Positions 1 through 64,000 of a DNA stretch of 64,000 bases are shown here, piece by piece. The stretch spans positions 3,125,501 through 3,189,500 of the forward strand of contig NZ_JACMTR010000002.1 of NCBI RefSeq assembly GCF_014267175.1, written 5' to 3'. The DNA is from Pseudonocardia sp. C8 (GTDB lineage: Bacteria; Actinomycetota; Actinomycetes; Mycobacteriales; Pseudonocardiaceae). Each line of letters opens with the position of its first letter. Position 1 is the first letter of the stretch. Both the position numbers and the translations under genes were made by a program. The notes beneath the pieces are model-generated. The model ran no database searches and was not told the origin of the DNA. It saw only the letters and a list, made by a program, of their open reading frames with translations.

Positions 1-1004
1 CGCTGCACCAGCCAGGTCGAGCCCAGCACGCCGATCGCCTTGCCCAGCACGAGGCCCGCGATGATGCCCAGCGTCACCGAGTCGGCGAGGGTCTCGGCCA
101 GGCCGCCGGCGTCGACGACCGAGACCCCGGCGGCGAAGAACGCGAAGATCGGCACCGCGACGCCGGTGGACACCGGTCGCCAGCGGTGCTCGAAGTGCTC
201 GGCCATCGACACGCCGTGCACCGTGTGCCTGCCCAGCACGGGCACCGTGAAGCCGAGCAGCACCCCGGCCACGGTCGCGTGCACGCCGGACTCGTGCACC
301 AGGAACCAGGTCACCGCGCCGAGCGGGAGCAGCAGCCACCAGGACCGGACGCCGCGCTGCACGGCGAGCCCGAACAGCGCCAGCGGGACCAGCGCGCCCA
401 GCAGCGCCGGCAGGGACAGCTCGTCGGTGTAGAAGACCGCGATGACCGTGATCGCCAGCAGGTCGTCGACCACGGCCAGGGTGAGGAGGAACATCCGCAG
501 CGCCGACGGCAGGCTGGTCCCGATCACCGCCAGCACGGCCACCGCGAACGCGATGTCGGTGGCCGTCGGGATGGCCCAGCCGACCAGCGTCTCCGGCCGG
601 GACGCGTTGATCGCCACGTAGATCAGCGCCGGGGCGATCATCCCGCCGACGGCGGCGACGACCGGGAGCAGCGCCGTGCGCGGGTCCCGCAGGTCACCGG
701 CGACGAACTCGCGTTTCAGCTCCAGCCCGACCACGAAGAAGAAGATCGCGAGCAGCCCGTCCGCGGCCCAGGTGGCAAGCGACAGGTCCAGGTGCAGGGC
801 GCTCGGCCCGACCGTGAACCGGGCCAGGTCGAAGTAGGTCTCCCGCCACGGGGAGTTCGCGTACAGCAGCGCCAGCGCGGCCGCGACGACGAGGACCATG
901 CCGCCGACCGTCTCGGTGCGCAGGATGTCGCCGACGACGCGCGCCTCGGGCCACGATCCGCGGGCGAGGAGGCGACGGCGGGGCGGGTTCGGGGAGGTGC
1001 TCAC
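1..1004 (-). CDS. nhaA: Na+/H+ antiporter NhaA (3' end outside window)
   Basis: Membrane Na+/H+ antiporter used for sodium and pH homeostasis. The first 334 residues are present and the gene runs off the left edge; the family is usually about 390-440 residues. Translation shows the hallmarks of Nha[19 protein letters not shown] in an early segment, the [13 protein letters not shown] helix carrying the conserved Asp of the TM IV assembly, and [10 protein letters not shown] with the paired aspartates of the ion site. Hydrophobic segments continue through to the edge. The GTG start at 1004 is chosen because GGAG lies just upstream and the reading begins S-T-S-P-N-P ahead of the first helix. It lies downstream of edd-eda on the same strand but is separated from them by a strong hairpin, so it is probably transcribed on its own. 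Confidence 0.93.
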
Positions 1005-1060
1005 GGATCTCCGGAAGGGTCGGGCGGGCAGGTGTCATCGCTCGCCGACCAGACTTCCCG

Positions 1061-1099
1061 GCACACCGGGGCGGATCTTATCGGCCGGCCCCGGTGTGC
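1061..1099 (-). terminator. Hairpin terminator downstream of eda
   Basis: A perfect 12-bp inverted repeat (GCACACCGGGGC / GCCCCGGTGTGC, 1061-1072 and 1088-1099) with a 15-nt loop lies 21 nt past the eda stop codon and about 57 nt before the nhaA start. There is no clear U-tract, as is common for actinobacterial terminators. Its position suggests that it ends the edd-eda transcript. Confidence 0.6.
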
Positions 1100-1120
1100 G
1101 TCACCCGCGGGCGAGATCCG

Positions 1121-1743
1121 TCACGGGCGGGGGCCGAGCGCCGCGGCCGCGGCGGCGAGCTCCCGGATCCGGTCGACGTCACCGGCCGCGACCGTGTCGG
1201 CCGGGGTGAGCCAGGAGCCCCCCACACAGGCGACGTTCGGCAGCGCCAGGTAGTCCGGCGCGGTGTCCACGGTGATCCCGCCGGTCGGGCAGAACCGCAG
1301 GTCCGGCAGCGGCCCCGCGACCGACTTCAGGAACGGGCGCCCCCCGGCGGCCTCCGCCGGGAAGAACTTCAGGGCGCGGTGCCCGCGCTCCGCGACGGCC
1401 ATCATCTCCGAGATCGACGACGTGCCGGGCAGGAAGTCGAGCCCGGAGTCCTCCATCGCGTCCAGCAGCCGCGGCGTGGCGCCGGGGCTGACCAGGAACC
1501 GGGCGCCGGCCGCCACGGAGGCCTTCACGTCCTCCGGGGTGCGGACGGTTCCGGTCCCGACGACGGCGTCCGGCACCTCGGCGGCGATCCGGCGGACCGC
1601 CTCGGCGGCGGCCGGGGTCCGCAGGGTCACCTCGATGACCGGCAGGCCGCCGTCGACCAGCGCCCGGGCCACCGGCACCGCGCTCCCGGCGTCGGGCAGG
1701 ACGACGACCGGGACGACCGGGGCCAGGTCCAGCAGGTTCGTGC

Positions 1744-1747
<4 letters not shown>
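1121..1747 (-). CDS. eda: KDPG/KHG aldolase (Entner-Doudoroff aldolase)
   Basis: 208-residue cytosolic class I aldolase splitting 2-keto-3-deoxy-6-phosphogluconate into pyruvate and glyceraldehyde 3-phosphate. Motifs seen: [12 protein letters not shown] near the N-terminus, VIEVTLRT carrying the catalytic Glu, [13 protein letters not shown], the Schiff-base lysine in [14 protein letters not shown], and the phosphate-binding [12 protein letters not shown]. Length matches the family. The ATG at 1747 overlaps the edd stop by four bases (ATGA), so the two genes should be translationally coupled, with Edd supplying the substrate of Eda. A strong hairpin follows the stop codon. Confidence 0.95.
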
Positions 1748-3609
<1,862 letters not shown>

Positions 3610-3746
3610 GGTACGTCGGGCTCCAGGTGGTGGGGGATGGCGAACCGTTCGATACGCACGCTACCGGTCGACTTAGGTATTTACAAGACGTTACTGTGAC
3701 CGGATCGGTGTTTTGCCAGCTCAAAGCCCTGTGGTTCACTGGATGA
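3610..3746. promoter_or_regulatory. Divergent edd / ROK control region
   Basis: 137 bp between the divergent edd and ROK-regulator starts. The stretch from about 3670 to 3740 is clearly less GC-rich than its surroundings (for example TTAGGTATTTACAAG and GGTGTTTTGCCAG), as expected of a promoter or operator region. I could not assign -35/-10 boxes or a convincing palindrome. The natural candidate to bind here is the adjacent ROK protein. Confidence 0.35.
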
Positions 3747-4931
3747 ATGCGAGGACGGACCCCGACCAGCGCGCCCGCGACCGCCGGGGAGATCTTCCGG
3801 CTGGTCCGGGAGGGCCTGGCCGCGACCCGGACCGAGATCGGCCGGGCGACCGGCCTGTCGCGGACCGCCGTCGCCGCCCGCGTCGACCGGTTGCTGGCCG
3901 ACGGTCTGGTCACCGAGGTCGTCGGCGCCGCCGCCACCGGCGGCCGTCCCGCCGCGCGCCTGGAGTTCAACGCGGCCGGTGGCACCGTGCTCGCGCTGTC
4001 GATCGGTGTCAGCCGGTCCAAGGCCGCGGTCTGCGACCTCACCGGCGCCGTCCTGGCCGAGGCCGTGATCGACCGGCCCGCCACGGTCGGCCCGGAGCAG
4101 CTGCTCGCCGAGGCCGTCGGCACCCTGGAGAAGCTGCTGCTCGAGGCGGGCGGGGACGACTCCGGCATCCGCGGCATCGGCCTGTCGGTCCCCGGCACCG
4201 TCGACCCGGTCCGCGGCTGGTCGGTGGGCGTGCCGACGCTGCCGGGCTGGGAGCGCGTCCCGCTGCCGCCGATGCTGACCGAGCGCTTCCCGGTGCCGGT
4301 CCGGGTGGACAACGACGTGAACGTCATGGCGCTCGCCGAGCACGCCGCGCACCCGGACGTCGACGACCTGCTCATGGTGAAGATCGGTTCCGGGGTCGGG
4401 GCCGGGCTGGTGTCGGGCGGCGTCCTGCAGCGCGGCGCGTGGGGCGCCGCCGGGGAGATCGGGCACATCCCCGTGCACGACGGTCCGGGTATCGGCTGCG
4501 GGTGCGGCAACGTCGACTGCCTGGAGGTGCTGGCCTCGGGCCGGGCGCTGGTGCGGGACCTGTCGGCCGGGCGGCCGGACGGCGAGGTGACCTCGATCCC
4601 CGACGTCGTCGGGCTGGTGAAGCGGGGCGACCCGGACGCGGTCCGGCTGGTCCGGATCGCCGGGCGCCGGCTGGGCGAGGTCCTGGCCGCCGCGGTCAAC
4701 CTGGTCAACCCGGCGCTGGTCGCGATCGGCGGCGACCTGGTGGGCGCGTTCGACCCGCTGGTCGCGGGCGTCCGGGAGGCGATCTACCGGCGGTCGATGG
4801 CGACGGCGACCCAGAACCTGCGCATCGAGCCGGGGCTGCTCACCGGCCGCAGCGGCGTCATCGGGTGCGCGATCCTGGTTCTCGACGAGGTGCTCTCCCC
4901 CGCGACCGTCGACGCGGCGCTGTCGGCCTGA
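3747..4931 (+). CDS. ROK family transcriptional regulator
   Basis: 394-residue regulator with an N-terminal winged helix-turn-helix (about residues 10-65; RTEIGRATGLSRTAVAARVD is the HTH) followed by a ROK sugar-kinase-like domain. Seen in the ROK domain: GIGLSVPGTVD, VDNDVNVMALAE, GSGVGAGLVSGG, GEIGHIPV and the zinc-site sequence CGCGNVDCLE, which departs from the usual CGCG..GC by having Asp in place of Gly. Proteins of this layout (NagC/Mlc/XylR type) bind DNA and sense sugars or sugar phosphates. It is divergent from edd-eda, so control of the Entner-Doudoroff genes by a sugar signal is the obvious inference. The start sits only about 19 bases past a TTCACTGG stretch, without a clear Shine-Dalgarno. 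Confidence 0.88.
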   Translation: MRGRTPTSAPATAGEIFRLVREGLAATRTEIGRATGLSRTAVAARVDRLLADGLVTEVVGAAATGGRPAARLEFNAAGGTVLALSIGVSRSKAAVCDLTGAVLAEAVIDRPATVGPEQLLAEAVGTLEKLLLEAGGDDSGIRGIGLSVPGTVDPVRGWSVGVPTLPGWERVPLPPMLTERFPVPVRVDNDVNVMALAEHAAHPDVDDLLMVKIGSGVGAGLVSGGVLQRGAWGAAGEIGHIPVHDGPGIGCGCGNVDCLEVLASGRALVRDLSAGRPDGEVTSIPDVVGLVKRGDPDAVRLVRIAGRRLGEVLAAAVNLVNPALVAIGGDLVGAFDPLVAGVREAIYRRSMATATQNLRIEPGLLTGRSGVIGCAILVLDEVLSPATVDAALSA

Positions 4932-4932
4932 G

Positions 4933-5646
4933 TCACGCCGCCCCCGGCGTGCGCAGCATGTCGAACCGCATCGCCCGCGAGACCGTGAACCCCATCGACC
5001 GGTAGAGCCGGACGGCGTTCTCGTTGGCCGCCGACACGTGCAGCACCGGGCGCTCGCCGCGGGCGACGATCCCGGCGACGACCGCCTCCACCAGCCGCCG
5101 GGCCAGGCCCTTGCCGCGGAGCTCCGGGTCGGTGCACACGGCGCTGATCTCGGTCGCCACCTCCCCCGCCGGCCCGAGCCGCATGCGCTCGCCGGCCATC
5201 GCGACCAGCCGGCCGTCGTGCCGGAACCCGACGAAGCGACCGAGCTCGGCGGTGCGCGCCATCCACGGGCCGGGCCGGGTGGCCGCGGCCAGCTCCGCCA
5301 TCTCGGCCCGGTCCGCGGACCCCAGCTCGACGGCGTCGGGGTCGGGCCCGCCCGGCACGCCGGCCCCGTCCATCTGGATCGCCGGGAACGGCCACCGCAG
5401 CACCCACCCGTCCGGCAGCACCGGCGGCCCGTCCCCGGCCCGCACCAGCACGACGTCGCGGTCGGGTCCGCACAGGGCGGCGAGATCGGCCCAGTCGGCG
5501 GGCCCGGGGTCGAGCGGCAGCCCGGCGAACGGCGAGACTTCCGGGGCGAATCGGGCCGCGCCGCCACGGACCGCGCCGAACCCGCCCAACGCGCCGTGCA
5601 GGGTGGCGGGGACCGGGTTGCGCAGGGCGGCGTCGAGGGCGGACAC
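4933..5646 (-). CDS. GNAT family N-acetyltransferase
   Basis: 237-residue protein with an N-terminal region of unknown role and a C-terminal acetyl-CoA-binding GNAT fold (about residues 130-235). Motif A is EISAVCTDPELRGKGLARRL (R-G-K-G-L-A loop), followed by VLHVSAANENAVRLYRSMGF, typical of FR47/RimI-like enzymes. The acceptor substrate cannot be read from sequence. The GTG start at 5646 is chosen because the upstream open frame is non-conserved and would run into galK on the opposite strand. Its stop lies one base from the ROK-regulator stop (convergent). Confidence 0.85.
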   Translation of the reverse strand: MSALDAALRNPVPATLHGALGGFGAVRGGAARFAPEVSPFAGLPLDPGPADWADLAALCGPDRDVVLVRAGDGPPVLPDGWVLRWPFPAIQMDGAGVPGGPDPDAVELGSADRAEMAELAAATRPGPWMARTAELGRFVGFRHDGRLVAMAGERMRLGPAGEVATEISAVCTDPELRGKGLARRLVEAVVAGIVARGERPVLHVSAANENAVRLYRSMGFTVSRAMRFDMLRTPGAA

Positions 5647-5706
5647 CCCGCGATCGTGCCCCGGCGACGGGAAGCCGCCGCCACGGGGTCCTCTACCGTG
5701 ATCGGC

Positions 5707-6843
5707 ATGACCGTCGCCGCCGCCGACGCCTTCACCGCCCGCCACGGCGCCGCCCCGTCCGGGGTGTGGTTCGCCCCCGGCCGGGTCAACCTGATCGGCG
5801 AGCACACCGACTACAACGACGGCTTCGTGCTGCCCTTCGCGCTGCCGCACCGGGCCGTGGTGGCCGCGGCGCCCGCGTCCGGCCCGGTCAGCCGGGTCCG
5901 GTCGGCCCAGGAGCCGTCGGTGGCGGAGTTCACCGCGGCGTCGGTCGTCCCGGGCGACGTCGACGGCTGGGCCGCGTACGTGGCCGGGACGTGCTGGGCG
6001 TTCCGCGAGGCCGGGTACCCGGTCGGCGAGGTCGAGCTGGAGCTGGACTCGGACGTGCCGGTGGGGGCGGGGCTGTCGTCGTCGGCGGCGGTGGAGTGCG
6101 CGGTCGGGGTGGCGCTGGCCGGGCTGGCCGGGGTCGAGGTCGACCCGACCGAGCTGGCCCGGATCGCCCGGCGTGCGGAGAACGAGTTCGTCGGCGCGCC
6201 GACCGGCGGGATGGACCAGATGGCGGCGGTGCACGGCCGGGCCGGCCGGCTGGTGTTCCTCGACACGCGCGACGACACCGTCGAGCTGGTGCCGTTCGAC
6301 CTGCCCGCGCACGGGTGCACGCTGCTGGTGATCGACACCCGGGCGCCGCACGCGCACGCCGGCGGCGAGTACGGCGCGCGCCGCCGGGACTGCGAGGAGG
6401 CGGCCGCCGCGCTCGGCGTGCCCGCGCTGCGGGACGCCTCCCTCGCCGACGTCGAGCGGCTGGCCGACGACCGGGTGCGGCGCCGCGCGCGGCACGTGGT
6501 CTCCGAGAACGAGCGGGTCCTGGAGGTCGTGCGGCGGCTGCGGGACGCGGTGGACCCGCGGGCGATCGGCCCGCTGCTCGACGCCTCGCACACCTCCATG
6601 CGGGACGACTTCGAGATCACCGTCCCGCACGTGGACGTGGCCGTGGCCGCCGCCCGCGACGGTGGCGCGCTCGGGGCCCGGATGACCGGCGGCGGGTTCG
6701 GCGGCTGCGTGATCGCGCTGGTGCCGGCGACCGCGACGGCCGCGGTGAGCGCATCGGTGGAGCGGGCCTTCGCCGACCGCGGCTGGACGGCGCCGGTGGT
6801 CTTCCCGGGCACACCGAGTGACGGGGCCGGCCGGCTCGCCTGA
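5707..6843 (+). CDS. galK: Galactokinase
   Basis: 378-residue GHMP-family kinase phosphorylating galactose at C1. All three family motifs are visible: the galactokinase signature GRVNLIGEHTDYNDGF near residues 25-40, the ATP-binding VPVGAGLSSSAAVE around 118-131, and the C-terminal GARMTGGGFGGC. The catalytic Asp lies in GGMDQMAA. Length is normal. No galT or galE is adjacent, so the pathway partners must be elsewhere. The ATG at 5707 is preferred because it begins just before the conserved FAPGRVN block. It lies 107 bp upstream of zwf, which has its own promoter candidate. Confidence 0.95.
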   Translation: MTVAAADAFTARHGAAPSGVWFAPGRVNLIGEHTDYNDGFVLPFALPHRAVVAAAPASGPVSRVRSAQEPSVAEFTAASVVPGDVDGWAAYVAGTCWAFREAGYPVGEVELELDSDVPVGAGLSSSAAVECAVGVALAGLAGVEVDPTELARIARRAENEFVGAPTGGMDQMAAVHGRAGRLVFLDTRDDTVELVPFDLPAHGCTLLVIDTRAPHAHAGGEYGARRRDCEEAAAALGVPALRDASLADVERLADDRVRRRARHVVSENERVLEVVRRLRDAVDPRAIGPLLDASHTSMRDDFEITVPHVDVAVAAARDGGALGARMTGGGFGGCVIALVPATATAAVSASVERAFADRGWTAPVVFPGTPSDGAGRLA

Positions 6844-6853
6844 GGTTCCGCAC

Positions 6854-6881
6854 TTGAAAGACGGATCGGAATCGGTACAGT
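6854..6881 (+). promoter_or_regulatory. Candidate sigma-70-type promoter of zwf
   Basis: TTGAAA (6854-6859) and TACAGT (6876-6881) separated by 16 bp resemble an actinobacterial -35/-10 pair (TTGACA / TANNNT). The heptamer GGTTCCG or its complement occurs three times around it (6844-6850, 6883-6889 as CGGAACC, 6924-6930), possibly a repeated binding site. The promoter lies about 70 bp upstream of the zwf start. Confidence 0.45.
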
Positions 6882-6950
6882 ACGGAACCGGCCCGGTCTC
6901 GCACCGAGCCGCCTGGCACCTCAGGTTCCGTTCGATCAAGGAGACGGCTC

Positions 6951-8474
<1,524 letters not shown>

Positions 8475-8498
8475 GCGGGACCGGCGGCGTCCCGGGCG

Positions 8499-9665
8499 TC
8501 AGTAGGACCGCGGCAGTCCCAGCACGTGCTGCGCCACGTAGTTGAGCACCATCTCCTGGCTGATCGGGGCCAGGCGCATCAGCCGCGCCTCCCGGAAGTA
8601 GCGCTCGACGTGGTACTCGCGGGCGTAGCCCATGCCGCCGTGGGTCTGGACCGCCCGGTCGGCGGCCTCGAACCCGGCGTCGGCGCACAGCCACTTCGCC
8701 ATGTTCGCCTCCTTCCCGCACGGCAGGCCGCGGTCGTATCGCCACGCGGCCTGCCGTGCCATGAGCTCGGCGGCGTCCAGCCGCGTCGCGGCCTCGGCCA
8801 GCGGGAAGGCGATGCCCTGGTTCTGCCCGATCGGCCGGTCGAACACCACCCGCTCGCCCGCGTACCGCACGGCCCGGCGCAGCGCGGCGCGCCCGATCCC
8901 GAGCGCCTCGTGCGCCAGCAGGATCCGCTCGGGGTTGAGGCCGTCGAGCAGGTACCGGAAACCCTGGCCCTCCTCCCCGACCCGGGCCGAGGCGGGTACC
9001 CGGTAGCCGTCGAGCACGACCTCGTAGGAGGCCACGGCGTTGCGCCCCATCTTCGGGATCGGCCGCAGGACGAGCCGGTCCGGGTCGACGTCGACCAGGA
9101 ACAGGGTCATGCCGTCGGTGGGCCGCTCGACCTCCTCGCGCGGTGTGGTCCGGGTGATCAGGACCATCTTCTGCGACCGCCCGGCCTTGGTGGTCCACAC
9201 CTTCCGCCCGTCGAGCACGTACCCGTCGCCGTCCCGGCGGGCCCGGGTGGTGATCCGGGTGGTGTCGGTGCCGGCGTCCGGCTCGGTCACGCCGAAGCAG
9301 ACGTGCAGCGATCCGTCCGCCGCCCCGGGCAGCACCGCCCGGCGCATCTCCTCGCTGCCGTGCTTCACGATCGTGTTCAGCCCGAAGATCGTCAGGTGCA
9401 TGGTGCTGCACCCGTTCATCGCCGCACCGGAGGCGGCGACCTCCTCGAGCAGCAGCGAGGCCTCCAGCACGCCGAGCCCGCCGCCGCCGTACTCCTCGGG
9501 GACGGCGATGCCGAGCCAGCCGGCGTCGGCGAAGGCGTCGTAGAACGCGTCCGGGAACTCGCAGCGCTCGTCGCGCTCGGCCCAGTACTCGTCCGGGAAG
9601 CGCCCGGCCAGCTCGCGGACGGCCCGGCGGATGTCCTGCTGCTCGTCGGTGAGCTCGAAGTCCAT
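8499..9665 (-). CDS. Acyl-CoA dehydrogenase
   Basis: 388-residue FAD-dependent acyl-CoA dehydrogenase. Seen: LTDEQQDIRRAVRELA at the N-terminus, CFGVTEPDAGTDT (FAD-binding loop), the middle beta domain, and the C-terminal VQTHGGMGYAREYHVERYFR. The usual C-terminal catalytic Glu motif (EGT) is replaced by RLAPISQEM; Glu246 in LNPERILLAHEALG sits where isovaleryl-CoA-type enzymes carry their base, so an IVD-like arrangement is inferred. ATG at 9665 has AGAGGA eight bases upstream. A perfect palindrome ends 15 bases before the start and separates it from cobM on the same strand. Substrate unknown. Confidence 0.9.
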   Translation of the reverse strand: MDFELTDEQQDIRRAVRELAGRFPDEYWAERDERCEFPDAFYDAFADAGWLGIAVPEEYGGGGLGVLEASLLLEEVAASGAAMNGCSTMHLTIFGLNTIVKHGSEEMRRAVLPGAADGSLHVCFGVTEPDAGTDTTRITTRARRDGDGYVLDGRKVWTTKAGRSQKMVLITRTTPREEVERPTDGMTLFLVDVDPDRLVLRPIPKMGRNAVASYEVVLDGYRVPASARVGEEGQGFRYLLDGLNPERILLAHEALGIGRAALRRAVRYAGERVVFDRPIGQNQGIAFPLAEAATRLDAAELMARQAAWRYDRGLPCGKEANMAKWLCADAGFEAADRAVQTHGGMGYAREYHVERYFREARLMRLAPISQEMVLNYVAQHVLGLPRSY

Positions 9666-9680
9666 GTCGTTCCTCTCCCC

Positions 9681-9720
9681 GTGAGTGGTTCGGAGGGCCG
9701 GGGCCCTCCGAACCACTCAC
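9681..9720. repeat. Palindromic repeat, family A, copy 1
   Basis: A 40-bp palindrome with perfect 19-bp arms starting GTGAGTGGTTCGGAGGG and a 2-nt centre. Its minus-strand 5' end reads G-TGA-GTGG, and that TGA (9719-9717) is the stop codon of cobM. The other end lies 15 bases upstream of the acyl-CoA dehydrogenase ATG. Near-identical copies lie at 43941-43980 and, with a different inner stem, at 40567-40618. It could act as a terminator for cobM, but no U-tract follows. Confidence 0.85.
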
Positions 9721-10460
9721 GAGCGGCAGCGGTCCGTCGAGTACAGGTGCGAGTCGGGGAAGTGCCGGGCGGCGAGCGCCTCCCCGACGATGATCACGGC
9801 GGTGCGTTCGATCCCGGCCTCCCGGACGGCCTTGGGCATGCCGTCGAGGGTGCCGCGCAGCACGACCTCGTGCGCCCGGGAGGCGTGCGCGACGACCGCG
9901 GCCGGGCAGTCGCCGCCGTAGGCCGGGGCCAGCGCGTCGACGACCTCGTCGATCCGGTGCACGGCCAGGTGCAGCACGACCGTGCCGCCCGCCTTCCCCA
10001 GCGCCGCGAGGTCCTCGGCCGGTGGCATGGGGGTGGCGCGGGCGGCGATCCGGGTGAGGGTGACGGTCTGCGCCACGGTCGGGACGGTCAGCTCCCGGCC
10101 CAGCGCGGCCGCGGCCGCGGCGTAGGCGGGGACGCCGGGGCACACGTCGTACGGGACGCCCTCGGCCTCGAGCCGGCGCATCTGCTCGGCCATCGCCGAG
10201 AACACCGACGGGTCCCCGGACGCCAGCCGCGCAACGTCCAGGCCGTGCCGGTGCGCCCGGACCATCTCGTCGAGGATCTCGTCGAGGGTCATCAGGGCGG
10301 TGTCGACCGTCCGGGCGCCGGGCGGGCAGATCTCCAGCATCTCCGGCGGGACGAGGCTGCCGGCGTACAGGCACACCGGCGAGGCCGCGATGAGGTCGCG
10401 GGCGCGCAGCGTCAGCAGGTCGACCGCGCCCGGGCCGGCCCCGATGAAGTGCACCGTCAC
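9717..10460 (-). CDS. cobM: Precorrin-4 C11-methyltransferase
   Basis: 247-residue SAM-dependent tetrapyrrole methyltransferase of the cobalamin corrin-ring pathway (CobM/CbiF), methylating C11 of precorrin-4. Seen: HFIGAGPGAVDLLTLRA at the N-terminus, CLYAGSLVPPEML, RLASGDPSVFSAMAEQ (the SGDP loop), and [18 protein letters not shown]. The GTG at 10460 overlaps the cobL stop by four bases (GTGA), so it is translationally coupled to cobL. The stop codon is embedded in a perfect palindrome of family A. Last gene of the bluB-cobT / cobL / cobM operon. Confidence 0.94.
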   Translation of the reverse strand: MTVHFIGAGPGAVDLLTLRARDLIAASPVCLYAGSLVPPEMLEICPPGARTVDTALMTLDEILDEMVRAHRHGLDVARLASGDPSVFSAMAEQMRRLEAEGVPYDVCPGVPAYAAAAAALGRELTVPTVAQTVTLTRIAARATPMPPAEDLAALGKAGGTVVLHLAVHRIDEVVDALAPAYGGDCPAAVVAHASRAHEVVLRGTLDGMPKAVREAGIERTAVIIVGEALAARHFPDSHLYSTDRCRS

Positions 10461-11680
10461 GAGTCGTTCCCCTTCTCCCAGTTCCAGATCGTCACCGGCA
10501 TCGACGGCCGCCAGCCGTGGAAGCCGCCCACCGGCTCGGCCCGCGCCACCTGCACGCGCACGAGCGTGCCCCCGTGCGCGGCGTGCGCGGCGGCCAGCAC
10601 CGCCTCGGTCTGCACGGTGACCGCGTTCGCGACGAGCCGCCCGCCCGGGCGCAGCGCGTCCCGGCACCGGTCGAGCACCCCGGCCCCGGTGAGCCCGCCG
10701 CCCACGAAGACCGCGTCCGGTTCCGGCAGGCCGTCGAGGGCGCCGGGGGCGCGGCCGGTGACGACCTGCAGGCCCGGGACACCCAGCGCGGCCGCGTTGG
10801 CCGCGACCCGGTCGGCGCGCTCGGCACGGGACTCGACGGCGACCGCGCGGCACGCCGGGTGCGCGCGCATCCACTCGATCCCGATCGAACCGGAGCCGGC
10901 GCCGACGTCCCACAGCAGCTCACCGGGCCGCGGCGCGAGGTGGGCGAGGGTGACGGCCCGGACCTCCCGCTTGGTGAGCTGGCCGTCGTGGTCGTAGGCG
11001 GTGTCGGGCAGCCCGGGGGTCTCGCCGAGCGGGCGCACGCCGTCGTCGGGGACGCACTCGACGGCGACGACGTTCAGCGGGTCGGCCTCCCCCCGCCAGC
11101 CGGCGGCGGTCCCGGCCACGACCCGCTCGTCCGGGGCGCCGAGCCGTTCCAGGACGGTCAGCGACGACCCGCCCCACCCGGCGCCGGTGAGCAGTCGCGC
11201 GATCTCGGCGGGCGACCCGGCCCCGGCCGACAGCACGACCAGCCGGGTGCCCGGGGCGAGCACCCGGCGCAGCGCGTCGAGGGGGCGGCCGACCAGCGAC
11301 AGCACCCGCACGTGCTCCGAACCCCATCCCAGCCGGGCGCAGGCCAGCGCCACCGACGACGGGTGCACCAGTACCCGGAGCCGCTCCGGCCCGGCGACCC
11401 GGGCCAGGGTCGCACCGATCCCGAAGAACATGGGGTCGCCGGAGGCGAGCACCGCGACGCGCCGCCCTGCGAGCTCGTCGAGGATCCCGGGCAGGGCCGG
11501 GACCAGCGGCGACGGCCACGGCCGCCGCTCCCCCGGCACCTCGCCGCCGGGCAGCAGGTCCAGCTGGCGGGGGCCGCCGAGCAGCACCTCGGCCTCGCGC
11601 AGGGCCTCGCGGGACGGGCCGGGGAGCCCGGCCCAGCCGTCCGCCCCGATCCCCACCACGGATACCGGCGCGTCACCCAT
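10457..11680 (-). CDS. cobL: Precorrin-6Y C5,15-methyltransferase (decarboxylating), CbiE-CbiT fusion
   Basis: 407-residue bifunctional corrin enzyme that methylates C5 and C15 and decarboxylates the acetate side chain. The N-terminal half (to about residue 200) is a CbiE-type methyltransferase with VVGIGADGWAGL and VLASGDPMFFGIGATL. The C-terminal half (about 235-407) is CbiT with LTKREVRAVTLAHLAP and the SAM loop DVGAGSGSIGIEWMRAHP. Starts with ATG and overlaps the bluB-cobT stop by eight bases and the cobM start by four. It acts in the same pathway as both neighbours. Confidence 0.95.
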   Translation of the reverse strand: MGDAPVSVVGIGADGWAGLPGPSREALREAEVLLGGPRQLDLLPGGEVPGERRPWPSPLVPALPGILDELAGRRVAVLASGDPMFFGIGATLARVAGPERLRVLVHPSSVALACARLGWGSEHVRVLSLVGRPLDALRRVLAPGTRLVVLSAGAGSPAEIARLLTGAGWGGSSLTVLERLGAPDERVVAGTAAGWRGEADPLNVVAVECVPDDGVRPLGETPGLPDTAYDHDGQLTKREVRAVTLAHLAPRPGELLWDVGAGSGSIGIEWMRAHPACRAVAVESRAERADRVAANAAALGVPGLQVVTGRAPGALDGLPEPDAVFVGGGLTGAGVLDRCRDALRPGGRLVANAVTVQTEAVLAAAHAAHGGTLVRVQVARAEPVGGFHGWRPSMPVTIWNWEKGNDS

Positions 11681-13391
11681 CGGTCTTGTCCGTCACTCCC
11701 GCGCTGTCGAAGGTCGCGACGTCGGTCATCGCCCGCGCGGCCCCCTGCAGCACCGGCAGTGCGAGCAGCGCCCCGGTGCCCTCACCCAGGCGCATGTCCA
11801 GCTCCAGCAGCGGCGCGAGCCCCAGATGCTCCAGGACGACGTGCCCGCCGGGTTCGGCCGAGCGGTGCCCGGCCAGGCAGTACCCGGGCACGTCGGGGGC
11901 GAGCGCCGCAGCCACCAGCGCGGCGGACCCGGCGATGACGCCGTCGAGGAGCACCGGGGTGCGCAGCGCGGCCGCGCCGAGCACGAACCCGGCCAGCCCG
12001 GCGTGCTCGAACCCGCCGATCGCGGCGAGCACGCCGAGCGGGTCGGCCGGGTCCGGCCGGTGCCGCTCCAGCGCGCCGCGGACGACCTCGGTCTTGCGGG
12101 CCAGCGTCGCGTCGTCGATGCCGGTACCGCGGCCGGTCACCGCGGCCGGGTCGGCACCGGTGAAGGCGCAGATCAGGGCGGCCGCGGGGGTGGTGTTGGC
12201 GATGCCCATGTCGCCGGTGACCAGGCACCGGTTCCCGGCGGCGACCAGGTCCCGGGCGACCTCGATGCCGTGCTCGACGGCCTGCCGGGCCTGCTCGCGG
12301 GTCATCGCGGGGCCGCAGGCCAGGTCGGCGGTGCCGGGCGCCACCTTGCGCGGCAGCAACCCGGGCACCGGCTCCAGATCGGCCGCCACCCCGACGTCGA
12401 CGACCTGCACCTCGGCCCCGAGCTGGCGGGCGAACGCGTTCACCACGGCGCCGCCGGCGACGAAGTTGGCCACCATCTGCCCGGTGACCTCCTGCGGCCA
12501 CGGGGTGACGCCCTGGGCGTGCACGCCGTGGTCGCCGGCGAACACCGCGACGGCCGCGGGGGCGGGCACCGGCGGCGTCTCCGACCCGGCGATCCCGGCG
12601 AGCGTGACGGCGACGTCCTCCACCCGGCCGAGCGCGCCGCGCGGCTTGGTCATCCGGTCGAGCCGGTCCCGGGCGGCGGCGCGGGCGGCCCCGTCCACCG
12701 GCCCGATCGCGTCCACCGTGGACTCCAGCAGGGCGGTGGGCGGAGCGCCGGGCAGCCCGCGGGCGCCCCAGGTCTCCTGGTGCACGGCCCAGTCGAGCGG
12801 GCGGCGCCGGGCCCAGCCGTGGTCCTCCAGCTCCGGACGGTCCGGGAACGCGTCGACGTGCCCGACGCACAGGTAGGCGACGACCTCGACGTGCGCCGGG
12901 AGGCCGAGCAGCTCACGCAGGGTGTCGAGGCCGTCGTCGCCGAAGAAGCTGACCCACCCGACGCCGAGGCCTTCGGCCCGGGCGGCCAGCCACAGGTTCT
13001 GCACGGCGAGGGCCGCCGAGTAGGGACCCATCTCGGGCCGGTCGTGCCGGCCGAGGGTGTGCCGGCCGCCGCGGGTCGGGTCGGCGGTGACGACCACGTT
13101 CAGCGGTGTCTCCCGGATGGCCTCGATCCGGATGGCGCGCAACGCCTCGGCCCGCGCCGCGGGCAGCGACGCGGCGTACCGGGCCCGCTGCGCGTCGACC
13201 AGCGCGTGCACCCGGTCCCGGGTCGCCGGGTCGCGGACGAGCACGAAGTCCCACGGCTGGGAGAACCCGACGCTCGGCGCGGCGTGCGCGGCCTCCAGGA
13301 TCCGGGTGAGCACGTCGTCGTCGACCGGGTCGGCCCGGAACCCGGTCCGGACGTCCCGGCGGGAGTGCAGCACGTCGTAGAAGTCCTGCAC
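11673..13391 (-). CDS. BluB-CobT fusion: DMB synthase / nicotinate-nucleotide-DMB phosphoribosyltransferase
   Basis: 572 residues combining two steps of lower-ligand supply. Residues 1 to about 208 are BluB (flavin destructase making 5,6-dimethylbenzimidazole), with nitroreductase-fold features SRRDVRTGF, APSVGFSQPWDFVLV, NVVVTADPTRGG and GVGWVSFFGDDGL. From about 220 to the end is CobT, which activates DMB as alpha-ribazole phosphate: MTKPRGALGRVEDVA, GDHGVHAQGVTPWPQEVT, GDMGIANTTPAAAL and GHRSAEPGGHVV..LDMRLGEGTGA. The fusion would couple making and using DMB. First gene of a cobalamin operon with cobL and cobM. No cobalamin riboswitch was recognised in the 103-bp leader; GGGAGG precedes the ATG. 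Confidence 0.95.
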   Translation of the reverse strand: MQDFYDVLHSRRDVRTGFRADPVDDDVLTRILEAAHAAPSVGFSQPWDFVLVRDPATRDRVHALVDAQRARYAASLPAARAEALRAIRIEAIRETPLNVVVTADPTRGGRHTLGRHDRPEMGPYSAALAVQNLWLAARAEGLGVGWVSFFGDDGLDTLRELLGLPAHVEVVAYLCVGHVDAFPDRPELEDHGWARRRPLDWAVHQETWGARGLPGAPPTALLESTVDAIGPVDGAARAAARDRLDRMTKPRGALGRVEDVAVTLAGIAGSETPPVPAPAAVAVFAGDHGVHAQGVTPWPQEVTGQMVANFVAGGAVVNAFARQLGAEVQVVDVGVAADLEPVPGLLPRKVAPGTADLACGPAMTREQARQAVEHGIEVARDLVAAGNRCLVTGDMGIANTTPAAALICAFTGADPAAVTGRGTGIDDATLARKTEVVRGALERHRPDPADPLGVLAAIGGFEHAGLAGFVLGAAALRTPVLLDGVIAGSAALVAAALAPDVPGYCLAGHRSAEPGGHVVLEHLGLAPLLELDMRLGEGTGALLALPVLQGAARAMTDVATFDSAGVTDKTDG

Positions 13392-13459
13392 AGCTGCCTC
13401 CCGATGATCGTGACGACGGACGAGCCGACCACACGCCTGAGCGGATGGTCAACCGACCG

Positions 13460-13476
13460 GCCCGACTCGGTCGGGC
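13460..13476. promoter_or_regulatory. 17-bp palindrome between bluB-cobT and the YchJ-like gene
   Basis: GCCCGAC-TCG-GTCGGGC, a perfect 7-bp inverted repeat in the 103-bp divergent region. It could be an operator or a leader hairpin. No regulator is adjacent, so the role is open. Confidence 0.35.
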
Positions 13477-13494
13477 ACCTCACATACTGGTCGC

Positions 13495-13857
13495 ATGAAC
13501 TGTCCCTGCGGCACCGGACGGCCCGAGGACGCCTGCTGCGGCCCGGTCCTCGCCGGCCGCCCGGCCCCGACCGCGGAGGCGCTGATGCGCAGCCGCTACA
13601 CCGCGTTCGTCCACGGCGACACCGCGCACCTGATGGCGTCGTGGCACCCGTCGACCCGGCCGCGCCGGCTGCGGCTGGAGCCGGGCTCGACGTGGACCGG
13701 GCTGGAGATCGTCGACCGCGCCGGCGGGTCGATGTTCGACCGCGACGGCGTGGTCGAGTTCCGGGCCCACCGGGTCGACGGGGTGCTGCACGAGCGGAGC
13801 CGGTTCGTGCGCGAGGAGGGGCACTGGTTCTACGTCGACGGGGACGTCCGTTCGTAA
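13495..13857 (+). CDS. YchJ-like UPF0225 protein
   Basis: 120-residue small protein starting MNCPCGTGRPEDACCGP, a cysteine cluster of the SEC-C/YchJ type likely to bind zinc, followed by the typical ALMRSRYTAFVHGDTAHLMA and an NTF2-like strand region ending HWFYVDGDVRS. The molecular role of the family is not established. Divergent from the cobalamin operon, convergent with an MFS gene. A small inverted repeat (GTCGCC-N4-GGCGAC, 13864-13879) after the stop may help end transcription. Confidence 0.85.
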   Translation: MNCPCGTGRPEDACCGPVLAGRPAPTAEALMRSRYTAFVHGDTAHLMASWHPSTRPRRLRLEPGSTWTGLEIVDRAGGSMFDRDGVVEFRAHRVDGVLHERSRFVREEGHWFYVDGDVRS

Positions 13858-13930
13858 CAGGCTGTCGCCGACCGGCGACCCCGGTGCGAGTCGCCATCGG
13901 GGGCAAGCCGGATCGACCACGGTGCGTCGG

Positions 13931-15286
13931 TCAGCCGGCGCCCGGGCCGGCGTCTCCCCCGACGGGCCGCTCCGCCGGCGTCCGCCGCGCGCGGCCGAGC
14001 AGCCAGGTCACCACGGCCGCCGAGACCATGCAGATTCCCACCACCCACAGCCCGAGCCGGTTGCTGCCGGTCGCGTCGGACAGCGAGCCGGTGACGTAGG
14101 GCGCGACGAACCCGGACAGGTTCCCCAGCGAGTTGATCAGACCGATGCCGGCCGCCGCCGCGGCACCGGTCAGGTACGCCGTGGGCAGGGACCAGAAGCC
14201 GGGGAGCGCGGCCAGCACGCCACAGGCGCAGATCGTGACGGCGACGATCGCGAGCCACGGGTTCGCCAGGTACAGCGCCACCGGGATGGCCAGGCCCCCG
14301 ACGAGCGCCGGCACGGCCACCCGCACCGTCGGGTTCGTCGCCCTCCGGGTCCAGAGGATCATGGCGATCAGCCCGATCCCGAACGGGATCGCGTTGATCA
14401 GTCCCTGCTGGACGGTGGTGAACTGGGTGCCGTACTGCGCGGAGAACCCCTTGATGATCGTCGGCAGGAAGAAGCCGAGCGCGTAGAGGCCGTAGACGAC
14501 CCCGAAGTACACCCAGGACAGTGCCAGCACCCGGGGGCTCTTCAGCGCCCCGAGCACCGACTTCGGCCCGGCCCCGGACACCTCCCGGCCCTCGGCGGCG
14601 AGCACGCGTTCCAGGGCGTCCCGCTCCGCCTGCGGCATCCACGACGCCGTGCCCGGCCGGTCGGTGAGGAAGAACCACACGACGACGGCCAGCAGGACCG
14701 CCGGGATACCCTCCAGCAGGAACATCACCCGCCAGCCGGCGAGCCCGAACAGCCCGTCGCCGTGCTGGATGATCAGCGAGGAGACGACGGCGCCGAGCGC
14801 CGTGGAGATCGGCACCGCGGTCATGAACCACGCCGTCATCCGGGCCCGCTGCGCGGCCGGGAACCAATACGTGAGGTACAGGATGATGCCCGGGAAGAAG
14901 CCGGCCTCGGCCACACCCAGCAGGAAACGCAGCACGATCAGTACCGCGGCGTTCGGTGTGAACGCCATGACCGTCGCCACGACACCCCAGCTCACCAGGA
15001 TCCGCGCGATCCACCGGCGGGCACCGAAGCGGTGCAACAGCAGGTTGCTGGGCACCTCGAGCAGCAGGTATCCGATGAAGAACACCCCGGCGGCGATACC
15101 GAAGAGCGTGGCCGACAGGCCCAGCTCCTCGTTCATCCCGTTCGGCCCGGCGAACCCGATGTTCACCCGGTCCAGGTAGTTCACGAAGTACAGCACGATC
15201 AGCAGGGGGATGAGCCGGCGGCCCGCGCGGCGCACGCCGGAGCGGACCAGCTCATCGTCGGTCCCGACAGCGGCGTCGGAGGTCAT
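13931..15286 (-). CDS. MFS transporter, anion:cation symporter type
   Basis: 451-residue inner-membrane transporter with 12 predicted helices. The start RLIPLLIVLYFVNYLDRVNI and the following EELGLSATLFGIAAGVFFIG match the ACS branch of the major facilitator superfamily (permeases for organic anions such as phthalate, 4-hydroxyphenylacetate, tartrate and hexuronates). GVAEAGFFPGIILYLTYWFP is the conserved loop in helices 4-5. The substrate is not indicated by the neighbours. ATG start; the stop is convergent with the YchJ-like gene. Confidence 0.88.
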   Translation of the reverse strand: MTSDAAVGTDDELVRSGVRRAGRRLIPLLIVLYFVNYLDRVNIGFAGPNGMNEELGLSATLFGIAAGVFFIGYLLLEVPSNLLLHRFGARRWIARILVSWGVVATVMAFTPNAAVLIVLRFLLGVAEAGFFPGIILYLTYWFPAAQRARMTAWFMTAVPISTALGAVVSSLIIQHGDGLFGLAGWRVMFLLEGIPAVLLAVVVWFFLTDRPGTASWMPQAERDALERVLAAEGREVSGAGPKSVLGALKSPRVLALSWVYFGVVYGLYALGFFLPTIIKGFSAQYGTQFTTVQQGLINAIPFGIGLIAMILWTRRATNPTVRVAVPALVGGLAIPVALYLANPWLAIVAVTICACGVLAALPGFWSLPTAYLTGAAAAAGIGLINSLGNLSGFVAPYVTGSLSDATGSNRLGLWVVGICMVSAAVVTWLLGRARRTPAERPVGGDAGPGAG

Positions 15287-15388
15287 GGACGTTCCTCTCT
15301 GCAGACCTGTGGCCGGGGCCGAGGATGCCCCGGGGATCGAATGCTCGCCCGCCGGAGGGGTGCAGGTCCAGCACGGCCGGTCGGCCCG

Positions 15389-15889
15389 CTACCCGATGCC
15401 CGCTTCCTGGAGCGCCCGGCGAAGGATCGGTGCGAACGGATGGCTCTCGAGCCCCAGTCCACGTGAGACGTCCCTCGGCGCAACGACCCGTCGGTGACCG
15501 ATCTCGAACCGGGGGGCCCACGGGCCGACCTCGACCTCGGCCCGCCAGATCGACCGTACGAGGACCAGGCCCAGCTCGCGTCCGGCGATGCACTCTCCGA
15601 CGGAGAAGCCGAGCAGCCGGGCCCGCAGCACCGTCGAGCATGCCTCCTCGTGGACCTCGCGCCGCAGGGTCTGCTCCCACGACTCGTCGCCTTCGGGCCG
15701 GCCGGCCGGCAACTCCCAGTGATCACCGTCCTGGCTGATCAACACGATGTCTCCGCCGCCGGTCACGCAGACGCCCGCGGCACCGTGCCGGACCCCGGGC
15801 GGCGGATCCGTCGTCGGGGGATGCCACGACACGAGCAGATCCTGCCCGGAAGCGCGGACAGGGATTCGCCGGCCGTCGGTGGCGATCAT
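15389..15889 (-). CDS. NUDIX hydrolase
   Basis: 166-residue protein with a NUDIX box: GRPEGDESWEQTLRREVHEE followed by AC at residues 63-84, the G-x5-E-x7-R-E-x2-E-E pattern that binds Mg2+ and hydrolyses nucleoside diphosphates linked to another group. The preceding ELPAG is also typical. The specific substrate is unknown. The ATG at 15889 overlaps the stop of the upstream GNAT gene by four bases, so the two are co-translated. 102 bp downstream the MFS gene begins on the same strand. Confidence 0.87.
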   Translation of the reverse strand: MIATDGRRIPVRASGQDLLVSWHPPTTDPPPGVRHGAAGVCVTGGGDIVLISQDGDHWELPAGRPEGDESWEQTLRREVHEEACSTVLRARLLGFSVGECIAGRELGLVLVRSIWRAEVEVGPWAPRFEIGHRRVVAPRDVSRGLGLESHPFAPILRRALQEAGIG

Positions 15890-16290
15890 CGCGACAGATG
15901 CATCACGGCCTGGCCGGTCGCCCGGAACCCCAAGCGCCCGTAGAACGGCGCAAGGCTGCGGGGACAGAAGAGCGTCACCGTGGGGATGTCCGCCAACTGT
16001 TCGAGCAGGCGGTGGACGAGCGCAGTCCCGATCCCGGCTCCCCGCAGCCGGGGCGTGACCACGACGTCCTCGACGTACGCGCGCAGCACGCCGTCGCTCA
16101 CCGCCCGCGCGAAACCCACCAGCTCGTCGTCGTGCCATGCACCGACGGCCGGTCCCCCGCCGACGAGTGCGCGGCCGATCTGATGGTCCGTCCGGTCCGG
16201 CCACCAGCCCGGGGCGCGGTACAGGGCACGGACGGCCTGCGCCGGTATCGGACGCTCTGCGTGTGTCAGGACGTCGGACATCGTGGACAC
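15886..16290 (-). CDS. GNAT family N-acetyltransferase
   Basis: 134-residue single-domain acetyltransferase. Seen: RADT-like entry GWWPDRTDHQIGRAL, AYVEDVVVTPRLRGAGIGTA (motif A, R-x-x-G-x-G acetyl-CoA loop), and SLAPFYGRLGFRATGQAV (motif B with the catalytic-region Tyr). Starts at ATG 16290, or at the ATG three codons later. Precedes and overlaps the NUDIX gene. The acceptor is unknown. Confidence 0.88.
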   Translation of the reverse strand: MSTMSDVLTHAERPIPAQAVRALYRAPGWWPDRTDHQIGRALVGGGPAVGAWHDDELVGFARAVSDGVLRAYVEDVVVTPRLRGAGIGTALVHRLLEQLADIPTVTLFCPRSLAPFYGRLGFRATGQAVMHLSR

Positions 16291-16762
16291 AGCGGCCGAT
16301 TCTGGCAGGCGCGGCAGCCAGGGCCCATCACCTCACCGTGGCCACTGCCCGGTGCGCCGACGAGCAGCTGACCGCCGGGAACCGAACGCGTTTCCTGCGC
16401 GCGAGCGCGCGCCGCGCGTGTGTGCATCTCCGCGTGACGAACCGGGCCACCGCACGGCACCGCAGGGAGCTGCTCGCCCGGAGGGGCGGAGACGGTCGTC
16501 AACGCCCAGCCAGAGCTGGTCGGCGCCACCGCGGCAGCGGTTCGGCTCGCGGATCGGGTCAGCCGGGAGGCCGCCGCGGGATGACGCGGCGCCCCGGTCG
16601 GTGGCGGCCGCGGCCACTACTCCGGCGCTGTGAGCGTCCGGGCCGGGCCGCGGATCCTCGGTCGATCCGTGCCCCTCCCGCCTCCGCCCCGGGCGTTCGA
16701 TGGGGCGACGCCCGTCTCGGGGCACCAGCCGGGTCGGGGTGGCCGCTGAGGCGACCGGTCGG
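16291..16762. other. Gene-poor stretch with a degenerate copy of the DUF2127 5' end
   Basis: 472 bp without a credible gene. At 16431-16475 it carries a block matching 39 of 45 bases of 17689-17733, the first codons of the DUF2127 gene (shared core CGCGTGACGAACCGGGCC). The rest shows no coding pattern I can support on either strand; the long open frames here are arginine-rich GC artefacts. The block looks like the relic of a duplication flanking the HNH gene. Confidence 0.5.
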
Positions 16763-17659
16763 TCAGAACGGCGGTGGCTCGTCGTCCGGTTTCGGTTTCG
16801 GTTTCGGCTGTGGCGGTGGTGGCAGGGGCGGGTCCGTCGCCGGGCGCCGCAGCAGCGGTGTGTCGTGCTTCCGCAGGTCCCGGTCGGTCTCGGCGGCGCT
16901 CTGCTCGCCCGGCTCCTCGCGCGGCTCCGCGTCAGGGTCGGGGTCGGGCAGGTCGGGGCGGACGGGTTCGCCGCGGGTGCGGTAGGTGCGCCCCAACGGG
17001 CTCCTCCAGCAGAACCGGCCGGGTTCGGGTTGGGTCAGGGTCCAGCCGCGGTCCTTGTCGGCGTGGTGGCGCCCGCAGCAGGGTCCGATGTTGGCCGGCA
17101 CGGTGGGTCCGCCGTGGTCGTGGTCGGTGGTGTGGTCGAGTTCGGAGCGTCGTGCCGGGCGGGTGCAGCCGGGGCCGACACAGGTGCGGTCCCGGACCTG
17201 GACGTGGGTGGCCAGGGGTCCGCGGGCGAACCGGGCGGTGGGGTCGGCGTCGAGCCGGGCGCGCCGGGTGTCGCGGTCGGCCCAGGCGCGGGCGATCTCG
17301 GCCAGCAGCGGGTGCCAGCCGGCCAGCTGGGGGTCGGCGGCGTAGCGGTCGAGCTCGTCGAGGCTGATGTGGAGCTCGACGACTCCGCCGCGCACCGGCG
17401 GCGGTGTGCCCGGTGCACCTGGCGTCCTCGGTGTCTGCGGCGCGCCCGGTGGTTTCGGGCCGTTCCGGTCGTTCGGGGCGCGGGTGCGGGGGCGGCGGCG
17501 CAACGGCCCGGCCAGCAGCAGGTAGCCGTCCGGGTCCACTACCGACAGAACCGGATCCCGATGGCCTCCACCGCGAATGTTCACTCGGAAGGAGCAACAC
17601 CTGACCTGCAAGCAGGTACCGCGGCGGCCGGGGAAGCGGAGAGGCCGCGCGAGCTGCAC
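16763..17659 (-). pseudogene. Truncated DUF222/13E12-type HNH endonuclease
   Basis: The open frame encodes the C-terminal part of an actinobacterial 13E12-repeat HNH protein: ELHISLDELDRYAADPQL, VRDRTCVGPGCTRPARRSEL, LDHTTDHDHGGPTVPANIG, CCGRHHADKDRGW and the tail CWRSPLGRTYRTRGEPV, then a proline-rich end. The zinc/HNH residues (Cys-x4-Cys, DH, HH) are intact. The DUF222 N-terminal domain (about 250 residues in the family) is missing: family-like sequence begins near 17584 (VNIRGGGHRDPVLSVVD) and the residues before it look like read-through of unrelated DNA next to the DUF2127 gene. I therefore read it as a 5'-truncated relic. It is flanked by a duplicated 45-bp block. Confidence 0.65.
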
Positions 17660-17676
17660 CGAGGCAGGCAGGGTGT

Positions 17677-18183
17677 GTGAGCATCACCCGCGTGACGAAC
17701 CGGGCCGCCGCGCCGCGCCGCAGGGAGCGGCTGTTCAGGATCGCGCTGCTGGTCAAGGGCGTCGACGGGGCCGCGGAACTGATCACCGCCGGCGTGCTGC
17801 TGGCGGTCTCCGGGGCGGCCGTGCACCGGCTGGTGGCCGTCGTGCTCGCCCGCGACCTGCTCGGTCCACCGGACGGAACCCTGGCCCGCCACCTCGTGGC
17901 CGGGACCGACGAGTTCGCCTCCGGGAACCGGACGTTCGCCGTCGTGTACCTCGCGGTGCACGGCCTCATCAAGCTCGTGCTCGTACTCGCGCTGCTGCGC
18001 CACTGGCGGCCGGCGTACCCGGTGGCGACGGTCGCGCTGGGCGTGTTCGTCGGCTACGAGCTCACCCACGCCGCGTACACCGGATCGGTCCTACTGCTGT
18101 TCCTGGCCGCGCTGGACATCGCGGTCATCGTGCTGGTCGCCCTCGAGTACCGGGCCCTCCGACGGGACCCGACCACGACGTGA
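17677..18183 (+). CDS. DUF2127 family membrane protein
   Basis: 168-residue integral membrane protein, DUF2127 family, function unknown. After a basic N-terminus (RAAAPRRRERLFRIALLVKG) it has helices around residues 22-45, 85-105, 113-130 and 137-158. The LVKGVDGAAELITAG entry and HGLIKLVLVLALLRHW are typical of the family. GTG at 17677 starts within GGGTGTGTGAGC; the next codons read S-I-T-R-V-T-N-R. The first 45 bases have a diverged duplicate at 16431-16475 on the far side of the HNH relic. Confidence 0.82.
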   Translation: MSITRVTNRAAAPRRRERLFRIALLVKGVDGAAELITAGVLLAVSGAAVHRLVAVVLARDLLGPPDGTLARHLVAGTDEFASGNRTFAVVYLAVHGLIKLVLVLALLRHWRPAYPVATVALGVFVGYELTHAAYTGSVLLLFLAALDIAVIVLVALEYRALRRDPTTT

Positions 18184-18399
18184 GTCCGGCCGTGCCGCCG
18201 AACCACGCAGCGCCTCCGGGAGGACCGCGCCGTACAGCCGCCACCCCGAGGCCGTCGCCCTCCAGTGCAGCTCCTCCCACGGGTCCGGGTCGATCCGCTC
18301 GAACAGGGCCCAGAGCTCCTCCTGGACCCGCAGGGCCTCACGCACGGCGCGACCGACCCGGACGAGCACCCGGGCAAGAACGTTGTCATCCCTGGTCAT
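18091..18399 (-). CDS. Hypothetical protein
   Basis: A 102-residue frame. Its first 65 residues look like a real protein (RVGRAVREALRVQEELWALF, then DPDPWEELHWRATASGWRLY), with amphipathic helix character and a WRLYG strand. The last 30 residues run antisense to the end of the DUF2127 gene (93-bp overlap) and look less natural. No domain recognised. Real but possibly shorter, or a chance frame. Confidence 0.42.
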   Translation of the reverse strand: MTRDDNVLARVLVRVGRAVREALRVQEELWALFERIDPDPWEELHWRATASGWRLYGAVLPEALRGSAARPDSRRGRVPSEGPVLEGDQHDDRDVQRGQEQQ

Positions 18400-18512
18400 G
18401 GCCTCGATGCTCGCCGCTCGACCACCCCACCGGAACGGGCAGGAACGTCACGGCCCGTCAAGATCCTGCCTCGCTTGTCGGTCCGCAGGACCCGCGGCTA
18501 GCGTGCCGGGAC

Positions 18513-19691
18513 GTGGATCACTCCCCGCTCGGTGACGAGCCCGCCCCCGGCCCCCTCGACGGCGTGCTGGTCGCCGACTTCTCGCGGGTCCTGGCCGGCC
18601 CGTACGCGACGATGATGCTGGCCGACCTCGGCGCGACCGTGATCAAGGTGGAGGGCCCCGGCGGCGACGACACCCGGACCTGGAAGCCGCCGGCCGTCCA
18701 CGACCCCGACCACGGCGACATCGCGACCTACTACCTGTCGATCAACCGGAACAAGCGGTCGGTCGTGCTGGACCTGACCGACGCCGAGGATCTGGAGCTC
18801 GCCCGCCGGCTGGCCCACCGGGCGGACGTCCTCGTGGAGAACATGAAACCGGGCGGGATGGCGAGGTTCGGCCTCGACCACGCCGCCGTGGCCCGGGACA
18901 ACCCGTCGGTCGTGTACTGCTCGATCTCCGGGTTCGGCAGCCGCGGCGGCGCCCACCTGCCCGGCTACGACCTGCTCGTCCAGGCGGTCTCCGGGCTGAT
19001 GAGCCTCACCGGCGAGGCGGACGGGCCGCCGTACCGGGCGGGTGTGGCGGTGTTCGACGTCCTCACCGGACTGCACGCCGCACTGGCGGTGTGCGCGGCG
19101 CTGCGGCACCGCGAGCGGACCGGCGAGGGCCAGCTGCTGGAGACCAACCTGCTGTCGGTCGCGATGTCCACACTGGTCAACCAGACCGAGGCCTACGTCG
19201 CCGCGGGGGCCGTGCCGCACCGGATGGGCAACGAGCACCCCAGCGTGTTCCCCTACCAGCCGATGCCGACCGCGGACGGCGACCTGATCGTCATTGCGGC
19301 CAACGACGGCCAGTTCCGCCGGCTCGCGACCGTGCTCGGCGATCCGGCGATGGCCGAGGACCCCCGGTTCGCCACCATGTCCGACCGCATCGCCCACCGC
19401 ACCGAGATCGAGGAACGGCTGCGCGCCCGGCTGGCGACCCGCACCGCGCAGGAGTGGTACACCGCGATCACCGAGGCCGGCGTCCCCTGCGGGCCGATCA
19501 ACACCGTCGACCGGGGCGTCGCGCTGGCCGAGGAGCTGGGCCTGGAGCCGGTCGTCCGGGCCCCCGACGCGGCGGCGGTCCCGACGGTCCGCAACCCGGT
19601 CACGTACTCGGCGACCCCGCCGTCCTACCGGCGCTCGCCGCCCGCCATGGGCGCCGACTCCGGCGAGATCCGGGCCTGGCTCGAGAAATAG
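18513..19691 (+). CDS. Class III CoA-transferase (CaiB/BaiF family)
   Basis: 392-residue formyl-CoA-transferase-like enzyme moving CoA between acids. Seen: the N-terminal LVADFSRVLAGPYATMMLAD with LGATVIKVEGPGGDDTR, LSINRNKRSVVLDL, VENMKPGGMARFGL carrying the catalytic-Asp region of the family, CSISGFGSRG, and the C-terminal GVPCGPINTV. The GTG at 18513 is the best in-frame start upstream of the conserved block; its Shine-Dalgarno is weak. Substrate acid is unknown; carnitine- or alkylsuccinate-type partners are not adjacent. Confidence 0.88.
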   Translation: MDHSPLGDEPAPGPLDGVLVADFSRVLAGPYATMMLADLGATVIKVEGPGGDDTRTWKPPAVHDPDHGDIATYYLSINRNKRSVVLDLTDAEDLELARRLAHRADVLVENMKPGGMARFGLDHAAVARDNPSVVYCSISGFGSRGGAHLPGYDLLVQAVSGLMSLTGEADGPPYRAGVAVFDVLTGLHAALAVCAALRHRERTGEGQLLETNLLSVAMSTLVNQTEAYVAAGAVPHRMGNEHPSVFPYQPMPTADGDLIVIAANDGQFRRLATVLGDPAMAEDPRFATMSDRIAHRTEIEERLRARLATRTAQEWYTAITEAGVPCGPINTVDRGVALAEELGLEPVVRAPDAAAVPTVRNPVTYSATPPSYRRSPPAMGADSGEIRAWLEK

Positions 19692-19711
19692 ATAGCGCAA
19701 CTCTCCACATA

Positions 19712-19732
19712 TCGGATAGTGTGAGTATCCGA
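19712..19732. promoter_or_regulatory. Operator-like inverted repeat upstream of the DUF4188 gene
   Basis: TCGGATA-N7-TATCCGA, perfect 7-bp arms, 21 bp in all, ending 18 bases before the ATG of the DUF4188 gene and directly upstream of its GAGGAGAGGAG ribosome site. The AT content is locally high. The cognate regulator is not adjacent. Confidence 0.6.
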
Positions 19733-19750
19733 ACGAGGAGAGGAGTCACC

Positions 19751-20233
19751 ATGGCGCAGTACACCCGGACGACCAACGAACCGGCCGACGGCGAGATCGT
19801 CGTCTTCCTGATCGGGATGCGTCTCAACCGGCCGTGGCGGGTCGACGCCTGGGTTCCGGTGTTCACCGCGATGCCGAAGATGCTGGCCGAGCTCTCGAAG
19901 GATCCCGGCTCCGGCCTGCTCGGCCACCGGCTGGTCCTCGGCGCCGGCGGACCGATGGTGATCCAGTACTGGCGCGACCGCGAGTCGCTCTACGCCTACG
20001 CGAACGACACCGGCCGGCTGCACCGCCCGGCGTGGGCCGCGTTCAACCGGCGGGCGCGCCGGGTGCCCGGGGCGGTCGGGATCTGGCACGAGACGTTCGT
20101 CGCGGGCGAGTTCGAGAGCATCTACGGCGACATGCCGCCCGCCGGGCTCGCGAAGGCGCTCGGGGTGCGGCAGATCGACGCGGCCACCGAGGGCGGACGG
20201 CGGCGCCTCGCCACCCGGCGCGCCACAGCCTGA
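19751..20233 (+). CDS. DUF4188 family protein
   Basis: 160-residue protein of the DUF4188 family, a dimeric alpha/beta-barrel related to small monooxygenases. Seen: EIVVFLIGMRLNRPW, VFTAMPKMLAEL, VIQYWRDRESLYAYA and VGIWHETFVAGEFESIYGDMP, which are the conserved blocks. Biochemical role not established; related genes are often under redox or stress regulators. A strong ribosome site (GAGGAGAGGAG) and a perfect inverted repeat upstream suggest inducible, well-translated expression. Confidence 0.83.
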   Translation: MAQYTRTTNEPADGEIVVFLIGMRLNRPWRVDAWVPVFTAMPKMLAELSKDPGSGLLGHRLVLGAGGPMVIQYWRDRESLYAYANDTGRLHRPAWAAFNRRARRVPGAVGIWHETFVAGEFESIYGDMPPAGLAKALGVRQIDAATEGGRRRLATRRATA

Positions 20234-20271
20234 CCCCTCCGCCCCCGCCCCGGCAGGCCCCGCAGCACGGA

Positions 20272-20332
20272 CGCTCACGAAACCCCGGGAACGCTCACCC
20301 GATCTCGCGAGCGTTGCCGGGTTCCGTGAGCG
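20272..20332. repeat. Palindromic repeat, family B, copy 1
   Basis: An imperfect 61-bp palindrome between the convergent DUF4188 and BisC-like genes. The outer arms are CGCTCACG / CGTGAGCG; the stem continues through AACCC and AACGCTC with one bulge and a few mismatches, closing on an 8-nt loop. A related sequence, about three quarters identical by eye, lies at 34217-34280 between another convergent pair. Probably a bidirectional terminator or a dispersed element. Confidence 0.7.
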
Positions 20333-20374
20333 CCGGCAGTGACCGGCGGCGGCCGGCCGGGGCCGGCCGTCCGG

Positions 20375-22669
20375 TCAGGCCGTGGGCGGTGCCGTGTGCG
20401 CCGCCACCACCGGCGGCTCGTGCGGGAACGGCGAGACCGCGACCGCGCTGAGCTGCCCGCTGCACCCCTGCGCCAGCGAGGACGACCCGCGGTCGCGGGT
20501 GACGGCGTTCGGGTTGCCGTGCACGCAGAGCCCGTCGTCGCCGTACCCGGGTCGTTCCGGGTCCGGGCGCGGGTCCCACCAGGCCCCGGTGGGCAGCTGC
20601 ACCACGCCCGGGCGGATGTCCTCGGACAGCCGGGCCGCGGCCAGGCAGGCCCCGCGGTCGTTGTGGATCCGGACGACCTGGCCGTCGGCCACGCCGATCC
20701 GGTCGGCGTCGTCCGGGTGGATCCGGACGACCTCGCGACCGGAGCGTTTCGCCCCGGCCGAGTGCGCCCCGAAGTCCAGCTGCGAGTGCAGCCGGGTCGC
20801 CGGCTGGTTGGCGACCAGCCAGAACGGGTGCCGCTCGTCGGGGGCCTCGGTGGGCTCCAGCCAGGCCGGGTGGCCGGGGTGGTCGGCGAGACCGTGGCCC
20901 GCGATCGTCGCCGAGGCCACCTGGACCTTGCCGGACGGGGTCGGCAGCGGGTGCGCCTGCGGGTCGGCGCGGAACCGGGCGAGTACGCCGCCGTCGTCGG
21001 GGCGCTGGGGCAGCTCCAGCTCGCCGCGCGCCCAGAACTCCTCGAAGTCGGGGGCGGCCAGGCCGCGGTCGGCGAGCGCCTTGCGGGTGCGGTCGTACAT
21101 GTGGACGAGCCACTCCTGCGCCGTGCGGCCCTCGGTGAACGCCTCCCCGTGCCCGAGCCGGTGGGCCAGCTCGGACAGGACGTCGTAGTCGTCGCGCGAC
21201 TCGCCGTGCCGCGGCACCAGCTGCTTCATCGCGACCACGAGCGGGTCCGAACTGGACGCGCCGATGTCGTCCCGTTCCAGAGTGGTCGTCGACGGGATGA
21301 CGACGTCGGCGTGCCGCGCCGTCGCCGTCCACATCGGATCGTGCACGACGAAGGTGTCCAGTTCGGCCACCGCCCGACGCAGCCTGCGCAGGTCCTGGTG
21401 GTGGTGGAAGGGGTTGCCGCCGGCCCACCAGGCCAGCCGCACGTGCGGGTAGGTGCGCTCGGCCCCGTCGTAGACGTAGGTCCCGCCCGGGTTCAGCAGC
21501 ATGTCCGCGACCCGGGCCACCGGGATGACGGAGTCGACCGGGTTCTGCGCCCGGGAGAACGTCGGCACCGGCACCGCGGTGCGGGCCCGGCCGTAGTGCC
21601 CGAGCGAGCCGAGGCCGTAGTTGAATCCCCCGCCGGGCAGCCCGATCTGGCCGAGGACGGCGGCCAGTGCGGCCCCGCCCCACACCGGCTGCTCGCCGTG
21701 CTCGGCCCGCTGCAGGGACTGCGCGAGGGTGATCAGGGTGCGGCCGTAGGCGATCCGCCAGGCGAGCTCGCGGATCACCGTGGCGTCGATGCCGGTGACG
21801 GCAGCCGCCCAGTCGGCGTCCTTCACCGGGTCGGCGAACAGGTAGGAGCGCAGCTGCTCCCAGCCGTCGCAGTGCGAGGTGAGGAAGTCGGCGTCGTGCC
21901 GGCCGTCGGCGACGACGGTGTGCATCAGCCCGAGCATCAACGCCACGTCGGTGCCGGGGCGGATCGGCAGCCAGGTGGCGTCGACCTCCTCCGGCAGGTC
22001 CGGGCGCAGCGGGCTGACCAGCACGAACACCGCACCGCGGTCGCGCGCCGCCCGCATCGCACCGCGCTCGACGTGTCGGCTGACCCCGCCGGCGGCGATC
22101 GCGGAGTTCTTCAGCGCCATCCCGCCGAACGCCAGCACGGTGTCGGTGTGCGCGGCCACCTGGTCCCAGCTGACCGCGTACCGGGTGACCGCGTCGAAAC
22201 TGCCCAGCACCTGCGGCAGGATCACCTCGGCCGCGCCACCGGAGTAGGTGTTGACCGAGCGCGTGTATCCCCCGGTCACGGCCAGGAAGCGGTGCAGCTG
22301 GCCCTGCGCGTGGTGGAACCGGCCGGCCGAGGCCCACCCGTAGGACCCGCCGTAGACGGCCGCGTCGCCGTGGGCGGTCCGGACCCGGTGGGTCTCCTCG
22401 GCGAGCCGGTCCAGCAGGGCGTCCCAGGACACCGTGCGGTAGCCGTCGCGGCCGCGGGCCGGGTCCCGGCCCGGGCCGCGCTCCCACCAGCCGCGCCGCA
22501 CCGCCGGGGCGGCCACCCGGGCCGGGTGCGCGACCGCGGCCGGGACGTTGTCCAGCACCGGCGACGGGTCGGGATCACCCGGGTGCGGGCGGACCCGGAG
22601 CCGGCTGCCGTCGAAACGGGCGCGGAACACACCCCAGTGCGCGCTGTGGGTCTTCTCGATCTCGGTCAC
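20375..22669 (-). CDS. BisC-like molybdopterin oxidoreductase (biotin/DMSO sulfoxide reductase type)
   Basis: 764-residue molybdenum bis-MGD enzyme of the DMSO-reductase family, closest in layout to BisC. Seen: THSAHWGVFRARF start, YGGSYGWASAGRFHHAQ, GGYTRSVNTYSGGAAEVI with Ser143 as the expected Mo ligand, GTDVALMLGLMHT, GQIGLPGGGFNYG, WWAGGNPFHHHQDL, ATRLHSQLDF and a C-terminal MopB_CT region. No N-terminal Cys motif for an Fe-S cluster and no Tat signal, so it should be cytoplasmic like BisC and reduce S-oxides or N-oxides. Stands alone, convergent with the DUF4188 gene and divergent from a DinB-type gene; a family B palindrome follows its stop. Confidence 0.87.
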   Translation of the reverse strand: MTEIEKTHSAHWGVFRARFDGSRLRVRPHPGDPDPSPVLDNVPAAVAHPARVAAPAVRRGWWERGPGRDPARGRDGYRTVSWDALLDRLAEETHRVRTAHGDAAVYGGSYGWASAGRFHHAQGQLHRFLAVTGGYTRSVNTYSGGAAEVILPQVLGSFDAVTRYAVSWDQVAAHTDTVLAFGGMALKNSAIAAGGVSRHVERGAMRAARDRGAVFVLVSPLRPDLPEEVDATWLPIRPGTDVALMLGLMHTVVADGRHDADFLTSHCDGWEQLRSYLFADPVKDADWAAAVTGIDATVIRELAWRIAYGRTLITLAQSLQRAEHGEQPVWGGAALAAVLGQIGLPGGGFNYGLGSLGHYGRARTAVPVPTFSRAQNPVDSVIPVARVADMLLNPGGTYVYDGAERTYPHVRLAWWAGGNPFHHHQDLRRLRRAVAELDTFVVHDPMWTATARHADVVIPSTTTLERDDIGASSSDPLVVAMKQLVPRHGESRDDYDVLSELAHRLGHGEAFTEGRTAQEWLVHMYDRTRKALADRGLAAPDFEEFWARGELELPQRPDDGGVLARFRADPQAHPLPTPSGKVQVASATIAGHGLADHPGHPAWLEPTEAPDERHPFWLVANQPATRLHSQLDFGAHSAGAKRSGREVVRIHPDDADRIGVADGQVVRIHNDRGACLAAARLSEDIRPGVVQLPTGAWWDPRPDPERPGYGDDGLCVHGNPNAVTRDRGSSSLAQGCSGQLSAVAVSPFPHEPPVVAAHTAPPTA

Positions 22670-22732
22670 CGCTGCCCACGCTAGGCCGCGCCCGGCCGCA
22701 TGCGGAAGGCTTCGAGGGGGAAGGTCTCGGCC

Positions 22733-23248
22733 ATGACGACCTCCGCGGAGCTACTCGAAGACCACTTCGGCCGCGTCGACGAGCTCGTGCACGACGTGCT
22801 CGACGGCCTCACCGCACCGGACCTCGTGCGCCGGCCGGAGGGCGACGGCGGCCGGGGCAACCCGATCGGCTGGCTGGTCTGGCACCTGCTGCGGGTCCAG
22901 GACGACCACGTCGCCGAGGCGTTCGGCACCGGCCAGGTCTGGACCGACGACGGGTGGGCCGACCGGTTCGGCCTCGACCTCGATCCCGCCGACACCGGCT
23001 TCGGCCACTCGCCGGAGCAGGTGGACGCCGTCCGGACCACGCCCGCGCTGCTGACCGGGTACGGCGAGGCCGTGCACGCCCGCACCACCGGCCACCTGCG
23101 CAACCTCACCGACGACGACCTGTCCCGGGTGCTCCCCCCGACCTACGGCGAGGGGGTCACGCTCGGCGAGCGGCTGGTCAGCGTGCTCGGCGACGACCTG
23201 CAGCACGCCGGCCAGGCGGCCTACCTGCGCGGCCTGTTCGGCCGCTGA
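22733..23248 (+). CDS. DinB/DUF664 family protein (mycothiol-transferase fold)
   Basis: 171-residue four-helix-bundle protein. LLEDHFGRVDELVHDVL, NPIGWLVWHLLRVQDDHV and VLGDDLQHAGQAAYLRGL place His residues (WHLL, DDHV, QHAGQ) in the three-His metal site of the DinB/DUF664 family, which in actinobacteria includes mycothiol-dependent enzymes. The reaction is unknown. The ATG at 22733 is preferred to an ATG 11 codons earlier because AAGGTCTC precedes it and homology begins there. Convergent with the AAC(3) gene, seven bases apart. Confidence 0.8.
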   Translation: MTTSAELLEDHFGRVDELVHDVLDGLTAPDLVRRPEGDGGRGNPIGWLVWHLLRVQDDHVAEAFGTGQVWTDDGWADRFGLDLDPADTGFGHSPEQVDAVRTTPALLTGYGEAVHARTTGHLRNLTDDDLSRVLPPTYGEGVTLGERLVSVLGDDLQHAGQAAYLRGLFGR

Positions 23249-23255
23249 GCGCGAC

Positions 23256-24062
23256 TCAGCGGCCACGCTCCTCCAGCCACCGCACGGCGAACGCGCAGAT
23301 GTCGGCCGCGTCGACGACCAGCGTGTCCGCCTCCCCGACCGGGCCCCGGCGACCGCCGCCACCGGCCACGAAGTCGGTGACGATCCGGTCGAAGTGGTCG
23401 TCACGGAACGCGGCTGTCACCGGGACGCTCGTGTCGAACTCCTCGACCGTGTGCCACACCGTCGCGCCGGGCGCGGCCAGCGGCACCTCGTACCGGGTGA
23501 CCCGCTTGCCCGGCAGGTCGGCGAGGTGCTCGGCGTGGTGCAGCAGCGTCATCGTGTCCCACGGCGCGCCGACCATCGCGACCTTCCCACCGGCCGCGAC
23601 GAGCCGCGCCAGCGGGGAGCCGGTGCCGTAGCCGTAGTCCAGCGGGTGGTCGCGGACGAAGTGTTCCGCATCCGCGCCGAGCGCCGCGATCGAGGCGCCC
23701 GGCGAGCCACTGCGCCGCGCGCCGGGCCGGGTGCGCAGGAACTCCGGGAACGCGCCGTTGTCCCGGATCGCCCGGGAGGCCGCCGGGTCGAAGGGCGGCA
23801 CGTGCGGGCGCAGGCCGTCCGGGACCCGGCCGTCGTCGAGGAACTCCAGGTAGGGCGCCTGCCAGTCGGTGTAGGCCAGCACGGTCCCGCCCGGTGCGAC
23901 GGCGTCGAGCAGCGCGTCGATCAGCGTGTCCGGCCCGTCGAGCAGCGGGCCGAGCGAGCGGATCCCCGCATGCGCGAGCACCGCCTGCCCGGCGCCGAGC
24001 CCGAGTGCGCGCAGGTCCTCGGCCAGGTCGGCGCGGGTGTGCGGCCACGGCGGGGCGGGCAT
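23256..24062 (-). CDS. AAC(3)-family aminoglycoside N-acetyltransferase
   Basis: 268-residue acetyltransferase of the Antibiotic_NAT fold, which acetylates the 3-amino group of aminoglycosides in characterised members. Seen: HAGIRSLGPLLDGPDTLIDA (family: H-s-S-lG-v-GG), GTVLAYTDWQAPY, FDPAASRAIRDNGAFPEFLR, GASIAALGADAEHFVRDHPL, GTGSPLARLVAAGGKVAMVG and the catalytic-His region TLLHHAEHLADLPGKRVTRY. There is no mobile-element context, so this looks like an intrinsic chromosomal gene. Whether it confers resistance or serves another amine is unknown. Confidence 0.86.
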   Translation of the reverse strand: MPAPPWPHTRADLAEDLRALGLGAGQAVLAHAGIRSLGPLLDGPDTLIDALLDAVAPGGTVLAYTDWQAPYLEFLDDGRVPDGLRPHVPPFDPAASRAIRDNGAFPEFLRTRPGARRSGSPGASIAALGADAEHFVRDHPLDYGYGTGSPLARLVAAGGKVAMVGAPWDTMTLLHHAEHLADLPGKRVTRYEVPLAAPGATVWHTVEEFDTSVPVTAAFRDDHFDRIVTDFVAGGGGRRGPVGEADTLVVDAADICAFAVRWLEERGR

Positions 24063-24134
24063 GGGACCGGACGCTAGCGACCTCCGAGCGGGCTGTCACC
24101 GGGGTTCCCCCGGCGGGCGCCTACGCTGGTCCGG

Positions 24135-25061
24135 ATGTCCTCCGCACCCACCTCCGTCCCCGACCTGACCGCGCTGGCCGTGCTCGTCGCGGTCGCCCGC
24201 ACCGGCAGCCTGGCGACCGCCGCGGGCGAGCTCGGCCTGTCCGTGCAGGCCGCCAACGCCCGCATCCGGGCGGTGGAGCAGCAGGTCGGCGCGCCCGTCC
24301 TGGAGCGCGGCGCGCGCGGGCGGCGGTCCAGCCGGCTGACCCCGCGCGGGGCGCTGCTGGCCGGGTGGGCCGGCCCGGTGCTCGCCGCCGCCCACGACCT
24401 CGACGCCGCGGTCGCCGCGCTGCGGCCGCCCCGCGGCGAGGACCCGGTCGTCGTGGTGGCGGCCGGGCCGACGGCAGCGGAGGGCCTGCTCCCGGCCTGG
24501 CTGGTCGAGCTGCGTGACGGGCCCGGCGGGCAGGTGACCCTGCTCGCCACCGACGACCCGGCCACCGCGGTCCGGGACGGCGACGCGGCCGTCGGCATCG
24601 TCGAGACCGCCGGGCCGCTGGACAAGCTGCACGCGACGACCGTCGTCACCGACACGCTGGTCGTCGTGGTCCCGCCGGGTCACCCGTGGGCAGGCGGCGC
24701 CGGGGTGGACGCCGCCGAGCTCGCCGGCAGCGCCCTGGTCACCCGGGGCCGGGGTGCCGGGTCCCGGCCGGCGCTGGAGGCGGCGCTCGCCGCGGCGGCG
24801 CCGGACGTGCCGGTCGCGGCCCCGGCCCGCGAGCTCGCCACCGACGCCGCCGTCCGGGCCGCCGTGCGCGGCGGCGCCGGGCCGGCCGTGCTCCCGCGCC
24901 GGGTGGTCACCGCCGACCTCGCCGCCGGCGCCCTGGTCGAGGTGCCGGTGCGCGGCGCCGAGCTCACCCTCGAGTTCCGTGCCGTCTGGCAGGAGGGCAC
25001 CTCACTGCAGGGCACGGCCCGCGACCTGCTGCGGATCGCCACCGGCGGCCGGATCCGCTGA
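24135..25061 (+). CDS. LysR family transcriptional regulator
   Basis: 308-residue LysR-type regulator. The N-terminal HTH covers about residues 8-65 (VARTGSLATAAGELGLSVQA and RIRAVEQQVGAPVLERG), followed by a type 2 periplasmic-binding-like effector domain. The domain is Ala/Gly/Pro-rich and lacks a diagnostic ligand signature. Divergent from the AAC(3) gene across 72 bp, a typical LysR layout that makes AAC(3) a candidate target. Its last 60 bases overlap the 3' end of the convergent MFS gene. Confidence 0.87.
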   Translation: MSSAPTSVPDLTALAVLVAVARTGSLATAAGELGLSVQAANARIRAVEQQVGAPVLERGARGRRSSRLTPRGALLAGWAGPVLAAAHDLDAAVAALRPPRGEDPVVVVAAGPTAAEGLLPAWLVELRDGPGGQVTLLATDDPATAVRDGDAAVGIVETAGPLDKLHATTVVTDTLVVVVPPGHPWAGGAGVDAAELAGSALVTRGRGAGSRPALEAALAAAAPDVPVAAPARELATDAAVRAAVRGGAGPAVLPRRVVTADLAAGALVEVPVRGAELTLEFRAVWQEGTSLQGTARDLLRIATGGRIR

Positions 25062-26282
25062 CCCCGCCCGGCGGGCGGCCGGCCATCCGAGGGCCGCGGC
25101 GACGAGGCACGCCACCGCACCCAGTGCGAGCCCGCCGCGCCCCCCGAGGTGCTCGGCCACCCAGCCCGCGATCGGACCGCCGATCGGTGTCGACCCGAGG
25201 AAGGCGACCGACCACAGCGCCATCACCCGGCCGCGCAGGTGCGGGGCGGCGGCGAGCTGCAGGGTGCTGTTGCCGCCGGACATGAACGCGACGCTCGCCG
25301 TCCCGACCAGGCCCATCGCGATCAGCGCGACCCACAGCGCCGGCGCGGCCGCGGCGAGGCCCAGCGCCGCGCCGAACAGGAGCGCGGTCCCCACCAGGGA
25401 CCGCAGCCCGGTCCGGCCCCGGCCCGCGACGACCAGCCCGCCGAGCACCGCGCCGGCCCCCATCGCGCCGGTGAGGTAGCCGTAGGTGGCGGCGTCGCCG
25501 CCGAAGGTCTCCGACGCCACGACCGGCAGCACGACCGGGAACTCGTAGGCCAGGCAGCCGATGAGCGCCATCATCAGCAGCGGCACCCGCAGCTCGGGTT
25601 TGCCGCGGACGTGGGCGAGACCCTCCCGCAGCTGGCCGGGTGCGCGCGGCGCGGGCTCGGCCGCGGTGAGCGCGGAGACGTCGAGGCGCAGCAGCGAGGA
25701 CACGACCGCGACGAAGCTCGCCGCGTTGAGCGCGAAGCACATCCCGGTCCCGCCGGCGACGATCACCAGCCCGGCGACGGCCGGGCCGACCGCGCGGGCC
25801 GCGTTGGTGAGCACCGAGTTGAGGGTGACGGCGTTGCGCAGGTCCCCGGGGCCCACCAGCTCGTGCACGAACGTCTGGCGGGCCGGGTTCTCGAACGCCT
25901 TGTTCAGCCCGAGCACGGCGGCCAGGACGTAGACGTGCCACAGCGCGACGGTCCCGGTGAGGGTGAGGACGGCGAGCGCCAGCGCCTGCAGGCCCATCAG
26001 CGACTGCAGGCCGATCATGAGCCGCCGCCGGTCGAGCCGGTCCACCCAGACCCCGGCGTACGGGCCGAGCAGCAGGGTGGGCAGGGTCTGGACCGCGATC
26101 ACGGTGCCGAGCACGGCCGCGGACCCGCTCAGCTCGTAGACCAGCCAGGACTGCGCCACCGACTGCATCCAGGTGCCGACCATCGAGATCGACTGGCCGC
26201 CGAACCACAGCCGGTAGTTCCGGCCGGAGAGGGCGGCGAAGGTCCGCCCGGAGAGGTCCCGGACCGCGGTCCGGGCGCTCAC
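25002..26282 (-). CDS. MFS transporter, EntS/MFS_3 type
   Basis: 426-residue membrane exporter with about 12 helices. Seen: SGRNYRLWFGGQSISMVGTW, WMQSVAQSWLVYELSGSAAV, LLLGPYAGVWVDRLDRRRLM, LGLNKAFENPARQTFVHELV and MGLVGTASVAFMSGGNSTLQ, all characteristic of the EntS-like MFS_3 group that exports small molecules or drugs. The GTG at 26282 overlaps the MarR stop by four bases (GTGA), so the pair is an operon in which MarR probably represses the exporter. The 3' end overlaps the convergent LysR gene by 60 bp. Confidence 0.89.
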   Translation of the reverse strand: MSARTAVRDLSGRTFAALSGRNYRLWFGGQSISMVGTWMQSVAQSWLVYELSGSAAVLGTVIAVQTLPTLLLGPYAGVWVDRLDRRRLMIGLQSLMGLQALALAVLTLTGTVALWHVYVLAAVLGLNKAFENPARQTFVHELVGPGDLRNAVTLNSVLTNAARAVGPAVAGLVIVAGGTGMCFALNAASFVAVVSSLLRLDVSALTAAEPAPRAPGQLREGLAHVRGKPELRVPLLMMALIGCLAYEFPVVLPVVASETFGGDAATYGYLTGAMGAGAVLGGLVVAGRGRTGLRSLVGTALLFGAALGLAAAAPALWVALIAMGLVGTASVAFMSGGNSTLQLAAAPHLRGRVMALWSVAFLGSTPIGGPIAGWVAEHLGGRGGLALGAVACLVAAALGWPAARRAGSADPAAGGDPQQVAGRALQ

Positions 26283-26719
26283 CGCGGGTCCCGCAGCGAG
26301 GTCGCGAGCGCGTCCAGGGCGGGCAGCGCGGCGCGCAGGCCGTCGACGTGGTGTTCGGGCAGGCCGTCGACGTGCCGGGCCAGCAGCCGGGCGCGCTCCT
26401 CGCGCTGGCGCCCGTGCTCGGCGGTGCCGGCCTCGGTGGCGGCGACCCGCACGGCGCGCCGGTCGGCGGGGTCGGCGTCGCGCACGAGCAGCCCGGCGGC
26501 CTCGAGCTTCCCGGTGAGCCGGGACAGCATCGTCGGGTTCAGCCCCTCGATCGTCGCGAGCTCCCCCATCCCGATCGGCCCGCGCACGACCACCGTCCCG
26601 AGCACGGAGACCTGGGTGCGGGTGAGCTCCGACCCGCGGGAGTGCCGGTCGAGCCCGCGCGCGATCCGGGCCAGGTCCACGCGCAGCCGGGTGAGCTCGT
26701 CGGGGTCGAGTCCGCTCAT
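26279..26719 (-). CDS. MarR family transcriptional regulator
   Basis: 146-residue winged-helix regulator. LTRTQVSVLGTVVVRGPIGM then GELATIEGLNPTMLSRLTGK is the recognition region and VRDADPADRRAVRVAATEAG the wing (D-x-R-D-R-R-A-type). First gene of a MarR-MFS operon; a 14-bp palindrome lies 15 bases upstream of its ATG, fitting autorepression. GGAGGGC precedes the start. Confidence 0.9.
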   Translation of the reverse strand: MSGLDPDELTRLRVDLARIARGLDRHSRGSELTRTQVSVLGTVVVRGPIGMGELATIEGLNPTMLSRLTGKLEAAGLLVRDADPADRRAVRVAATEAGTAEHGRQREERARLLARHVDGLPEHHVDGLRAALPALDALATSLRDPR

Positions 26720-26733
26720 CGCCCTCCATTCAG

Positions 26734-26747
26734 TTGCCTATCGGCAA
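26734..26747. promoter_or_regulatory. MarR operator candidate
   Basis: TTGCCTATCGGCAA (TTGCC-N4-GGCAA) between the divergent MarR-MFS operon and the deaminase gene, next to AAGCATATA that could form a -10. MarR proteins typically bind palindromes of this TTGC..GCAA form. Occupancy would block the MarR-MFS transcript. Confidence 0.65.
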
Positions 26748-26823
26748 GCATATACCCGGTGTCGGGAGTCCCCCACCCCGCGTCGGTCTAGGATCCCGCG
26801 CCGGGGAAAGGGGTGGGACGCCG

Positions 26824-27300
26824 ATGGACGAGCGCGACCGGGAGCACCTGCGACGCTGCGTCGAGCTGGCCGAGGAGGCCCTCGACGCGGGCGACGAGCC
26901 GTTCGGCTCGGTGCTGGTCGACCCGTCCGGCGTGGTGCGGGCCGAGGACCGCAACCGGGTCGCCGGCGGCGACCGGACCCGGCACCCGGAGTTCGCGCTG
27001 GCCCGCCGGGCGACCGAGCTGCTGACACCCGCCGAGCGTGCCGGCGCCACCGTCTACACCTCGGGCGAGCACTGCCCGATGTGCGCCGCCGCGCACGCGT
27101 GGGTGGGGCTGGGCCGGATCGTGTACGCGAGCTCGACCGCGCAGCTCACCGCCTGGCTGCGGGAGCTCGGGGCGCCGCCGGGCCCGGTACGGCCGCTGCC
27201 GGTCCCCGAGGTGGCACCGGGGGTGCGGGTCGAGGGGCCCGACCCGGACCTCGCGCCGCGGGTCCGGGCCCTGCACGAACGGTTCCACCGCGGGAGCTGA
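26824..27300 (+). CDS. Nucleoside/cytidine deaminase-family protein
   Basis: 158-residue zinc deaminase of the CMP/dCMP deaminase superfamily. Zinc and catalytic residues are in TRHPEFALARRA (H-P-E, the proton-shuttling Glu) and GEHCPMCAAAHAWVG (P-C-x2-C). ALDAGDEPFGSVLVDPSG is the usual substrate-loop strand. It resembles TadA/guanine-deaminase-type enzymes but is too divergent to name the base. ATG 26824 is chosen at the start of homology (DERDREHLRRCVELAEEAL); an upstream ATG at 26734 would lie in the MarR operator. A strong hairpin follows the stop. Confidence 0.82.
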   Translation: MDERDREHLRRCVELAEEALDAGDEPFGSVLVDPSGVVRAEDRNRVAGGDRTRHPEFALARRATELLTPAERAGATVYTSGEHCPMCAAAHAWVGLGRIVYASSTAQLTAWLRELGAPPGPVRPLPVPEVAPGVRVEGPDPDLAPRVRALHERFHRGS

Positions 27301-27317
27301 CGGGCGGAACACGAGAG

Positions 27318-27362
27318 AGGTCCGGGGCGCGACCGCCCCCGATGCAGCCGCGTCCCGGACCT
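27318..27362. terminator. Hairpin between convergent deaminase and Rv2629-like genes
   Basis: A 14-bp stem (AGGTCCGGGGCGCG / CGCGTCCCGGACCT, one G-U pair) with a 17-nt loop, starting 18 bases past the deaminase stop. The rest of the 223-bp gap (27301-27523) shows no gene. It may serve both converging transcripts. Confidence 0.6.
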
Positions 27363-27523
27363 GGGACGACGGACCGGGAGGCTCCCCAGCACCCGGCCCG
27401 TACCGGGGTCCGTACGTTCCTCGTGATACCCGACCCCGCCCGGTGCGAACCACCTCGCGAGCCGGATTCACCCGGCCGGCGGCCAGGACGGACGTCACTG
27501 GGCCGGGCAGGTGAACCACCCGC

Positions 27524-28624
27524 TCACGCGGCGACCGGGAAACGCAGCACGGCGCCGAGGCCGTCGGTGAGGGTCACATCGTCGCCGGGCCGGACGAGCA
27601 GCACCGCGCCGTCGGTCGCGGCGACGGCCCGCACCAGCACGTCCGCGGCCGGGCCGGAGCGGGTCGGTCCCCCGGCGAGCACGTCGGCGGAGCGTTCCGC
27701 GACGGTCGTCGGGTCGTCACCCACGAGCAGCTCGGTGCCCGGGACCGCGGCGGGGTCGACGAGCAGCGTCTCCACGGCACGCGCCCGGACCGCGTCCACC
27801 ACCGGCGACAGGCCGGTGACCGCGAGGCCGTCCGTGCGACCGGAGGCGGTCGCGAAGCTCTCCACCGTCTCGGCGCGCCGACGCTCCCGCACCTCGTCGG
27901 CCGCGGCCCGGACGGTGTCGTCGACCTGGTCGGGGACCGCTCCCCCGGTGTGCTCGATCTCGGCCATGATCTCCGCCGAGGCCGGCGCGAGCTCGTCCCG
28001 CAGCCGGGCCCTTGCCGGGGCGTCACCGGCCACCACCAGCAGGTCGGCGTGCCCGGCGCGCACGAGCGCGTCGACCCGCTCGGCGACGGCCCGGGCGTTG
28101 CGCCGCCAGGTCTCCTCCACCCGGGCGTCGGCGTTACCGGCGACGGGGTCGGGCATGTGCGCCTTGTGCACCGGGCCCCCGGGGTCGACCTCGGCGGAGT
28201 CGACGGTCTCCACGACGCCGTCGACACCCCGGATCTCGCCGCCGGTGTTGTCGACGGCGGCGACCACGGTCCGCACCTCGTCGACGCCCGCACGGACCAC
28301 GGCGAGCAGGTCGGGCACCGACCCCCACCGCGCGGAGCCCCGCTCGGGCGGGACCTCGGTGAACCGGTCGAGCAGGACCGCCTCCGTGTCGGCGACGAGC
28401 ACCCGGCCCGCGGTGCCGTCCGGCACGTCGGCACCGGTGACGGCCCGGTCCAGCACGGCCAGCGTCGCGTCGTCCGCACCGGAGTCCGCGAGCCGCTCCC
28501 GCAGGTCCCGCCACCGGAGCCGGTACTGCTCGGTGGCGTCGGCCGTGTCGTGGGTGGCGTCCATGACGACGGTCGCGAACGGCCCGTCGCGGTCGTTGAG
28601 GGGTCGGATCCAGTCGGTACGCAT
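27524..28624 (-). CDS. Rv2629-like protein (Vms1/baeRF eRF1-like family)
   Basis: 366-residue protein matching the layout of mycobacterial Rv2629, now placed with bacterial eRF1-like (baeRF/Vms1) proteins related to peptidyl-tRNA hydrolysis and ribosome rescue. Seen: MRTDWIRPLNDRDGPFATV start, RLRWRDLRERLADSGADDAT, VPDLLAVVRAGVDEVRTVV, TWRRNARAVAERVDALV and ADLLVVAGDAPARARLRDEL. No membrane segments. ATG 28624 is the first codon of the conserved start. Function is inferred from remote family membership only. Confidence 0.75.
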   Translation of the reverse strand: MRTDWIRPLNDRDGPFATVVMDATHDTADATEQYRLRWRDLRERLADSGADDATLAVLDRAVTGADVPDGTAGRVLVADTEAVLLDRFTEVPPERGSARWGSVPDLLAVVRAGVDEVRTVVAAVDNTGGEIRGVDGVVETVDSAEVDPGGPVHKAHMPDPVAGNADARVEETWRRNARAVAERVDALVRAGHADLLVVAGDAPARARLRDELAPASAEIMAEIEHTGGAVPDQVDDTVRAAADEVRERRRAETVESFATASGRTDGLAVTGLSPVVDAVRARAVETLLVDPAAVPGTELLVGDDPTTVAERSADVLAGGPTRSGPAADVLVRAVAATDGAVLLVRPGDDVTLTDGLGAVLRFPVAA

Positions 28625-28743
28625 CGCCGGGGGTCTTCCCGGCACGCGCGCGGACAAACCCGGCGACCTCACCCGGGCGGAGGTACCGCCGATCGCGTCG
28701 TCGACCGCCGGGCGCGGCGCCGTACCCGTCCGGCCACCGGGCG

Positions 28744-29103
28744 TTGGTCCACGGGCCGGCGGCGCGGACCATCGACGACGTGCTCTACATCGGACCCGGT
28801 GACGTCCCCGGCTCGGACGACCACGAGGGGTTCGTCAGCGGCCGCACCCCGGACGGCCGGGACACCGGCATCTGGACCGACGTGCTCGACGACCACCTCG
28901 ACGGCCCGGCCTACACCGGCTTCCGCGCGGCGTGCGAGTGCGGCTGGCGCGACGACGAGCTCCACGCCCCGGACGCCGACGGCCACCGCGCCGCGCTGCA
29001 CGGGTTCGTCGACCGCCACTTCGCCGCGATCGCCGGGTACCGTCCCGATCCGGAGCGGGACTTCCTGACCCCGTGGTCGGTCCGCCGGGTCACCCACGCC
29101 TGA
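28744..29103 (+). CDS. Hypothetical protein
   Basis: 119-residue acidic protein, no recognised domain. A TGIWTDVLDDHLDGPAYTGF stretch is followed by AACECGWRDDEL, a Cys-x-Cys-Gly-Trp pattern common in short actinobacterial proteins of unknown role, and a C-terminal helix RAALHGFVDRHFAAIAGY. The start is uncertain: TTG at 28744 keeps all of the frame, while GTG at 28780 (DDVLYIG) is the only other candidate; neither has a good Shine-Dalgarno. Divergent from the Rv2629-like gene. Confidence 0.5.
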   Translation: MVHGPAARTIDDVLYIGPGDVPGSDDHEGFVSGRTPDGRDTGIWTDVLDDHLDGPAYTGFRAACECGWRDDELHAPDADGHRAALHGFVDRHFAAIAGYRPDPERDFLTPWSVRRVTHA

Positions 29104-29148
29104 CCGGCCGGGGCGCTCCTCGTGTTCCCTCGCAGCCCCGGGAGTGCC

Positions 29149-29544
29149 ATGCCCGCGCCGAACCGTCACGCCTCCCCCGACCGGCCGGCGCCGGCCCCGG
29201 TACTGGCGTTCCGGGTGCTGACGCTCGCCGCGGTCGCCGTGCTCGCCTGGCAGTTCGTCACCGCGGGCGGGCTGTTCACCGGCGGCGACCCCGGCCTGCA
29301 CGGAGCGGGGGCGATCGTGCTGCACGTCGTGACCGGGCTGGCCGCGCTGGCCGCCGGCTGGCTCCGCGCGGTCCGGGCCGCGCCGTGGTGGCCGGTCGCC
29401 GTGGCGGCTTCGGTGTTCGCGTTCAGCTTCGTGCAGGCCTGGTTCGGCGAGATCCCCGGCCTGGTCGTGCACGTCCCGGGGGCGATGGCGCTCACGGCCG
29501 GCACGGTCTGGCTGGCCGCGTGGGGGTTCCTGCGGCTGCGGTGA
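29149..29544 (+). CDS. Small integral membrane protein
   Basis: 131 residues with four predicted helices: VLAFRVLTLAAVAVLAWQFV, AIVLHVVTGLAALAAGWL, WWPVAVAASVFAFSFVQAW and VHVPGAMALTAGTVWLAAWG. HLH-type His residues inside the second and fourth helices are typical of small DoxX/cytochrome-like membrane families, but none can be assigned. ATG 29149 has GGGAG nine bases upstream. Sits 20 bp upstream of the carotenoid-type methyltransferase gene and could be co-transcribed with it. Confidence 0.65.
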   Translation: MPAPNRHASPDRPAPAPVLAFRVLTLAAVAVLAWQFVTAGGLFTGGDPGLHGAGAIVLHVVTGLAALAAGWLRAVRAAPWWPVAVAASVFAFSFVQAWFGEIPGLVVHVPGAMALTAGTVWLAAWGFLRLR

Positions 29545-29564
29545 GGGGGTTCTACGCTCCGGCC

Positions 29565-30323
29565 ATGGCCGACGCGCACTCCCCCAGCCCCACCCGCACC
29601 GCAGCCGTCGGCCGGACCGGGCTGCCCCGGCACGAGGTACCCACCCACTTCGACGACGGCGCCGCCGACTACGACCGCCTGGTCGGCCTGAACCCCGGCT
29701 ACCACGACCACCTGCACGCCTCGGCCGCGCGGATGCGGCTCCCGCGCGACGGGGCGGGGCTGCGCCTGCTCGACGCCGGCTGCGGCACCGGCGCGTCCAC
29801 CGCCGCGCTGCTCGGTGTCGCGCCGCGCGCCGAGATCGTCGCCGTGGACGCGTCGGCCGGCATGCTGGAGCGGGCCCGCACGAAGCCGTGGCCGGCCTCG
29901 GTGCGGTTCGTGCACACCGATGTCGAGGCGATGGCGGCCCACGGCGTGACCGGGCCGTTCGACGGGATCCTCGCCGCCTACCTGCTGCGCAACCTCGACG
30001 ACCCGGACGCGCAGCTGCGCCGCTTCCACGACCTGCTCCGCCCGGGCGGGACCCTGGCCGTGCACGAGTACTCGGTCGCCGACTCGGCCCGCGCCCGCGC
30101 GGTGTGGCACGCGGTCTGCTGGGGCGTGATCGTCCCGCTGGGCCGGGCCACGTCCGGCGGGACGGCGCTGTACCGGCATCTGTGGCGCAGCGTGACGACG
30201 TTCGACGGCGTCGGGCGGCTGCGCGACCGGATGCGTGCGGCCGGGTTCGACGCCGTCGGGTCCGAGACGATGACCGGCTGGCAGCGCGACGTGGTGCACA
30301 CCGTGCTGGGGACGCGCCCGTGA
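29565..30323 (+). CDS. Class I SAM-dependent methyltransferase, CrtT-like by context
   Basis: 252-residue methyltransferase of the UbiE/COQ5 group. Seen: EVPTHFDDGAADYDRLVGLN, the SAM loop LRLLDAGCGTGASTAALLG, EIVAVDASAGMLERARTK, FDGILAAYLLRNLDDPDAQL and LLRPGGTLAVHEYSVADS. The ATG at 29565 starts homology; an upstream open frame is spurious. It overlaps the crtU-like gene by four bases (GTGA). In Streptomyces crt clusters a methyltransferase gene (crtT) stands immediately before crtU, so the same arrangement is inferred here; its biochemical role in carotenoid formation is unproven. Confidence 0.8.
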   Translation: MADAHSPSPTRTAAVGRTGLPRHEVPTHFDDGAADYDRLVGLNPGYHDHLHASAARMRLPRDGAGLRLLDAGCGTGASTAALLGVAPRAEIVAVDASAGMLERARTKPWPASVRFVHTDVEAMAAHGVTGPFDGILAAYLLRNLDDPDAQLRRFHDLLRPGGTLAVHEYSVADSARARAVWHAVCWGVIVPLGRATSGGTALYRHLWRSVTTFDGVGRLRDRMRAAGFDAVGSETMTGWQRDVVHTVLGTRP

Positions 30324-31957
30324 GCGTGCGGCCGTGCGACCGGCGGCGGGCCGTCCACCCGCCCGCGGGCGGGCTCGGTGACGCGGGCCTGCTCGGCCGG
30401 CGGCCCCGCGTCACCGTCGTCGGGGCCGGGATCGCCGGGCTGGCCGCGGCGACCGGGCTGGCCGAGCGGGGCGTCGTCGTCGAGGTGCTCGAGTCCGAGC
30501 CCTACCTGGGCGGCCGGGTGGGCGGCTGGTCCGCGACCCTGCCGGACGGCACCCCGGTCTCGACGGGGCGCGGGTTCCACGCGTTCTTCCGGCAGTACTA
30601 CAACCTGCGCCAGCTGCTGCGGCGCGGCGACCCCGGCCTGGAGCACCTCGTCGCGCTGGACGACTACCCGCTGGTCGACGCCGGGGGCCGGCGTGACACG
30701 TTCCGCGGCCTGCCCCGCACGCCGCCGTGGAACGCCGTGCTGTTCGCGCTGCGCAGCCCCACGTTCCGGCCCGCGGACCTGGCGCGCCTGGACCCCCGCG
30801 CGGCGGCGCCGCTGGGCTGCGTGTCCGTCCCCGCGATCTACGACGCGCTGGACCACGTCGACGCCGAGAGCTTCCTCTCCTCGATCAACTTCCCGCCGGC
30901 CGCACGGCACCTGGCGTTCGAGGTGTTCTCCCGCAGCTTCTTCGCGCCGCCGTCGGCGATGTCGGCCGCCGAGCTCGCGACGATGTTCCACATCTACTTC
31001 CTCGGCTCCTCCGAGGGGCTGACGTTCGACGTCCCGGACGACGGCTTCGACGTCGCACTGTGGGAACCGTTGCGGCACTACCTGTCCGCCCGGGGTGTCA
31101 CGTTCCGCACCGGGACCGCCGTGTCCTCGGTGGAGCGGGACGTCACCAGTGGACGGTTCCACGTGAATCATTCGTCCGGCGGTGTCTCCACTGCGGACGC
31201 CGTGGTCTTGGCGGCCGACGTCCGGGGTCTGCAGGAGATCGTGGCGGCCTCCCCCGGGCTCGGCCCGGCGAGCTCGTCGGTCGCCGGGCCGGACGCGCTG
31301 GACCGCTGGCGCGCCGACGTCGCCGCGCTCGGCACCGCGCCGCCGTTCCTGGTGCAGCGTCTCTGGCTCGACCGTCCGCTGCGCGCGGACCGGCCGCCGT
31401 TCCTCGGCACCGGTGGCCTCGACCCGCTGGACAACGTCTCGCTCCCGGACCGCTACGAGCGCGACGCGGCGGCCTGGGCGGCCCGGACCGGCGGGTCGGT
31501 CGTGGAGCTGCACGCCTACGCGGCGACCGTGCCGGCCGGGGCCGGCGAGGACGCCTGGACCGCCGAGCTGCGGGCCCGCTGCCTCGCCCGGCTGCACGAG
31601 GTGTACCCGGAGACCGCCGCCGCCCGGACCGTCGGCGAGCTGGTCGAGTGGCGTGCCGACTGCCCGATGTTCGGGGTCGGCGCGTTCGCGCGCCGGCCCA
31701 CGGTCGCCACCCCGGTCGACGGCCTCGTGCTCGCCGGGGACGGCATCCGGATCGACCTGCCGGTCGCGCTGATGGAACGCGCGGCGAGCACCGGCTGGCA
31801 GGCCGGGAACCGGCTGCTGGCCGGCTGGGGGCTCGCCGGGCACCCGCTCGAGACCGTCCCCACCGGCGGGCGGCTCGGGCCGCTGACGCGGGCCGCCGGG
31901 TACGCGATGCAGCGCCGGCGGGAGGGGACGCGACGTCGCCGAGGGGGAACGCCATGA
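30320..31957 (+). CDS. crtU: CrtU-type carotenoid desaturase/methyltransferase (isorenieratene synthase family)
   Basis: 545-residue FAD enzyme that in characterised members turns beta-rings into aromatic phi-rings with a 1,2-methyl shift. Seen: the dinucleotide fold VTVVGAGIAGLAAATGLAER with EVLESEPYLGGRVGGW, the CrtU hallmark GRGFHAFFRQYYNLRQLLRR, VFSRSFFAPPSAMSAAELAT, MFHIYFLGSSEGLTFDVPDD and a C-terminal FAD contact GLVLAGDGIRIDLPVALMER. GTG start, overlapping the methyltransferase stop; the next gene's ATG overlaps its stop. No crtE, crtI, crtB or crtY lies in the window, so the carotene substrate must be made elsewhere. Confidence 0.86.
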   Translation: MSVRPCDRRRAVHPPAGGLGDAGLLGRRPRVTVVGAGIAGLAAATGLAERGVVVEVLESEPYLGGRVGGWSATLPDGTPVSTGRGFHAFFRQYYNLRQLLRRGDPGLEHLVALDDYPLVDAGGRRDTFRGLPRTPPWNAVLFALRSPTFRPADLARLDPRAAAPLGCVSVPAIYDALDHVDAESFLSSINFPPAARHLAFEVFSRSFFAPPSAMSAAELATMFHIYFLGSSEGLTFDVPDDGFDVALWEPLRHYLSARGVTFRTGTAVSSVERDVTSGRFHVNHSSGGVSTADAVVLAADVRGLQEIVAASPGLGPASSSVAGPDALDRWRADVAALGTAPPFLVQRLWLDRPLRADRPPFLGTGGLDPLDNVSLPDRYERDAAAWAARTGGSVVELHAYAATVPAGAGEDAWTAELRARCLARLHEVYPETAAARTVGELVEWRADCPMFGVGAFARRPTVATPVDGLVLAGDGIRIDLPVALMERAASTGWQAGNRLLAGWGLAGHPLETVPTGGRLGPLTRAAGYAMQRRREGTRRRRGGTP

Positions 31958-32979
31958 CCCTGCTGCCCCGGTTCACCGCACTGTCCCGGATCACCGCGCG
32001 CTGGCCCGCCTCGTGGCCGCTGCAGCCGCTGCCCGCCGCCGACTGGGCCCGCCAGGAGCCCACCCATGCCGACGCCGACCCGGCGCTGATCTCCGCGGCG
32101 CTGGAGCGGGCCCGCGCCCGGCCGTCCGGGAACTGGTTCGTGGTCGCGGCGAGCCGGGAGGTCCGGGCGGACCGGCCGTTCGGCACCCGGGTCGGCGGGC
32201 GCGAGCTCGTCGCCTGGCGGGACACCGGCGGCCAGGTGCGGATCGGGCCGGGGGCCTGCCCGCACCTCGGGGCGCCGATGGCGCTGGCCGCGGTCGACCG
32301 CGGCGAGCTGGTGTGCCGCTGGCACGGCCTGCGCCTCGGTGCGCGGCCGGGGCCCGGCTGGTCGCCGTACCCGGCGCACGACGACGGCGTGCTGGTCTGG
32401 GCCCGGCTCGACGCCCTCGGCGGCGAGGACCCCACCGAGGTGCCCGTGGTCCCGCGCCGCCCGGCCGGGCGCACCCTGGACGCGGTCACCACGCTCACCG
32501 GGGTCTGCGAGCCCGAGGACATCGTCGCCAACCGGCTCGACCCGTGGCACGGCGCCTGGTTCCATCCGTACTCGTTCCAGCGGCTGACCGTGGAGTCCGC
32601 ACCGGCCGCCCGCGGCGTGGCCGAGGGCGACGACCGGTTCACCGTCGCGGTCACGTTCAAGGTCGGGCCGGGGCTCGGCGTCCCGGTCCGGGCCGAGTTC
32701 GTGTGCCCGGAGCCGCGCACGGTCGTGATGCGGATCCTCGAGGGCGAGGGCGCCGGCAGCGTCGTCGAGACGCACGCGACCCCGCGCGGCCCGGGGCGGG
32801 ACGGGCGGCCGCGGACCTCGGTGATCGAGGCCGTCGTCGCCGGGTCGGAGCGGCCCGGGTTCGCCGTCGCGTCCCGGCTGGCGCCGGCGATCCGGCCGGC
32901 CATGACCGCCGCCGCGACCCGGCTGTGGCGCGACGACCTCGACTACGCCGAACGCCGCTACGCGCTGCGCACGCCCTGA
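31954..32979 (+). CDS. Rieske [2Fe-2S] oxygenase-like protein (DUF5914 type)
   Basis: 341 residues: an N-terminal segment, a Rieske domain at about 60-150 with ligands in GACPHLGAPM (C-x-H) and LVCRWHGLRL (C-x2-H), and a C-terminal catalytic-like domain containing NRLDPWHGAWFHPYSFQRLT, where the two His could bind mononuclear iron. The four-base overlap with crtU shows coupled expression. A role in oxidising the aromatic carotenoid end group is inferred; in other actinobacteria this type of protein also accompanies crtU. No reductase or ferredoxin partner is adjacent. Confidence 0.8.
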   Translation: MTLLPRFTALSRITARWPASWPLQPLPAADWARQEPTHADADPALISAALERARARPSGNWFVVAASREVRADRPFGTRVGGRELVAWRDTGGQVRIGPGACPHLGAPMALAAVDRGELVCRWHGLRLGARPGPGWSPYPAHDDGVLVWARLDALGGEDPTEVPVVPRRPAGRTLDAVTTLTGVCEPEDIVANRLDPWHGAWFHPYSFQRLTVESAPAARGVAEGDDRFTVAVTFKVGPGLGVPVRAEFVCPEPRTVVMRILEGEGAGSVVETHATPRGPGRDGRPRTSVIEAVVAGSERPGFAVASRLAPAIRPAMTAAATRLWRDDLDYAERRYALRTP

Positions 32980-33028
32980 GGCCCAGCGGTCGGGGGCCGA
33001 AGCATCGGTACTGCGGGTTCACAGGGGC

Positions 33029-33463
33029 TCACAGATAGGGATCGGTGATCTCCCGCAGCCGGGTGAGCGTGTCGCGCAGCTGCTGCATGCGCTCGGCACC
33101 CAGGTGCGCGGTCCACTCGGCCTCGATCTCGGCGATGGTGGCGGCGCCGACCGGGATCGTGGCCGCGCCGCGCTCGGTGATCCGGACCAGGCGCGCCCGG
33201 GCGTCGGACGGGTCCGGGGCGCGTTCGACGTACCCGGCGCGTTCGAGCTGGTCGACCAGGAACCCGGCGGTCTGCTTCGTGACCTGGGCGGCCTCGGCGA
33301 GCTCGGTGAGGCGGCTGCCGTCCGGACCGATCCGCTGGAAGACCCGGGCCTGGGCGGGGGTGATGTCGGCGAAGCCCGCCTCGGCCAGCGCCCGGAACAC
33401 CCGGCCCTCCAGGGCGCGGTACGGGATGTAGAGCAGCAGCCCGATGTTCAGCTCCTCCGCCAT
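33029..33463 (-). CDS. MarR family transcriptional regulator
   Basis: 144-residue winged-helix repressor. YIPYRALEGRVFRALAEAGF leads into ITPAQARVFQRIGPDGSRLT, ELAEAAQVTKQTAGFLVDQL is the recognition region, and RAPDPSDARARLVRITERG the wing. Divergent from the MDMPI-type gene with a perfect 21-bp operator between them, so it should repress both itself and that gene until a ligand releases it. Confidence 0.9.
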   Translation of the reverse strand: MAEELNIGLLLYIPYRALEGRVFRALAEAGFADITPAQARVFQRIGPDGSRLTELAEAAQVTKQTAGFLVDQLERAGYVERAPDPSDARARLVRITERGAATIPVGAATIAEIEAEWTAHLGAERMQQLRDTLTRLREITDPYL

Positions 33464-33490
33464 GCACGTGCTCCTTGCTGCAGTACGAGA

Positions 33491-33511
33491 CTCTGACTAT
33501 ATTGGTCAGAG
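33491..33511. promoter_or_regulatory. MarR operator candidate
   Basis: CTCTGAC-N7-GTCAGAG, perfect 7-bp arms around TATATTG, in the 73-bp gap between divergent MarR and MDMPI-type genes. The TATATT centre could also form a -10 box. The placement supports autorepression and control of the divergent gene. Confidence 0.72.
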
Positions 33512-33536
33512 GCTGATACTAACCCGAGGAGACGTC

Positions 33537-34202
33537 ATGGACCGGGACGCGATGTGGCAGGTCCTCGACTCCGAGCGTGACCGGGCGGCCGATCTCCTCG
33601 AGTCGCTGTCACCGGAGGAGTGGGAGCGGCCGACGCCGTGCGCCGGCTGGCGGGTGCGCGAGGTCGCCGCCCACCTCGCGCTCGGCCCGCGGACCACCGT
33701 GCGGCAGGTGCTCGTCGAGATCGTCCGGGCCCGCGGGTCCTTCGACCGGATGATCGACCAGACCGCCCGGCGGCACGCCCGCCGCCCGGCCCCGCAGCTG
33801 GTCGCCGACCTGCGCGGGTGCGTCGGGTCCCGGCGGCTCGCCCCGGGCCAGACGCTCGCCGTCGCGATGATGGACGCCCTGGTGCACGGCCAGGACATCG
33901 CCGTCGCCGTCGGCCGCCGGCACCCGGTGCCGCCGGAGGCCGGGCGGGTCGCGGCCGAGCTCCTGTGGCGCACCGGCTTCCCGTTCCACGCCCGCCGCAG
34001 GCTCGCGGGGTTCGCGTTGCGCGCGACCGACGCCGACTGGAGCGCGGGGACCGGCGCCGAGATCAGGGGCCCGATCGAGGCGCTGCTGCCGCTGCTCGCC
34101 GGGCGCACGGCCACCCTGCCCCGGCTGGGCGGGGCCGGTGCGGCCGTGCTCGCGGCACGGCGGTCCGAGCCGGCGCCCGCGCCGCGCGGCGGGCAGCCCT
34201 GA
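33537..34202 (+). CDS. Maleylpyruvate isomerase-type (MDMPI/DinB-like) protein
   Basis: 221-residue protein of the mycothiol-dependent maleylpyruvate isomerase N-terminal fold (TIGR03083-like). Seen: LLESLSPEEWERPTPCAGWR, VREVAAHLALGPR (first metal His) and MMDALVHGQDIAVAVGRRHP (later His residues), matching the family's metal site. Many members have unknown thiol-transfer substrates. GAGGAG is seven bases upstream of the ATG. Its divergent MarR partner and the operator between them suggest induction by a small molecule. Confidence 0.83.
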   Translation: MDRDAMWQVLDSERDRAADLLESLSPEEWERPTPCAGWRVREVAAHLALGPRTTVRQVLVEIVRARGSFDRMIDQTARRHARRPAPQLVADLRGCVGSRRLAPGQTLAVAMMDALVHGQDIAVAVGRRHPVPPEAGRVAAELLWRTGFPFHARRRLAGFALRATDADWSAGTGAEIRGPIEALLPLLAGRTATLPRLGGAGAAVLAARRSEPAPAPRGGQP

Positions 34203-34216
34203 GGCGGCCATCACCC

Positions 34217-34280
34217 GAACGCTCACCGAACCCCGGCGTCGCTCACGCGATCCGGCGAGCGTTCCCGCATTCGGGCGTTC
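34217..34280. repeat. Palindromic repeat, family B, copy 2 (degenerate)
   Basis: A 64-bp imperfect palindrome beginning GAACGC and ending GCGTTC, between the convergent MDMPI-type and AraC genes. It shares the ordered blocks ACGCTCAC, AACCCCGG, CGCTCAC, CGAT and GCGAGCGTT with the copy at 20272-20332. The stem is less regular than in copy 1. The rest of the gap to 34349 holds nothing recognisable. Confidence 0.6.
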
Positions 34281-34349
34281 CCGTCCATGGCACCGCGGCA
34301 GTCGGCGCGGTGGTCCCGGTCGCCCGGACCCGGCGTCCGGTGCAGCCGG

Positions 34350-35384
34350 TCACCCGGCCGGGTCGGCCGTCGCCGTCACCCCGCCCTGGCGCAGCGCCCG
34401 GGGCGGCGCCCCGAACCACCGCCGCGACGCCCGGGTGAGCGCCGACTGCTCCGCCAGCCCCACCATGGCCGCGACCTGTGTGAACGGCAGGTCGGTCCGG
34501 GTGATGAGGCGTTCGGCGACGTCCCGGCGGGCCTCGTCGACGATCTCCTCGAACGTGGTGCCCTCGGCCGCGAGGTGCCGCTGCAGGGTGCGCGGGTGGA
34601 CCCGCAGCAGCCGGGCGACCGATCCGATCCGCACCGGCCCGGTCCCCAGCGAGCGGTCCACGGCCGTGCGGACCCGGTCGGTGACCCGGCGGCCCGGGCG
34701 GTCGAAGTGGGTCTCCAGGTACTCGATCGCGATCGTCCGCACGGTCTCGTCGCCGTCCAGCGGGCGGCTCAGCAGGTCCGCGGGCACCCGCAGGACCGCG
34801 TCCGGCCGGCCGAAGCGCACCTCGGCGCCGAAGAAGTCCCGGTAGCGCTGCTCCGGCGCCAGCGCCGGGTGCGGCAGGTGCACCGAGCGGAGGCCGTAGG
34901 AGCCGCCGGCCAGCAGCGTCACGATCCGGTGCATCACCCCCACGCCGAGGTCGGCCACGTGCGGCGGCAGCGGGTCGGTGCTGCCGTACTCCAGCCCCGT
35001 GACGCCGGCGACGCCCTCCGGATCGGCGACCGCGGCGATCGTGAGGGCAGGGCTGTGCACGTAGAGGTATTTCGACGCGCAGTCCAGCGCGTCGCCCAGC
35101 GACGCCGAGTTCTCGACGGCGACCGCGAGCGGGCCCAGGATCTCCGGGCCCTGCCGTTCGGCCAGCCGCAGGCCGAGATCGGCGCAGCGCAGCTCCGCGG
35201 CCGCGGTCTCCAGCACCCGGGCGACCGACCGGGTGGGGACCAGCGCGTCCGGGTCGGCGCCGTCCACCGCGGACACCGGGATGCGGAACCGCGCGAGCAT
35301 CTCCGGGCCGTCGCCGCCGAGCTCCCCGATCAGCTCCGGAAGCCCGCGCAACGCCCTCGCCCGGGTGAGCGATCCCGTTCCCAT
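34350..35384 (-). CDS. AraC family regulator with arabinose-binding-type N-terminal domain (VirS-like)
   Basis: 344 residues: an N-terminal ligand domain of about 200 residues (GLRLAERQGPEILGPLAVAV and YLYVHSPALTIAA are typical of the Arabinose_bd group) and a C-terminal AraC HTH, with RIGSVARLLRVHPRTLQRHL and LPFTQVAAMVGLAEQSALTR then ASRRWFGAPPRALR. Divergent from a MymA-like monooxygenase operon. The arrangement resembles mycobacterial virS-mymA, where the AraC protein activates the monooxygenase operon in acid, so it probably controls the divergent genes here. Confidence 0.87.
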   Translation of the reverse strand: MGTGSLTRARALRGLPELIGELGGDGPEMLARFRIPVSAVDGADPDALVPTRSVARVLETAAAELRCADLGLRLAERQGPEILGPLAVAVENSASLGDALDCASKYLYVHSPALTIAAVADPEGVAGVTGLEYGSTDPLPPHVADLGVGVMHRIVTLLAGGSYGLRSVHLPHPALAPEQRYRDFFGAEVRFGRPDAVLRVPADLLSRPLDGDETVRTIAIEYLETHFDRPGRRVTDRVRTAVDRSLGTGPVRIGSVARLLRVHPRTLQRHLAAEGTTFEEIVDEARRDVAERLITRTDLPFTQVAAMVGLAEQSALTRASRRWFGAPPRALRQGGVTATADPAG

Positions 35385-35464
35385 GTCGCATCAGGTTAAG
35401 TAGTTGTCGCGCGCGGTCAAGTTACCGCCGGTAGGTTTCGGGCACACTGGGACCGGCCAGCAAG

Positions 35465-35501
35465 GTCAGTGCAGTGCACAGTCAGTGCAACGGTCAGTGC
35501 A
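35465..35501. promoter_or_regulatory. Three direct repeats of GTCAGTGCA upstream of the monooxygenase operon
   Basis: GTCAGTGCA occurs exactly at 35465-35473, 35481-35489 and 35493-35501 (spacings 16 and 12), ending 28 bases before the monooxygenase ATG. Direct repeats are the usual binding pattern of AraC-family proteins, and the AraC gene is divergent from this point, so they are candidate activator sites. Confidence 0.6.
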
Positions 35502-35528
35502 GACGACGGCAGAGCAGGAGGCCGCTCC

Positions 35529-37097
35529 ATGACGCAGCCCACCTCGGAGAACGGCACCGAACATCACGACGTGATCATCGTCGGGGCCGGCCTGTCCGGG
35601 ATCGGCGCCGCCTGCCGGCTCCAGCAGGAGCTGCCCGGCAAGGACTACGTGATCCTCGAGGGCCGCGACGACATCGGCGGCACCTGGGACCTGTTCCGCT
35701 ACCCGGGCATCCGCTCGGACTCGGACATGTTCACCCTCGCCTACCCGTTCAAGCCGTGGCGGGAACGCAAGTCGATCGCCGACGGGCACAGCATCCGCGG
35801 CTACATCACCGATGCGGCCCGCGAGCACGGCGTGACGGGCCGCATCCGGTTCGGTACCCGGGTCGTCGGGGCGTCCTGGGACTCGGCCACCGCGCGCTGG
35901 ACCGTGGACGCCGAGACCGCGGACGGCCCCCGGCGCTACACCTGCGCGTTCCTGTTCATGTGCTCGGGCTACTACGACTACGACCAGGGCTACCAGCCGG
36001 ACTTCCCCGGCCGGGAGGACTTCGCCGGCACCTGGGTGCACCCCCAGTTCTGGCCGGAGGACCTCGACTACGCCGGCAAGCGCGTCGTCGTCATCGGCTC
36101 CGGCGCCACCGCGGTCACGCTGATCCCGTCGCTGGCCGAGCACGCCGCGCACGTGACGATGCTGCAGCGCTCGCCGTCGTACCTGACGGTGCTGCCCGGC
36201 ACCGACCCGGTCGCCGACCGGCTCCGGCGCCACCTGCCCGCCTCGCTCGCGCACCGCATCCTGCGCCTGCAGTACGTCGCCCTCACCCAGGGCTTCTACC
36301 AGCTGGCCCGGCGCCGCCCCGAGCGCGTCAAGAAGGTGCTGCGCGGGCTGGCCCTGCGGTTCCTCCAGGACGAGTCCTACGTGGACCAGCACTTCACGCC
36401 GTCCTACGAGCCGTGGGACCAGCGCCTCTGCGTGGTCCCCGAGGGCGACTTCTTCCGGTCCATCTCCCGGGGGGCCGCGTCGGTCGTCACCGACCACATC
36501 GACCGGATCACCGAGAAGGGCATCCGGCTGCGCTCCGGCGAGGAGCTCGAGGCGGACATCATCGTCTCGGCGACCGGGCTGTCGCTGAAGCCGCTGGGCG
36601 GCATGACGATCCACGTCGACGGTGAGCAGGTCGACATCGGCAAGACGGTCACCTACCGGGGCCTGATGCTCTCCGGCGTCCCGAACCTGGCGTTCTGCAT
36701 CGGCTACGTCAACGCGTCCTGGACGCTGCGTGCCGACCTGGTCGCCCGCTACGTCCCGCGGCTGCTGGCGCTCATGGACCGCGAGCGGATCGCGATCGCG
36801 ACGCCGGCACCCTCGGTGTCGCCGGACCGGCCGCTGCTGGACCTGCAGTCCGGCTACGTGAAGCGCTCCGAGCACCTGTTCCCCCGCCAGGGCCGCAAGG
36901 ACCCGTGGCGGCTGCGGCAGAACTTCTTCCTGGACGCGATCGGCCTCGGCCGGGCCGACCTCAAGAAGGACATGCTGCTCACCCCCGCCTCGGTGCTCGG
37001 GAGCCGCACGGGCGCCGTGCCGGCACCGACGGCGTCCGGCATCGCCGCCGACCCGGCACCCGCCGGCACCGTCGGCGCGCAGGAGGTGGCGTCGTGA
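35529..37097 (+). CDS. Flavin-containing/Baeyer-Villiger monooxygenase (MymA-like)
   Basis: 522-residue FAD/NADPH monooxygenase. FAD fold DVIIVGAGLSGIGAACRLQ, then DDIGGTWDLFRYPGIRSDSD, the Baeyer-Villiger fingerprint FAGTWVHPQFW (F-x-G-x3-H-x3-W), and the NADPH fold KRVVVIGSGATAVTLIPSLA. Similar in layout to M. tuberculosis MymA (Rv3083). ATG 35529 has AGGAGG nine bases upstream; upstream in-frame codons run through the regulatory repeats. First gene of an operon: its stop overlaps the SDR start (GTGA). Ketones, aldehydes or thioether-type drugs are plausible substrates; the natural one is unknown. Confidence 0.88.
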   Translation: MTQPTSENGTEHHDVIIVGAGLSGIGAACRLQQELPGKDYVILEGRDDIGGTWDLFRYPGIRSDSDMFTLAYPFKPWRERKSIADGHSIRGYITDAAREHGVTGRIRFGTRVVGASWDSATARWTVDAETADGPRRYTCAFLFMCSGYYDYDQGYQPDFPGREDFAGTWVHPQFWPEDLDYAGKRVVVIGSGATAVTLIPSLAEHAAHVTMLQRSPSYLTVLPGTDPVADRLRRHLPASLAHRILRLQYVALTQGFYQLARRRPERVKKVLRGLALRFLQDESYVDQHFTPSYEPWDQRLCVVPEGDFFRSISRGAASVVTDHIDRITEKGIRLRSGEELEADIIVSATGLSLKPLGGMTIHVDGEQVDIGKTVTYRGLMLSGVPNLAFCIGYVNASWTLRADLVARYVPRLLALMDRERIAIATPAPSVSPDRPLLDLQSGYVKRSEHLFPRQGRKDPWRLRQNFFLDAIGLGRADLKKDMLLTPASVLGSRTGAVPAPTASGIAADPAPAGTVGAQEVAS

Positions 37098-37957
37098 GCC
37101 GCCGCACCCCGTTCCGCTTCGCGGAGGGCACCGCCGTGGTCACCGGGGCCGCGGGCGGCATGGGCGAGCACGTGGCCCGGCTGCTCGCCGCCCGCGGCAG
37201 CGACCTCGTGCTCGTCGACCGGGACGGCGGGCGGCTCGAGTCCGTCGCGGCCGGGATCCGGGCCAAGCACCCCGGCCTGTCGGTGACCACCGAGACCGTC
37301 GACCTCGCCGAGCGCGACGCCGTCGACGCCCTCGCGACGCGGGTCCGCGCCGCGCACCCGGAGATCCGGCTGCTGGTGAACAACGCCGGCGTCGCGCTGG
37401 GCGGCGACTTCGCCCGGCTGACCCTGGACGAGTTCGACCGGGTCATGGACGTCAACTTCCGGGCCCCGGTCCGGCTCACGCACGCGCTGCTGCCCACCCT
37501 CACCGCACGGCCCGGGGCGCACGTGGTGAACGTGTCCAGCCTCTTCGGGCTGATCGCCCCACCGGGCCAGTCGGCGTACTGCTCGTCGAAGTTCGCGCTG
37601 CGCGGCTTCTCCGAGGTGCTGCGGGCCGAGCTCGCCCCGCTCGGCGCGACCGTGACGACCGTCCACCCGGGCGGCATCCGGACCGGTATCGCGGCGTCCG
37701 CGCCGGCCGGTGTCAACATCCCGGCCGAGGAGGCCGAGCAGGGCAGGCGCGAGTTCGAGAAGCTGCTCACCTTCCCGGCCGACAAGGCCGCCGCGCTGAT
37801 CGTCGACGCCGTCGCGCAGCGCAGACCGCGGCTGCTCATCGGGGCCAGCGCGAAGATCCCCGACGCGCTCGCCCGGATCGCCCCCGCGAGCAGCCTGCGG
37901 ATCTTCGCCCGGCTCGTCGGAGCCTCCGGGAGGCGGACCCCGGCGGGTGCCCGGTGA
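37094..37957 (+). CDS. Short-chain dehydrogenase/reductase
   Basis: 287-residue SDR. Cofactor loop VVTGAAGGMGEHVARLLAAR (T-G-x3-G-x-G), structural LLVNNAGVALGGDF (N-N-A-G), and the catalytic set VNVSSLFG with YCSSKFALRG (Y-x3-K). Comparable to SadH (Rv3085) of the mycobacterial mymA operon. Overlaps the monooxygenase upstream and the hydrolase downstream by four bases each. Likely interconverts the alcohol/ketone handled by the monooxygenase. Confidence 0.9.
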   Translation: MSRRTPFRFAEGTAVVTGAAGGMGEHVARLLAARGSDLVLVDRDGGRLESVAAGIRAKHPGLSVTTETVDLAERDAVDALATRVRAAHPEIRLLVNNAGVALGGDFARLTLDEFDRVMDVNFRAPVRLTHALLPTLTARPGAHVVNVSSLFGLIAPPGQSAYCSSKFALRGFSEVLRAELAPLGATVTTVHPGGIRTGIAASAPAGVNIPAEEAEQGRREFEKLLTFPADKAAALIVDAVAQRRPRLLIGASAKIPDALARIAPASSLRIFARLVGASGRRTPAGAR

Positions 37958-38871
37958 GCCCGCTGCCCGCCACCCGGTTCGTCGACGTCCGCGGCACCCG
38001 CATCCGGGTCCGCGAGTCCGGCGACCCCGCAGGCGAGCCGGTCCTGCTGCTGCACGGCATCGGCCGGAGCCTGGAGGACTGGGACGACCAGCACGCCCAC
38101 CTCGCCGGGTACCGGGTGGTCGCCGCCGACCTCGCCGGGTTCGGCTACTCGGACCGCGTGCCCGGACCGGCCACCCTGGAGAAGCTGGCCGACACGGCCG
38201 TCGCCACCCTCGACGCGCTCGGCGAGACCCGGCCGGCGCACCTCATGGGCAACTCCCTCGGCGGCGCCGTCGCCCTGCTGATCTCGGTCCGGCACCCGGA
38301 CCGGGTGACCTCGCTGGTGCTCGCCGACCCGGCCGGCTTCGGGAGCGAGGTGACACCCGCGCTGCGGATCCTGGGCGTGCCGGTGCTCGGCCGGTTCCTG
38401 CTGGGCCGGTTCGACGCCCGGGCCGCCCGGCAGACCGAGCGCTCGCTGTTCGTGGACCGGTCGCTGGTCACCGAGGAACGGGTGCAGCGCGGGCTCGACA
38501 TCGGGCGGCGGCCGGAGTTCGCGCAGACCTTCCTCGACATCGCCACCGGGCTCGGCACCGTACAGGGGGTGCGGCCGGGGTGGCGACGGGCGCTGCTCGC
38601 CGCGGCCGCGCGGGCGCCGAGGCCGACCCTGGTGGTGTGGGGCGAGCGGGACCTGATCCTGCCGGCCTCCCAGCTGCGGGCGGCGGCGCGGGCGCTGCCG
38701 CACGTGACCACGCACGTGTTCGGCCGGGTCGGGCACATGCCGCAGATCGAGGCGGCCGGGGAGTTCGCGGCGCTCGCGCTCGGCCACATCGGCTCCCGGG
38801 CGGAGACGACCGCCGTCCGTGCACCGGTTCCGGCCGGCGCCGGCCGCGTCGCCGCCGTGCCCGGGGCCTGA
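37954..38871 (+). CDS. Alpha/beta hydrolase
   Basis: 305-residue esterase-type hydrolase. Oxyanion region VLLLHGIGRSLEDWDD, nucleophile elbow AHLMGNSLGGAVAL (G-N-S-L-G), acid in WGERDLILPAS, and catalytic His in GRVGHMPQIEAA, so the triad is complete. Third gene of the monooxygenase-SDR-hydrolase set with GTGA overlap. If the first enzyme makes an ester by Baeyer-Villiger oxidation, this hydrolase would cleave it; that sequence is inferred. Confidence 0.86.
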   Translation: MSPLPATRFVDVRGTRIRVRESGDPAGEPVLLLHGIGRSLEDWDDQHAHLAGYRVVAADLAGFGYSDRVPGPATLEKLADTAVATLDALGETRPAHLMGNSLGGAVALLISVRHPDRVTSLVLADPAGFGSEVTPALRILGVPVLGRFLLGRFDARAARQTERSLFVDRSLVTEERVQRGLDIGRRPEFAQTFLDIATGLGTVQGVRPGWRRALLAAAARAPRPTLVVWGERDLILPASQLRAAARALPHVTTHVFGRVGHMPQIEAAGEFAALALGHIGSRAETTAVRAPVPAGAGRVAAVPGA

Positions 38872-38920
38872 TCAGGAACCGGCCGGTACCGTCGGGCACC
38901 GGGACCGGGAAGGGGTGGCG

Positions 38921-39964
38921 ATGCGGATCGTGGACTGGGCCGGCGCGGCCGAGGGCGGCCCCGCCGTCGTGCTGCTCGACCAGCGGGCACTGCCGCAGGC
39001 AGAGGTCCACCTCCTCCTGAACACCGTGGACGGCGTGGTCGACGCCGTCCGGTCGCTGGCCGTGCGCGGCGCGCCGAGCCTGGGCATCACCGGCGCGTTC
39101 GGCGTCGCGCTCGCCGCACACCTGCACGGCACCACCACCCCGGACGCCCGCGCCGCGGTCCGGGCCGACGCCGAGCGGATCGCCACCGCCCGGCCCACCG
39201 CGGTACCGCTGTCGCTGGGCGCCCGGCGCGCGCTGGCGGCCCTCGACGGCGGCCCGGCGGCCGTGCTCGCCGAGGCCCGCGCCGTCGCCGCCGAGGCGGC
39301 CCGGATCAACGCCGCCGCCACCGGGCGGGCCGCCGACCTGGTGGCCGAACGGTGCCCGGACCGGCCGCTGCGTGCCCTGACCGTCTGCAACACCGGCCCG
39401 CTCGCGGCCGGGCCCGGCGGCACCGCGCTCGGCGCGATCCTGCGGCTGCACGAGCGCGGCGCGCTGGCCGAGGTGCTGGCCTGCGAGACCCGCCCGCTGC
39501 TGCAGGGGGCCCGGCTGACCGTGTGGGAGCTGGACCGCGCCGGCGTGCCGCACCGGCTCTGCGTCGACTCCGCCGGGCCCGCCGCGATCGCGCAGGGCCT
39601 CGTCGACGTCGTGTTCGCCGGTGCCGACCGGATCGCCGCGAACGGCGACGTCGCCAACAAGATCGGCACCTACATGCTGGCGTGCGCGGCCGCCCGGTCC
39701 GGGATCCCGTTCGTCGTCGTCGCGCCGGAGGAGACGGTCGACCCGGGCACCCCGACCGGCGCGGAGATCGTCGTCGAGGAACGCGGCGCCGACGAGGTCC
39801 GCGAGCACGGCGGGACGCTGCAGACCCTGCCCGGCACGCCGGTCTACAACCCGGCGTTCGACGTCACCCCGCACGACCTCGTCACGGCGATCGTCACCGA
39901 GACGCGGGCGTGGTCGCCCGCACCTTCTCCTTCTGCACCGCGAACCGCCGCAGCGCCTCGCTGA
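38921..39964 (+). CDS. mtnA: S-methyl-5-thioribose-1-phosphate isomerase (or 5-deoxyribose-1-phosphate isomerase)
   Basis: 347-residue aldose-1-phosphate isomerase. Seen: VRSLAVRGAPSLGITGAFGV, LTVCNTGPLAAGPGGTALG with the catalytic Cys (C-N-T-G), CETRPLLQGARLT, VFAGADRIAANGDVANKIG (catalytic Asp) and VYNPAFDVTPHDLVTAIVTE. ATG 38921 follows AAGGGGTGGCG. The 3' end overlaps the convergent class II aldolase by 71 bp. No mtnB/C/D methionine-salvage genes adjoin; the aldolase neighbour points instead to a shunt splitting 5-deoxy- or 5-methylthio-ribulose 1-phosphate. Confidence 0.92.
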   Translation: MRIVDWAGAAEGGPAVVLLDQRALPQAEVHLLLNTVDGVVDAVRSLAVRGAPSLGITGAFGVALAAHLHGTTTPDARAAVRADAERIATARPTAVPLSLGARRALAALDGGPAAVLAEARAVAAEAARINAAATGRAADLVAERCPDRPLRALTVCNTGPLAAGPGGTALGAILRLHERGALAEVLACETRPLLQGARLTVWELDRAGVPHRLCVDSAGPAAIAQGLVDVVFAGADRIAANGDVANKIGTYMLACAAARSGIPFVVVAPEETVDPGTPTGAEIVVEERGADEVREHGGTLQTLPGTPVYNPAFDVTPHDLVTAIVTETRAWSPAPSPSAPRTAAAPR

Positions 39965-40556
39965 TCTGCTCCGGCGACAGCAGCCGCGGCTCGCCGACGG
40001 CGCGGGCCCGCAGCCACACGTCGCACAGCCACTCCAGCTGCCGCGCGGCGTCGTAGGCGGCCCCGAGCTGCTCGCCGAGCACCAGCGTGCCGTGGTTGCC
40101 CATCACGACCGCGGTCCGCTCCCCCAGCGCGGCCATCGTGTTCCGCACCAGCGCGTCGCTGCCGAACGGCGCGTAGTCGGCCACCCGGACCGCACCGCCG
40201 AACATGGCGATCTGGTAGTGCACCGGCGGGACCTCGTCGCGGAGCAGGGACACCGCCACGGCGGCCGGCGAGTGGGTGTGGACGACCGCGCGGGTGCCGT
40301 GGCGGGCGTGCGCGGCCAGGTGCAGCGGCAGCTCGCTGGTCGGCGTCCGGGTGCCGTCGACGACCGCACCGACCGGGTCGACGAGCACGACGTCGTCGGG
40401 GGCCATCGCCGCGTAGTCCACCCCGGACGGTGTCACGGCGATCAGGTCGCCGGTGCGGACCGAGAGGTTGCCGGACGTGCCGACCACCAGCCCGTCCTGC
40501 ACCATGCGGCGCGACCAGGTGCAGAGGGACTCGCGGGCGGCGGCGTGATCGTTCAT
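39894..40556 (-). CDS. Class II (FucA-type) sugar-phosphate aldolase
   Basis: 220-residue zinc aldolase. Seen: LVVGTSGNLSVRTGDLIAVT (phosphate-binding T-S-G-N), PTSELPLHLAAH with the catalytic Glu of FucA, zinc ligands in AVVHTHSPAA (H-x-H) and AVVMGNHGTLVLG. PPVHYQIAMFGG mirrors the IHYMIAAAGG stretch of E. coli FucA, favouring an aldolase over the MtnB dehydratase. With the convergent MtnA-type isomerase it could yield DHAP plus an aldehyde from 5-deoxyribulose 1-phosphate. The start codon lies only 10 bases from a family A palindrome and lacks a Shine-Dalgarno. Confidence 0.85.
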   Translation of the reverse strand: MNDHAAARESLCTWSRRMVQDGLVVGTSGNLSVRTGDLIAVTPSGVDYAAMAPDDVVLVDPVGAVVDGTRTPTSELPLHLAAHARHGTRAVVHTHSPAAVAVSLLRDEVPPVHYQIAMFGGAVRVADYAPFGSDALVRNTMAALGERTAVVMGNHGTLVLGEQLGAAYDAARQLEWLCDVWLRARAVGEPRLLSPEQISEALRRFAVQKEKVRATTPASR

Positions 40557-40566
40557 ACCGCACAGT

Positions 40567-40618
40567 GTGCTCGTGAGTGGAAACCAGGGTCCTGGCCCTC
40601 CTTTCCACTCACGAGCAC
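40567..40618. repeat. Palindromic repeat, family A, copy 2
   Basis: 52 bp with perfect 17-bp outer arms (GTGCTCGTGAGTGGAAA and its complement at 40602-40618), then two mismatches and a short inner stem. It shares GTGAGTGG/CCACTCAC with copies at 9681 and 43941, but the next bases are changed on both sides compensatorily (GGAAA/TTTCC instead of GGTTC/GAACC). It sits between divergent genes, 10 bases from one ATG and 9 from the other, where a terminator role makes little sense. Confidence 0.82.
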
Positions 40619-40627
40619 CATGTGGGC

Positions 40628-42295
40628 ATGGATGCCGATGCCGTCGTCGTCGGGGCCGGGCTCGCCGGTCTGGTCGCCGCCGCCGAGATCGCCGACGCCG
40701 GGTGCTCGGTGGTCGTGCTGGACCAGGAACCGGAGCAGAACCTCGGCGGGCAGGCCTTCTGGTCGCTCGGCGGGCTGTTCCTCGTCGACTCCCCCGAGCA
40801 GCGGCGCACCGGGATCAGCGACTCGGCCGACCTGGCGCTGTCGGACTGGCTGGGGTCGGCGGCGTTCGACCGGGGCGTCGACGACCCGTCCGGCGCGGAC
40901 TTCTGGGCGCGCCAGTGGGCCACGGCCTACGTGGACTTCGCGGCCGGCGAGAAGCGGGCCTGGTTGCACGCCCAGGGTGTCCGGTGGCTGCCGGTCGTCG
41001 GGTGGGCCGAGCGCGGCGGGCACCTCGCCGACGGCCACGGCAACTCCGTGCCCCGCTTCCACCTCACCTGGGGCACCGGGCCCGGCGTGCTGGAGCCGTT
41101 CCTGCGCCGGGTCCGCGCGCACGCCGGGGCCGGCCGGATCACGCTGCGGTTCCGGCACCGGGTGGACGGGCTCGCCGTCACCGGCGGTGCCGTCACCGGC
41201 GTGCACGGCGCCGTCCTCGCCCCCGACGACGCCGAGCGGGGCGCCCCCACCAACCGGGACGTCGTCGGGGAGTTCACCGTGAACGCCCCGGCGGTGCTCG
41301 TGACCTCCGGCGGGATCGGCGGCGACCACGACCTGGTCCGCGCGCACTGGCCGCAGCGGCTGGGGACGCCGCCGTCGCACATGGTGTCCGGGGTGCCGGC
41401 CCACGTGGACGGGCGGATGCTCGCGATCACCGCGGACGCCGGCGGCCGGATCGTGAACGCCGACCGGATGTGGCACTACACCGAGGGCGTGCGCAACCAC
41501 TCCCCGATCTGGGCCGACCACGGCATCCGGATCATTCCCGGGCCGTCGTCGCTGTGGCTGGACGCGACGGGGCGGCGGCTGCCGGCCCCGAACTTCCCCG
41601 GGTTCGACACCCTCGGCACCCTGGCGGCGCTGCGCGCCACCGGGTACGAGCACTCCTGGTTCCTGCTCACCCAGAAGATCATCGAGAAGGAGTTCGCGCT
41701 GTCCGGGTCCGAGCAGAACCCGGACGTCACCGGCAAGGACGTGCGGGCGACGCTCGGCCGGGTCCGGCCCGGTGCGACGGCGCCGGTGGAGGCGTTCACC
41801 AAGCGCGGCGCCGACTTCGTCGTCGCCGACAGTCTCGACGAGCTCGTCGCCGGGATGAACCGGCTGACCGGCGGCGTCCCCGAGCTCGACGTCGAGGCGA
41901 TCCGCCGCCAGGTCGTCGCCCGGGACCGGCAGCTGCGGAACCCGTTCGTCAAGGACCTGCAGATCATGGCGATCCACAACGCCCGGCGGACGCTCGGGGA
42001 GAAGCTCGCGCGCACCGCACCGCCGCACCGGCTGCTTGACCCGGCGGCCGGGCCGCTCATCGCCGTCCGGCTGCACGTGCTGACCCGCAAGTCGCTCGGC
42101 GGGCTGCAGACCGACCTGTCCGGTCGGGTGCTGGACGACGCCGGCGCCCCCGTCCCCGGCCTGTGGGCCGCCGGGGAGGTGGCCGGGTTCGGCGGCGGCG
42201 GGGTGCACGGGTACCGGGCCCTGGAGGGGACGTTCCTCGGCGGCTGCCTGTTCTCCGGGCGGCAGGCCGGGCGGGCGATCGCGCTGGCGCGCTGA
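40628..42295 (+). CDS. FAD-binding dehydrogenase (KstD/fumarate-reductase-like)
   Basis: 555-residue flavoprotein of the FAD_binding_2 family. FAD fold DAVVVGAGLAGLVAAAEIAD with VVLDQEPEQNLGGQAFWSLG, a central capping domain, and the C-terminal FAD contact GLWAAGEVAGFGGGGVHGYR plus ALEGTFLGGCLFSGRQAGR. It resembles actinobacterial proteins annotated as FAD-binding dehydrogenases related to 3-ketosteroid dehydrogenase (Rv0785-like). Substrate unknown; no steroid genes nearby. ATG 40628 is chosen at the start of homology; an in-frame GTG at 40577 lies inside the palindrome. Confidence 0.85.
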   Translation: MDADAVVVGAGLAGLVAAAEIADAGCSVVVLDQEPEQNLGGQAFWSLGGLFLVDSPEQRRTGISDSADLALSDWLGSAAFDRGVDDPSGADFWARQWATAYVDFAAGEKRAWLHAQGVRWLPVVGWAERGGHLADGHGNSVPRFHLTWGTGPGVLEPFLRRVRAHAGAGRITLRFRHRVDGLAVTGGAVTGVHGAVLAPDDAERGAPTNRDVVGEFTVNAPAVLVTSGGIGGDHDLVRAHWPQRLGTPPSHMVSGVPAHVDGRMLAITADAGGRIVNADRMWHYTEGVRNHSPIWADHGIRIIPGPSSLWLDATGRRLPAPNFPGFDTLGTLAALRATGYEHSWFLLTQKIIEKEFALSGSEQNPDVTGKDVRATLGRVRPGATAPVEAFTKRGADFVVADSLDELVAGMNRLTGGVPELDVEAIRRQVVARDRQLRNPFVKDLQIMAIHNARRTLGEKLARTAPPHRLLDPAAGPLIAVRLHVLTRKSLGGLQTDLSGRVLDDAGAPVPGLWAAGEVAGFGGGGVHGYRALEGTFLGGCLFSGRQAGRAIALAR

Positions 42296-42300
42296 CGGGC

Positions 42301-43221
42301 TTACCGGTCTCGCCCGTCCGCACGAGTCGCGTCCCCGCGCTGCGCCGCGACCCAGTCGCGGAACGCCGCGACGAACTCCTCGGGTGCGTCGGACTCCACG
42401 TAGGTACCGGCGCCCTCGACGATCACGGTCGTGTGGTCGGGGAACGCCGCTTCCAGACGCTCGCGCTCCTGCCGGCGGAACGCGATGTCGGCGGCACCCC
42501 ACACGATCAGCGTCGGCAGGTGGGCGAGGTCGGCGAGGCCGGTCTCGACCTCGGCGAAGAAGGCCCGGCTGGCGAGGACCCGGCCGGGGAGCACGGCGGA
42601 GGCCTGGCGTCGCCCGGGGGTGTCCAGCGCCCGGTGGTAGTGGGTCATCTCGGTCGCGGTGGGTGTCCGGCGACGGTGGCCGGTGGGGACGAACGCGTGG
42701 ACGAGGAGGTTGAGCCTCCGGACCAGGAAGCGGGCCGGGGCCCCGCCGAGGATGCGGGAGAAGGCCTCGAAGTGCAGGACGCCGTCGACCGGCCAGGCCC
42801 AGGTGTTGGCGAGCACCAGCCGGTCGAAGGCGCCGGGCCGGCGCTGCGCGGCGGCCAGGCCGATCGGGCCGCCCCAGTCCTGCCCGACCAGGGTGGCCCC
42901 GTCGAGGCCGATCGCGTCGACGAACCCGGTGACCACGTCGGCGTGCTCCTCGGGCAGGTGGCGGTATCCGGGCCCCGGTGTCGACAGCCCGAAGCCCGGG
43001 AGGTCGAGGGCGACGCACCGGAAGTCGTCGCGCAGCGCGCGGATCACGTCGCGCCACAGGAACGACCAGGTCGGGTTGCCGTGCAGGAGCAGCAGCGTGG
43101 GACCCGTTCCCTCGTCGACGTAGTGCACGGTGTGCCCGGCGATGTCGACGAAGCGGCTCTCGAACGGGAACAGCTCGTCGTCGACCCAGGCGGGCCGCAC
43201 GCTCCTGGTGGTGTCGGCCAT
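42301..43221 (-). CDS. Haloalkane dehalogenase-like alpha/beta hydrolase lacking the catalytic His
   Basis: 306 residues. HGNPTWSFLWRDVIRAL carries the halide-binding Asn, LVGQDWGGPIGL the nucleophile Asp followed by Trp, and VWGAADIAFRRQERERLEAA the acid, all as in haloalkane dehalogenases. The position of the catalytic His, normally GAGH(F/Y)..EDAP, reads GAGTYVESDAPEE: His is replaced by Thr (codon ACC). Either the enzyme is inactive in ester-intermediate hydrolysis or it does something else. ATG 43221; convergent with the flavin dehydrogenase (5-bp gap) and divergent from an HxlR regulator over a tandem operator. Confidence 0.83.
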   Translation of the reverse strand: MADTTRSVRPAWVDDELFPFESRFVDIAGHTVHYVDEGTGPTLLLLHGNPTWSFLWRDVIRALRDDFRCVALDLPGFGLSTPGPGYRHLPEEHADVVTGFVDAIGLDGATLVGQDWGGPIGLAAAQRRPGAFDRLVLANTWAWPVDGVLHFEAFSRILGGAPARFLVRRLNLLVHAFVPTGHRRRTPTATEMTHYHRALDTPGRRQASAVLPGRVLASRAFFAEVETGLADLAHLPTLIVWGAADIAFRRQERERLEAAFPDHTTVIVEGAGTYVESDAPEEFVAAFRDWVAAQRGDATRADGRDR

Positions 43222-43250
43222 GGCGGCCCTCTCGGCTCGGTCGGCAGTAC

Positions 43251-43287
43251 ACTTGAGATTTGCAAGCGTACTTGAGACTGTCAAGTA
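43251..43287. promoter_or_regulatory. Tandem operator between the dehalogenase-like gene and HxlR regulator
   Basis: Two related 16-mers 19 bp apart: ACTTGAGATTTGCAAG (43251-43266) and ACTTGAGACTGTCAAG (43270-43285). The second sits in a perfect inverted repeat TACTTGA-N5-TCAAGTA (43269-43287). It ends 8 bases before the HxlR ATG and lies 29 bases upstream of the divergent ATG, so HxlR binding could control both genes. Confidence 0.7.
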
Positions 43288-43295
43288 GAGGTGTG

Positions 43296-43922
43296 ATGCG
43301 TAGCTACGGCCAGTACTGCGGGCTCGCCCGGTCCCTCGAGGTCGTCGGCGACCGGTGGAACCTGCTCATCGTCCGCCAGCTCCTCCTCGGCCCCGCCCGC
43401 TACCGGGACCTGCTCGACGGCCTGCCCGGGATCGCGACCAACCTGCTCGCCGACCGGCTCCGTGACCTCGAGGCCTCGGGCGTCGTCGAGCGGCGACCGG
43501 CCGGCGCGGGCAGCGTGGTCGAGTACGCCCTCACGCCGTGGGGCGCCGAGCTTCGCCGGCCGATCGAGAGCCTGATCCGGTGGTCCACCCCGCTGATGCT
43601 CCGCGGCCCCGAGGGCGACTCCTTCCGCCCCGAGTGGCTCGCCCTCGCCGTCCCGGCCCTGCTCGACGCCCGGATCCAGGTCCGTACCCCGGCGACGGTC
43701 GGCCTCGAGATCGGCGGGAACCCCGTCCAGCTGCGCGCGACACCCTCCGGCGTCACGGTCGGCCCGTACGACGGCCGCGCGCTCGACGCCACCGTCCGTG
43801 CCGATCCCGCCAGCGTCCTCGGACTCGCCGCCGGCGCACTCGCACTCGACGACGCCCGCGCCCTCGGGCTGGTCGAGATCGACGGCGACGAGTCGGTCGT
43901 CCGCACCGTCTTCGCCGCCTGA
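43296..43922 (+). CDS. HxlR family transcriptional regulator
   Basis: 208 residues: an N-terminal HxlR winged helix (GQYCGLARSLEVVGDRWNLL, LLLGPARYRDLLDGLPGIAT, RLRDLEASGVVERRPAGAGS, with the Cys and W-x-L-L typical of the family) and a C-terminal extension of about 100 residues resembling sterol-carrier-like domains found in longer HxlR proteins. ATG 43296 has TAGAGGTG upstream; the longer frame from 43260 would cover the operator. Divergent from the dehalogenase-like gene, its likely target. Confidence 0.87.
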   Translation: MRSYGQYCGLARSLEVVGDRWNLLIVRQLLLGPARYRDLLDGLPGIATNLLADRLRDLEASGVVERRPAGAGSVVEYALTPWGAELRRPIESLIRWSTPLMLRGPEGDSFRPEWLALAVPALLDARIQVRTPATVGLEIGGNPVQLRATPSGVTVGPYDGRALDATVRADPASVLGLAAGALALDDARALGLVEIDGDESVVRTVFAA

Positions 43923-43940
43923 CCGGGCGCTGGCGCGCCC

Positions 43941-43980
43941 GTGAGTGGTTCGGAGGGTCCTGACCCTCCGAACCACTCAC
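43941..43980. repeat. Palindromic repeat, family A, copy 3
   Basis: 40-bp palindrome with perfect 19-bp arms, the same as copy 1 except for the innermost bases (GGGTC-CT-GACCC here, GGGCC-GG-GGCCC there): both arms changed together. Between the convergent HxlR and CBS genes; its minus-strand end supplies the TGA stop (43979-43977) of the CBS gene, the same placement as for cobM in copy 1. Confidence 0.85.
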
Positions 43981-44828
43981 GGGAGCAGGTCGCTCCGGCT
44001 GAGGACGCCGACCAGGACCTGGTCGTCGTCGACGACCGGGACCACCCGGAAACCCCGCTCGGCCAGCAGGTGCTCGGCGGCGGTGAGCGGGTCGCCCGGG
44101 TGCAGCACCTCGACGTCGTAGGTCATCACGCCGTCCACCGTGCTCGCCCGGGTGCGGCGCCCGCCGTCGGTCGACCCGCTCATCAGGTCGGCCTCGGACA
44201 CGATGCCGAGCAGCCGGTCGCGGTCGTCCACCACCGGGACGGCGGTGAACCGGTAGGACAGCAGGACCTCGGCGGCCTCGTCGAGGGCGAGGCCCGGCGG
44301 GATCGCGACCAGCCCGCCGTCGGTCATCACGTCGGACACCCGTAGCGACGAGACCGGCCGGCCGCCGATCCGGCCGGCGCCGCGCGGGACCATCGCCTCC
44401 GGCATCGGCCCGGTGATCCCGGCCCCGCCGAGGCGGCGGGCGGCCCGCCGGAACAGCCCGCCCGCGCGGCGCGCACGCAGCAGGTCGCTGCGCGTGATCA
44501 CGCCCACGAGCTGTCCCTTGTGGACCACGGGGACGAGCCGGAGCTCGCCGTAGACCCGCATCCGGTGCGCGACGACCGACACGGCGGTGGTCGCCTGCAC
44601 CGTCACGACCTGCTCGGTCATCGCGTCGCCGACCGTCGCGCCCGGGTCGTCGCGGTGCCGCAGGATGTCGACCAGGCTGATGACCCCGACCAGGGAGAAC
44701 GTCCGGTCCACGACCGGGAGCGCGGAGAAGCGCGCCTCGGCCATCCGGTCCCGGGCGCGGGACAGCGGCGCGTCGGCCCACACGGTGACGACGCGTTCGG
44801 TCATGACATCCCGCGCTCGCAGCACCAT
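43977..44828 (-). CDS. Four-CBS-domain protein
   Basis: 283 residues made of four CBS motifs in two pairs (about 1-55, 68-118, 165-215 and 228-283), each starting with a DVMT/DAMT/GVMT turn and ending in a LVGVIS/LLGIVS-type strand. Paired CBS domains usually bind adenine nucleotides and regulate a partner; no catalytic domain is present. The stop codon lies within a family A palindrome. It follows putA by 28 bp on the same strand and may be co-transcribed, although no functional link is evident. Confidence 0.88.
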   Translation of the reverse strand: MVLRARDVMTERVVTVWADAPLSRARDRMAEARFSALPVVDRTFSLVGVISLVDILRHRDDPGATVGDAMTEQVVTVQATTAVSVVAHRMRVYGELRLVPVVHKGQLVGVITRSDLLRARRAGGLFRRAARRLGGAGITGPMPEAMVPRGAGRIGGRPVSSLRVSDVMTDGGLVAIPPGLALDEAAEVLLSYRFTAVPVVDDRDRLLGIVSEADLMSGSTDGGRRTRASTVDGVMTYDVEVLHPGDPLTAAEHLLAERGFRVVPVVDDDQVLVGVLSRSDLLP

Positions 44829-44856
44829 GCCCCGACCGTAGCTCGTGACTCCGGGA

Positions 44857-47800
44857 TCACCGGGGGTCGAGGTGGCCGAACCGGTGCCGGGTCCGGCTGA
44901 CCGCCTGCTCGCGCAGCACGGTCAGCAGCTCCCGCCGGCCGTCGACGAGGACGGCCGCGTCCAGGATGGACGCCCCGGCCGCGGCGGCCGCCGCCCGCAG
45001 TCCGCCGGGGACCGTGCCGAGCGCGCGGATCCGCACCGCGGGTTCCGGGTCCAGGACCGGGCCGCCGTGGACCCCGCCGGGCAGCGGGCCGTCCGGGACG
45101 CCGGGGCCGTGCAGCCGTACTGGGACCCCGGCCGTCGCCGCGGCGAGCAGCACCCGCAGGACGTCCACCCGGGTCGTGCCCTCACCCGCCCACAGCACGA
45201 GCGAGGGCAGCGGCCGGTAGCGGAACACGTCGGACTCGGCGGCGAGCCCGGTCGGGTCGTGCTCGACCCCGAACTCCGTGCGCCAGGCGGCCGCGTCGGA
45301 GGCGGCCGCGCGGCGCAGCCGCTCCCGGTCGCCGGTGTCCAGGTCGGACGCGGCGGCGAGGACCCGGTCGGCGGCCCGGCCGGAGGTCCCCTCCCCGGCG
45401 GGTGCGGCCGGGTCGTCGTGCCAGGTCCCGAACTGGGCGACGTAGTTCGGCCCGCCCGGTTTGGCGCCGGGGCCGAGCACCGAGCCCTTCCAGCCCCCGA
45501 ACGACTGCCGCTGCACGATCGCGCCCGTGATGTGCCGGTTGACGTAGGCGTTGCCGACCTCGACGTGCTCCAGCCAGTGCCCGATCTCGTCCTCGTCGAG
45601 CGAGTGGATGCCGCCGGTGAGGCCGAACCCGGTTCCGTTCTGCCAGCGGATCGCCTCGTCGAGGTTCCGGGCGGCCATCAGGCCGAGCACCGGGCCGAAG
45701 CACTCGGTGCGGTGGAACCAGCTGCCCGGCGCCACCCAGGCCCGCACCCCCGGGCTCCACATCCGCTCCCCGAGCCGCCGCGGCCGCACCAGCCAGCGCT
45801 CGCCCGGCTCGAGGGTGGTCAACGCCCGGTGCAGCTTCGCCGGGGGTTCGTCGATGAGCGGGCCCATCGTCGTCGACAGGTCCGATCCGGGCCCGACCCG
45901 CAGGGTCCGGACGGCGTCGACCAGCTGCCGGCGCAGCCGCCGCCCGGTCGCCGACCCGGTCGCCGCCGGCCCGACCAGGATCCCCAGCGAGGCCGCCGAG
46001 CACTTCTGTCCGGCGTGCCCGAACGCGGACCGGACGAGGTCGGCGACGGCCAGGTCGGGATCCGCCGCCGGGGTGATGACCAGCGCGTTCTTGCCGCTGG
46101 TCTCCGCGAGCAGGTTCAGCTCGGGCCGCCAGGACCGGAACAGCGCCGCCGTGTCGGACGCCCCGGTGAGCACCACCCGGTCGACGCCGGGGTGGGTGAC
46201 CAGCCGCCGCCCGGCGTCGCCCTCGTCGGTGGGCAGCAGCTGCAGCGCGTCGGCCGGGATCCCGCCGCGGTGCAGCGCGGTGACCCCGGCCTCGGCGCAC
46301 GCCCGCACCTGCGGGGACGGCTTGAGCAGCACGGACGCGCCGGCCGCGAGCGCGGCGAGGCAGCCGCCGAGCGGGATCGCGATCGGGAAGTTCCACGGCG
46401 GCGTCACGGCCACGACCCGGTCCGGGGTGAACGGGGCACCGGCCAGCTCGGCGGCGCGTTCGGCGTAGTACGCGGCGAAGTCGACGGCCTCGGAGATCTC
46501 CGGGTCGGCTTCGGCGACCGTCTTGCCGCCCTCCCCGATCATCACCGCGAGCAGGGTCCCCCGTGCGGCCGCGAGGGCCCGGGCGGCCCGGCGGAGCGTG
46601 GCCGCCCGCTCGGCGGCCGGCAGGTCCCGCCAGCCGGACCCGGCCGCCCGGTGGACGGCGGCGTCGACGTCGCGCGGGTCGGTGACCACCGGGATGCGCG
46701 GGACGGCGATCGTGCCGCCGGCCGCCGACGCTGCCCGGCGGGCCCACGCCCGGTTCGCCGGCAGCGCCGGGTCGGTGTCGGGCTCGTTGCGGAACCCCGG
46801 CTCGCCCGGCACGAGCGGGCCGTCCGCGCCGACCGGCGCGTCCACCGTGCGGTCCTGGGTGCGGCGCGGGGTGTCGGCGACGGCGTCCCGGTCCCGGACC
46901 GATGTCCGGAACCGGTCCAGGTAGGACGACGGTCCGGTGTCCGGTGTGAACAGCGTGTACAGGTAGCCCTCCGGCGACGCGTTCTCCTCCAGCCGCCGGA
47001 CCAGGTAGGACACCGCGGTGTCGAAGTCGCCGCGGTGCACGACCGGGGTGTAGAGCACGAGCTTCGACCCCGGTCCGGACGCCGGCAGGTCCCCGGCGAC
47101 CGCGCGGGCGAACTCCGGTGCCATGCCGTGCAGCATCTCCAGGTCGAGCTGGGCGCGGGCGTCCCGGGCCTCGGCCATCTCCAGGGCGAGTGCCACGTGG
47201 TGCAGGTGGTGCGAGGCGACGCCCAGCCGCAGCGCGTGGCCGCCGTCCGCCCGGGCGCCCCCGGCGACCCGGTTTCCGCCGATCGCCCGGTCGAGGAGCC
47301 GGACGTAGTTGGCGTCGACCTCGGCCTTCGTCGGGTACGGGGCCTGCGGCCAGCCGTGGAGCTCGGCGTCCACCTTCTCCATGGCCAGGTTGGCGCCCTT
47401 GACCAGCCGCACCTTGATCGGTGCGCCGCCGTTCCGGCGGGCGGCGAACTCGCCGAGCTCGTCCAGCGCGGCGACCGAGTCCGGCAGGTAGGCCTGCAGC
47501 GCGATCCCGGCGGGCAGGTCCCGGAACTCCGGCCGGGACAGCAGCGTGGTGAACACCGCGACCGTCAGGTCGAGATCCTTGTACTCCTCCATGTCGAGGT
47601 TCACGAACACGCCCGCGGTGCGGGCCGCGCGGTAGAGCCGCAGCAGCCGGGTGACCAGCCGGTTCCGGCTGCCCTCCAGGTCCCACGGCACGAGCTGCGA
47701 CGCCACCGCCGACACCTTCACCGACACGTGGTCGACCCCCGGCCGGCGCAGCAGCGCGATCGTCCGTTCGAGCCTGCGGTCGGCCTCCCCCTCGCCCAGC

Positions 47801-48303
47801 ACCGCCTCGCCGAGCAGGTTGAGGTTGAGCCGGTGCCCGGCGGCCTCGGCGGCCCGGAGGCGGCGGGCGAGCGGGCGGCCGCCCGCGTCGACGATCAGGT
47901 GACCGACCAGGCGGCGCAGCCGGGCCCGCGCGGCCGGGACCACGACGTGCGGCAGTGCCGGGGCGAGCCGCGCGCCGGCCCGCAGCAGCAGCCGGTCGGC
48001 CCCGCCGACGAACGCCGGCAGCGCCGGGGCGCCGTCCGCGCGCACGCGGTGGCGGCCCGCGAGCCGGGCCAGCTCCCGGGCGGCCACCCGGTTGTCGGCC
48101 GGCCGGGCGACCCGGTCGACGAACCACAGCGTGAAGTCGACGCCACCGGGGTCGTGCATCAGCGCCGCCAGCCGGGCGGTCGGGTCCGACGCGCGGGCCG
48201 AGGCGATCGCCGTGTGGGCGGTCCAGCGGCGCACGCGCTCGACGGCCCGCTCGACGAGGGCGTCGTCGAGGGCCGGAGCGGGATGGGTGGGATGCACGCT
48301 CAC
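44857..48303 (-). CDS. putA: Bifunctional proline dehydrogenase / 1-pyrroline-5-carboxylate dehydrogenase
   Basis: 1148-residue protein oxidising proline to glutamate. The N-terminal half is the FAD-dependent proline dehydrogenase barrel (LNLNLLGEAVLGEGEADRRL, VSVKVSAVASQLVPWD, FVNLDMEEYKDLDLTV, KVRLVKGANLAMEKVD, ENASPEGYLYTLF). The C-terminal half is an aldehyde dehydrogenase: VTPPWNFPIAIPLGGCLAAL, catalytic Glu in NLLAETSGKNALV and Cys in GHAGQKCSAASLG. A tail of about 170 residues follows, as in long PutA types. No N-terminal ribbon-helix-helix, so it should not autoregulate by DNA binding. The GTG at 48303 is preferred; ATG 48345 would add 14 non-conserved residues. Confidence 0.92.
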   Translation of the reverse strand: MSVHPTHPAPALDDALVERAVERVRRWTAHTAIASARASDPTARLAALMHDPGGVDFTLWFVDRVARPADNRVAARELARLAGRHRVRADGAPALPAFVGGADRLLLRAGARLAPALPHVVVPAARARLRRLVGHLIVDAGGRPLARRLRAAEAAGHRLNLNLLGEAVLGEGEADRRLERTIALLRRPGVDHVSVKVSAVASQLVPWDLEGSRNRLVTRLLRLYRAARTAGVFVNLDMEEYKDLDLTVAVFTTLLSRPEFRDLPAGIALQAYLPDSVAALDELGEFAARRNGGAPIKVRLVKGANLAMEKVDAELHGWPQAPYPTKAEVDANYVRLLDRAIGGNRVAGGARADGGHALRLGVASHHLHHVALALEMAEARDARAQLDLEMLHGMAPEFARAVAGDLPASGPGSKLVLYTPVVHRGDFDTAVSYLVRRLEENASPEGYLYTLFTPDTGPSSYLDRFRTSVRDRDAVADTPRRTQDRTVDAPVGADGPLVPGEPGFRNEPDTDPALPANRAWARRAASAAGGTIAVPRIPVVTDPRDVDAAVHRAAGSGWRDLPAAERAATLRRAARALAAARGTLLAVMIGEGGKTVAEADPEISEAVDFAAYYAERAAELAGAPFTPDRVVAVTPPWNFPIAIPLGGCLAALAAGASVLLKPSPQVRACAEAGVTALHRGGIPADALQLLPTDEGDAGRRLVTHPGVDRVVLTGASDTAALFRSWRPELNLLAETSGKNALVITPAADPDLAVADLVRSAFGHAGQKCSAASLGILVGPAATGSATGRRLRRQLVDAVRTLRVGPGSDLSTTMGPLIDEPPAKLHRALTTLEPGERWLVRPRRLGERMWSPGVRAWVAPGSWFHRTECFGPVLGLMAARNLDEAIRWQNGTGFGLTGGIHSLDEDEIGHWLEHVEVGNAYVNRHITGAIVQRQSFGGWKGSVLGPGAKPGGPNYVAQFGTWHDDPAAPAGEGTSGRAADRVLAAASDLDTGDRERLRRAAASDAAAWRTEFGVEHDPTGLAAESDVFRYRPLPSLVLWAGEGTTRVDVLRVLLAAATAGVPVRLHGPGVPDGPLPGGVHGGPVLDPEPAVRIRALGTVPGGLRAAAAAAGASILDAAVLVDGRRELLTVLREQAVSRTRHRFGHLDPR

Positions 48304-48407
48304 CCCGCACAGTCTGGCCCGCCGTCCGGTTCGCGGCACGTCCACGGCGTCGCCCTCCCGGGCGTTGCGCCTGGACCCGGCCCCCGGGCACGAGGATCAT
48401 CGGCGCA

Positions 48408-48923
48408 GTGAGCAGCCCACCGCCGTACCCGGGGAACCCGCAGGACCCGCACGCGCAAGGAGGTCACCCGGAGCAGCCCACCCACCGGTACGGCTACCCC
48501 GACCGGCCGCCCGCCCACGACCCGGGCGTCGCCGCCTACGGCGGGCCGCCACCCCGGCCGCGGAACGGCGTCGGGACCACCGCCCTGGTGCTCGGCATCC
48601 TGGGCATCCTCACCTGCTGGCTGCTGATCGGCGCGCTGTTCGGGCTGATCGCGGTCGCGCTCGGCATCATCGGCATCGCGCGGGTGTCGAAGGGCATTGC
48701 CACCAACCGGGGCGTGGCGATCAGCGGGCTGGTCCTCGGCGTGCTGAGCGTGCTCGCGACGGTCGCGCTCGTGGTGTTCGCCTGGGGGGTGTTCAGCAGC
48801 GTCGGGGGCCTCGATTTCATCGACTGCGTGCAGCGCTCGGGCGGGGACCAGGCCGCGGTCCAGCAGTGCCAGACCGGGTTCCAGGAGCGGCTGCAGCAGG
48901 AGAGCGAGCAGCTCGGCGGCTGA
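48408..48923 (+). CDS. DUF4190-type membrane protein
   Basis: 171 residues: a Pro/Gly/Tyr-rich cytoplasmic N-terminus of about 50 residues, two helices (TTALVLGILGILTCWLLIGA and GLIAVALGIIGIARVSKG) joined by the DUF4190 pattern, a third helix GLVLGVLSVLATVALVVFAW, and a short tail with two Cys in an acidic Gln-rich segment. Function unknown; such proteins often join cell-envelope or septal complexes. GTG start, divergent from putA by 104 bp. Confidence 0.82.
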   Translation: MSSPPPYPGNPQDPHAQGGHPEQPTHRYGYPDRPPAHDPGVAAYGGPPPRPRNGVGTTALVLGILGILTCWLLIGALFGLIAVALGIIGIARVSKGIATNRGVAISGLVLGVLSVLATVALVVFAWGVFSSVGGLDFIDCVQRSGGDQAAVQQCQTGFQERLQQESEQLGG

Positions 48924-48968
48924 GGGGTCCGCACCCGGCCCGGCCAGGGCGCGCGCGATCATGGCGGG

Positions 48969-49730
48969 GTGACCGACGAGGGACGCACCGCGGCCGACGA
49001 CCGCAGCCACACCCGGATCGACCGCGCGCTGGTGATCGCCGCGCACCCCGACGACATCGACTTCTCCTGCAGCGGGACCGTCGCGGTGTGGACCGACGCC
49101 GGGGTCGAGGTGACCTACTGCCTGGTGACCGACGGCGACGCGGGCGGCTTCGACCGGGACGTCCCGCGGTCGGCGATCGCGGGGATCCGGCAGGACGAGC
49201 AGCGGGCCGCGGCCGCCGCCGTCGGCGTCTCCGACCTGGTGTTCCTGGGGTACCCGGACGGCCGGCTGACCGTGACCCTCGAGCTGCGCCGCGACCTGGC
49301 CCGGGTGATCCGCCGGGTCCGCCCGGACCGGGTGGTCGTGCAGCGGCCGGTGCGCGACCTGGACAGCATGTACGGCAGCCATCCCGACCACACCGCCACC
49401 GGTGAGGCCGCGCTGTGCGCGGTCTACCCGGACGCGCGCAACCCGTTCGCCTTCCCGGAGCTCGCCGACGAGGGCTTCGAGGCGCACTCCGCGGGCGAGG
49501 TCTGGGTGCTCGGTGCGGTCGCCGCCGACGACCCGGCGACGCTGCGGCACGTCGACATCACCGACACCTTCGACCGGAAGATCACCGCCCTGCGTGCCCA
49601 CGTGAGCCAGACCGCGCACATGACCGAGCTCGAGGACATGATGGCCCGCTGGGCCGGGTCCGGGGCGAAGCGGGCCGGCTTCCCCCGCGGCCGTCTCGTC
49701 GAGTCGTTCCGGGTGCTGGACACCCGCTGA
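48969..49730 (+). CDS. PIG-L/LmbE family deacetylase
   Basis: 253-residue zinc-dependent deacetylase fold. RALVIAAHPDDIDFSCSGT carries the A-H-P-D-D zinc motif and YGSHPDHTATGEAAL the third ligand. Family members include MshB and Mca of mycothiol metabolism and lipid or glycopeptide deacetylases. The lack of the usual HPDDE glutamate (Ile here) sets it slightly apart. GTG 48969 preceded by GGCGG. A substrate cannot be named. Confidence 0.86.
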   Translation: MTDEGRTAADDRSHTRIDRALVIAAHPDDIDFSCSGTVAVWTDAGVEVTYCLVTDGDAGGFDRDVPRSAIAGIRQDEQRAAAAAVGVSDLVFLGYPDGRLTVTLELRRDLARVIRRVRPDRVVVQRPVRDLDSMYGSHPDHTATGEAALCAVYPDARNPFAFPELADEGFEAHSAGEVWVLGAVAADDPATLRHVDITDTFDRKITALRAHVSQTAHMTELEDMMARWAGSGAKRAGFPRGRLVESFRVLDTR

Positions 49731-49831
49731 CCCCGCCGCTTTGCGACAGGCGCGACGAGGAGTAGAGTTAGTCGTACCGAACTCCGGTGTTCGGGTTGCG
49801 ATCACATCGCGTCGACGAGGAGGTGGTCACC

Positions 49832-50053
49832 GTGTTCCGCGCCGCCCCGCCGCAGCAGCCGGCGTCGGTCCGCACGGTCGTGCTGGCCTGCCTGCTCATG
49901 GTGCTCCTCGCCGGGGCCACCATCGTCTCGGTGTCCACCGCCCCGGCCGCCGTCACGGTGCTGCTCGCCGCGGCCGCGCTCGCGGTCCGCCCGCTGATCG
50001 TGCTGCACCACCGCCGGGCCGCCGCGACGCGGGTCGCGGTCACCCGCCGCTGA
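49832..50053 (+). CDS. Small membrane protein
   Basis: 73 residues with two hydrophobic helices (VRTVVLACLLMVLLAGATIV and AAVTVLLAAAALAVRPLIVL) and a basic C-terminal tail. GTG at 49832 has AGGAGG nine bases upstream, which favours this start over an upstream in-frame one. The upstream sequence TAGAGTTAGTCGTACCG is relatively AT-rich and may hold a promoter. No family recognised. Confidence 0.58.
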   Translation: MFRAAPPQQPASVRTVVLACLLMVLLAGATIVSVSTAPAAVTVLLAAAALAVRPLIVLHHRRAAATRVAVTRR

Positions 50054-50092
50054 TCCATCTACCTCCGCCGGCCACCGGGCTACCGTGACTCC

Positions 50093-50518
50093 ATGCCGAG
50101 CGCGGCCCAGGAGGACCGGAACCGTCGCATGCTGCGCGCCCGCGACGCGATGGACCGCTCCTACGCCGAGCCGCTGGACATCGCGCGCCTGGCCCGCATC
50201 GCCTACGTGTCGGAGGCGCACTTCATCCGGACCTTCAAGGCGACCTTCGGCGAGACACCGCACCGCTACCTGCAACGGCGGCGCATCGAACGCGCGATGA
50301 TGCTGCTCCGCGAGACGAACCGGCCGATCACCGACATCGCGTTCGGCGTCGGGTTCGGCAGCGTGGGGACGTTCAGCCGCACGTTCGGCGACATCGTCGG
50401 GGAGTCGCCGACGGCGTACCGGCGCGGTGCGGCGACGTTGCGGGTACCCTCGTGCTTCGCGCGGGCGTGGCTGAGACCGAGCAGTTTCGGAGAAGCGCCC
50501 GCCGTCCGGCGGTCCTAG
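50093..50518 (+). CDS. Short AraC family regulator
   Basis: 141 residues, essentially only the DNA-binding module: two HTHs in LDIARLARIAYVSEAHFIRT and ITDIAFGVGFGSVGTFSRTF, with the conserved FGETPHRYLQRRRIERAMML linker helix and VGESPTAYRRG end. No ligand domain, so any signal comes through a partner. One base separates its stop from the start of the VOC gene; AraC-VOC pairs of this type recur in actinobacteria and probably form one unit. Confidence 0.87.
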   Translation: MPSAAQEDRNRRMLRARDAMDRSYAEPLDIARLARIAYVSEAHFIRTFKATFGETPHRYLQRRRIERAMMLLRETNRPITDIAFGVGFGSVGTFSRTFGDIVGESPTAYRRGAATLRVPSCFARAWLRPSSFGEAPAVRRS

Positions 50519-50519
50519 C

Positions 50520-51002
50520 GTGACGACCATGCTCAACGCGATCTCCATCACCCAGGTCACGGTCCTGGACCAGGACGAGGCACTCGACTTCTACGTCGGC
50601 AAGCTCGGGTTCGAGGTGAGCGCCGATGTCGACATGGGGTTCATGCGGTGGCTGACGGTGTCGCTGCCGAGCGATCCCGACCGGCACCTGCTGCTCGAGG
50701 TGCCGAAGCCGCCGGCGATCAGCGAGGAGACCGCGGCACAGGTCCGCGACCTGATGACGAAGGGCGCGCTCGGGCTCGCCTGCATCCTGACGACCGACGA
50801 CTGCCGGAAGACGTTCGAGGAGCTCACCGCCAAGGGGGTCGAGTTCAGCGAGGAACCCACCGAGCAGCCGTACGGCGTCGACTGCGCGCTGCGCGACCCG
50901 TTCGGCAATCACATCCGCATCACGCAGCCGGCCCGCGGCCCGGTCGAGGTCACCGAGGCCGACAAGCAGCGCTGGGAGGCCGGCGCGCGGCAGAACCGCT
51001 GA
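50520..51002 (+). CDS. VOC (glyoxalase/dioxygenase fold) protein
   Basis: 160 residues, two beta-alpha-beta-beta-beta modules of the vicinal oxygen chelate fold. Seen: QVTVLDQDEALDFYVGKLGF, MRWLTVSLPSDPDRHLLLEV, GLACILTTDDCRKTFEELTA and YGVDCALRDPFGNHIRITQP with the late metal-type Glu/Asp-x-Phe-Gly-Asn. The reaction is unknown. GTG 50520 gives the full frame; the ATG at 50529 is equally possible. Convergent with the BenR-like gene. Confidence 0.85.
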   Translation: MTTMLNAISITQVTVLDQDEALDFYVGKLGFEVSADVDMGFMRWLTVSLPSDPDRHLLLEVPKPPAISEETAAQVRDLMTKGALGLACILTTDDCRKTFEELTAKGVEFSEEPTEQPYGVDCALRDPFGNHIRITQPARGPVEVTEADKQRWEAGARQNR

Positions 51003-51005
51003 GGC

Positions 51006-53708
51006 TCACCCGCCGCCGAGCCGCCCGGCCAGCTCCGCCCGGGACCGGACGCCGACCTTGGCGTAGGTCCTGGTCAGGTGGTACTGCACGGTCTTGACCG
51101 ACACCTGCAGCTCCGCGGCGATCTCCCGGTTGGTCCGGCCGCGGACCACCAGGTCGGCCACGGCCCGCTCCTGCGGGGTCAGCTCGCGCACCGCCCGGTC
51201 GCCGCGGGCGCCCGCGTGCACGCCGCCGGCCTTGAGCTCCCGGTCGCAGCGGCGGACGTACACCGTGGCCCCGAGCCCGGCGAACATCTCCCGGGCCGCG
51301 GACAGCACCGCATCCGCGTCGCGGCGCTTCCCGGCCCGGCGCAGGGTCTGCCCGAACGCGAACCGCACCCGGGCCCGGTCGTAGCGGTGCGGCAGCCGGT
51401 CGGCGACCCGCAGCGCCTGCTCGAACGCCGCCCGGGCGGCGTCGTGCTCGCCCCGGGCGCCGAGCAGCCGGCCCCGCGCGTAGCCGAGCCGGGCGATCGT
51501 GGACCGGTGGCCGCGGTCGGCGGCCCGCCGCTCGTGCGGGACGAGGAACTCCTCCGCCGCGTCCAGCTCACCGGTCATGACCAGCGCGTTCGCGAACACG
51601 TCCTGCCACGGCCACCAGCCGGGCTCTGCGGTGGCGCCCCCGGCGGTCCGCAACGGCTCCAGCGCGCGCAGCACCGCCGGGTAGTCGGCCCGGGCCTCGG
51701 CCAAGTGGGCCCGGGCGAGCATCGCCGGGACCCGCGCGATCTCGTACTCGGAGGCGCCCGCCTCGGCGGCGAGCGCCGCCCGTTCGGCGCGTTCCGGCTC
51801 GTCCCGCAGCCCGTGCACCTGCGCGATCGTCCATTCCAGCAGCGGCGCCGCCAGCGCGATCCCGGTCCGCGCCGCCAGCTCCCGGCCCTGCTCGGCGGCC
51901 CGCAGCGCGCCGTCCCAGTCCCCGGTGTGGAAGCGGGTCCGGGCGAGCCAGCCCAGCGCCCACAGCGAGATCCGGGACGAGCCGCCGAGCACGGTCGTCG
52001 GGACGGCGCTCTCCAGGTCGGTGCGGGCCCGGTCGAGGTCGTCCTGCACGAAGTGCAGCCAGCCGCGGCCCATCGTGACCCGCTGGGCCTGCGCCCCGTG
52101 CCACACCCGTTCGGACGCGGCGGCGTAGGCCGCCCGGGCCTGCTCCGGGTGCCCGGCGGCGGACAGCCCGAGCCCCCGGATCGCCGCAGCCTCGACGGCG
52201 GGCGGAGTGTCCGGGCCCGCCAGCGCGATCGTCCGGTCCGCCCAGGTCACGAGCTCGTCCCCGCGGCCACGGGCCAGCGCGTGCAGGACGCAGCGCTGCG
52301 CGACGAGCGCGGCCGCGGGCCGGTCGGTCTCCCCGGCCCCGGCCTGCTCCCACGCCCGGCCGAGCCGGGCGGACGCCTCGCCGGCCTGCCCGAGCACCAC
52401 GGCCAGGTACCCGAGGACGGCGCCGCGCAGCGGGGTCTCCCGGGTGGCCTCGACCACGGGGACGAGCGCCTCCGCGGCCCGGCACTCCCCCGCACCGATC
52501 ATCGCGTCCACGGCCCGCACGAGGCGTTCCTCGCGGCGCGCCCGGTCGGCGGTGAGCCGGGACGCCTCGGCGAGCAGCGCGGCCACGGTGCTCCAGGCCC
52601 CTGCGGCGGCCTCCTCGGCGGCGCGGGCCTCGAGCTCGTCGGCGAGCACGTCGTCGCGGCCGGCGACCGCACCGGCCAGCAGGGCCAACCGCCGGGTCGG
52701 GTCGTCGACGACCTCCCCAGCGCGGCGGCGCAGCCCGGCGACGACGTCCGGGCCCAGCTCGTCGAGCACCGCTGCCCGCACCATGGGATCCGCCGGTGCC
52801 GCCGCGGGACCCCACCGGCTGCCGGCCGGGGCGACCAGCCCGGCCCGGGCGGCCTCGGCGAGCGCCGCGAGCACGCCGGCCGGGTCGCCGCCGGTGACCG
52901 CGGCGATCTCGTCCGGCTCGCCGGGCCGGTCCAGGACGGCGACGACGTCGAGCAGCGCCCGCGCCGGTTCCGACAGCCCGGCCCGGCGGTGCCTCACCGA
53001 CGCCGCCACCTCCGGCGGGGCGGGCAGCCGCGCGTGCGGGTCCGGCCAGGCGTCGGCGGGCAGCGTGGCGAGCAGGGCCAGCACGTGCCGCGGCCGGCCC
53101 GCGGTGTGCCGGGCGAGGCGCTCGGCGGCCGCCGCGCCGAGCGGGACACCGCGGGCGGCGGCCAGCGCGGCGACGGCACGGGCGTCGAGCGGGCGCAGCA
53201 CGATCTCGGTCCCGGCGACGGCGCGCAGCAGGTCGGCCGTGCCGGGCTCACCGTCGGCGGGGCGGGCGGCCAGCAGCACCGTCAGCGCCCGCTCCGGATG
53301 GTGGTGGACCAGCGTGGACAGCACCTGCAGCGACCACGGGTCGGCGGCGTGCGCGTCGTCGACGACGAGCAGCGTGCGGGCGTCCCGGCTGCAGGCGGCG
53401 GCGACGGCGCCGGCCGCGGCGAACGCGTCGCCGCCCGGGACCGCGGCACCCGGCACGAGCTGGGCGAGCACCCCGCCGCTCCGGTGCGCCTCCCACCGGG
53501 CGCCGCGGGCGGACCGCACCGGGCCGTCGTGCCCGGCGGCGACGGCGGCGACCAGCGCGGACACCCCGATCCCGCGCGGCCCGGTGACCAGCGCCGACCG
53601 GGTACCGGTGCCGGCCAGCAGCCCGCGCAGCCGCGCGGCCTCGTCCGCCCGCCCGGCGAGCACGGCCGGCGCCCACCCGGTGGGGTCCACGGCGTCGGGG
53701 TCACCCAC
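51006..53708 (-). CDS. LAL-type LuxR regulator, BenR-like
   Basis: 900-residue ATP-dependent regulator. N-terminal AAA/STAND ATPase (Walker A SALVTGPRGIGVSALVAAV, Walker B TLLVVDDAHAADPWSLQVLS), a long helical TPR-like middle section, and a C-terminal LuxR HTH (LTPQERAVADLVVRGRTNRE, IAAELQVSVKTVQYHLTRTY). It follows the benABC-D genes on the same strand by 29 bp. In Corynebacterium and Rhodococcus a LAL/LuxR protein (BenR) activates the ben operon, so the same role is inferred. GTG 53708 is the in-frame start; the Walker A lysine position reads Gly-Val, so nucleotide binding may be altered. Confidence 0.84.
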   Translation of the reverse strand: MGDPDAVDPTGWAPAVLAGRADEAARLRGLLAGTGTRSALVTGPRGIGVSALVAAVAAGHDGPVRSARGARWEAHRSGGVLAQLVPGAAVPGGDAFAAAGAVAAACSRDARTLLVVDDAHAADPWSLQVLSTLVHHHPERALTVLLAARPADGEPGTADLLRAVAGTEIVLRPLDARAVAALAAARGVPLGAAAAERLARHTAGRPRHVLALLATLPADAWPDPHARLPAPPEVAASVRHRRAGLSEPARALLDVVAVLDRPGEPDEIAAVTGGDPAGVLAALAEAARAGLVAPAGSRWGPAAAPADPMVRAAVLDELGPDVVAGLRRRAGEVVDDPTRRLALLAGAVAGRDDVLADELEARAAEEAAAGAWSTVAALLAEASRLTADRARREERLVRAVDAMIGAGECRAAEALVPVVEATRETPLRGAVLGYLAVVLGQAGEASARLGRAWEQAGAGETDRPAAALVAQRCVLHALARGRGDELVTWADRTIALAGPDTPPAVEAAAIRGLGLSAAGHPEQARAAYAAASERVWHGAQAQRVTMGRGWLHFVQDDLDRARTDLESAVPTTVLGGSSRISLWALGWLARTRFHTGDWDGALRAAEQGRELAARTGIALAAPLLEWTIAQVHGLRDEPERAERAALAAEAGASEYEIARVPAMLARAHLAEARADYPAVLRALEPLRTAGGATAEPGWWPWQDVFANALVMTGELDAAEEFLVPHERRAADRGHRSTIARLGYARGRLLGARGEHDAARAAFEQALRVADRLPHRYDRARVRFAFGQTLRRAGKRRDADAVLSAAREMFAGLGATVYVRRCDRELKAGGVHAGARGDRAVRELTPQERAVADLVVRGRTNREIAAELQVSVKTVQYHLTRTYAKVGVRSRAELAGRLGGG

Positions 53709-53737
53709 ATCCCGGACCGTACCCGGCCCGCGCCGGG

Positions 53738-56545
53738 TCACCCCTGGTCGCCACCGGCGACCGGCAGCACCGTCCCGGTGATGTAGGACGCCTCCGGGGA
53801 GGCCAGGAACGTGATCGCCGCGGCCTGTTCGTCGAGCGTGCCGTACCGCTTGAGCAGCGACGACTCGGTGGTCTGCTCGACGATCGTGGCGTACCACTCC
53901 CGCTCCTGCTCCGACTCCGGGGCCGGTCCGCGCGGGATCCGCCGGGCCGGCGCGTCGGTGCCGCCGGGTGCGGTGGCCGCCACCCGCACGCCGTGCGGGG
54001 CCAGCTCCATCGCCAGCGCCGAGGTGATCGCGTTGACCCCGCCCTTGGCGGCCGCGTACGGGACCCGGTTGAGCCCCCGGGTGGCCACCGAGGACACGTT
54101 GAGGATCGTCCCGGACCCGCGCTCCACCATGTGCGGTGCCACGGCACGGCAGCACCACAGGGTGGGCATGAGCGACCGGTCGATCTCGGCGCGGATCTGC
54201 TCCGGCGGGTAGTGCTGGAAGGGCTTGGCCCAGATCGTGCCGCCCACGGTGTGGATCGCGACGTCGACCCGGCCGTGCCGGGCCAGCGCGGCCGCCACGA
54301 CGGCCTCCGCGCCGTCCCAGTGCTCCAGGTCGGCGGTCACCGCCTCCGCGCCGAGCTCGTCGGCGACCGTCTTCACCTGGTCGGACCGGTCGGCCAGGAC
54401 GAGCGCGCCGCCCTCGGCCCCGATCCGCCGCGCGACGGCCTCGCCGATCCCCTGGGCCGCGCCGGTGACCAGGACGACCAGGCCGTCGAACCGGCCCGGG
54501 CTCACGAACCGGGGCCGGCGCGCCGCGGCCGCCTCGTGCATCGCCCGGCGCATGGTCGCCTTGGAGTTCTCCGCGTGCGAGCTGATCAGCTCCCGGGCCC
54601 GGGTGCGGTCGCCGGCCGCGATCGCGTCGACGATGTCGATGTGGTCCTGCGCGCAGTCCGGGTGGCACCACACCGCCGAGCGCAGCGTCTCCGACATCGC
54701 GCCCTTCACCCCGAGCGCCTGGTAGGCGCGCAGCAGGTGGGAGTTGCCGGTGCGGGTGAACAGGTAGTCGTGGAACGCGGCGTTGGTCTCGGTGTAGGCC
54801 TCGGCGTCGGTGAACCGCTGGGCCTCCCGGTCCACGTAGGGCACGGTGGCCTCGGCGAGCAGCCGGTACCCGGCGACCTCCCGGGACGAGAGCCGGCCGA
54901 GCACCAGCTCCAGGGCGCCGAGCTCCAGCGCGTGCCGCGCGTCGAAGATGGCGTCCGAGGAGTGGATGTCCGGGTGCTCCTCGCCGATCTCGTACCCGTC
55001 CTCGGAGACCGTCGCGCCGGGCGGGGCCACCAGCGGGTCGAGGTCGTGCGGGGGCAGCACCGGCATCGACTGGACCGCGCGGGCCCCCTCGGGGGCGACG
55101 AGCAGCCCGGTGTCGGTGTCCAGCGGCGTCGCGGGGGCGTCGGTGAACGGCTCCCAGACCCGCTGCCCCAGCACCGCCCGCTCGGGCTCCGGGTCCCCGG
55201 CGGGCCCGGCCGGGGCGGGGGCGTGCAGCGGCTCCGGGTCGCCGAACCGGGTCAGCGGCAGGCCGAGCACGCTGCGCCCCTCCCGGCCGCCGAGGGTGAG
55301 CAGGTCGCCCGGGGTGGGCGCGGCCGCCGGCACGGGGCCGGCCGCGGCCACGCCCGCGGAGACCGCGCCGGCCGAGGGGGCGCCGGTGGAGGCCGCGCCC
55401 GCGGAGACCGTGCCCGCCGAGGCGGTGCCCGCCGGGCCGCCGCTCCCGATGCCCGCGCTCGCCGGCGCTACTCCGGCCGGAGCAGGCACCTCGGCCGCGG
55501 CTGCAGGGGACGCCGCGGAGCGCTCCGGCACCGCGGCGAGGGCGAACTTCTCGTAGTAGAACCCGGCCGGGGCCAGCCCCCGTTCCCGTAGGTCGGTGCG
55601 GACGGCCTCGACCATCGCCGGCGGGCCGCACAGGTAGACCGCGCCGGTGCCGTCGTGCAGGTGCTCCGGCCCGAACAGCGCGGTCACGTACCCCTGGTTC
55701 GGCGCCGACGTGCCCGGGTCGGCGACGCAGTGGTCCCAGGTCAGCCCGGTCCCGGCGGCGAGCTCGCGGACGGTGTCCAGCTCGACGAGGTCGTCGTCGG
55801 TGGTGACGCCGTAGACCAGGTGCACCGGCCGGGTGCTGCGCTGGTCGCGCAGGGTCCGCAGGATGGACAGGATCGGTGCCAGGCCGGTGCCGCCGGCGAG
55901 CAGCAGCAGCGGGTTCTGCGACTCGCGCAGGAAGAAGCTGCCGTGCGGGCCGGTGAACGACAGCGGGTCGCCGACCGCGGCCCGGTGCTCCAGCCACTCC
56001 GACATCACCCCGCCCGGGGCGAGCTTGACCAGGAAGGTCAGTGCCTCGTCGTCCGGGGCCGAGGAGAACGAGTAGGAGCGGTGTGCCTCGGTGCCGGGGA
56101 CGGCGATGTTGACGTACTGCCCGGGCAGGAACGCCAGCTTCTCCCGGTCGTCGATCTCGACGGTGAGCCGCACCGTGGTCGGCGAGAGCCGGTCCAGGCC
56201 GGTGACCCGGCCGTGGTGGGTGGCCGCCGCGGTCTTCGCGACCGCCGACGTCGTGGGGATCTGCACGACCAGGTCGCTGCGCGGCCGGGCCTGGCAGGCC
56301 AGCAGGTAGCCCTCGGCGGCCTCGTCGGCGGACAGGGCGTCGTCGATGTAGTCCCCGCCGTCGTAGTCGCCGGACTCGCAGAACGCCTTGCAGGTGCCGC
56401 AGGCCCCGTCCGAGCAGTCGACCGGGATGTTGATCCGGGACCGGTAGGACGCGTCGGCGACCGACTGGTCCTCCCGGCAGGTGACGAACCGGGTGACGCC
56501 GTCCTCGAAGCTCAGTGCCACCCGGTGCGTGGTCGTCGCCGCCAT
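53738..56545 (-). CDS. BenC-FCD-BenD fusion: benzoate dioxygenase reductase / FCD-like domain / cis-diol dehydrogenase
   Basis: One uninterrupted 935-residue frame with four modules. Residues 1-95: plant-type [2Fe-2S] ferredoxin, Cys44, 49, 52 and 84. 105-335: ferredoxin reductase, FAD motif HRSYSFSSAP, NAD motif AGGTGLAPILSIL and YLCGPPAMVEAV; together BenC. 340-525: Ala/Gly/Pro-rich linker. 530-665: helical FCD-type domain (NAAFHDYLFTRTGN, DHIDIVDAIAAGD, SSHAEN; His592, 635 and 657 fit the metal site), without any DNA-binding HTH. 685-935: SDR dehydrogenase BenD (TGAAQGIG, Ser818/819, Tyr830, Lys834). It passes electrons to BenAB and rearomatises the cis-diol to catechol. ATG with GGAGG upstream, ten bases past the benB stop. 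Confidence 0.92.
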   Translation of the reverse strand: MAATTTHRVALSFEDGVTRFVTCREDQSVADASYRSRINIPVDCSDGACGTCKAFCESGDYDGGDYIDDALSADEAAEGYLLACQARPRSDLVVQIPTTSAVAKTAAATHHGRVTGLDRLSPTTVRLTVEIDDREKLAFLPGQYVNIAVPGTEAHRSYSFSSAPDDEALTFLVKLAPGGVMSEWLEHRAAVGDPLSFTGPHGSFFLRESQNPLLLLAGGTGLAPILSILRTLRDQRSTRPVHLVYGVTTDDDLVELDTVRELAAGTGLTWDHCVADPGTSAPNQGYVTALFGPEHLHDGTGAVYLCGPPAMVEAVRTDLRERGLAPAGFYYEKFALAAVPERSAASPAAAAEVPAPAGVAPASAGIGSGGPAGTASAGTVSAGAASTGAPSAGAVSAGVAAAGPVPAAAPTPGDLLTLGGREGRSVLGLPLTRFGDPEPLHAPAPAGPAGDPEPERAVLGQRVWEPFTDAPATPLDTDTGLLVAPEGARAVQSMPVLPPHDLDPLVAPPGATVSEDGYEIGEEHPDIHSSDAIFDARHALELGALELVLGRLSSREVAGYRLLAEATVPYVDREAQRFTDAEAYTETNAAFHDYLFTRTGNSHLLRAYQALGVKGAMSETLRSAVWCHPDCAQDHIDIVDAIAAGDRTRARELISSHAENSKATMRRAMHEAAAARRPRFVSPGRFDGLVVLVTGAAQGIGEAVARRIGAEGGALVLADRSDQVKTVADELGAEAVTADLEHWDGAEAVVAAALARHGRVDVAIHTVGGTIWAKPFQHYPPEQIRAEIDRSLMPTLWCCRAVAPHMVERGSGTILNVSSVATRGLNRVPYAAAKGGVNAITSALAMELAPHGVRVAATAPGGTDAPARRIPRGPAPESEQEREWYATIVEQTTESSLLKRYGTLDEQAAAITFLASPEASYITGTVLPVAGGDQG
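55313..55522. repeat. Low-complexity Ala/Gly/Ser/Pro linker with short in-frame repeats
   Basis: Codes for residues about 342-411 of the BenC-FCD-BenD protein. Short units of the type S-A-G-(T/A)-(V/A) recur (SAGTV, SAGAA, SAGAV, SAGVA), at DNA level as roughly 15-bp units containing GCGGAGACCG or GCCGAGG. Such tracts can change length by slippage while staying in frame. Confidence 0.7.
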
Positions 56546-56555
56546 GGCGACCTCC

Positions 56556-57074
56556 TCAGAAGTGGTAGACGTCGACCACGTGGTGGATGTAGTCGTTCTT
56601 CAGCACCACGGTCTTGCGGCGGATCAGGGGCGACTCCCCCGAGAAGTCGATCGTGTAGAACGACGTGCCGTAGTACGGGTCCACGGTCTTGTACCGGAAG
56701 TACATCGTGTGCCAGTTGAACCGGACGTCGACGAGGTCGCCGCGGCGCTCGATGACCTCGACGTTGGAGATGTTGTGGCTGGTCCGCGGCTCGGGAAGGG
56801 AGGTCGCCGAGGACCGCTCGGTGCGGATCCGGAAGACCCGGTCCTCCAGGCCGCCCTTGTTCCCGTAGTAGATCAGCGAGATCTCGCGCTGCGGGTCCTC
56901 GGTGAGCCGGTCGGTGTCGTCCCACGCCGGCATCCAGTAGACGACGTCGTCGGCGTAGCACTCCAGCCACTGCTCGAACTCGCGGTCGTCGAGGTACCGC
57001 GCCTCCCGGTAGAGGAACTGCTCGATCATGTTCTGGGTGATCAGGGTGGACGAGCGCTGCTCGGTGGTGGTCAT
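56556..57074 (-). CDS. benB: Benzoate 1,2-dioxygenase small (beta) subunit
   Basis: 172-residue structural beta subunit of the ring-hydroxylating dioxygenase. Seen: MIEQFLYREARYLDDREFEQ, WLECYADDVVYWMPAWDDTD, EISLIYYGNKGGLEDRVFRI, RTSHNISNVEV and IRRKTVVLKNDYIHHVVDVY, which match BenB/XylY. The ATG overlaps the benA stop (ATGA), giving coupled, equimolar synthesis with the alpha subunit. Between benA and the reductase fusion. Confidence 0.95.
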   Translation of the reverse strand: MTTTEQRSSTLITQNMIEQFLYREARYLDDREFEQWLECYADDVVYWMPAWDDTDRLTEDPQREISLIYYGNKGGLEDRVFRIRTERSSATSLPEPRTSHNISNVEVIERRGDLVDVRFNWHTMYFRYKTVDPYYGTSFYTIDFSGESPLIRRKTVVLKNDYIHHVVDVYHF

Positions 57075-58435
57075 GCCCGCGCCTCCTCGGACTCGATGGC
57101 GGCGCGCATGACGTCGCGCCAGTAGCCGTGCTGCACGGGGTAGAGCCCCTCGTCCTCGTTCTTGACCCCGGCCGAGACGACCCCGTGCATGTCCAGTGCC
57201 TTCGCGACCTCGTCCGGGCCGGTCAGCCAGTGCTGCGCACCGCGGGACATGTCGTTCCACGGGGCCGCGGTGGCCTCGAAGGTGAGCTGGCAGGCCCGGA
57301 ACTCCTCCAGGTCGTCCGGGGTGGCCATGCCGGAGGCGTTGAAGAAGTCCTCGTACTGCCGGATCCGGTGCGCTCGGGCGGCGTCGCTCTCCCCCCTCGG
57401 CGCGATGCAGTGGATCGTCACCTCGGTCTTGTTCGGCGCGATCGGCCGGAAGTGCCGGATCTGGGTGGAGAACTGGTCCATCAGGTAGACGTTCGGGTAG
57501 AGGCACAGGTTGCGGGAGCCCTTGACCATGAACTCGCCCTTGGCCTCGCCGAACCGCTCCTTCAGCGTCTCCATCTCGCTCCACAGCGGACGGTCCTGCG
57601 GGTTCGCCGCCCAGGTCCACAGGCAGAGGTGGCCGTTCGGGTAGGACCAGTAGCCGCCGCCGGACTTGCCCCAGCCGCCCGCGTCGAGCGCCTTGGTGTC
57701 GTTCTTCGACTCGCCGGACCCGCGGCGCGAGGTGGTCGCGGCGTAGTTCCAGTGCAGCGCGGAGACGTGGTAGCCGTCGGCGCCGTTCTCGGCCTGCACC
57801 TTCCAGTTGCCGTCGTAGGTGTAGGTCGACGAGCCGCGCAGCACCTCCAGCCCCTCCGGGGACTGGTCGACCAGCATGTCGATGATCGTGGTGGTGTCGC
57901 CGAGGTGCTCGGACAGCGGCAGCACGTCGGCGTTGAGCGAGCCGAACAGGAACCCGCGGTACTCGTCGAACCGGGCGACCCGGGTCAGGTCGTGCGAGCC
58001 GTCCTTGCCGAAGCTCTCCGGGTAGCCGGCGCCCTCGGGGTCCTTGACCTTGAGGAGCGTGCCGTCGTTGCGGAAGGTCCAGCCGTGGAACGGGCAGGTG
58101 AGCGTGAGCCGGTTGTCGGTCTTGCGGCGGCACAGCATCGACCCGCGGTGCGCGCAGGCGTTGATCAGGCAGTGCAGCTCCCCGTGCCGGTCCCGGGTGA
58201 TCATCACGGGCTGCCGGCCGATGTGGGTGGTCACGTAGTCGCCGGGCTCCGGGAGCTGGCTGGTGTGCGCGAGGTAGACCCAGTTGCCCTCGAAGATGTG
58301 CCGCATCTCGAGTTCGAAGATCTCCTCGTCGGTGAAGATCCGGCGGTTGGCGCGGTAGACGCCCGCCTCCGGGTCCTCGACGACGGCCGAGTCGAGCACG
58401 CGGCGGACGTGGTCGGAGTGGGCGACGGCGGTCAT
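57071..58435 (-). CDS. benA: Benzoate 1,2-dioxygenase large (alpha) subunit
   Basis: 454-residue catalytic subunit adding O2 to benzoate to give the 1,2-cis-diol carboxylate. Rieske cluster ligands Cys94, His96, Cys114, His117 (NACAHRGSMLC and LTCPFHGWTF). Mononuclear iron site in ENGADGYHVSALHW (His223, His228, bridging Asp220). C-terminal RQYEDFFNASGMATPDDLEE and QHGYWRDVMRAAI are typical of BenA. ATG 58435 with GGAGGACGCCG upstream. First gene of benA-benB-benCD, divergent from the cat genes across 206 bp. Confidence 0.96.
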   Translation of the reverse strand: MTAVAHSDHVRRVLDSAVVEDPEAGVYRANRRIFTDEEIFELEMRHIFEGNWVYLAHTSQLPEPGDYVTTHIGRQPVMITRDRHGELHCLINACAHRGSMLCRRKTDNRLTLTCPFHGWTFRNDGTLLKVKDPEGAGYPESFGKDGSHDLTRVARFDEYRGFLFGSLNADVLPLSEHLGDTTTIIDMLVDQSPEGLEVLRGSSTYTYDGNWKVQAENGADGYHVSALHWNYAATTSRRGSGESKNDTKALDAGGWGKSGGGYWSYPNGHLCLWTWAANPQDRPLWSEMETLKERFGEAKGEFMVKGSRNLCLYPNVYLMDQFSTQIRHFRPIAPNKTEVTIHCIAPRGESDAARAHRIRQYEDFFNASGMATPDDLEEFRACQLTFEATAAPWNDMSRGAQHWLTGPDEVAKALDMHGVVSAGVKNEDEGLYPVQHGYWRDVMRAAIESEEARA

Positions 58436-58531
58436 CGGCGTCCTCCTGGTCGTGGTCCGGGAATGCGCACCACGCTGCCGGGCCGCCGGGTCCGGCACCC
58501 CGGGCAGATGCCCAGTCCTGACCCAGGGTGT

Positions 58532-58547
58532 TCTCAGATGCCTGAGA
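58532..58547. promoter_or_regulatory. Operator-like palindrome in the ben/cat divergent region
   Basis: TCTCAGATGCCTGAGA (TCTCAG-N4-CTGAGA, perfect arms) about midway in the 206-bp gap between benA and catR. Candidate site for CatR or the BenR-like activator. No canonical LysR T-N11-A box could be fixed with confidence. Confidence 0.5.
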
Positions 58548-58641
58548 TCTCATTCCCGCTCAATCCGGTCTTTGTGCCTCTGGCCGAGCCGGTCCTACGC
58601 TCGGTTCCGTCCCGCCCGACGGCCACGAGGAGGTGTCTCGC

Positions 58642-59580
58642 ATGGAACTGCGCCAGCTGCGCTACTTCGTCGCCGTCGCCGAGACCCGCCACTTCGGGCG
58701 CGCCGCCGAGCGGCTGCACATGGCCCAGTCGCCGCTGTCGCAGGCGATCCGCCAGCTGGAGGGTCAGGTCGGCGCGACGCTGTTCGAGCGCACGACCCGC
58801 CGCGTCGACCTCACGCCCGCCGGCGCCAGCCTGCTCGAGGACGCCTACCGGATCCTCGCCTCGGTCGAGGACGCCCGCCGCCGCGTCGAGCGGGTCGCGG
58901 CCGGCTCCGACGGCGTCGTCACCGTGGGCACCACGGACCTGGCCGCCTACCGGCTGCTCCCCCGGCTCGCCGGGCTCGTCGCCCGCCGGATGCCGGCGGT
59001 GACCCTGCGGTTCCGGCCCGGTTTGCTCACCGCGGCCCAGGAGGACGCGCTCGACGAGCGCCGCATCGACCTCGCCGTGCTGCGGCCGCCGGTGCTGCGG
59101 CCCGACCTGTCCACCCGGACCGTCGCCGAGGAACGCCTGGTCGCGGCGCTGCCGGCCGGGCACCGGCTGGCCGGGCGGGCCCGCGTCTCGCTCGCCGACC
59201 TGCGCGGCGACGACTTCGTCGCCTACGGCGCCACCGGCTCCGTCGTCGACTCGGTCGCGGTGCAGGGCTGCCTGGAGGCCGGTTTCCTGCCGCGGCGCCG
59301 CACCGAGGCCCGGGACACGCCGATCCTGCTCACCCACGTCGCCGCCGGCGACGGCGTGGCGCTGCTGCCCGGCTCGGTGCGCGCGCTCGGCACCGAGGGC
59401 GTCGTCTACGCCGACCTGGCGGAGGAACTCCGGGTGGACCTGGCGCTGGCCTGGCGCACCGAGGACCGCTCGCCCGCACTCGTCCGGCTGCTCGACGTGC
59501 TCGCCGACCACGCCCGCGAGCTCGACCCCACGCACGGCGCAGGCGAGACCCTGCCCGCCGCCGCCCCCGGAGGACCCTGA
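58642..59580 (+). CDS. catR: LysR family regulator of catechol genes, CatR/BenM-like
   Basis: 312-residue LysR protein. N-terminal HTH MELRQLRYFVAVAETRHFGR, AAERLHMAQSPLSQAIRQLE, QVGATLFERTTRRVDLTPAG, closest in style to CatM/BenM/CatR, then the effector domain. ATG 58642 has GGAGG nine bases upstream (a GTG three codons earlier overlaps that site). Its stop and the catB start share one base (TGATG). It heads catRBAC and is divergent from benA; muconate is the expected inducer by analogy. Many other actinobacteria use an IclR-type CatR here, so a LysR type is notable. Confidence 0.86.
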   Translation: MELRQLRYFVAVAETRHFGRAAERLHMAQSPLSQAIRQLEGQVGATLFERTTRRVDLTPAGASLLEDAYRILASVEDARRRVERVAAGSDGVVTVGTTDLAAYRLLPRLAGLVARRMPAVTLRFRPGLLTAAQEDALDERRIDLAVLRPPVLRPDLSTRTVAEERLVAALPAGHRLAGRARVSLADLRGDDFVAYGATGSVVDSVAVQGCLEAGFLPRRRTEARDTPILLTHVAAGDGVALLPGSVRALGTEGVVYADLAEELRVDLALAWRTEDRSPALVRLLDVLADHARELDPTHGAGETLPAAAPGGP

Positions 59581-60683
59581 TGAAGATCGTCGCCGTCGAG
59601 GCGATCCCGTTCGCCGTGCCGTACCGCAAGCCGCTGCGCTTCGCCAGCGGCGAGGTGCACACCGCCGACCACGTGCTGGTCCGCGTGCACGCCGAGGACG
59701 GGATCGTCGGGGTCGCAGAGGCGCCCCCGCGCCCCTACACCTACGGCGAGACCCAGGCGTCCATCCGGGCGGTGATCGAGACCGTCTTCGCACCGGAGCT
59801 GGTCGGGCTGTCGGTGTTCGACCGGGAGAAGATCCACGCGGTGCTCGACCGCACGATCGCCAACCCGGCCGCCAAGGCCGGGATCGACATGGCGGTCTGG
59901 GACGTCGTCGGCCGCACGCTCGGCGTCGGGGTGACCGACCTGCTCGGCGGGTGGACCGACCGGATGCGGGTCTCGCACATGGTCGGGTTCGCCCCGGACG
60001 AGGTGATGGTCGCCGAGGCGCAGCGGATGCGCGACGAGCACGGGATCACCACCTTCAAGGTGAAGGTCGGCCGCCGCCCGGTGTCGCTGGACACCCGGGC
60101 CTGCCGGGCGCTGCGCGAGGCACTCGGCCCGGACGTCGAGCTCTACGTCGACGGAAACCGCGGCTGGTCCGCGTCCGAGGCCGCCCGCGCCCTCGACGAG
60201 ATGGCCGACCTCGGGCTGACCCTGTCCGAGGAGCTGATGCCCGCCGACCAGGTGCTGGGCCGGCGCTGGCTGACCGGGCGCACGTCGGTCCCGACGGTCG
60301 CCGACGAGTCCGCCACCCGCCCCGGCGAGGTGACCCGCGAGCTGCTCGACGGCGCCGCCACCATGGTCAGCATCAAGACCGCCCGGACCGGGTTCACCGG
60401 CTCGCAGCGGGTCCTGCACCTCTGCGAGGGCCTCGGCACCGAGGTCGTCATGGGCAACCAGATCGACGGCCAGATCGGCACCGCCTGCAGCGTCGTGTTC
60501 GGTGCGGCGCACCGGCACACCAGCGCCCGCGCCGGGGAGCTGTCGAACTACCTGGACATGGCCGACGACCTGCTCACCGAGCCGCTGCGGATCACCGGCG
60601 GGGAGCTGCAGGTCCCCGCCGGCCCCGGGATCGGGATCGAGATCGACCCCGGCAAGCTCGCCCACTACCGCACCGATTCCTGA
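59580..60683 (+). CDS. catB: Muconate cycloisomerase
   Basis: 367-residue enolase-superfamily enzyme converting cis,cis-muconate to muconolactone. Seen: the capping-domain start MKIVAVEAIPFAVPYRKPLR, the K-x-K acid/base pair in TTFKVKVGRRP, metal ligands in LYVDGNRGW, the later Glu ligand in LSEELMPAD and VADESATRP, and SIKTARTGFTGS. Start codon overlaps the catR stop by one base; 24 bp before catA. The order catR-B-A-C is compact and suggests one transcript. Confidence 0.94.
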   Translation: MKIVAVEAIPFAVPYRKPLRFASGEVHTADHVLVRVHAEDGIVGVAEAPPRPYTYGETQASIRAVIETVFAPELVGLSVFDREKIHAVLDRTIANPAAKAGIDMAVWDVVGRTLGVGVTDLLGGWTDRMRVSHMVGFAPDEVMVAEAQRMRDEHGITTFKVKVGRRPVSLDTRACRALREALGPDVELYVDGNRGWSASEAARALDEMADLGLTLSEELMPADQVLGRRWLTGRTSVPTVADESATRPGEVTRELLDGAATMVSIKTARTGFTGSQRVLHLCEGLGTEVVMGNQIDGQIGTACSVVFGAAHRHTSARAGELSNYLDMADDLLTEPLRITGGELQVPAGPGIGIEIDPGKLAHYRTDS

Positions 60684-60707
60684 CCCGCCCCACCACGGAG
60701 AGAGAGC

Positions 60708-61556
60708 ATGAGCACCACAGAGACCGCCACCGCCGCCGGCTCCGGCCGCAACGCCACCGAGACGTTCCGGAAGAAGCAGGGCACCGGCGCCACCGGCGTC
60801 GACCAGGCACGGGTCGACGCCGTCGCCCGCGACGTGCTGTCCGCCATGCACGACGTCATCCGCCGGCACCGGCTCACCTACGCCGAGTACGACGCGCTCA
60901 AGGCGTGGCTGATCCGCGTCGGCGAGGACGGCGAGTGGCCGCTGTTCCTGGACGTGTGGATCGAGCACGTCGTCGAGGAGGTCGCCAACGCCGACCGCAA
61001 GGGCGCCGTCGGCACGATCGAGGGCCCCTACTACGTGCCCGGCGCCCCCGAGTTCACCGGCGAGGGCACCCTGCCGATGCGCGAGGACGAGCCCGGCACC
61101 CCGTTCCTGTTCCAGGGCACCGTCACCGACCTGGACGGCAACCCGCTCGCCGGCGCCACCGTGGACTTCTGGCAGGCCGACGACGCCGGGTTCTACTCCC
61201 AGTTCGCCCCGGGCATCCCGGAGTGGAACCTGCGCGGGGTCTGCCGGACCGGCGACGACGGCACCTTCAAGATCCACACGGTCAAGCCGGCGCCCTACAT
61301 GATCCCGCACGACGGCGCCTGCGGCGCCCTGATCGAGGCGGCCGGCTGGCACCCCTGGCGGCCGGCGCACCTGCACCTGAAGGTCGCGGCGCCGGGCCGG
61401 CAGCTCATCACCACCCAGCTCTACTTCGCCGGCGGCGACTACGTCACCGACGACGTCGCCCAGGCCGTCAAGCCGGAGCTGATCCTGGACCCGGTCCCGG
61501 CCGCGTCCGGCACCGGTGAGGAGGTCACCTACGACTTCGCGCTGGACCCGGCCTGA
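60708..61556 (+). CDS. catA: Catechol 1,2-dioxygenase
   Basis: 282-residue intradiol ring-cleavage enzyme producing cis,cis-muconate. Non-haem Fe(III) ligands match the family: Tyr109 in GTIEGPYYVPGAP, Tyr197 in VKPAPYMIPHDG, His221 and His223 in RPAHLHLKV. An N-terminal helical dimerisation region precedes the catalytic beta-sandwich (DFWQADDAGFYSQF). GAGAGAGC precedes the ATG. Its stop overlaps the catC start by one base (TGATG). Confidence 0.95.
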   Translation: MSTTETATAAGSGRNATETFRKKQGTGATGVDQARVDAVARDVLSAMHDVIRRHRLTYAEYDALKAWLIRVGEDGEWPLFLDVWIEHVVEEVANADRKGAVGTIEGPYYVPGAPEFTGEGTLPMREDEPGTPFLFQGTVTDLDGNPLAGATVDFWQADDAGFYSQFAPGIPEWNLRGVCRTGDDGTFKIHTVKPAPYMIPHDGACGALIEAAGWHPWRPAHLHLKVAAPGRQLITTQLYFAGGDYVTDDVAQAVKPELILDPVPAASGTGEEVTYDFALDPA

Positions 61557-61840
61557 TGGCCCGGTTCGCCGTCCGGATGGAGGTCGACCTCCCGGCCGAC
61601 ATGGACCCGGCCGCCAAGGCCGACCTGCTCGCCCGGGAGAAGGCCTACTCCCAGCAGTGGCAGCGCTCCGGCGAGTGGGTCAGCATCTGGCGCTGCGTCG
61701 GCGAGTACGCCAACCTGTCGATCTTCGAGGTGCGGGACAACGAGCAGCTCCACGAGATCCTCTGGGGGCTGCCGCTGTTCCCGCACATGACGATCCAGGT
61801 CACGCCGCTGGCGACGCACCCGTCGGACATCCGGGCCTGA
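61556..61840 (+). CDS. catC: Muconolactone delta-isomerase
   Basis: 94-residue small isomerase making 3-oxoadipate enol-lactone. FAVRMEVDLPADMDPAAKAD at the N-terminus, EWVSIWRCVGEYANLSIFEV and LHEILWGLPLFPHMTIQVTP match MIase, including the Glu/His-containing active-site segment. Normal length. Translationally coupled to catA. Last cat gene here; catD/pcaD and the thiolase are outside the window. Confidence 0.95.
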   Translation: MARFAVRMEVDLPADMDPAAKADLLAREKAYSQQWQRSGEWVSIWRCVGEYANLSIFEVRDNEQLHEILWGLPLFPHMTIQVTPLATHPSDIRA

Positions 61841-61844
61841 CGCG

Positions 61845-62054
61845 CTAGCCCTCGGCGCAGACCAGCCCGAACAGGACGGCGTCCGGCCCGCCGGCGCACC
61901 CGGACGACATCCCGGCCTGCTCCACCCGGCCGGTGGCGCCGGCGGGCGTCGCCGGAGCCACCGCCAGCAGCAGCGCCGCGGCGGCCAGCACGGCCGCCAG
62001 CAGCAGCCCGGCCAGCGCGAACGCGTTCACGCCCGGCCCGTCGTCCTCACGCAT
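61845..62054 (-). CDS. Small single-helix membrane protein
   Basis: 69 residues: a short acidic start (MREDDGPG), one hydrophobic helix (FALAGLLLAAVLAAAALLLA) and a tail with two Cys (SSGCAGGPDAVLFGLVCAEG). AGAAGGGGG lies upstream of ATG 62054. Divergent from the PadR gene across a tandem operator, so it could be a PadR target. No homologue recognised; it could also be a chance frame. Confidence 0.45.
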   Translation of the reverse strand: MREDDGPGVNAFALAGLLLAAVLAAAALLLAVAPATPAGATGRVEQAGMSSGCAGGPDAVLFGLVCAEG

Positions 62055-62086
62055 CGCCGCGCCCCCTTCTCCCCCGTGCGGTGACA

Positions 62087-62118
62087 TACTCCCATGGGGA
62101 GTACTCCCCTGGGGAGTA
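62087..62118. promoter_or_regulatory. Tandem overlapping palindromes upstream of padR
   Basis: Two 17-bp palindromes sharing two bases: TACTCCC-ATG-GGGAGTA (62087-62103) and TACTCCCC-T-GGGGAGTA (62102-62118), centre to centre 15 bp. The second ends 15 bases before the PadR ATG and the whole sits between divergent genes. Likely PadR operators. Confidence 0.75.
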
Positions 62119-62133
62119 TGGGAGGGTCTCGAA

Positions 62134-62769
62134 ATGCCTCGAGGTCAGACGCCGACCACCACGTCGTACGCGACGCTGGGCCTGCTGGCGGTGCAGCCGT
62201 GGAGCACCTACGAGCTCACCAACCAGATCCGGCGCAGCCTGGCCCGCTTCTGGCCCCGCGCGGCGAGCAAGCTCTACGAGGAACCGCGCAAGCTCGTGGC
62301 CCTCGGCTACGCCACCGCCGAGACCCAGCACCAGGGCCGCAGGCGGCGCACCGTCTACTCGATCACCCCCGAGGGCCGGCGCGCGCTCGCCGCCTGGCTG
62401 GCGACGACCGGCGCGGCCCCGGCGCTGGAGTCGGAGCCGATCCTGCGGGTCTTCCTCGCCGACCAGGGCAGCCGCCGCGACCTGCTCACCACCATCGCGT
62501 CGATCCGGGCCTGGGCCCGGGAGCAGGCCGTCCTCGACGCCGCGATCGCCCGCGAGCACCTGGGCGGCAGCGGCCCGTTCCCGGAGCGGCTACCGGTGAA
62601 CACCCTGGTCGGCCGCTACCTGTCGGAGATCTCGGACGCCACCGAGCGGTGGGCCGACTGGGCGGGCGAGGTCGTCCGCTCCTGGCCCGACGACATGTCC
62701 GGGCTGCCGGTCGACACCGCGGCGCTGAAGGTGATCGCCGACCGCGACCCGGCCGTCCGGGACGGGTGA
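62134..62769 (+). CDS. PadR family transcriptional regulator
   Basis: 211 residues. N-terminal PadR winged helix (TTTSYATLGLLAVQPWSTYE, LTNQIRRSLARFWPRAASKL, LVALGYATAETQHQGRRRRT with VYSITPEGRRALAAWL) and a C-terminal helical Vir_act_alpha_C-type dimerisation region. PadR proteins repress genes for phenolic acids and other stresses and release on ligand binding. It precedes mdlC by 30 bp on the same strand, so control of benzoylformate decarboxylase by an aromatic acid is plausible. GGGAGGGTC precedes the ATG. Confidence 0.88.
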   Translation: MPRGQTPTTTSYATLGLLAVQPWSTYELTNQIRRSLARFWPRAASKLYEEPRKLVALGYATAETQHQGRRRRTVYSITPEGRRALAAWLATTGAAPALESEPILRVFLADQGSRRDLLTTIASIRAWAREQAVLDAAIAREHLGGSGPFPERLPVNTLVGRYLSEISDATERWADWAGEVVRSWPDDMSGLPVDTAALKVIADRDPAVRDG

Positions 62770-62799
62770 GCGACCCGCCACCCGGGTTAACGTGACCGG

Positions 62800-64000
62800 A
62801 TGACGACGATCGGCGAGGCCGGCTGGCAGGTGCTGGGTGCGCACGGGATCGACACCGTGTTCGGCAACCCCGGATCGAACGAGCTGCCGTTCCTGGCCGC
62901 CATGCCCGAGGGCACCCGGTACGTCCTGGGCCTGCACGAGGGCGCCGTGCTGGGCATGGCCGACGGATACGCCCAGGCCACCGGCGGACCCGCCCTGGTC
63001 AACCTGCACGCCGCGTCCGGAACGGGGAACGCGCTGGGCGCGCTCACCAACGCCGTGTACGCCCACTCCCCGCTGGTGCTCACGGCCGGCCAGCAGGTCC
63101 GCTCCACGGTCGGCCAGGAGGTCATGCTGACCAACGTGGACGCCGCCGCGCTGCCGCGCCCGCTGGTGAAGTGGTCGCACGAGCCGCTCGACCCGCAGGA
63201 CGTGCCGCGCGCGCTGTCCCAGGCGGTGCACACCGCGCTGCTGGAACCGCGCGGACCGGTCTACCTCTCGATCCCCTACGACGACTGGTCGGCTCCGGCC
63301 GGCCCGGACACCGCCCACGTGGTGGGCCGGCGGACGGTGTCGGCGGCCGGGCTCGACCCGGCGCAGCGTGACGCGCTCGCCGACGTGCTCGCGGGCGCGG
63401 AGAACCCGGTCCTCGTGCTCGGCCCGCAGGTCGACGCCGACCGGGCCAACACCCACGCCGTCGCGCTGGCCGAGCGGCTCGCGTGCCCGGTGTGGATCGC
63501 GCCGTCGGCGTCGCGGTGCCCGTTCCCGACCCGGCACCCGGCGTTCCGCGGGGTGCTGCCGGCCTCGGTGCGGGACGTGACGCAGCGCCTGGCCGGGCAC
63601 GACGCCGTCCTCGTGGCAGGGGCGCCGGTGTTCCGCTACCACCAGTACCTCCCCGGCGACCTGCTGCCCGCCGGGGCCCGGCTGCTGCACCTCACCGCGG
63701 ATCCGGCCGAGGCGGCCCGGGCCCCGATGGGCGACGCCTGGGTCGCGCCCGTGGGACCGGCACTCGCAGCACTCGCGGAGCGGGTTCCGGCGGCGGCGCG
63801 CCCACCGCAGCCGGCGCGGGCCCCGTTCCCCGAGCCCCCGTCGGCGACCGGCCACGTCCTGCCCGAGCAGCTCTTCGCCCTGGTCCGGGAGGCCGCGCCG
63901 GCCGGGGCGGTGCACGTCGTCGAGTCGACCTCGACCGCGGACGCCTACTGGGCGCAGGCCGACCTGGCCGAACCGGGCAGCTACCTGTTCCCCGCATCGG
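62800..64000 (+). CDS. mdlC: Benzoylformate decarboxylase (3' end outside window)
   Basis: First 400 residues of a ThDP-dependent decarboxylase producing benzaldehyde from benzoylformate in the mandelate pathway. Active-site residues fall at the numbers known for the Pseudomonas putida enzyme: Ser26 (FGNPGSNELPFL), Glu47 (LGLHEGAVLGMADGYAQATG), His70 (NLHAASGTGNALGAL) and His281 (PVFRYHQYLPGD). The C-terminal ThDP-binding domain is cut off at the window end. 30 bp downstream of padR, so probably co-transcribed. Benzaldehyde would be oxidised to benzoate, the ben substrate, by an enzyme not seen here. Confidence 0.93.
   Translation, partial: MTTIGEAGWQVLGAHGIDTVFGNPGSNELPFLAAMPEGTRYVLGLHEGAVLGMADGYAQATGGPALVNLHAASGTGNALGALTNAVYAHSPLVLTAGQQVRSTVGQEVMLTNVDAAALPRPLVKWSHEPLDPQDVPRALSQAVHTALLEPRGPVYLSIPYDDWSAPAGPDTAHVVGRRTVSAAGLDPAQRDALADVLAGAENPVLVLGPQVDADRANTHAVALAERLACPVWIAPSASRCPFPTRHPAFRGVLPASVRDVTQRLAGHDAVLVAGAPVFRYHQYLPGDLLPAGARLLHLTADPAEAARAPMGDAWVAPVGPALAALAERVPAAARPPQPARAPFPEPPSATGHVLPEQLFALVREAAPAGAVHVVESTSTADAYWAQADLAEPGSYLFPAS

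Follow-up and report, generated by a model that had tools for sequence, protein, structure and literature searches.

A BenC-FCD-BenD fusion protein of the benzoate pathway carries a conserved, repeated linker motif

The window analysed here, 64,000 nucleotides of the genome of Pseudonocardia sp. C8, holds the genes benA-benB-benCD, in that order, on its minus strand. The first-pass annotation had described the third gene, benCD, as a frame of 935 codons and had given no strand; we confirmed the frame on the minus strand, where it runs uninterrupted from an ATG start, and found the plus strand over the same span (53738-56545) interrupted by a stop. The genes and features at the locus are:

51006..53567, minus strand: LuxR-type regulator with TPR and a weak AAA match, downstream of benCD; the frame extends further upstream than these coordinates
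53738..56545, minus strand: benCD, a single BenC-linker-FCD-BenD frame of 935 residues, no internal stop
53741..54496, minus strand: BenD part, residues 684-935, an SDR cis-diol dehydrogenase (Pfam, NCBIfam)
54512..54997, minus strand: FCD domain, residues 517-678, with pocket residues R537, N588, H592, H635 and H657, plus W626
55010..55537, minus strand: linker, residues 337-512, rich in Ala and Pro and predicted to be disordered (block pLDDT mostly 31-51; low identity among homologues)
55031..55087, minus strand: copy 3 of the linker motif, residues 487-505, with QSM replacing AGQ (partial decay)
55130..55186, minus strand: linker motif copy 2, residues 454-472
55226..55282, minus strand: copy 1 of the linker motif, residues 422-440, with GLP replacing GQ (partial decay)
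55538..56533, minus strand: BenC part, residues 5-336, with 2Fe-2S ferredoxin, FAD and NAD domains (Pfam, NCBIfam; nearest solved structure 1krh)
56551..56556, minus strand: perfect AGGAGG ribosome-binding site, 5 bases ahead of the benCD start and overlapping the end of benB (coordinates derived from the upstream sequence)
56556..57074, minus strand: benB, dioxygenase beta subunit of 172 residues, directly upstream of benCD, with the clade-specific residues discussed below (end coordinate derived from the 172-residue frame)
57071..58435, minus strand: benA, dioxygenase alpha subunit (Rieske and Ring_hydroxyl_A)

A catechol 1,2-dioxygenase gene and a LysR regulator gene lie close to benCD on the opposite strand, and we therefore assign the neighbourhood to a ben-cat cluster; BenA and BenB matches are present at 79/79 of the ben loci collected. 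The closest named homologues of the benCD product are from Pseudonocardia, and a second BenC-like reductase (L081), 40% identical over residues 11-339, is encoded elsewhere in the same genome. Two very long plus-strand frames in the window (51078-53786 and 44845-48411) lie opposite real genes, an effect of high GC content and a caution against relying on frame length alone.

The fusion is real. A length-limited homology search gave 974 matches, and all 120 of the matches listed, the query among them, share the same six Pfam domains. The fusion also recurs in many independent genomes. This shared domain set leads us to reject an assembly artefact or a chance open frame, an explanation that the many long spurious frames of this high-GC window might invite but that has a practically negligible probability. 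Separate translation of BenD from the conserved Met669 is unlikely: an SD-like core precedes that site at 0/47 loci.

Pfam matches in the 935-residue chain, all above cut-off, cover Fer2 (14-89), FAD_binding_6 (114-204), NAD_binding_1 (215-316), FCD (533-659) and adh_short (690-867), as the domain content proposed at first had anticipated for Fer2, FAD_binding_6, FCD and adh_short. The NCBIfam models for BenC (NF040810; 471.9 bits against a curated cut-off of 430, residues 7-335) and BenD (NF040811; 404.3 bits against 380, residues 685-935) are both exceeded. In an alignment of 94 sequences (A1), C44, C49, C52 and C84, R156-S157-Y158-S159, G218-G219-T220-G221 and C306-G307-P308-P309 are conserved in the BenC part; in the SDR part G695, G699, G701, S818/S819 and K834 are invariant and Y830 is present in 90% or more. 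The four cysteines are presumably the 2Fe-2S ligands, and we take the remaining positions to be the known catalytic motifs of the two enzymes; judged by these residues both BenC and BenD look intact, as had been claimed. The C-terminal part of benCD thus agrees with BenD (NF040811) in its SDR residues as well as in its score. A fold search with the whole-chain AF2 model yields a list occupied by matches to the reductase and SDR parts. Among solved structures, the nearest to the first part is benzoate 1,2-dioxygenase reductase (1krh), a BenC of 338 residues to which the benCD chain adds the motif-bearing linker, the FCD domain and BenD. BenD is usually encoded by its own gene, whereas here it forms the C-terminal part of BenC's chain.

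The FCD domain (PF07729) scores 56.7 bits against a gathering score of 24.3, its model has a pLDDT of 91.7, and FCD structures top both fold lists. Compared with GntR/FadR-type regulators, including Ps5454 (3c7j) and VanR-type proteins, the benCD chain is without the DNA-binding part: the GntR winged helix-turn-helix (PF00392) gave no match at E 0.001 in the 935 residues, which bears out the initial description of an FCD domain standing alone. The nickel site reported for the Ps5454 FCD consists of Asn and three His, and N588, H592, H635 and H657 match it in benCD, so that the profile, the fold and the D/N plus three His ligands (the metal site being predicted) are all found. These four residues are invariant in 174/174 BenC-type FCDs, and the same site occurs in 24/24 proteins in which BenC-FCD is split from BenD.

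The pocket of the FCD domain is therefore of the metal-binding type and, on its residues, is intact, and the question is what it does. One alternative is that the domain is a structural dimerisation or spacer module with a structural metal and no sensing. FCDs commonly dimerise, the chain has no DNA-binding part, and the domain was lost at least three times while both enzymes were kept, all of which would suit a spacer; against it, the metal ligands together with the pocket arginine (R537) are invariant across the 174 + 24 sequences, the mean pairwise identity of the FCD (0.77) is on a level with that of the enzymes (0.74 and 0.81), and an aromatic residue at the position of W626 is found in almost all BenC-type FCDs vs 0/34 other FCDs, a comparison in which the loop alignment is uncertain. 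We regard the spacer reading as possible, though doubtful. The putative metabolite-sensing role first suggested for the domain is supported by the invariant metal site and arginine.

BenC-type FCDs form a branch of their own against 34 other FCDs, taken as GntR-type (support 100/98); the HTH check among these 34 covered L094. Within that branch BenC-FCDs fall outside the fused ones (fused branch 87/96) in a tree of 58/208 sequences (18/168 fused) whose root is not fixed, and the BenC tree was a quick search of 64/93 sequences; Rhodococcus forms are absent from both trees. It appears that the FCD joined BenC once and was later lost at least three times.

How common the architecture is was read from two samples. 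In the order, a BenC-like match (E 1e-90) was found in 47/397 genomes, 39 of the 47 in frames of 833 residues or more; these long frames comprise 31 three-part fusions by domain, one BenC-BenD without FCD and seven outside the domain check, and the other eight comprise two BenC-FCD, one BenC-BenD, three BenC alone without motif and two BenC alone with one motif. In the class, with the BenC family as query, 13/394 genomes passed the curated cut-off: 11 three-part fusions, one BenC-FCD, whose BenD is separate, and one BenC alone. The first-pass annotation had supposed that BenC-FCD might be the more widespread trait and fusion to BenD the less common event; the counts (11/13 three-part vs one BenC-FCD with separate BenD in the class, 31/47 vs two BenC-FCD with BenD apart in the order) do not support this ranking and appear to reverse it, and BenC-FCD with a separate BenD looks like the rarer form. 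By the order counts the three-part fusion is the usual form of BenC there and no rarity, and it is shared by many actinobacteria of soil. The 79 collected loci comprise 48 BenC-FCD-BenD, three BenC-BenD without FCD, five from Corynebacterium in which BenC-FCD is accompanied by a separate BenD, and 23 with separate BenC and BenD and no FCD (six actinobacterial, 17 proteobacterial); because peptides taken from the fusion served as the queries for these loci, the 48 fusions are not a frequency, and rates were taken from the class and order samples. Two loci, L187 (linker identical to that of L045) and L185 (compare L054), were not counted as new cases.

Several loci stand apart. Two Pseudonocardia genomes of the order sample (G550, G600) have no BenC match at E 1e-90, and the ben cluster is hence patchy within the genus. 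At L054, L061 and L185, BenD lies in pieces over two frames beside an intact BenC, through either a genuine break or a sequencing slip. A distant BenC-FCD of 538 residues with a separate BenD (L188/L102, genome G002) is motif-less and forms a branch distinct from Corynebacterium and from the fused group. Five BenC-like reductases of the same order (L113, L114, L115, L116, L118) score 241-299 bits as a group, below the BenC cut-off, and sit in frames of 854-932 residues, of which roughly the last 500 form a C-terminal part. Pfam reports weak FAD matches for L113, and for L118 no domain past the reductase.

The linker between BenC and FCD had been described as a 190-residue low-complexity region. 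Disorder is predicted for about residues 337-512, but the stretch also holds three copies of a conserved motif, a feature that the earlier description missed. The linker is 74-242 residues long (median 160; 171 linkers). Its mean pairwise identity is 0.33 vs 0.74-0.81 for the domains; within this variable background we found 326 occurrences, in 119 representative linkers, of a 19-column motif with the approximate consensus [GA]-R-x-[IV]-A-G-Q-x-[VLM]-[FLW]-P-x-x-[DE]-[LI]-x-P-L or, in short form, R-x-[IV]-A-G-Q-x-[VLM]-[FLW]-P, with R-x-[IV]-A-G-Q as the core. The motif is most often threefold: three copies in 93 of the 119 linkers, two in 19, one in five, four in one and none in one, and three copies are accordingly not obligatory. 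The copies are spaced by about 32 residues (medians 32 and 32). Shuffled linkers gave 0.1 sites in total; with a profile trained on one half and tested on the other, three copies were recovered in 45/60 and 41/59 linkers, vs 0.0 and 0.05 in shuffles. At a score of 20, a profile trained on the BenC fusion family matched 114 times in BenC frames vs once in others (5012 frames).

Strict matches occur in groups of two or three at the ben loci of 6/8 whole genomes, and isolated strict matches elsewhere in the eight genomes are about as frequent as in a reversed control. In the genome of the window itself the strict DNA pattern occurs at one place vs three in the reversed control, with none at its own ben locus; copies 1 and 3 of the window protein are without the GQ core. 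Being short, conserved and set in sequence predicted to be disordered, it has the form of a short linear motif (SLiM). In the AF2 model short paired strands appear, at low confidence, close to each of the three copies, and the fold of the motif is not readable from it because the linker block has a pLDDT mostly of 31-51.

The motif outlasts the parts that it connects. Fusions that lack the FCD (L042, L045, L046, L165) keep it; three compact BenC-BenD fusions with linkers of 54-70 residues (P0126, P0141, P0177) have exactly one copy each; and in a lineage where BenC and BenD are separate again (P0121-P0125, L149, L186), BenC terminates in one copy. At L149 the start of BenD and the stop of BenC overlap, and since this locus (as L111) sits inside the fused group, the split in its lineage looks secondary. 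The 15 BenC-FCD and 18 BenC-only entries with motifs include contig-end or frame-broken pieces and, P0121-P0125 excepted, were not counted as architectures. The BenC-FCD proteins of Rhodococcus and Corynebacterium have the same type of FCD and the same Asn plus three His site, but unlike benCD they have a separate BenD and a linker of 12-48 residues, with the motif in 0/24 proteins; the BenC-only actinobacteria examined have no copy either. Retention after both FCD loss and BenD separation suggests, from comparison of sequences, that selection acts on the motif itself, independently of the FCD and of the BenD fusion. It also led us to reject the FCD as the partner of the motif, because proteins without an FCD retain it.

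We infer that the motif docks the chain on another protein, for which BenAB, and BenB above all, is our best guess from clade-specific residues. Between 52 fused and 26 unfused loci (L054 and L061 were excluded from the latter because their BenD lies in pieces), such positions number 10/123 in BenB (K73, M124, P133, Y135 and T155 among them), 9/292 in BenA, 4/141 in BenC and 0/120 in BenD; the p values, both uncorrected, are 0.047 for BenA+BenB vs BenC+BenD and 0.004 for BenB vs the rest. Held-out loci follow the motif: 8-10 of the 10 BenB residues are kept at motif-bearing L149, L186, L189 and L190, and 0-2 at motif-less L181, L182, L183, L184 and L188. The BenA signature, judged on the same kind of comparison, is weak and not specific to fusion or motif, 6/9 of its residues occurring at the unfused, motif-less L051 and L052 (BenC alone). 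As the fused set is one clade, such residues may mark descent alone, and no lineage that lost the motif was found inside this clade.

The partner of the motif could instead lie outside the oxygenase: BenD acting in trans, BenC itself, a second copy of the chain close by, or some part of the cell that the operon does not encode. The repeats would then serve self-assembly or localisation. Re-split BenCs that keep the motif might use it to recruit their separate BenD, and the low-confidence strand pairs modelled beside each copy also speak for this reading. Recruitment of BenD would, however, be needless within a single chain, the scarcity of clade-specific positions in BenD and BenC argues against either as the docking site, and the FCD is already ruled out by the proteins that lack it; we consider a partner outside the oxygenase rather unlikely. 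Still less probable is that the repeats are a relic of linker growth by duplication with no binding role. The spacing of about 32 residues is that expected of an ancient tandem repeat, the sequence around the copies is free to vary and the window's own copies are partly decayed, but between genera the core is conserved and the remaining linker sequence is not, and a single copy is left where linkers shrink to 54-70 residues and at the end of re-split BenCs.

Docking on BenAB can be placed in the chemistry of the pathway. Benzoate dioxygenation consumes one NADH and cis-diol oxidation returns one, and the BenAB oxygenase is an alpha3beta3 assembly, whose three protomers could be met by three motif copies. 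The BenC part would pass electrons from NADH to BenAB, and the BenD part would convert the cis-diol to catechol with regeneration of NADH; coupling of the two on one chain, as the first-pass annotation had proposed, is plausible by pathway logic. The linker motif, as a short docking motif most likely engaging BenAB, would bring both NADH half-cycles together at the oxygenase, where the diol could be handed over. For the FCD we propose binding of a metal that would in turn capture a carboxylate, with benzoate, the cis-diol and muconate as candidates, and the domain may tune activity or assembly; because several lineages lost the FCD and kept the rest, we treat it as accessory. A bifunctional benCD enzyme docked by its linker motif, most likely on BenAB, with an accessory metal-carboxylate FCD, is a reading we put forward tentatively, at somewhat less than even confidence. 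A more elaborate version, in which three motif copies, one per protomer, tie the chain to the alpha3beta3 dioxygenase, NADH is recycled in a redox-neutral benzoate metabolon and the metal-carboxylate sensor acts as a throttle, is in our judgement rather unlikely.

The fusion itself is not new, because a fusion of benC with benD that includes an FCD domain, the same arrangement as in benCD here, was described in print in 2019 for Gordonia alkanivorans YC-RL2 (PMC6362181); the passages of that paper on YC-RL2 do not describe a survey, the metal site or the linker motif. In two other papers, a Rhodococcus ruber benC is named reductase/dehydrogenase (PMC6498646) and a Rhodococcus benC is called an FCD domain-containing protein (PMC11858498). 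In the open-access literature searched, neither the linker motif nor its retention pattern is described, the shape of the motif itself being unsearchable as text.

If our reading is true, benCD is a naturally evolved multi-enzyme assembly in a pathway of pollutant and lignin breakdown, built on the rule that a short repeated motif keeps reductase and dehydrogenase at the oxygenase, and its FCD exemplifies a sensor domain of transcription factors that has come to lie within a metabolic enzyme. The lineages without the FCD, or with BenD split off again and the motif kept, are natural experiments on this arrangement, and the motif could be used to tag redox enzymes for co-localisation.
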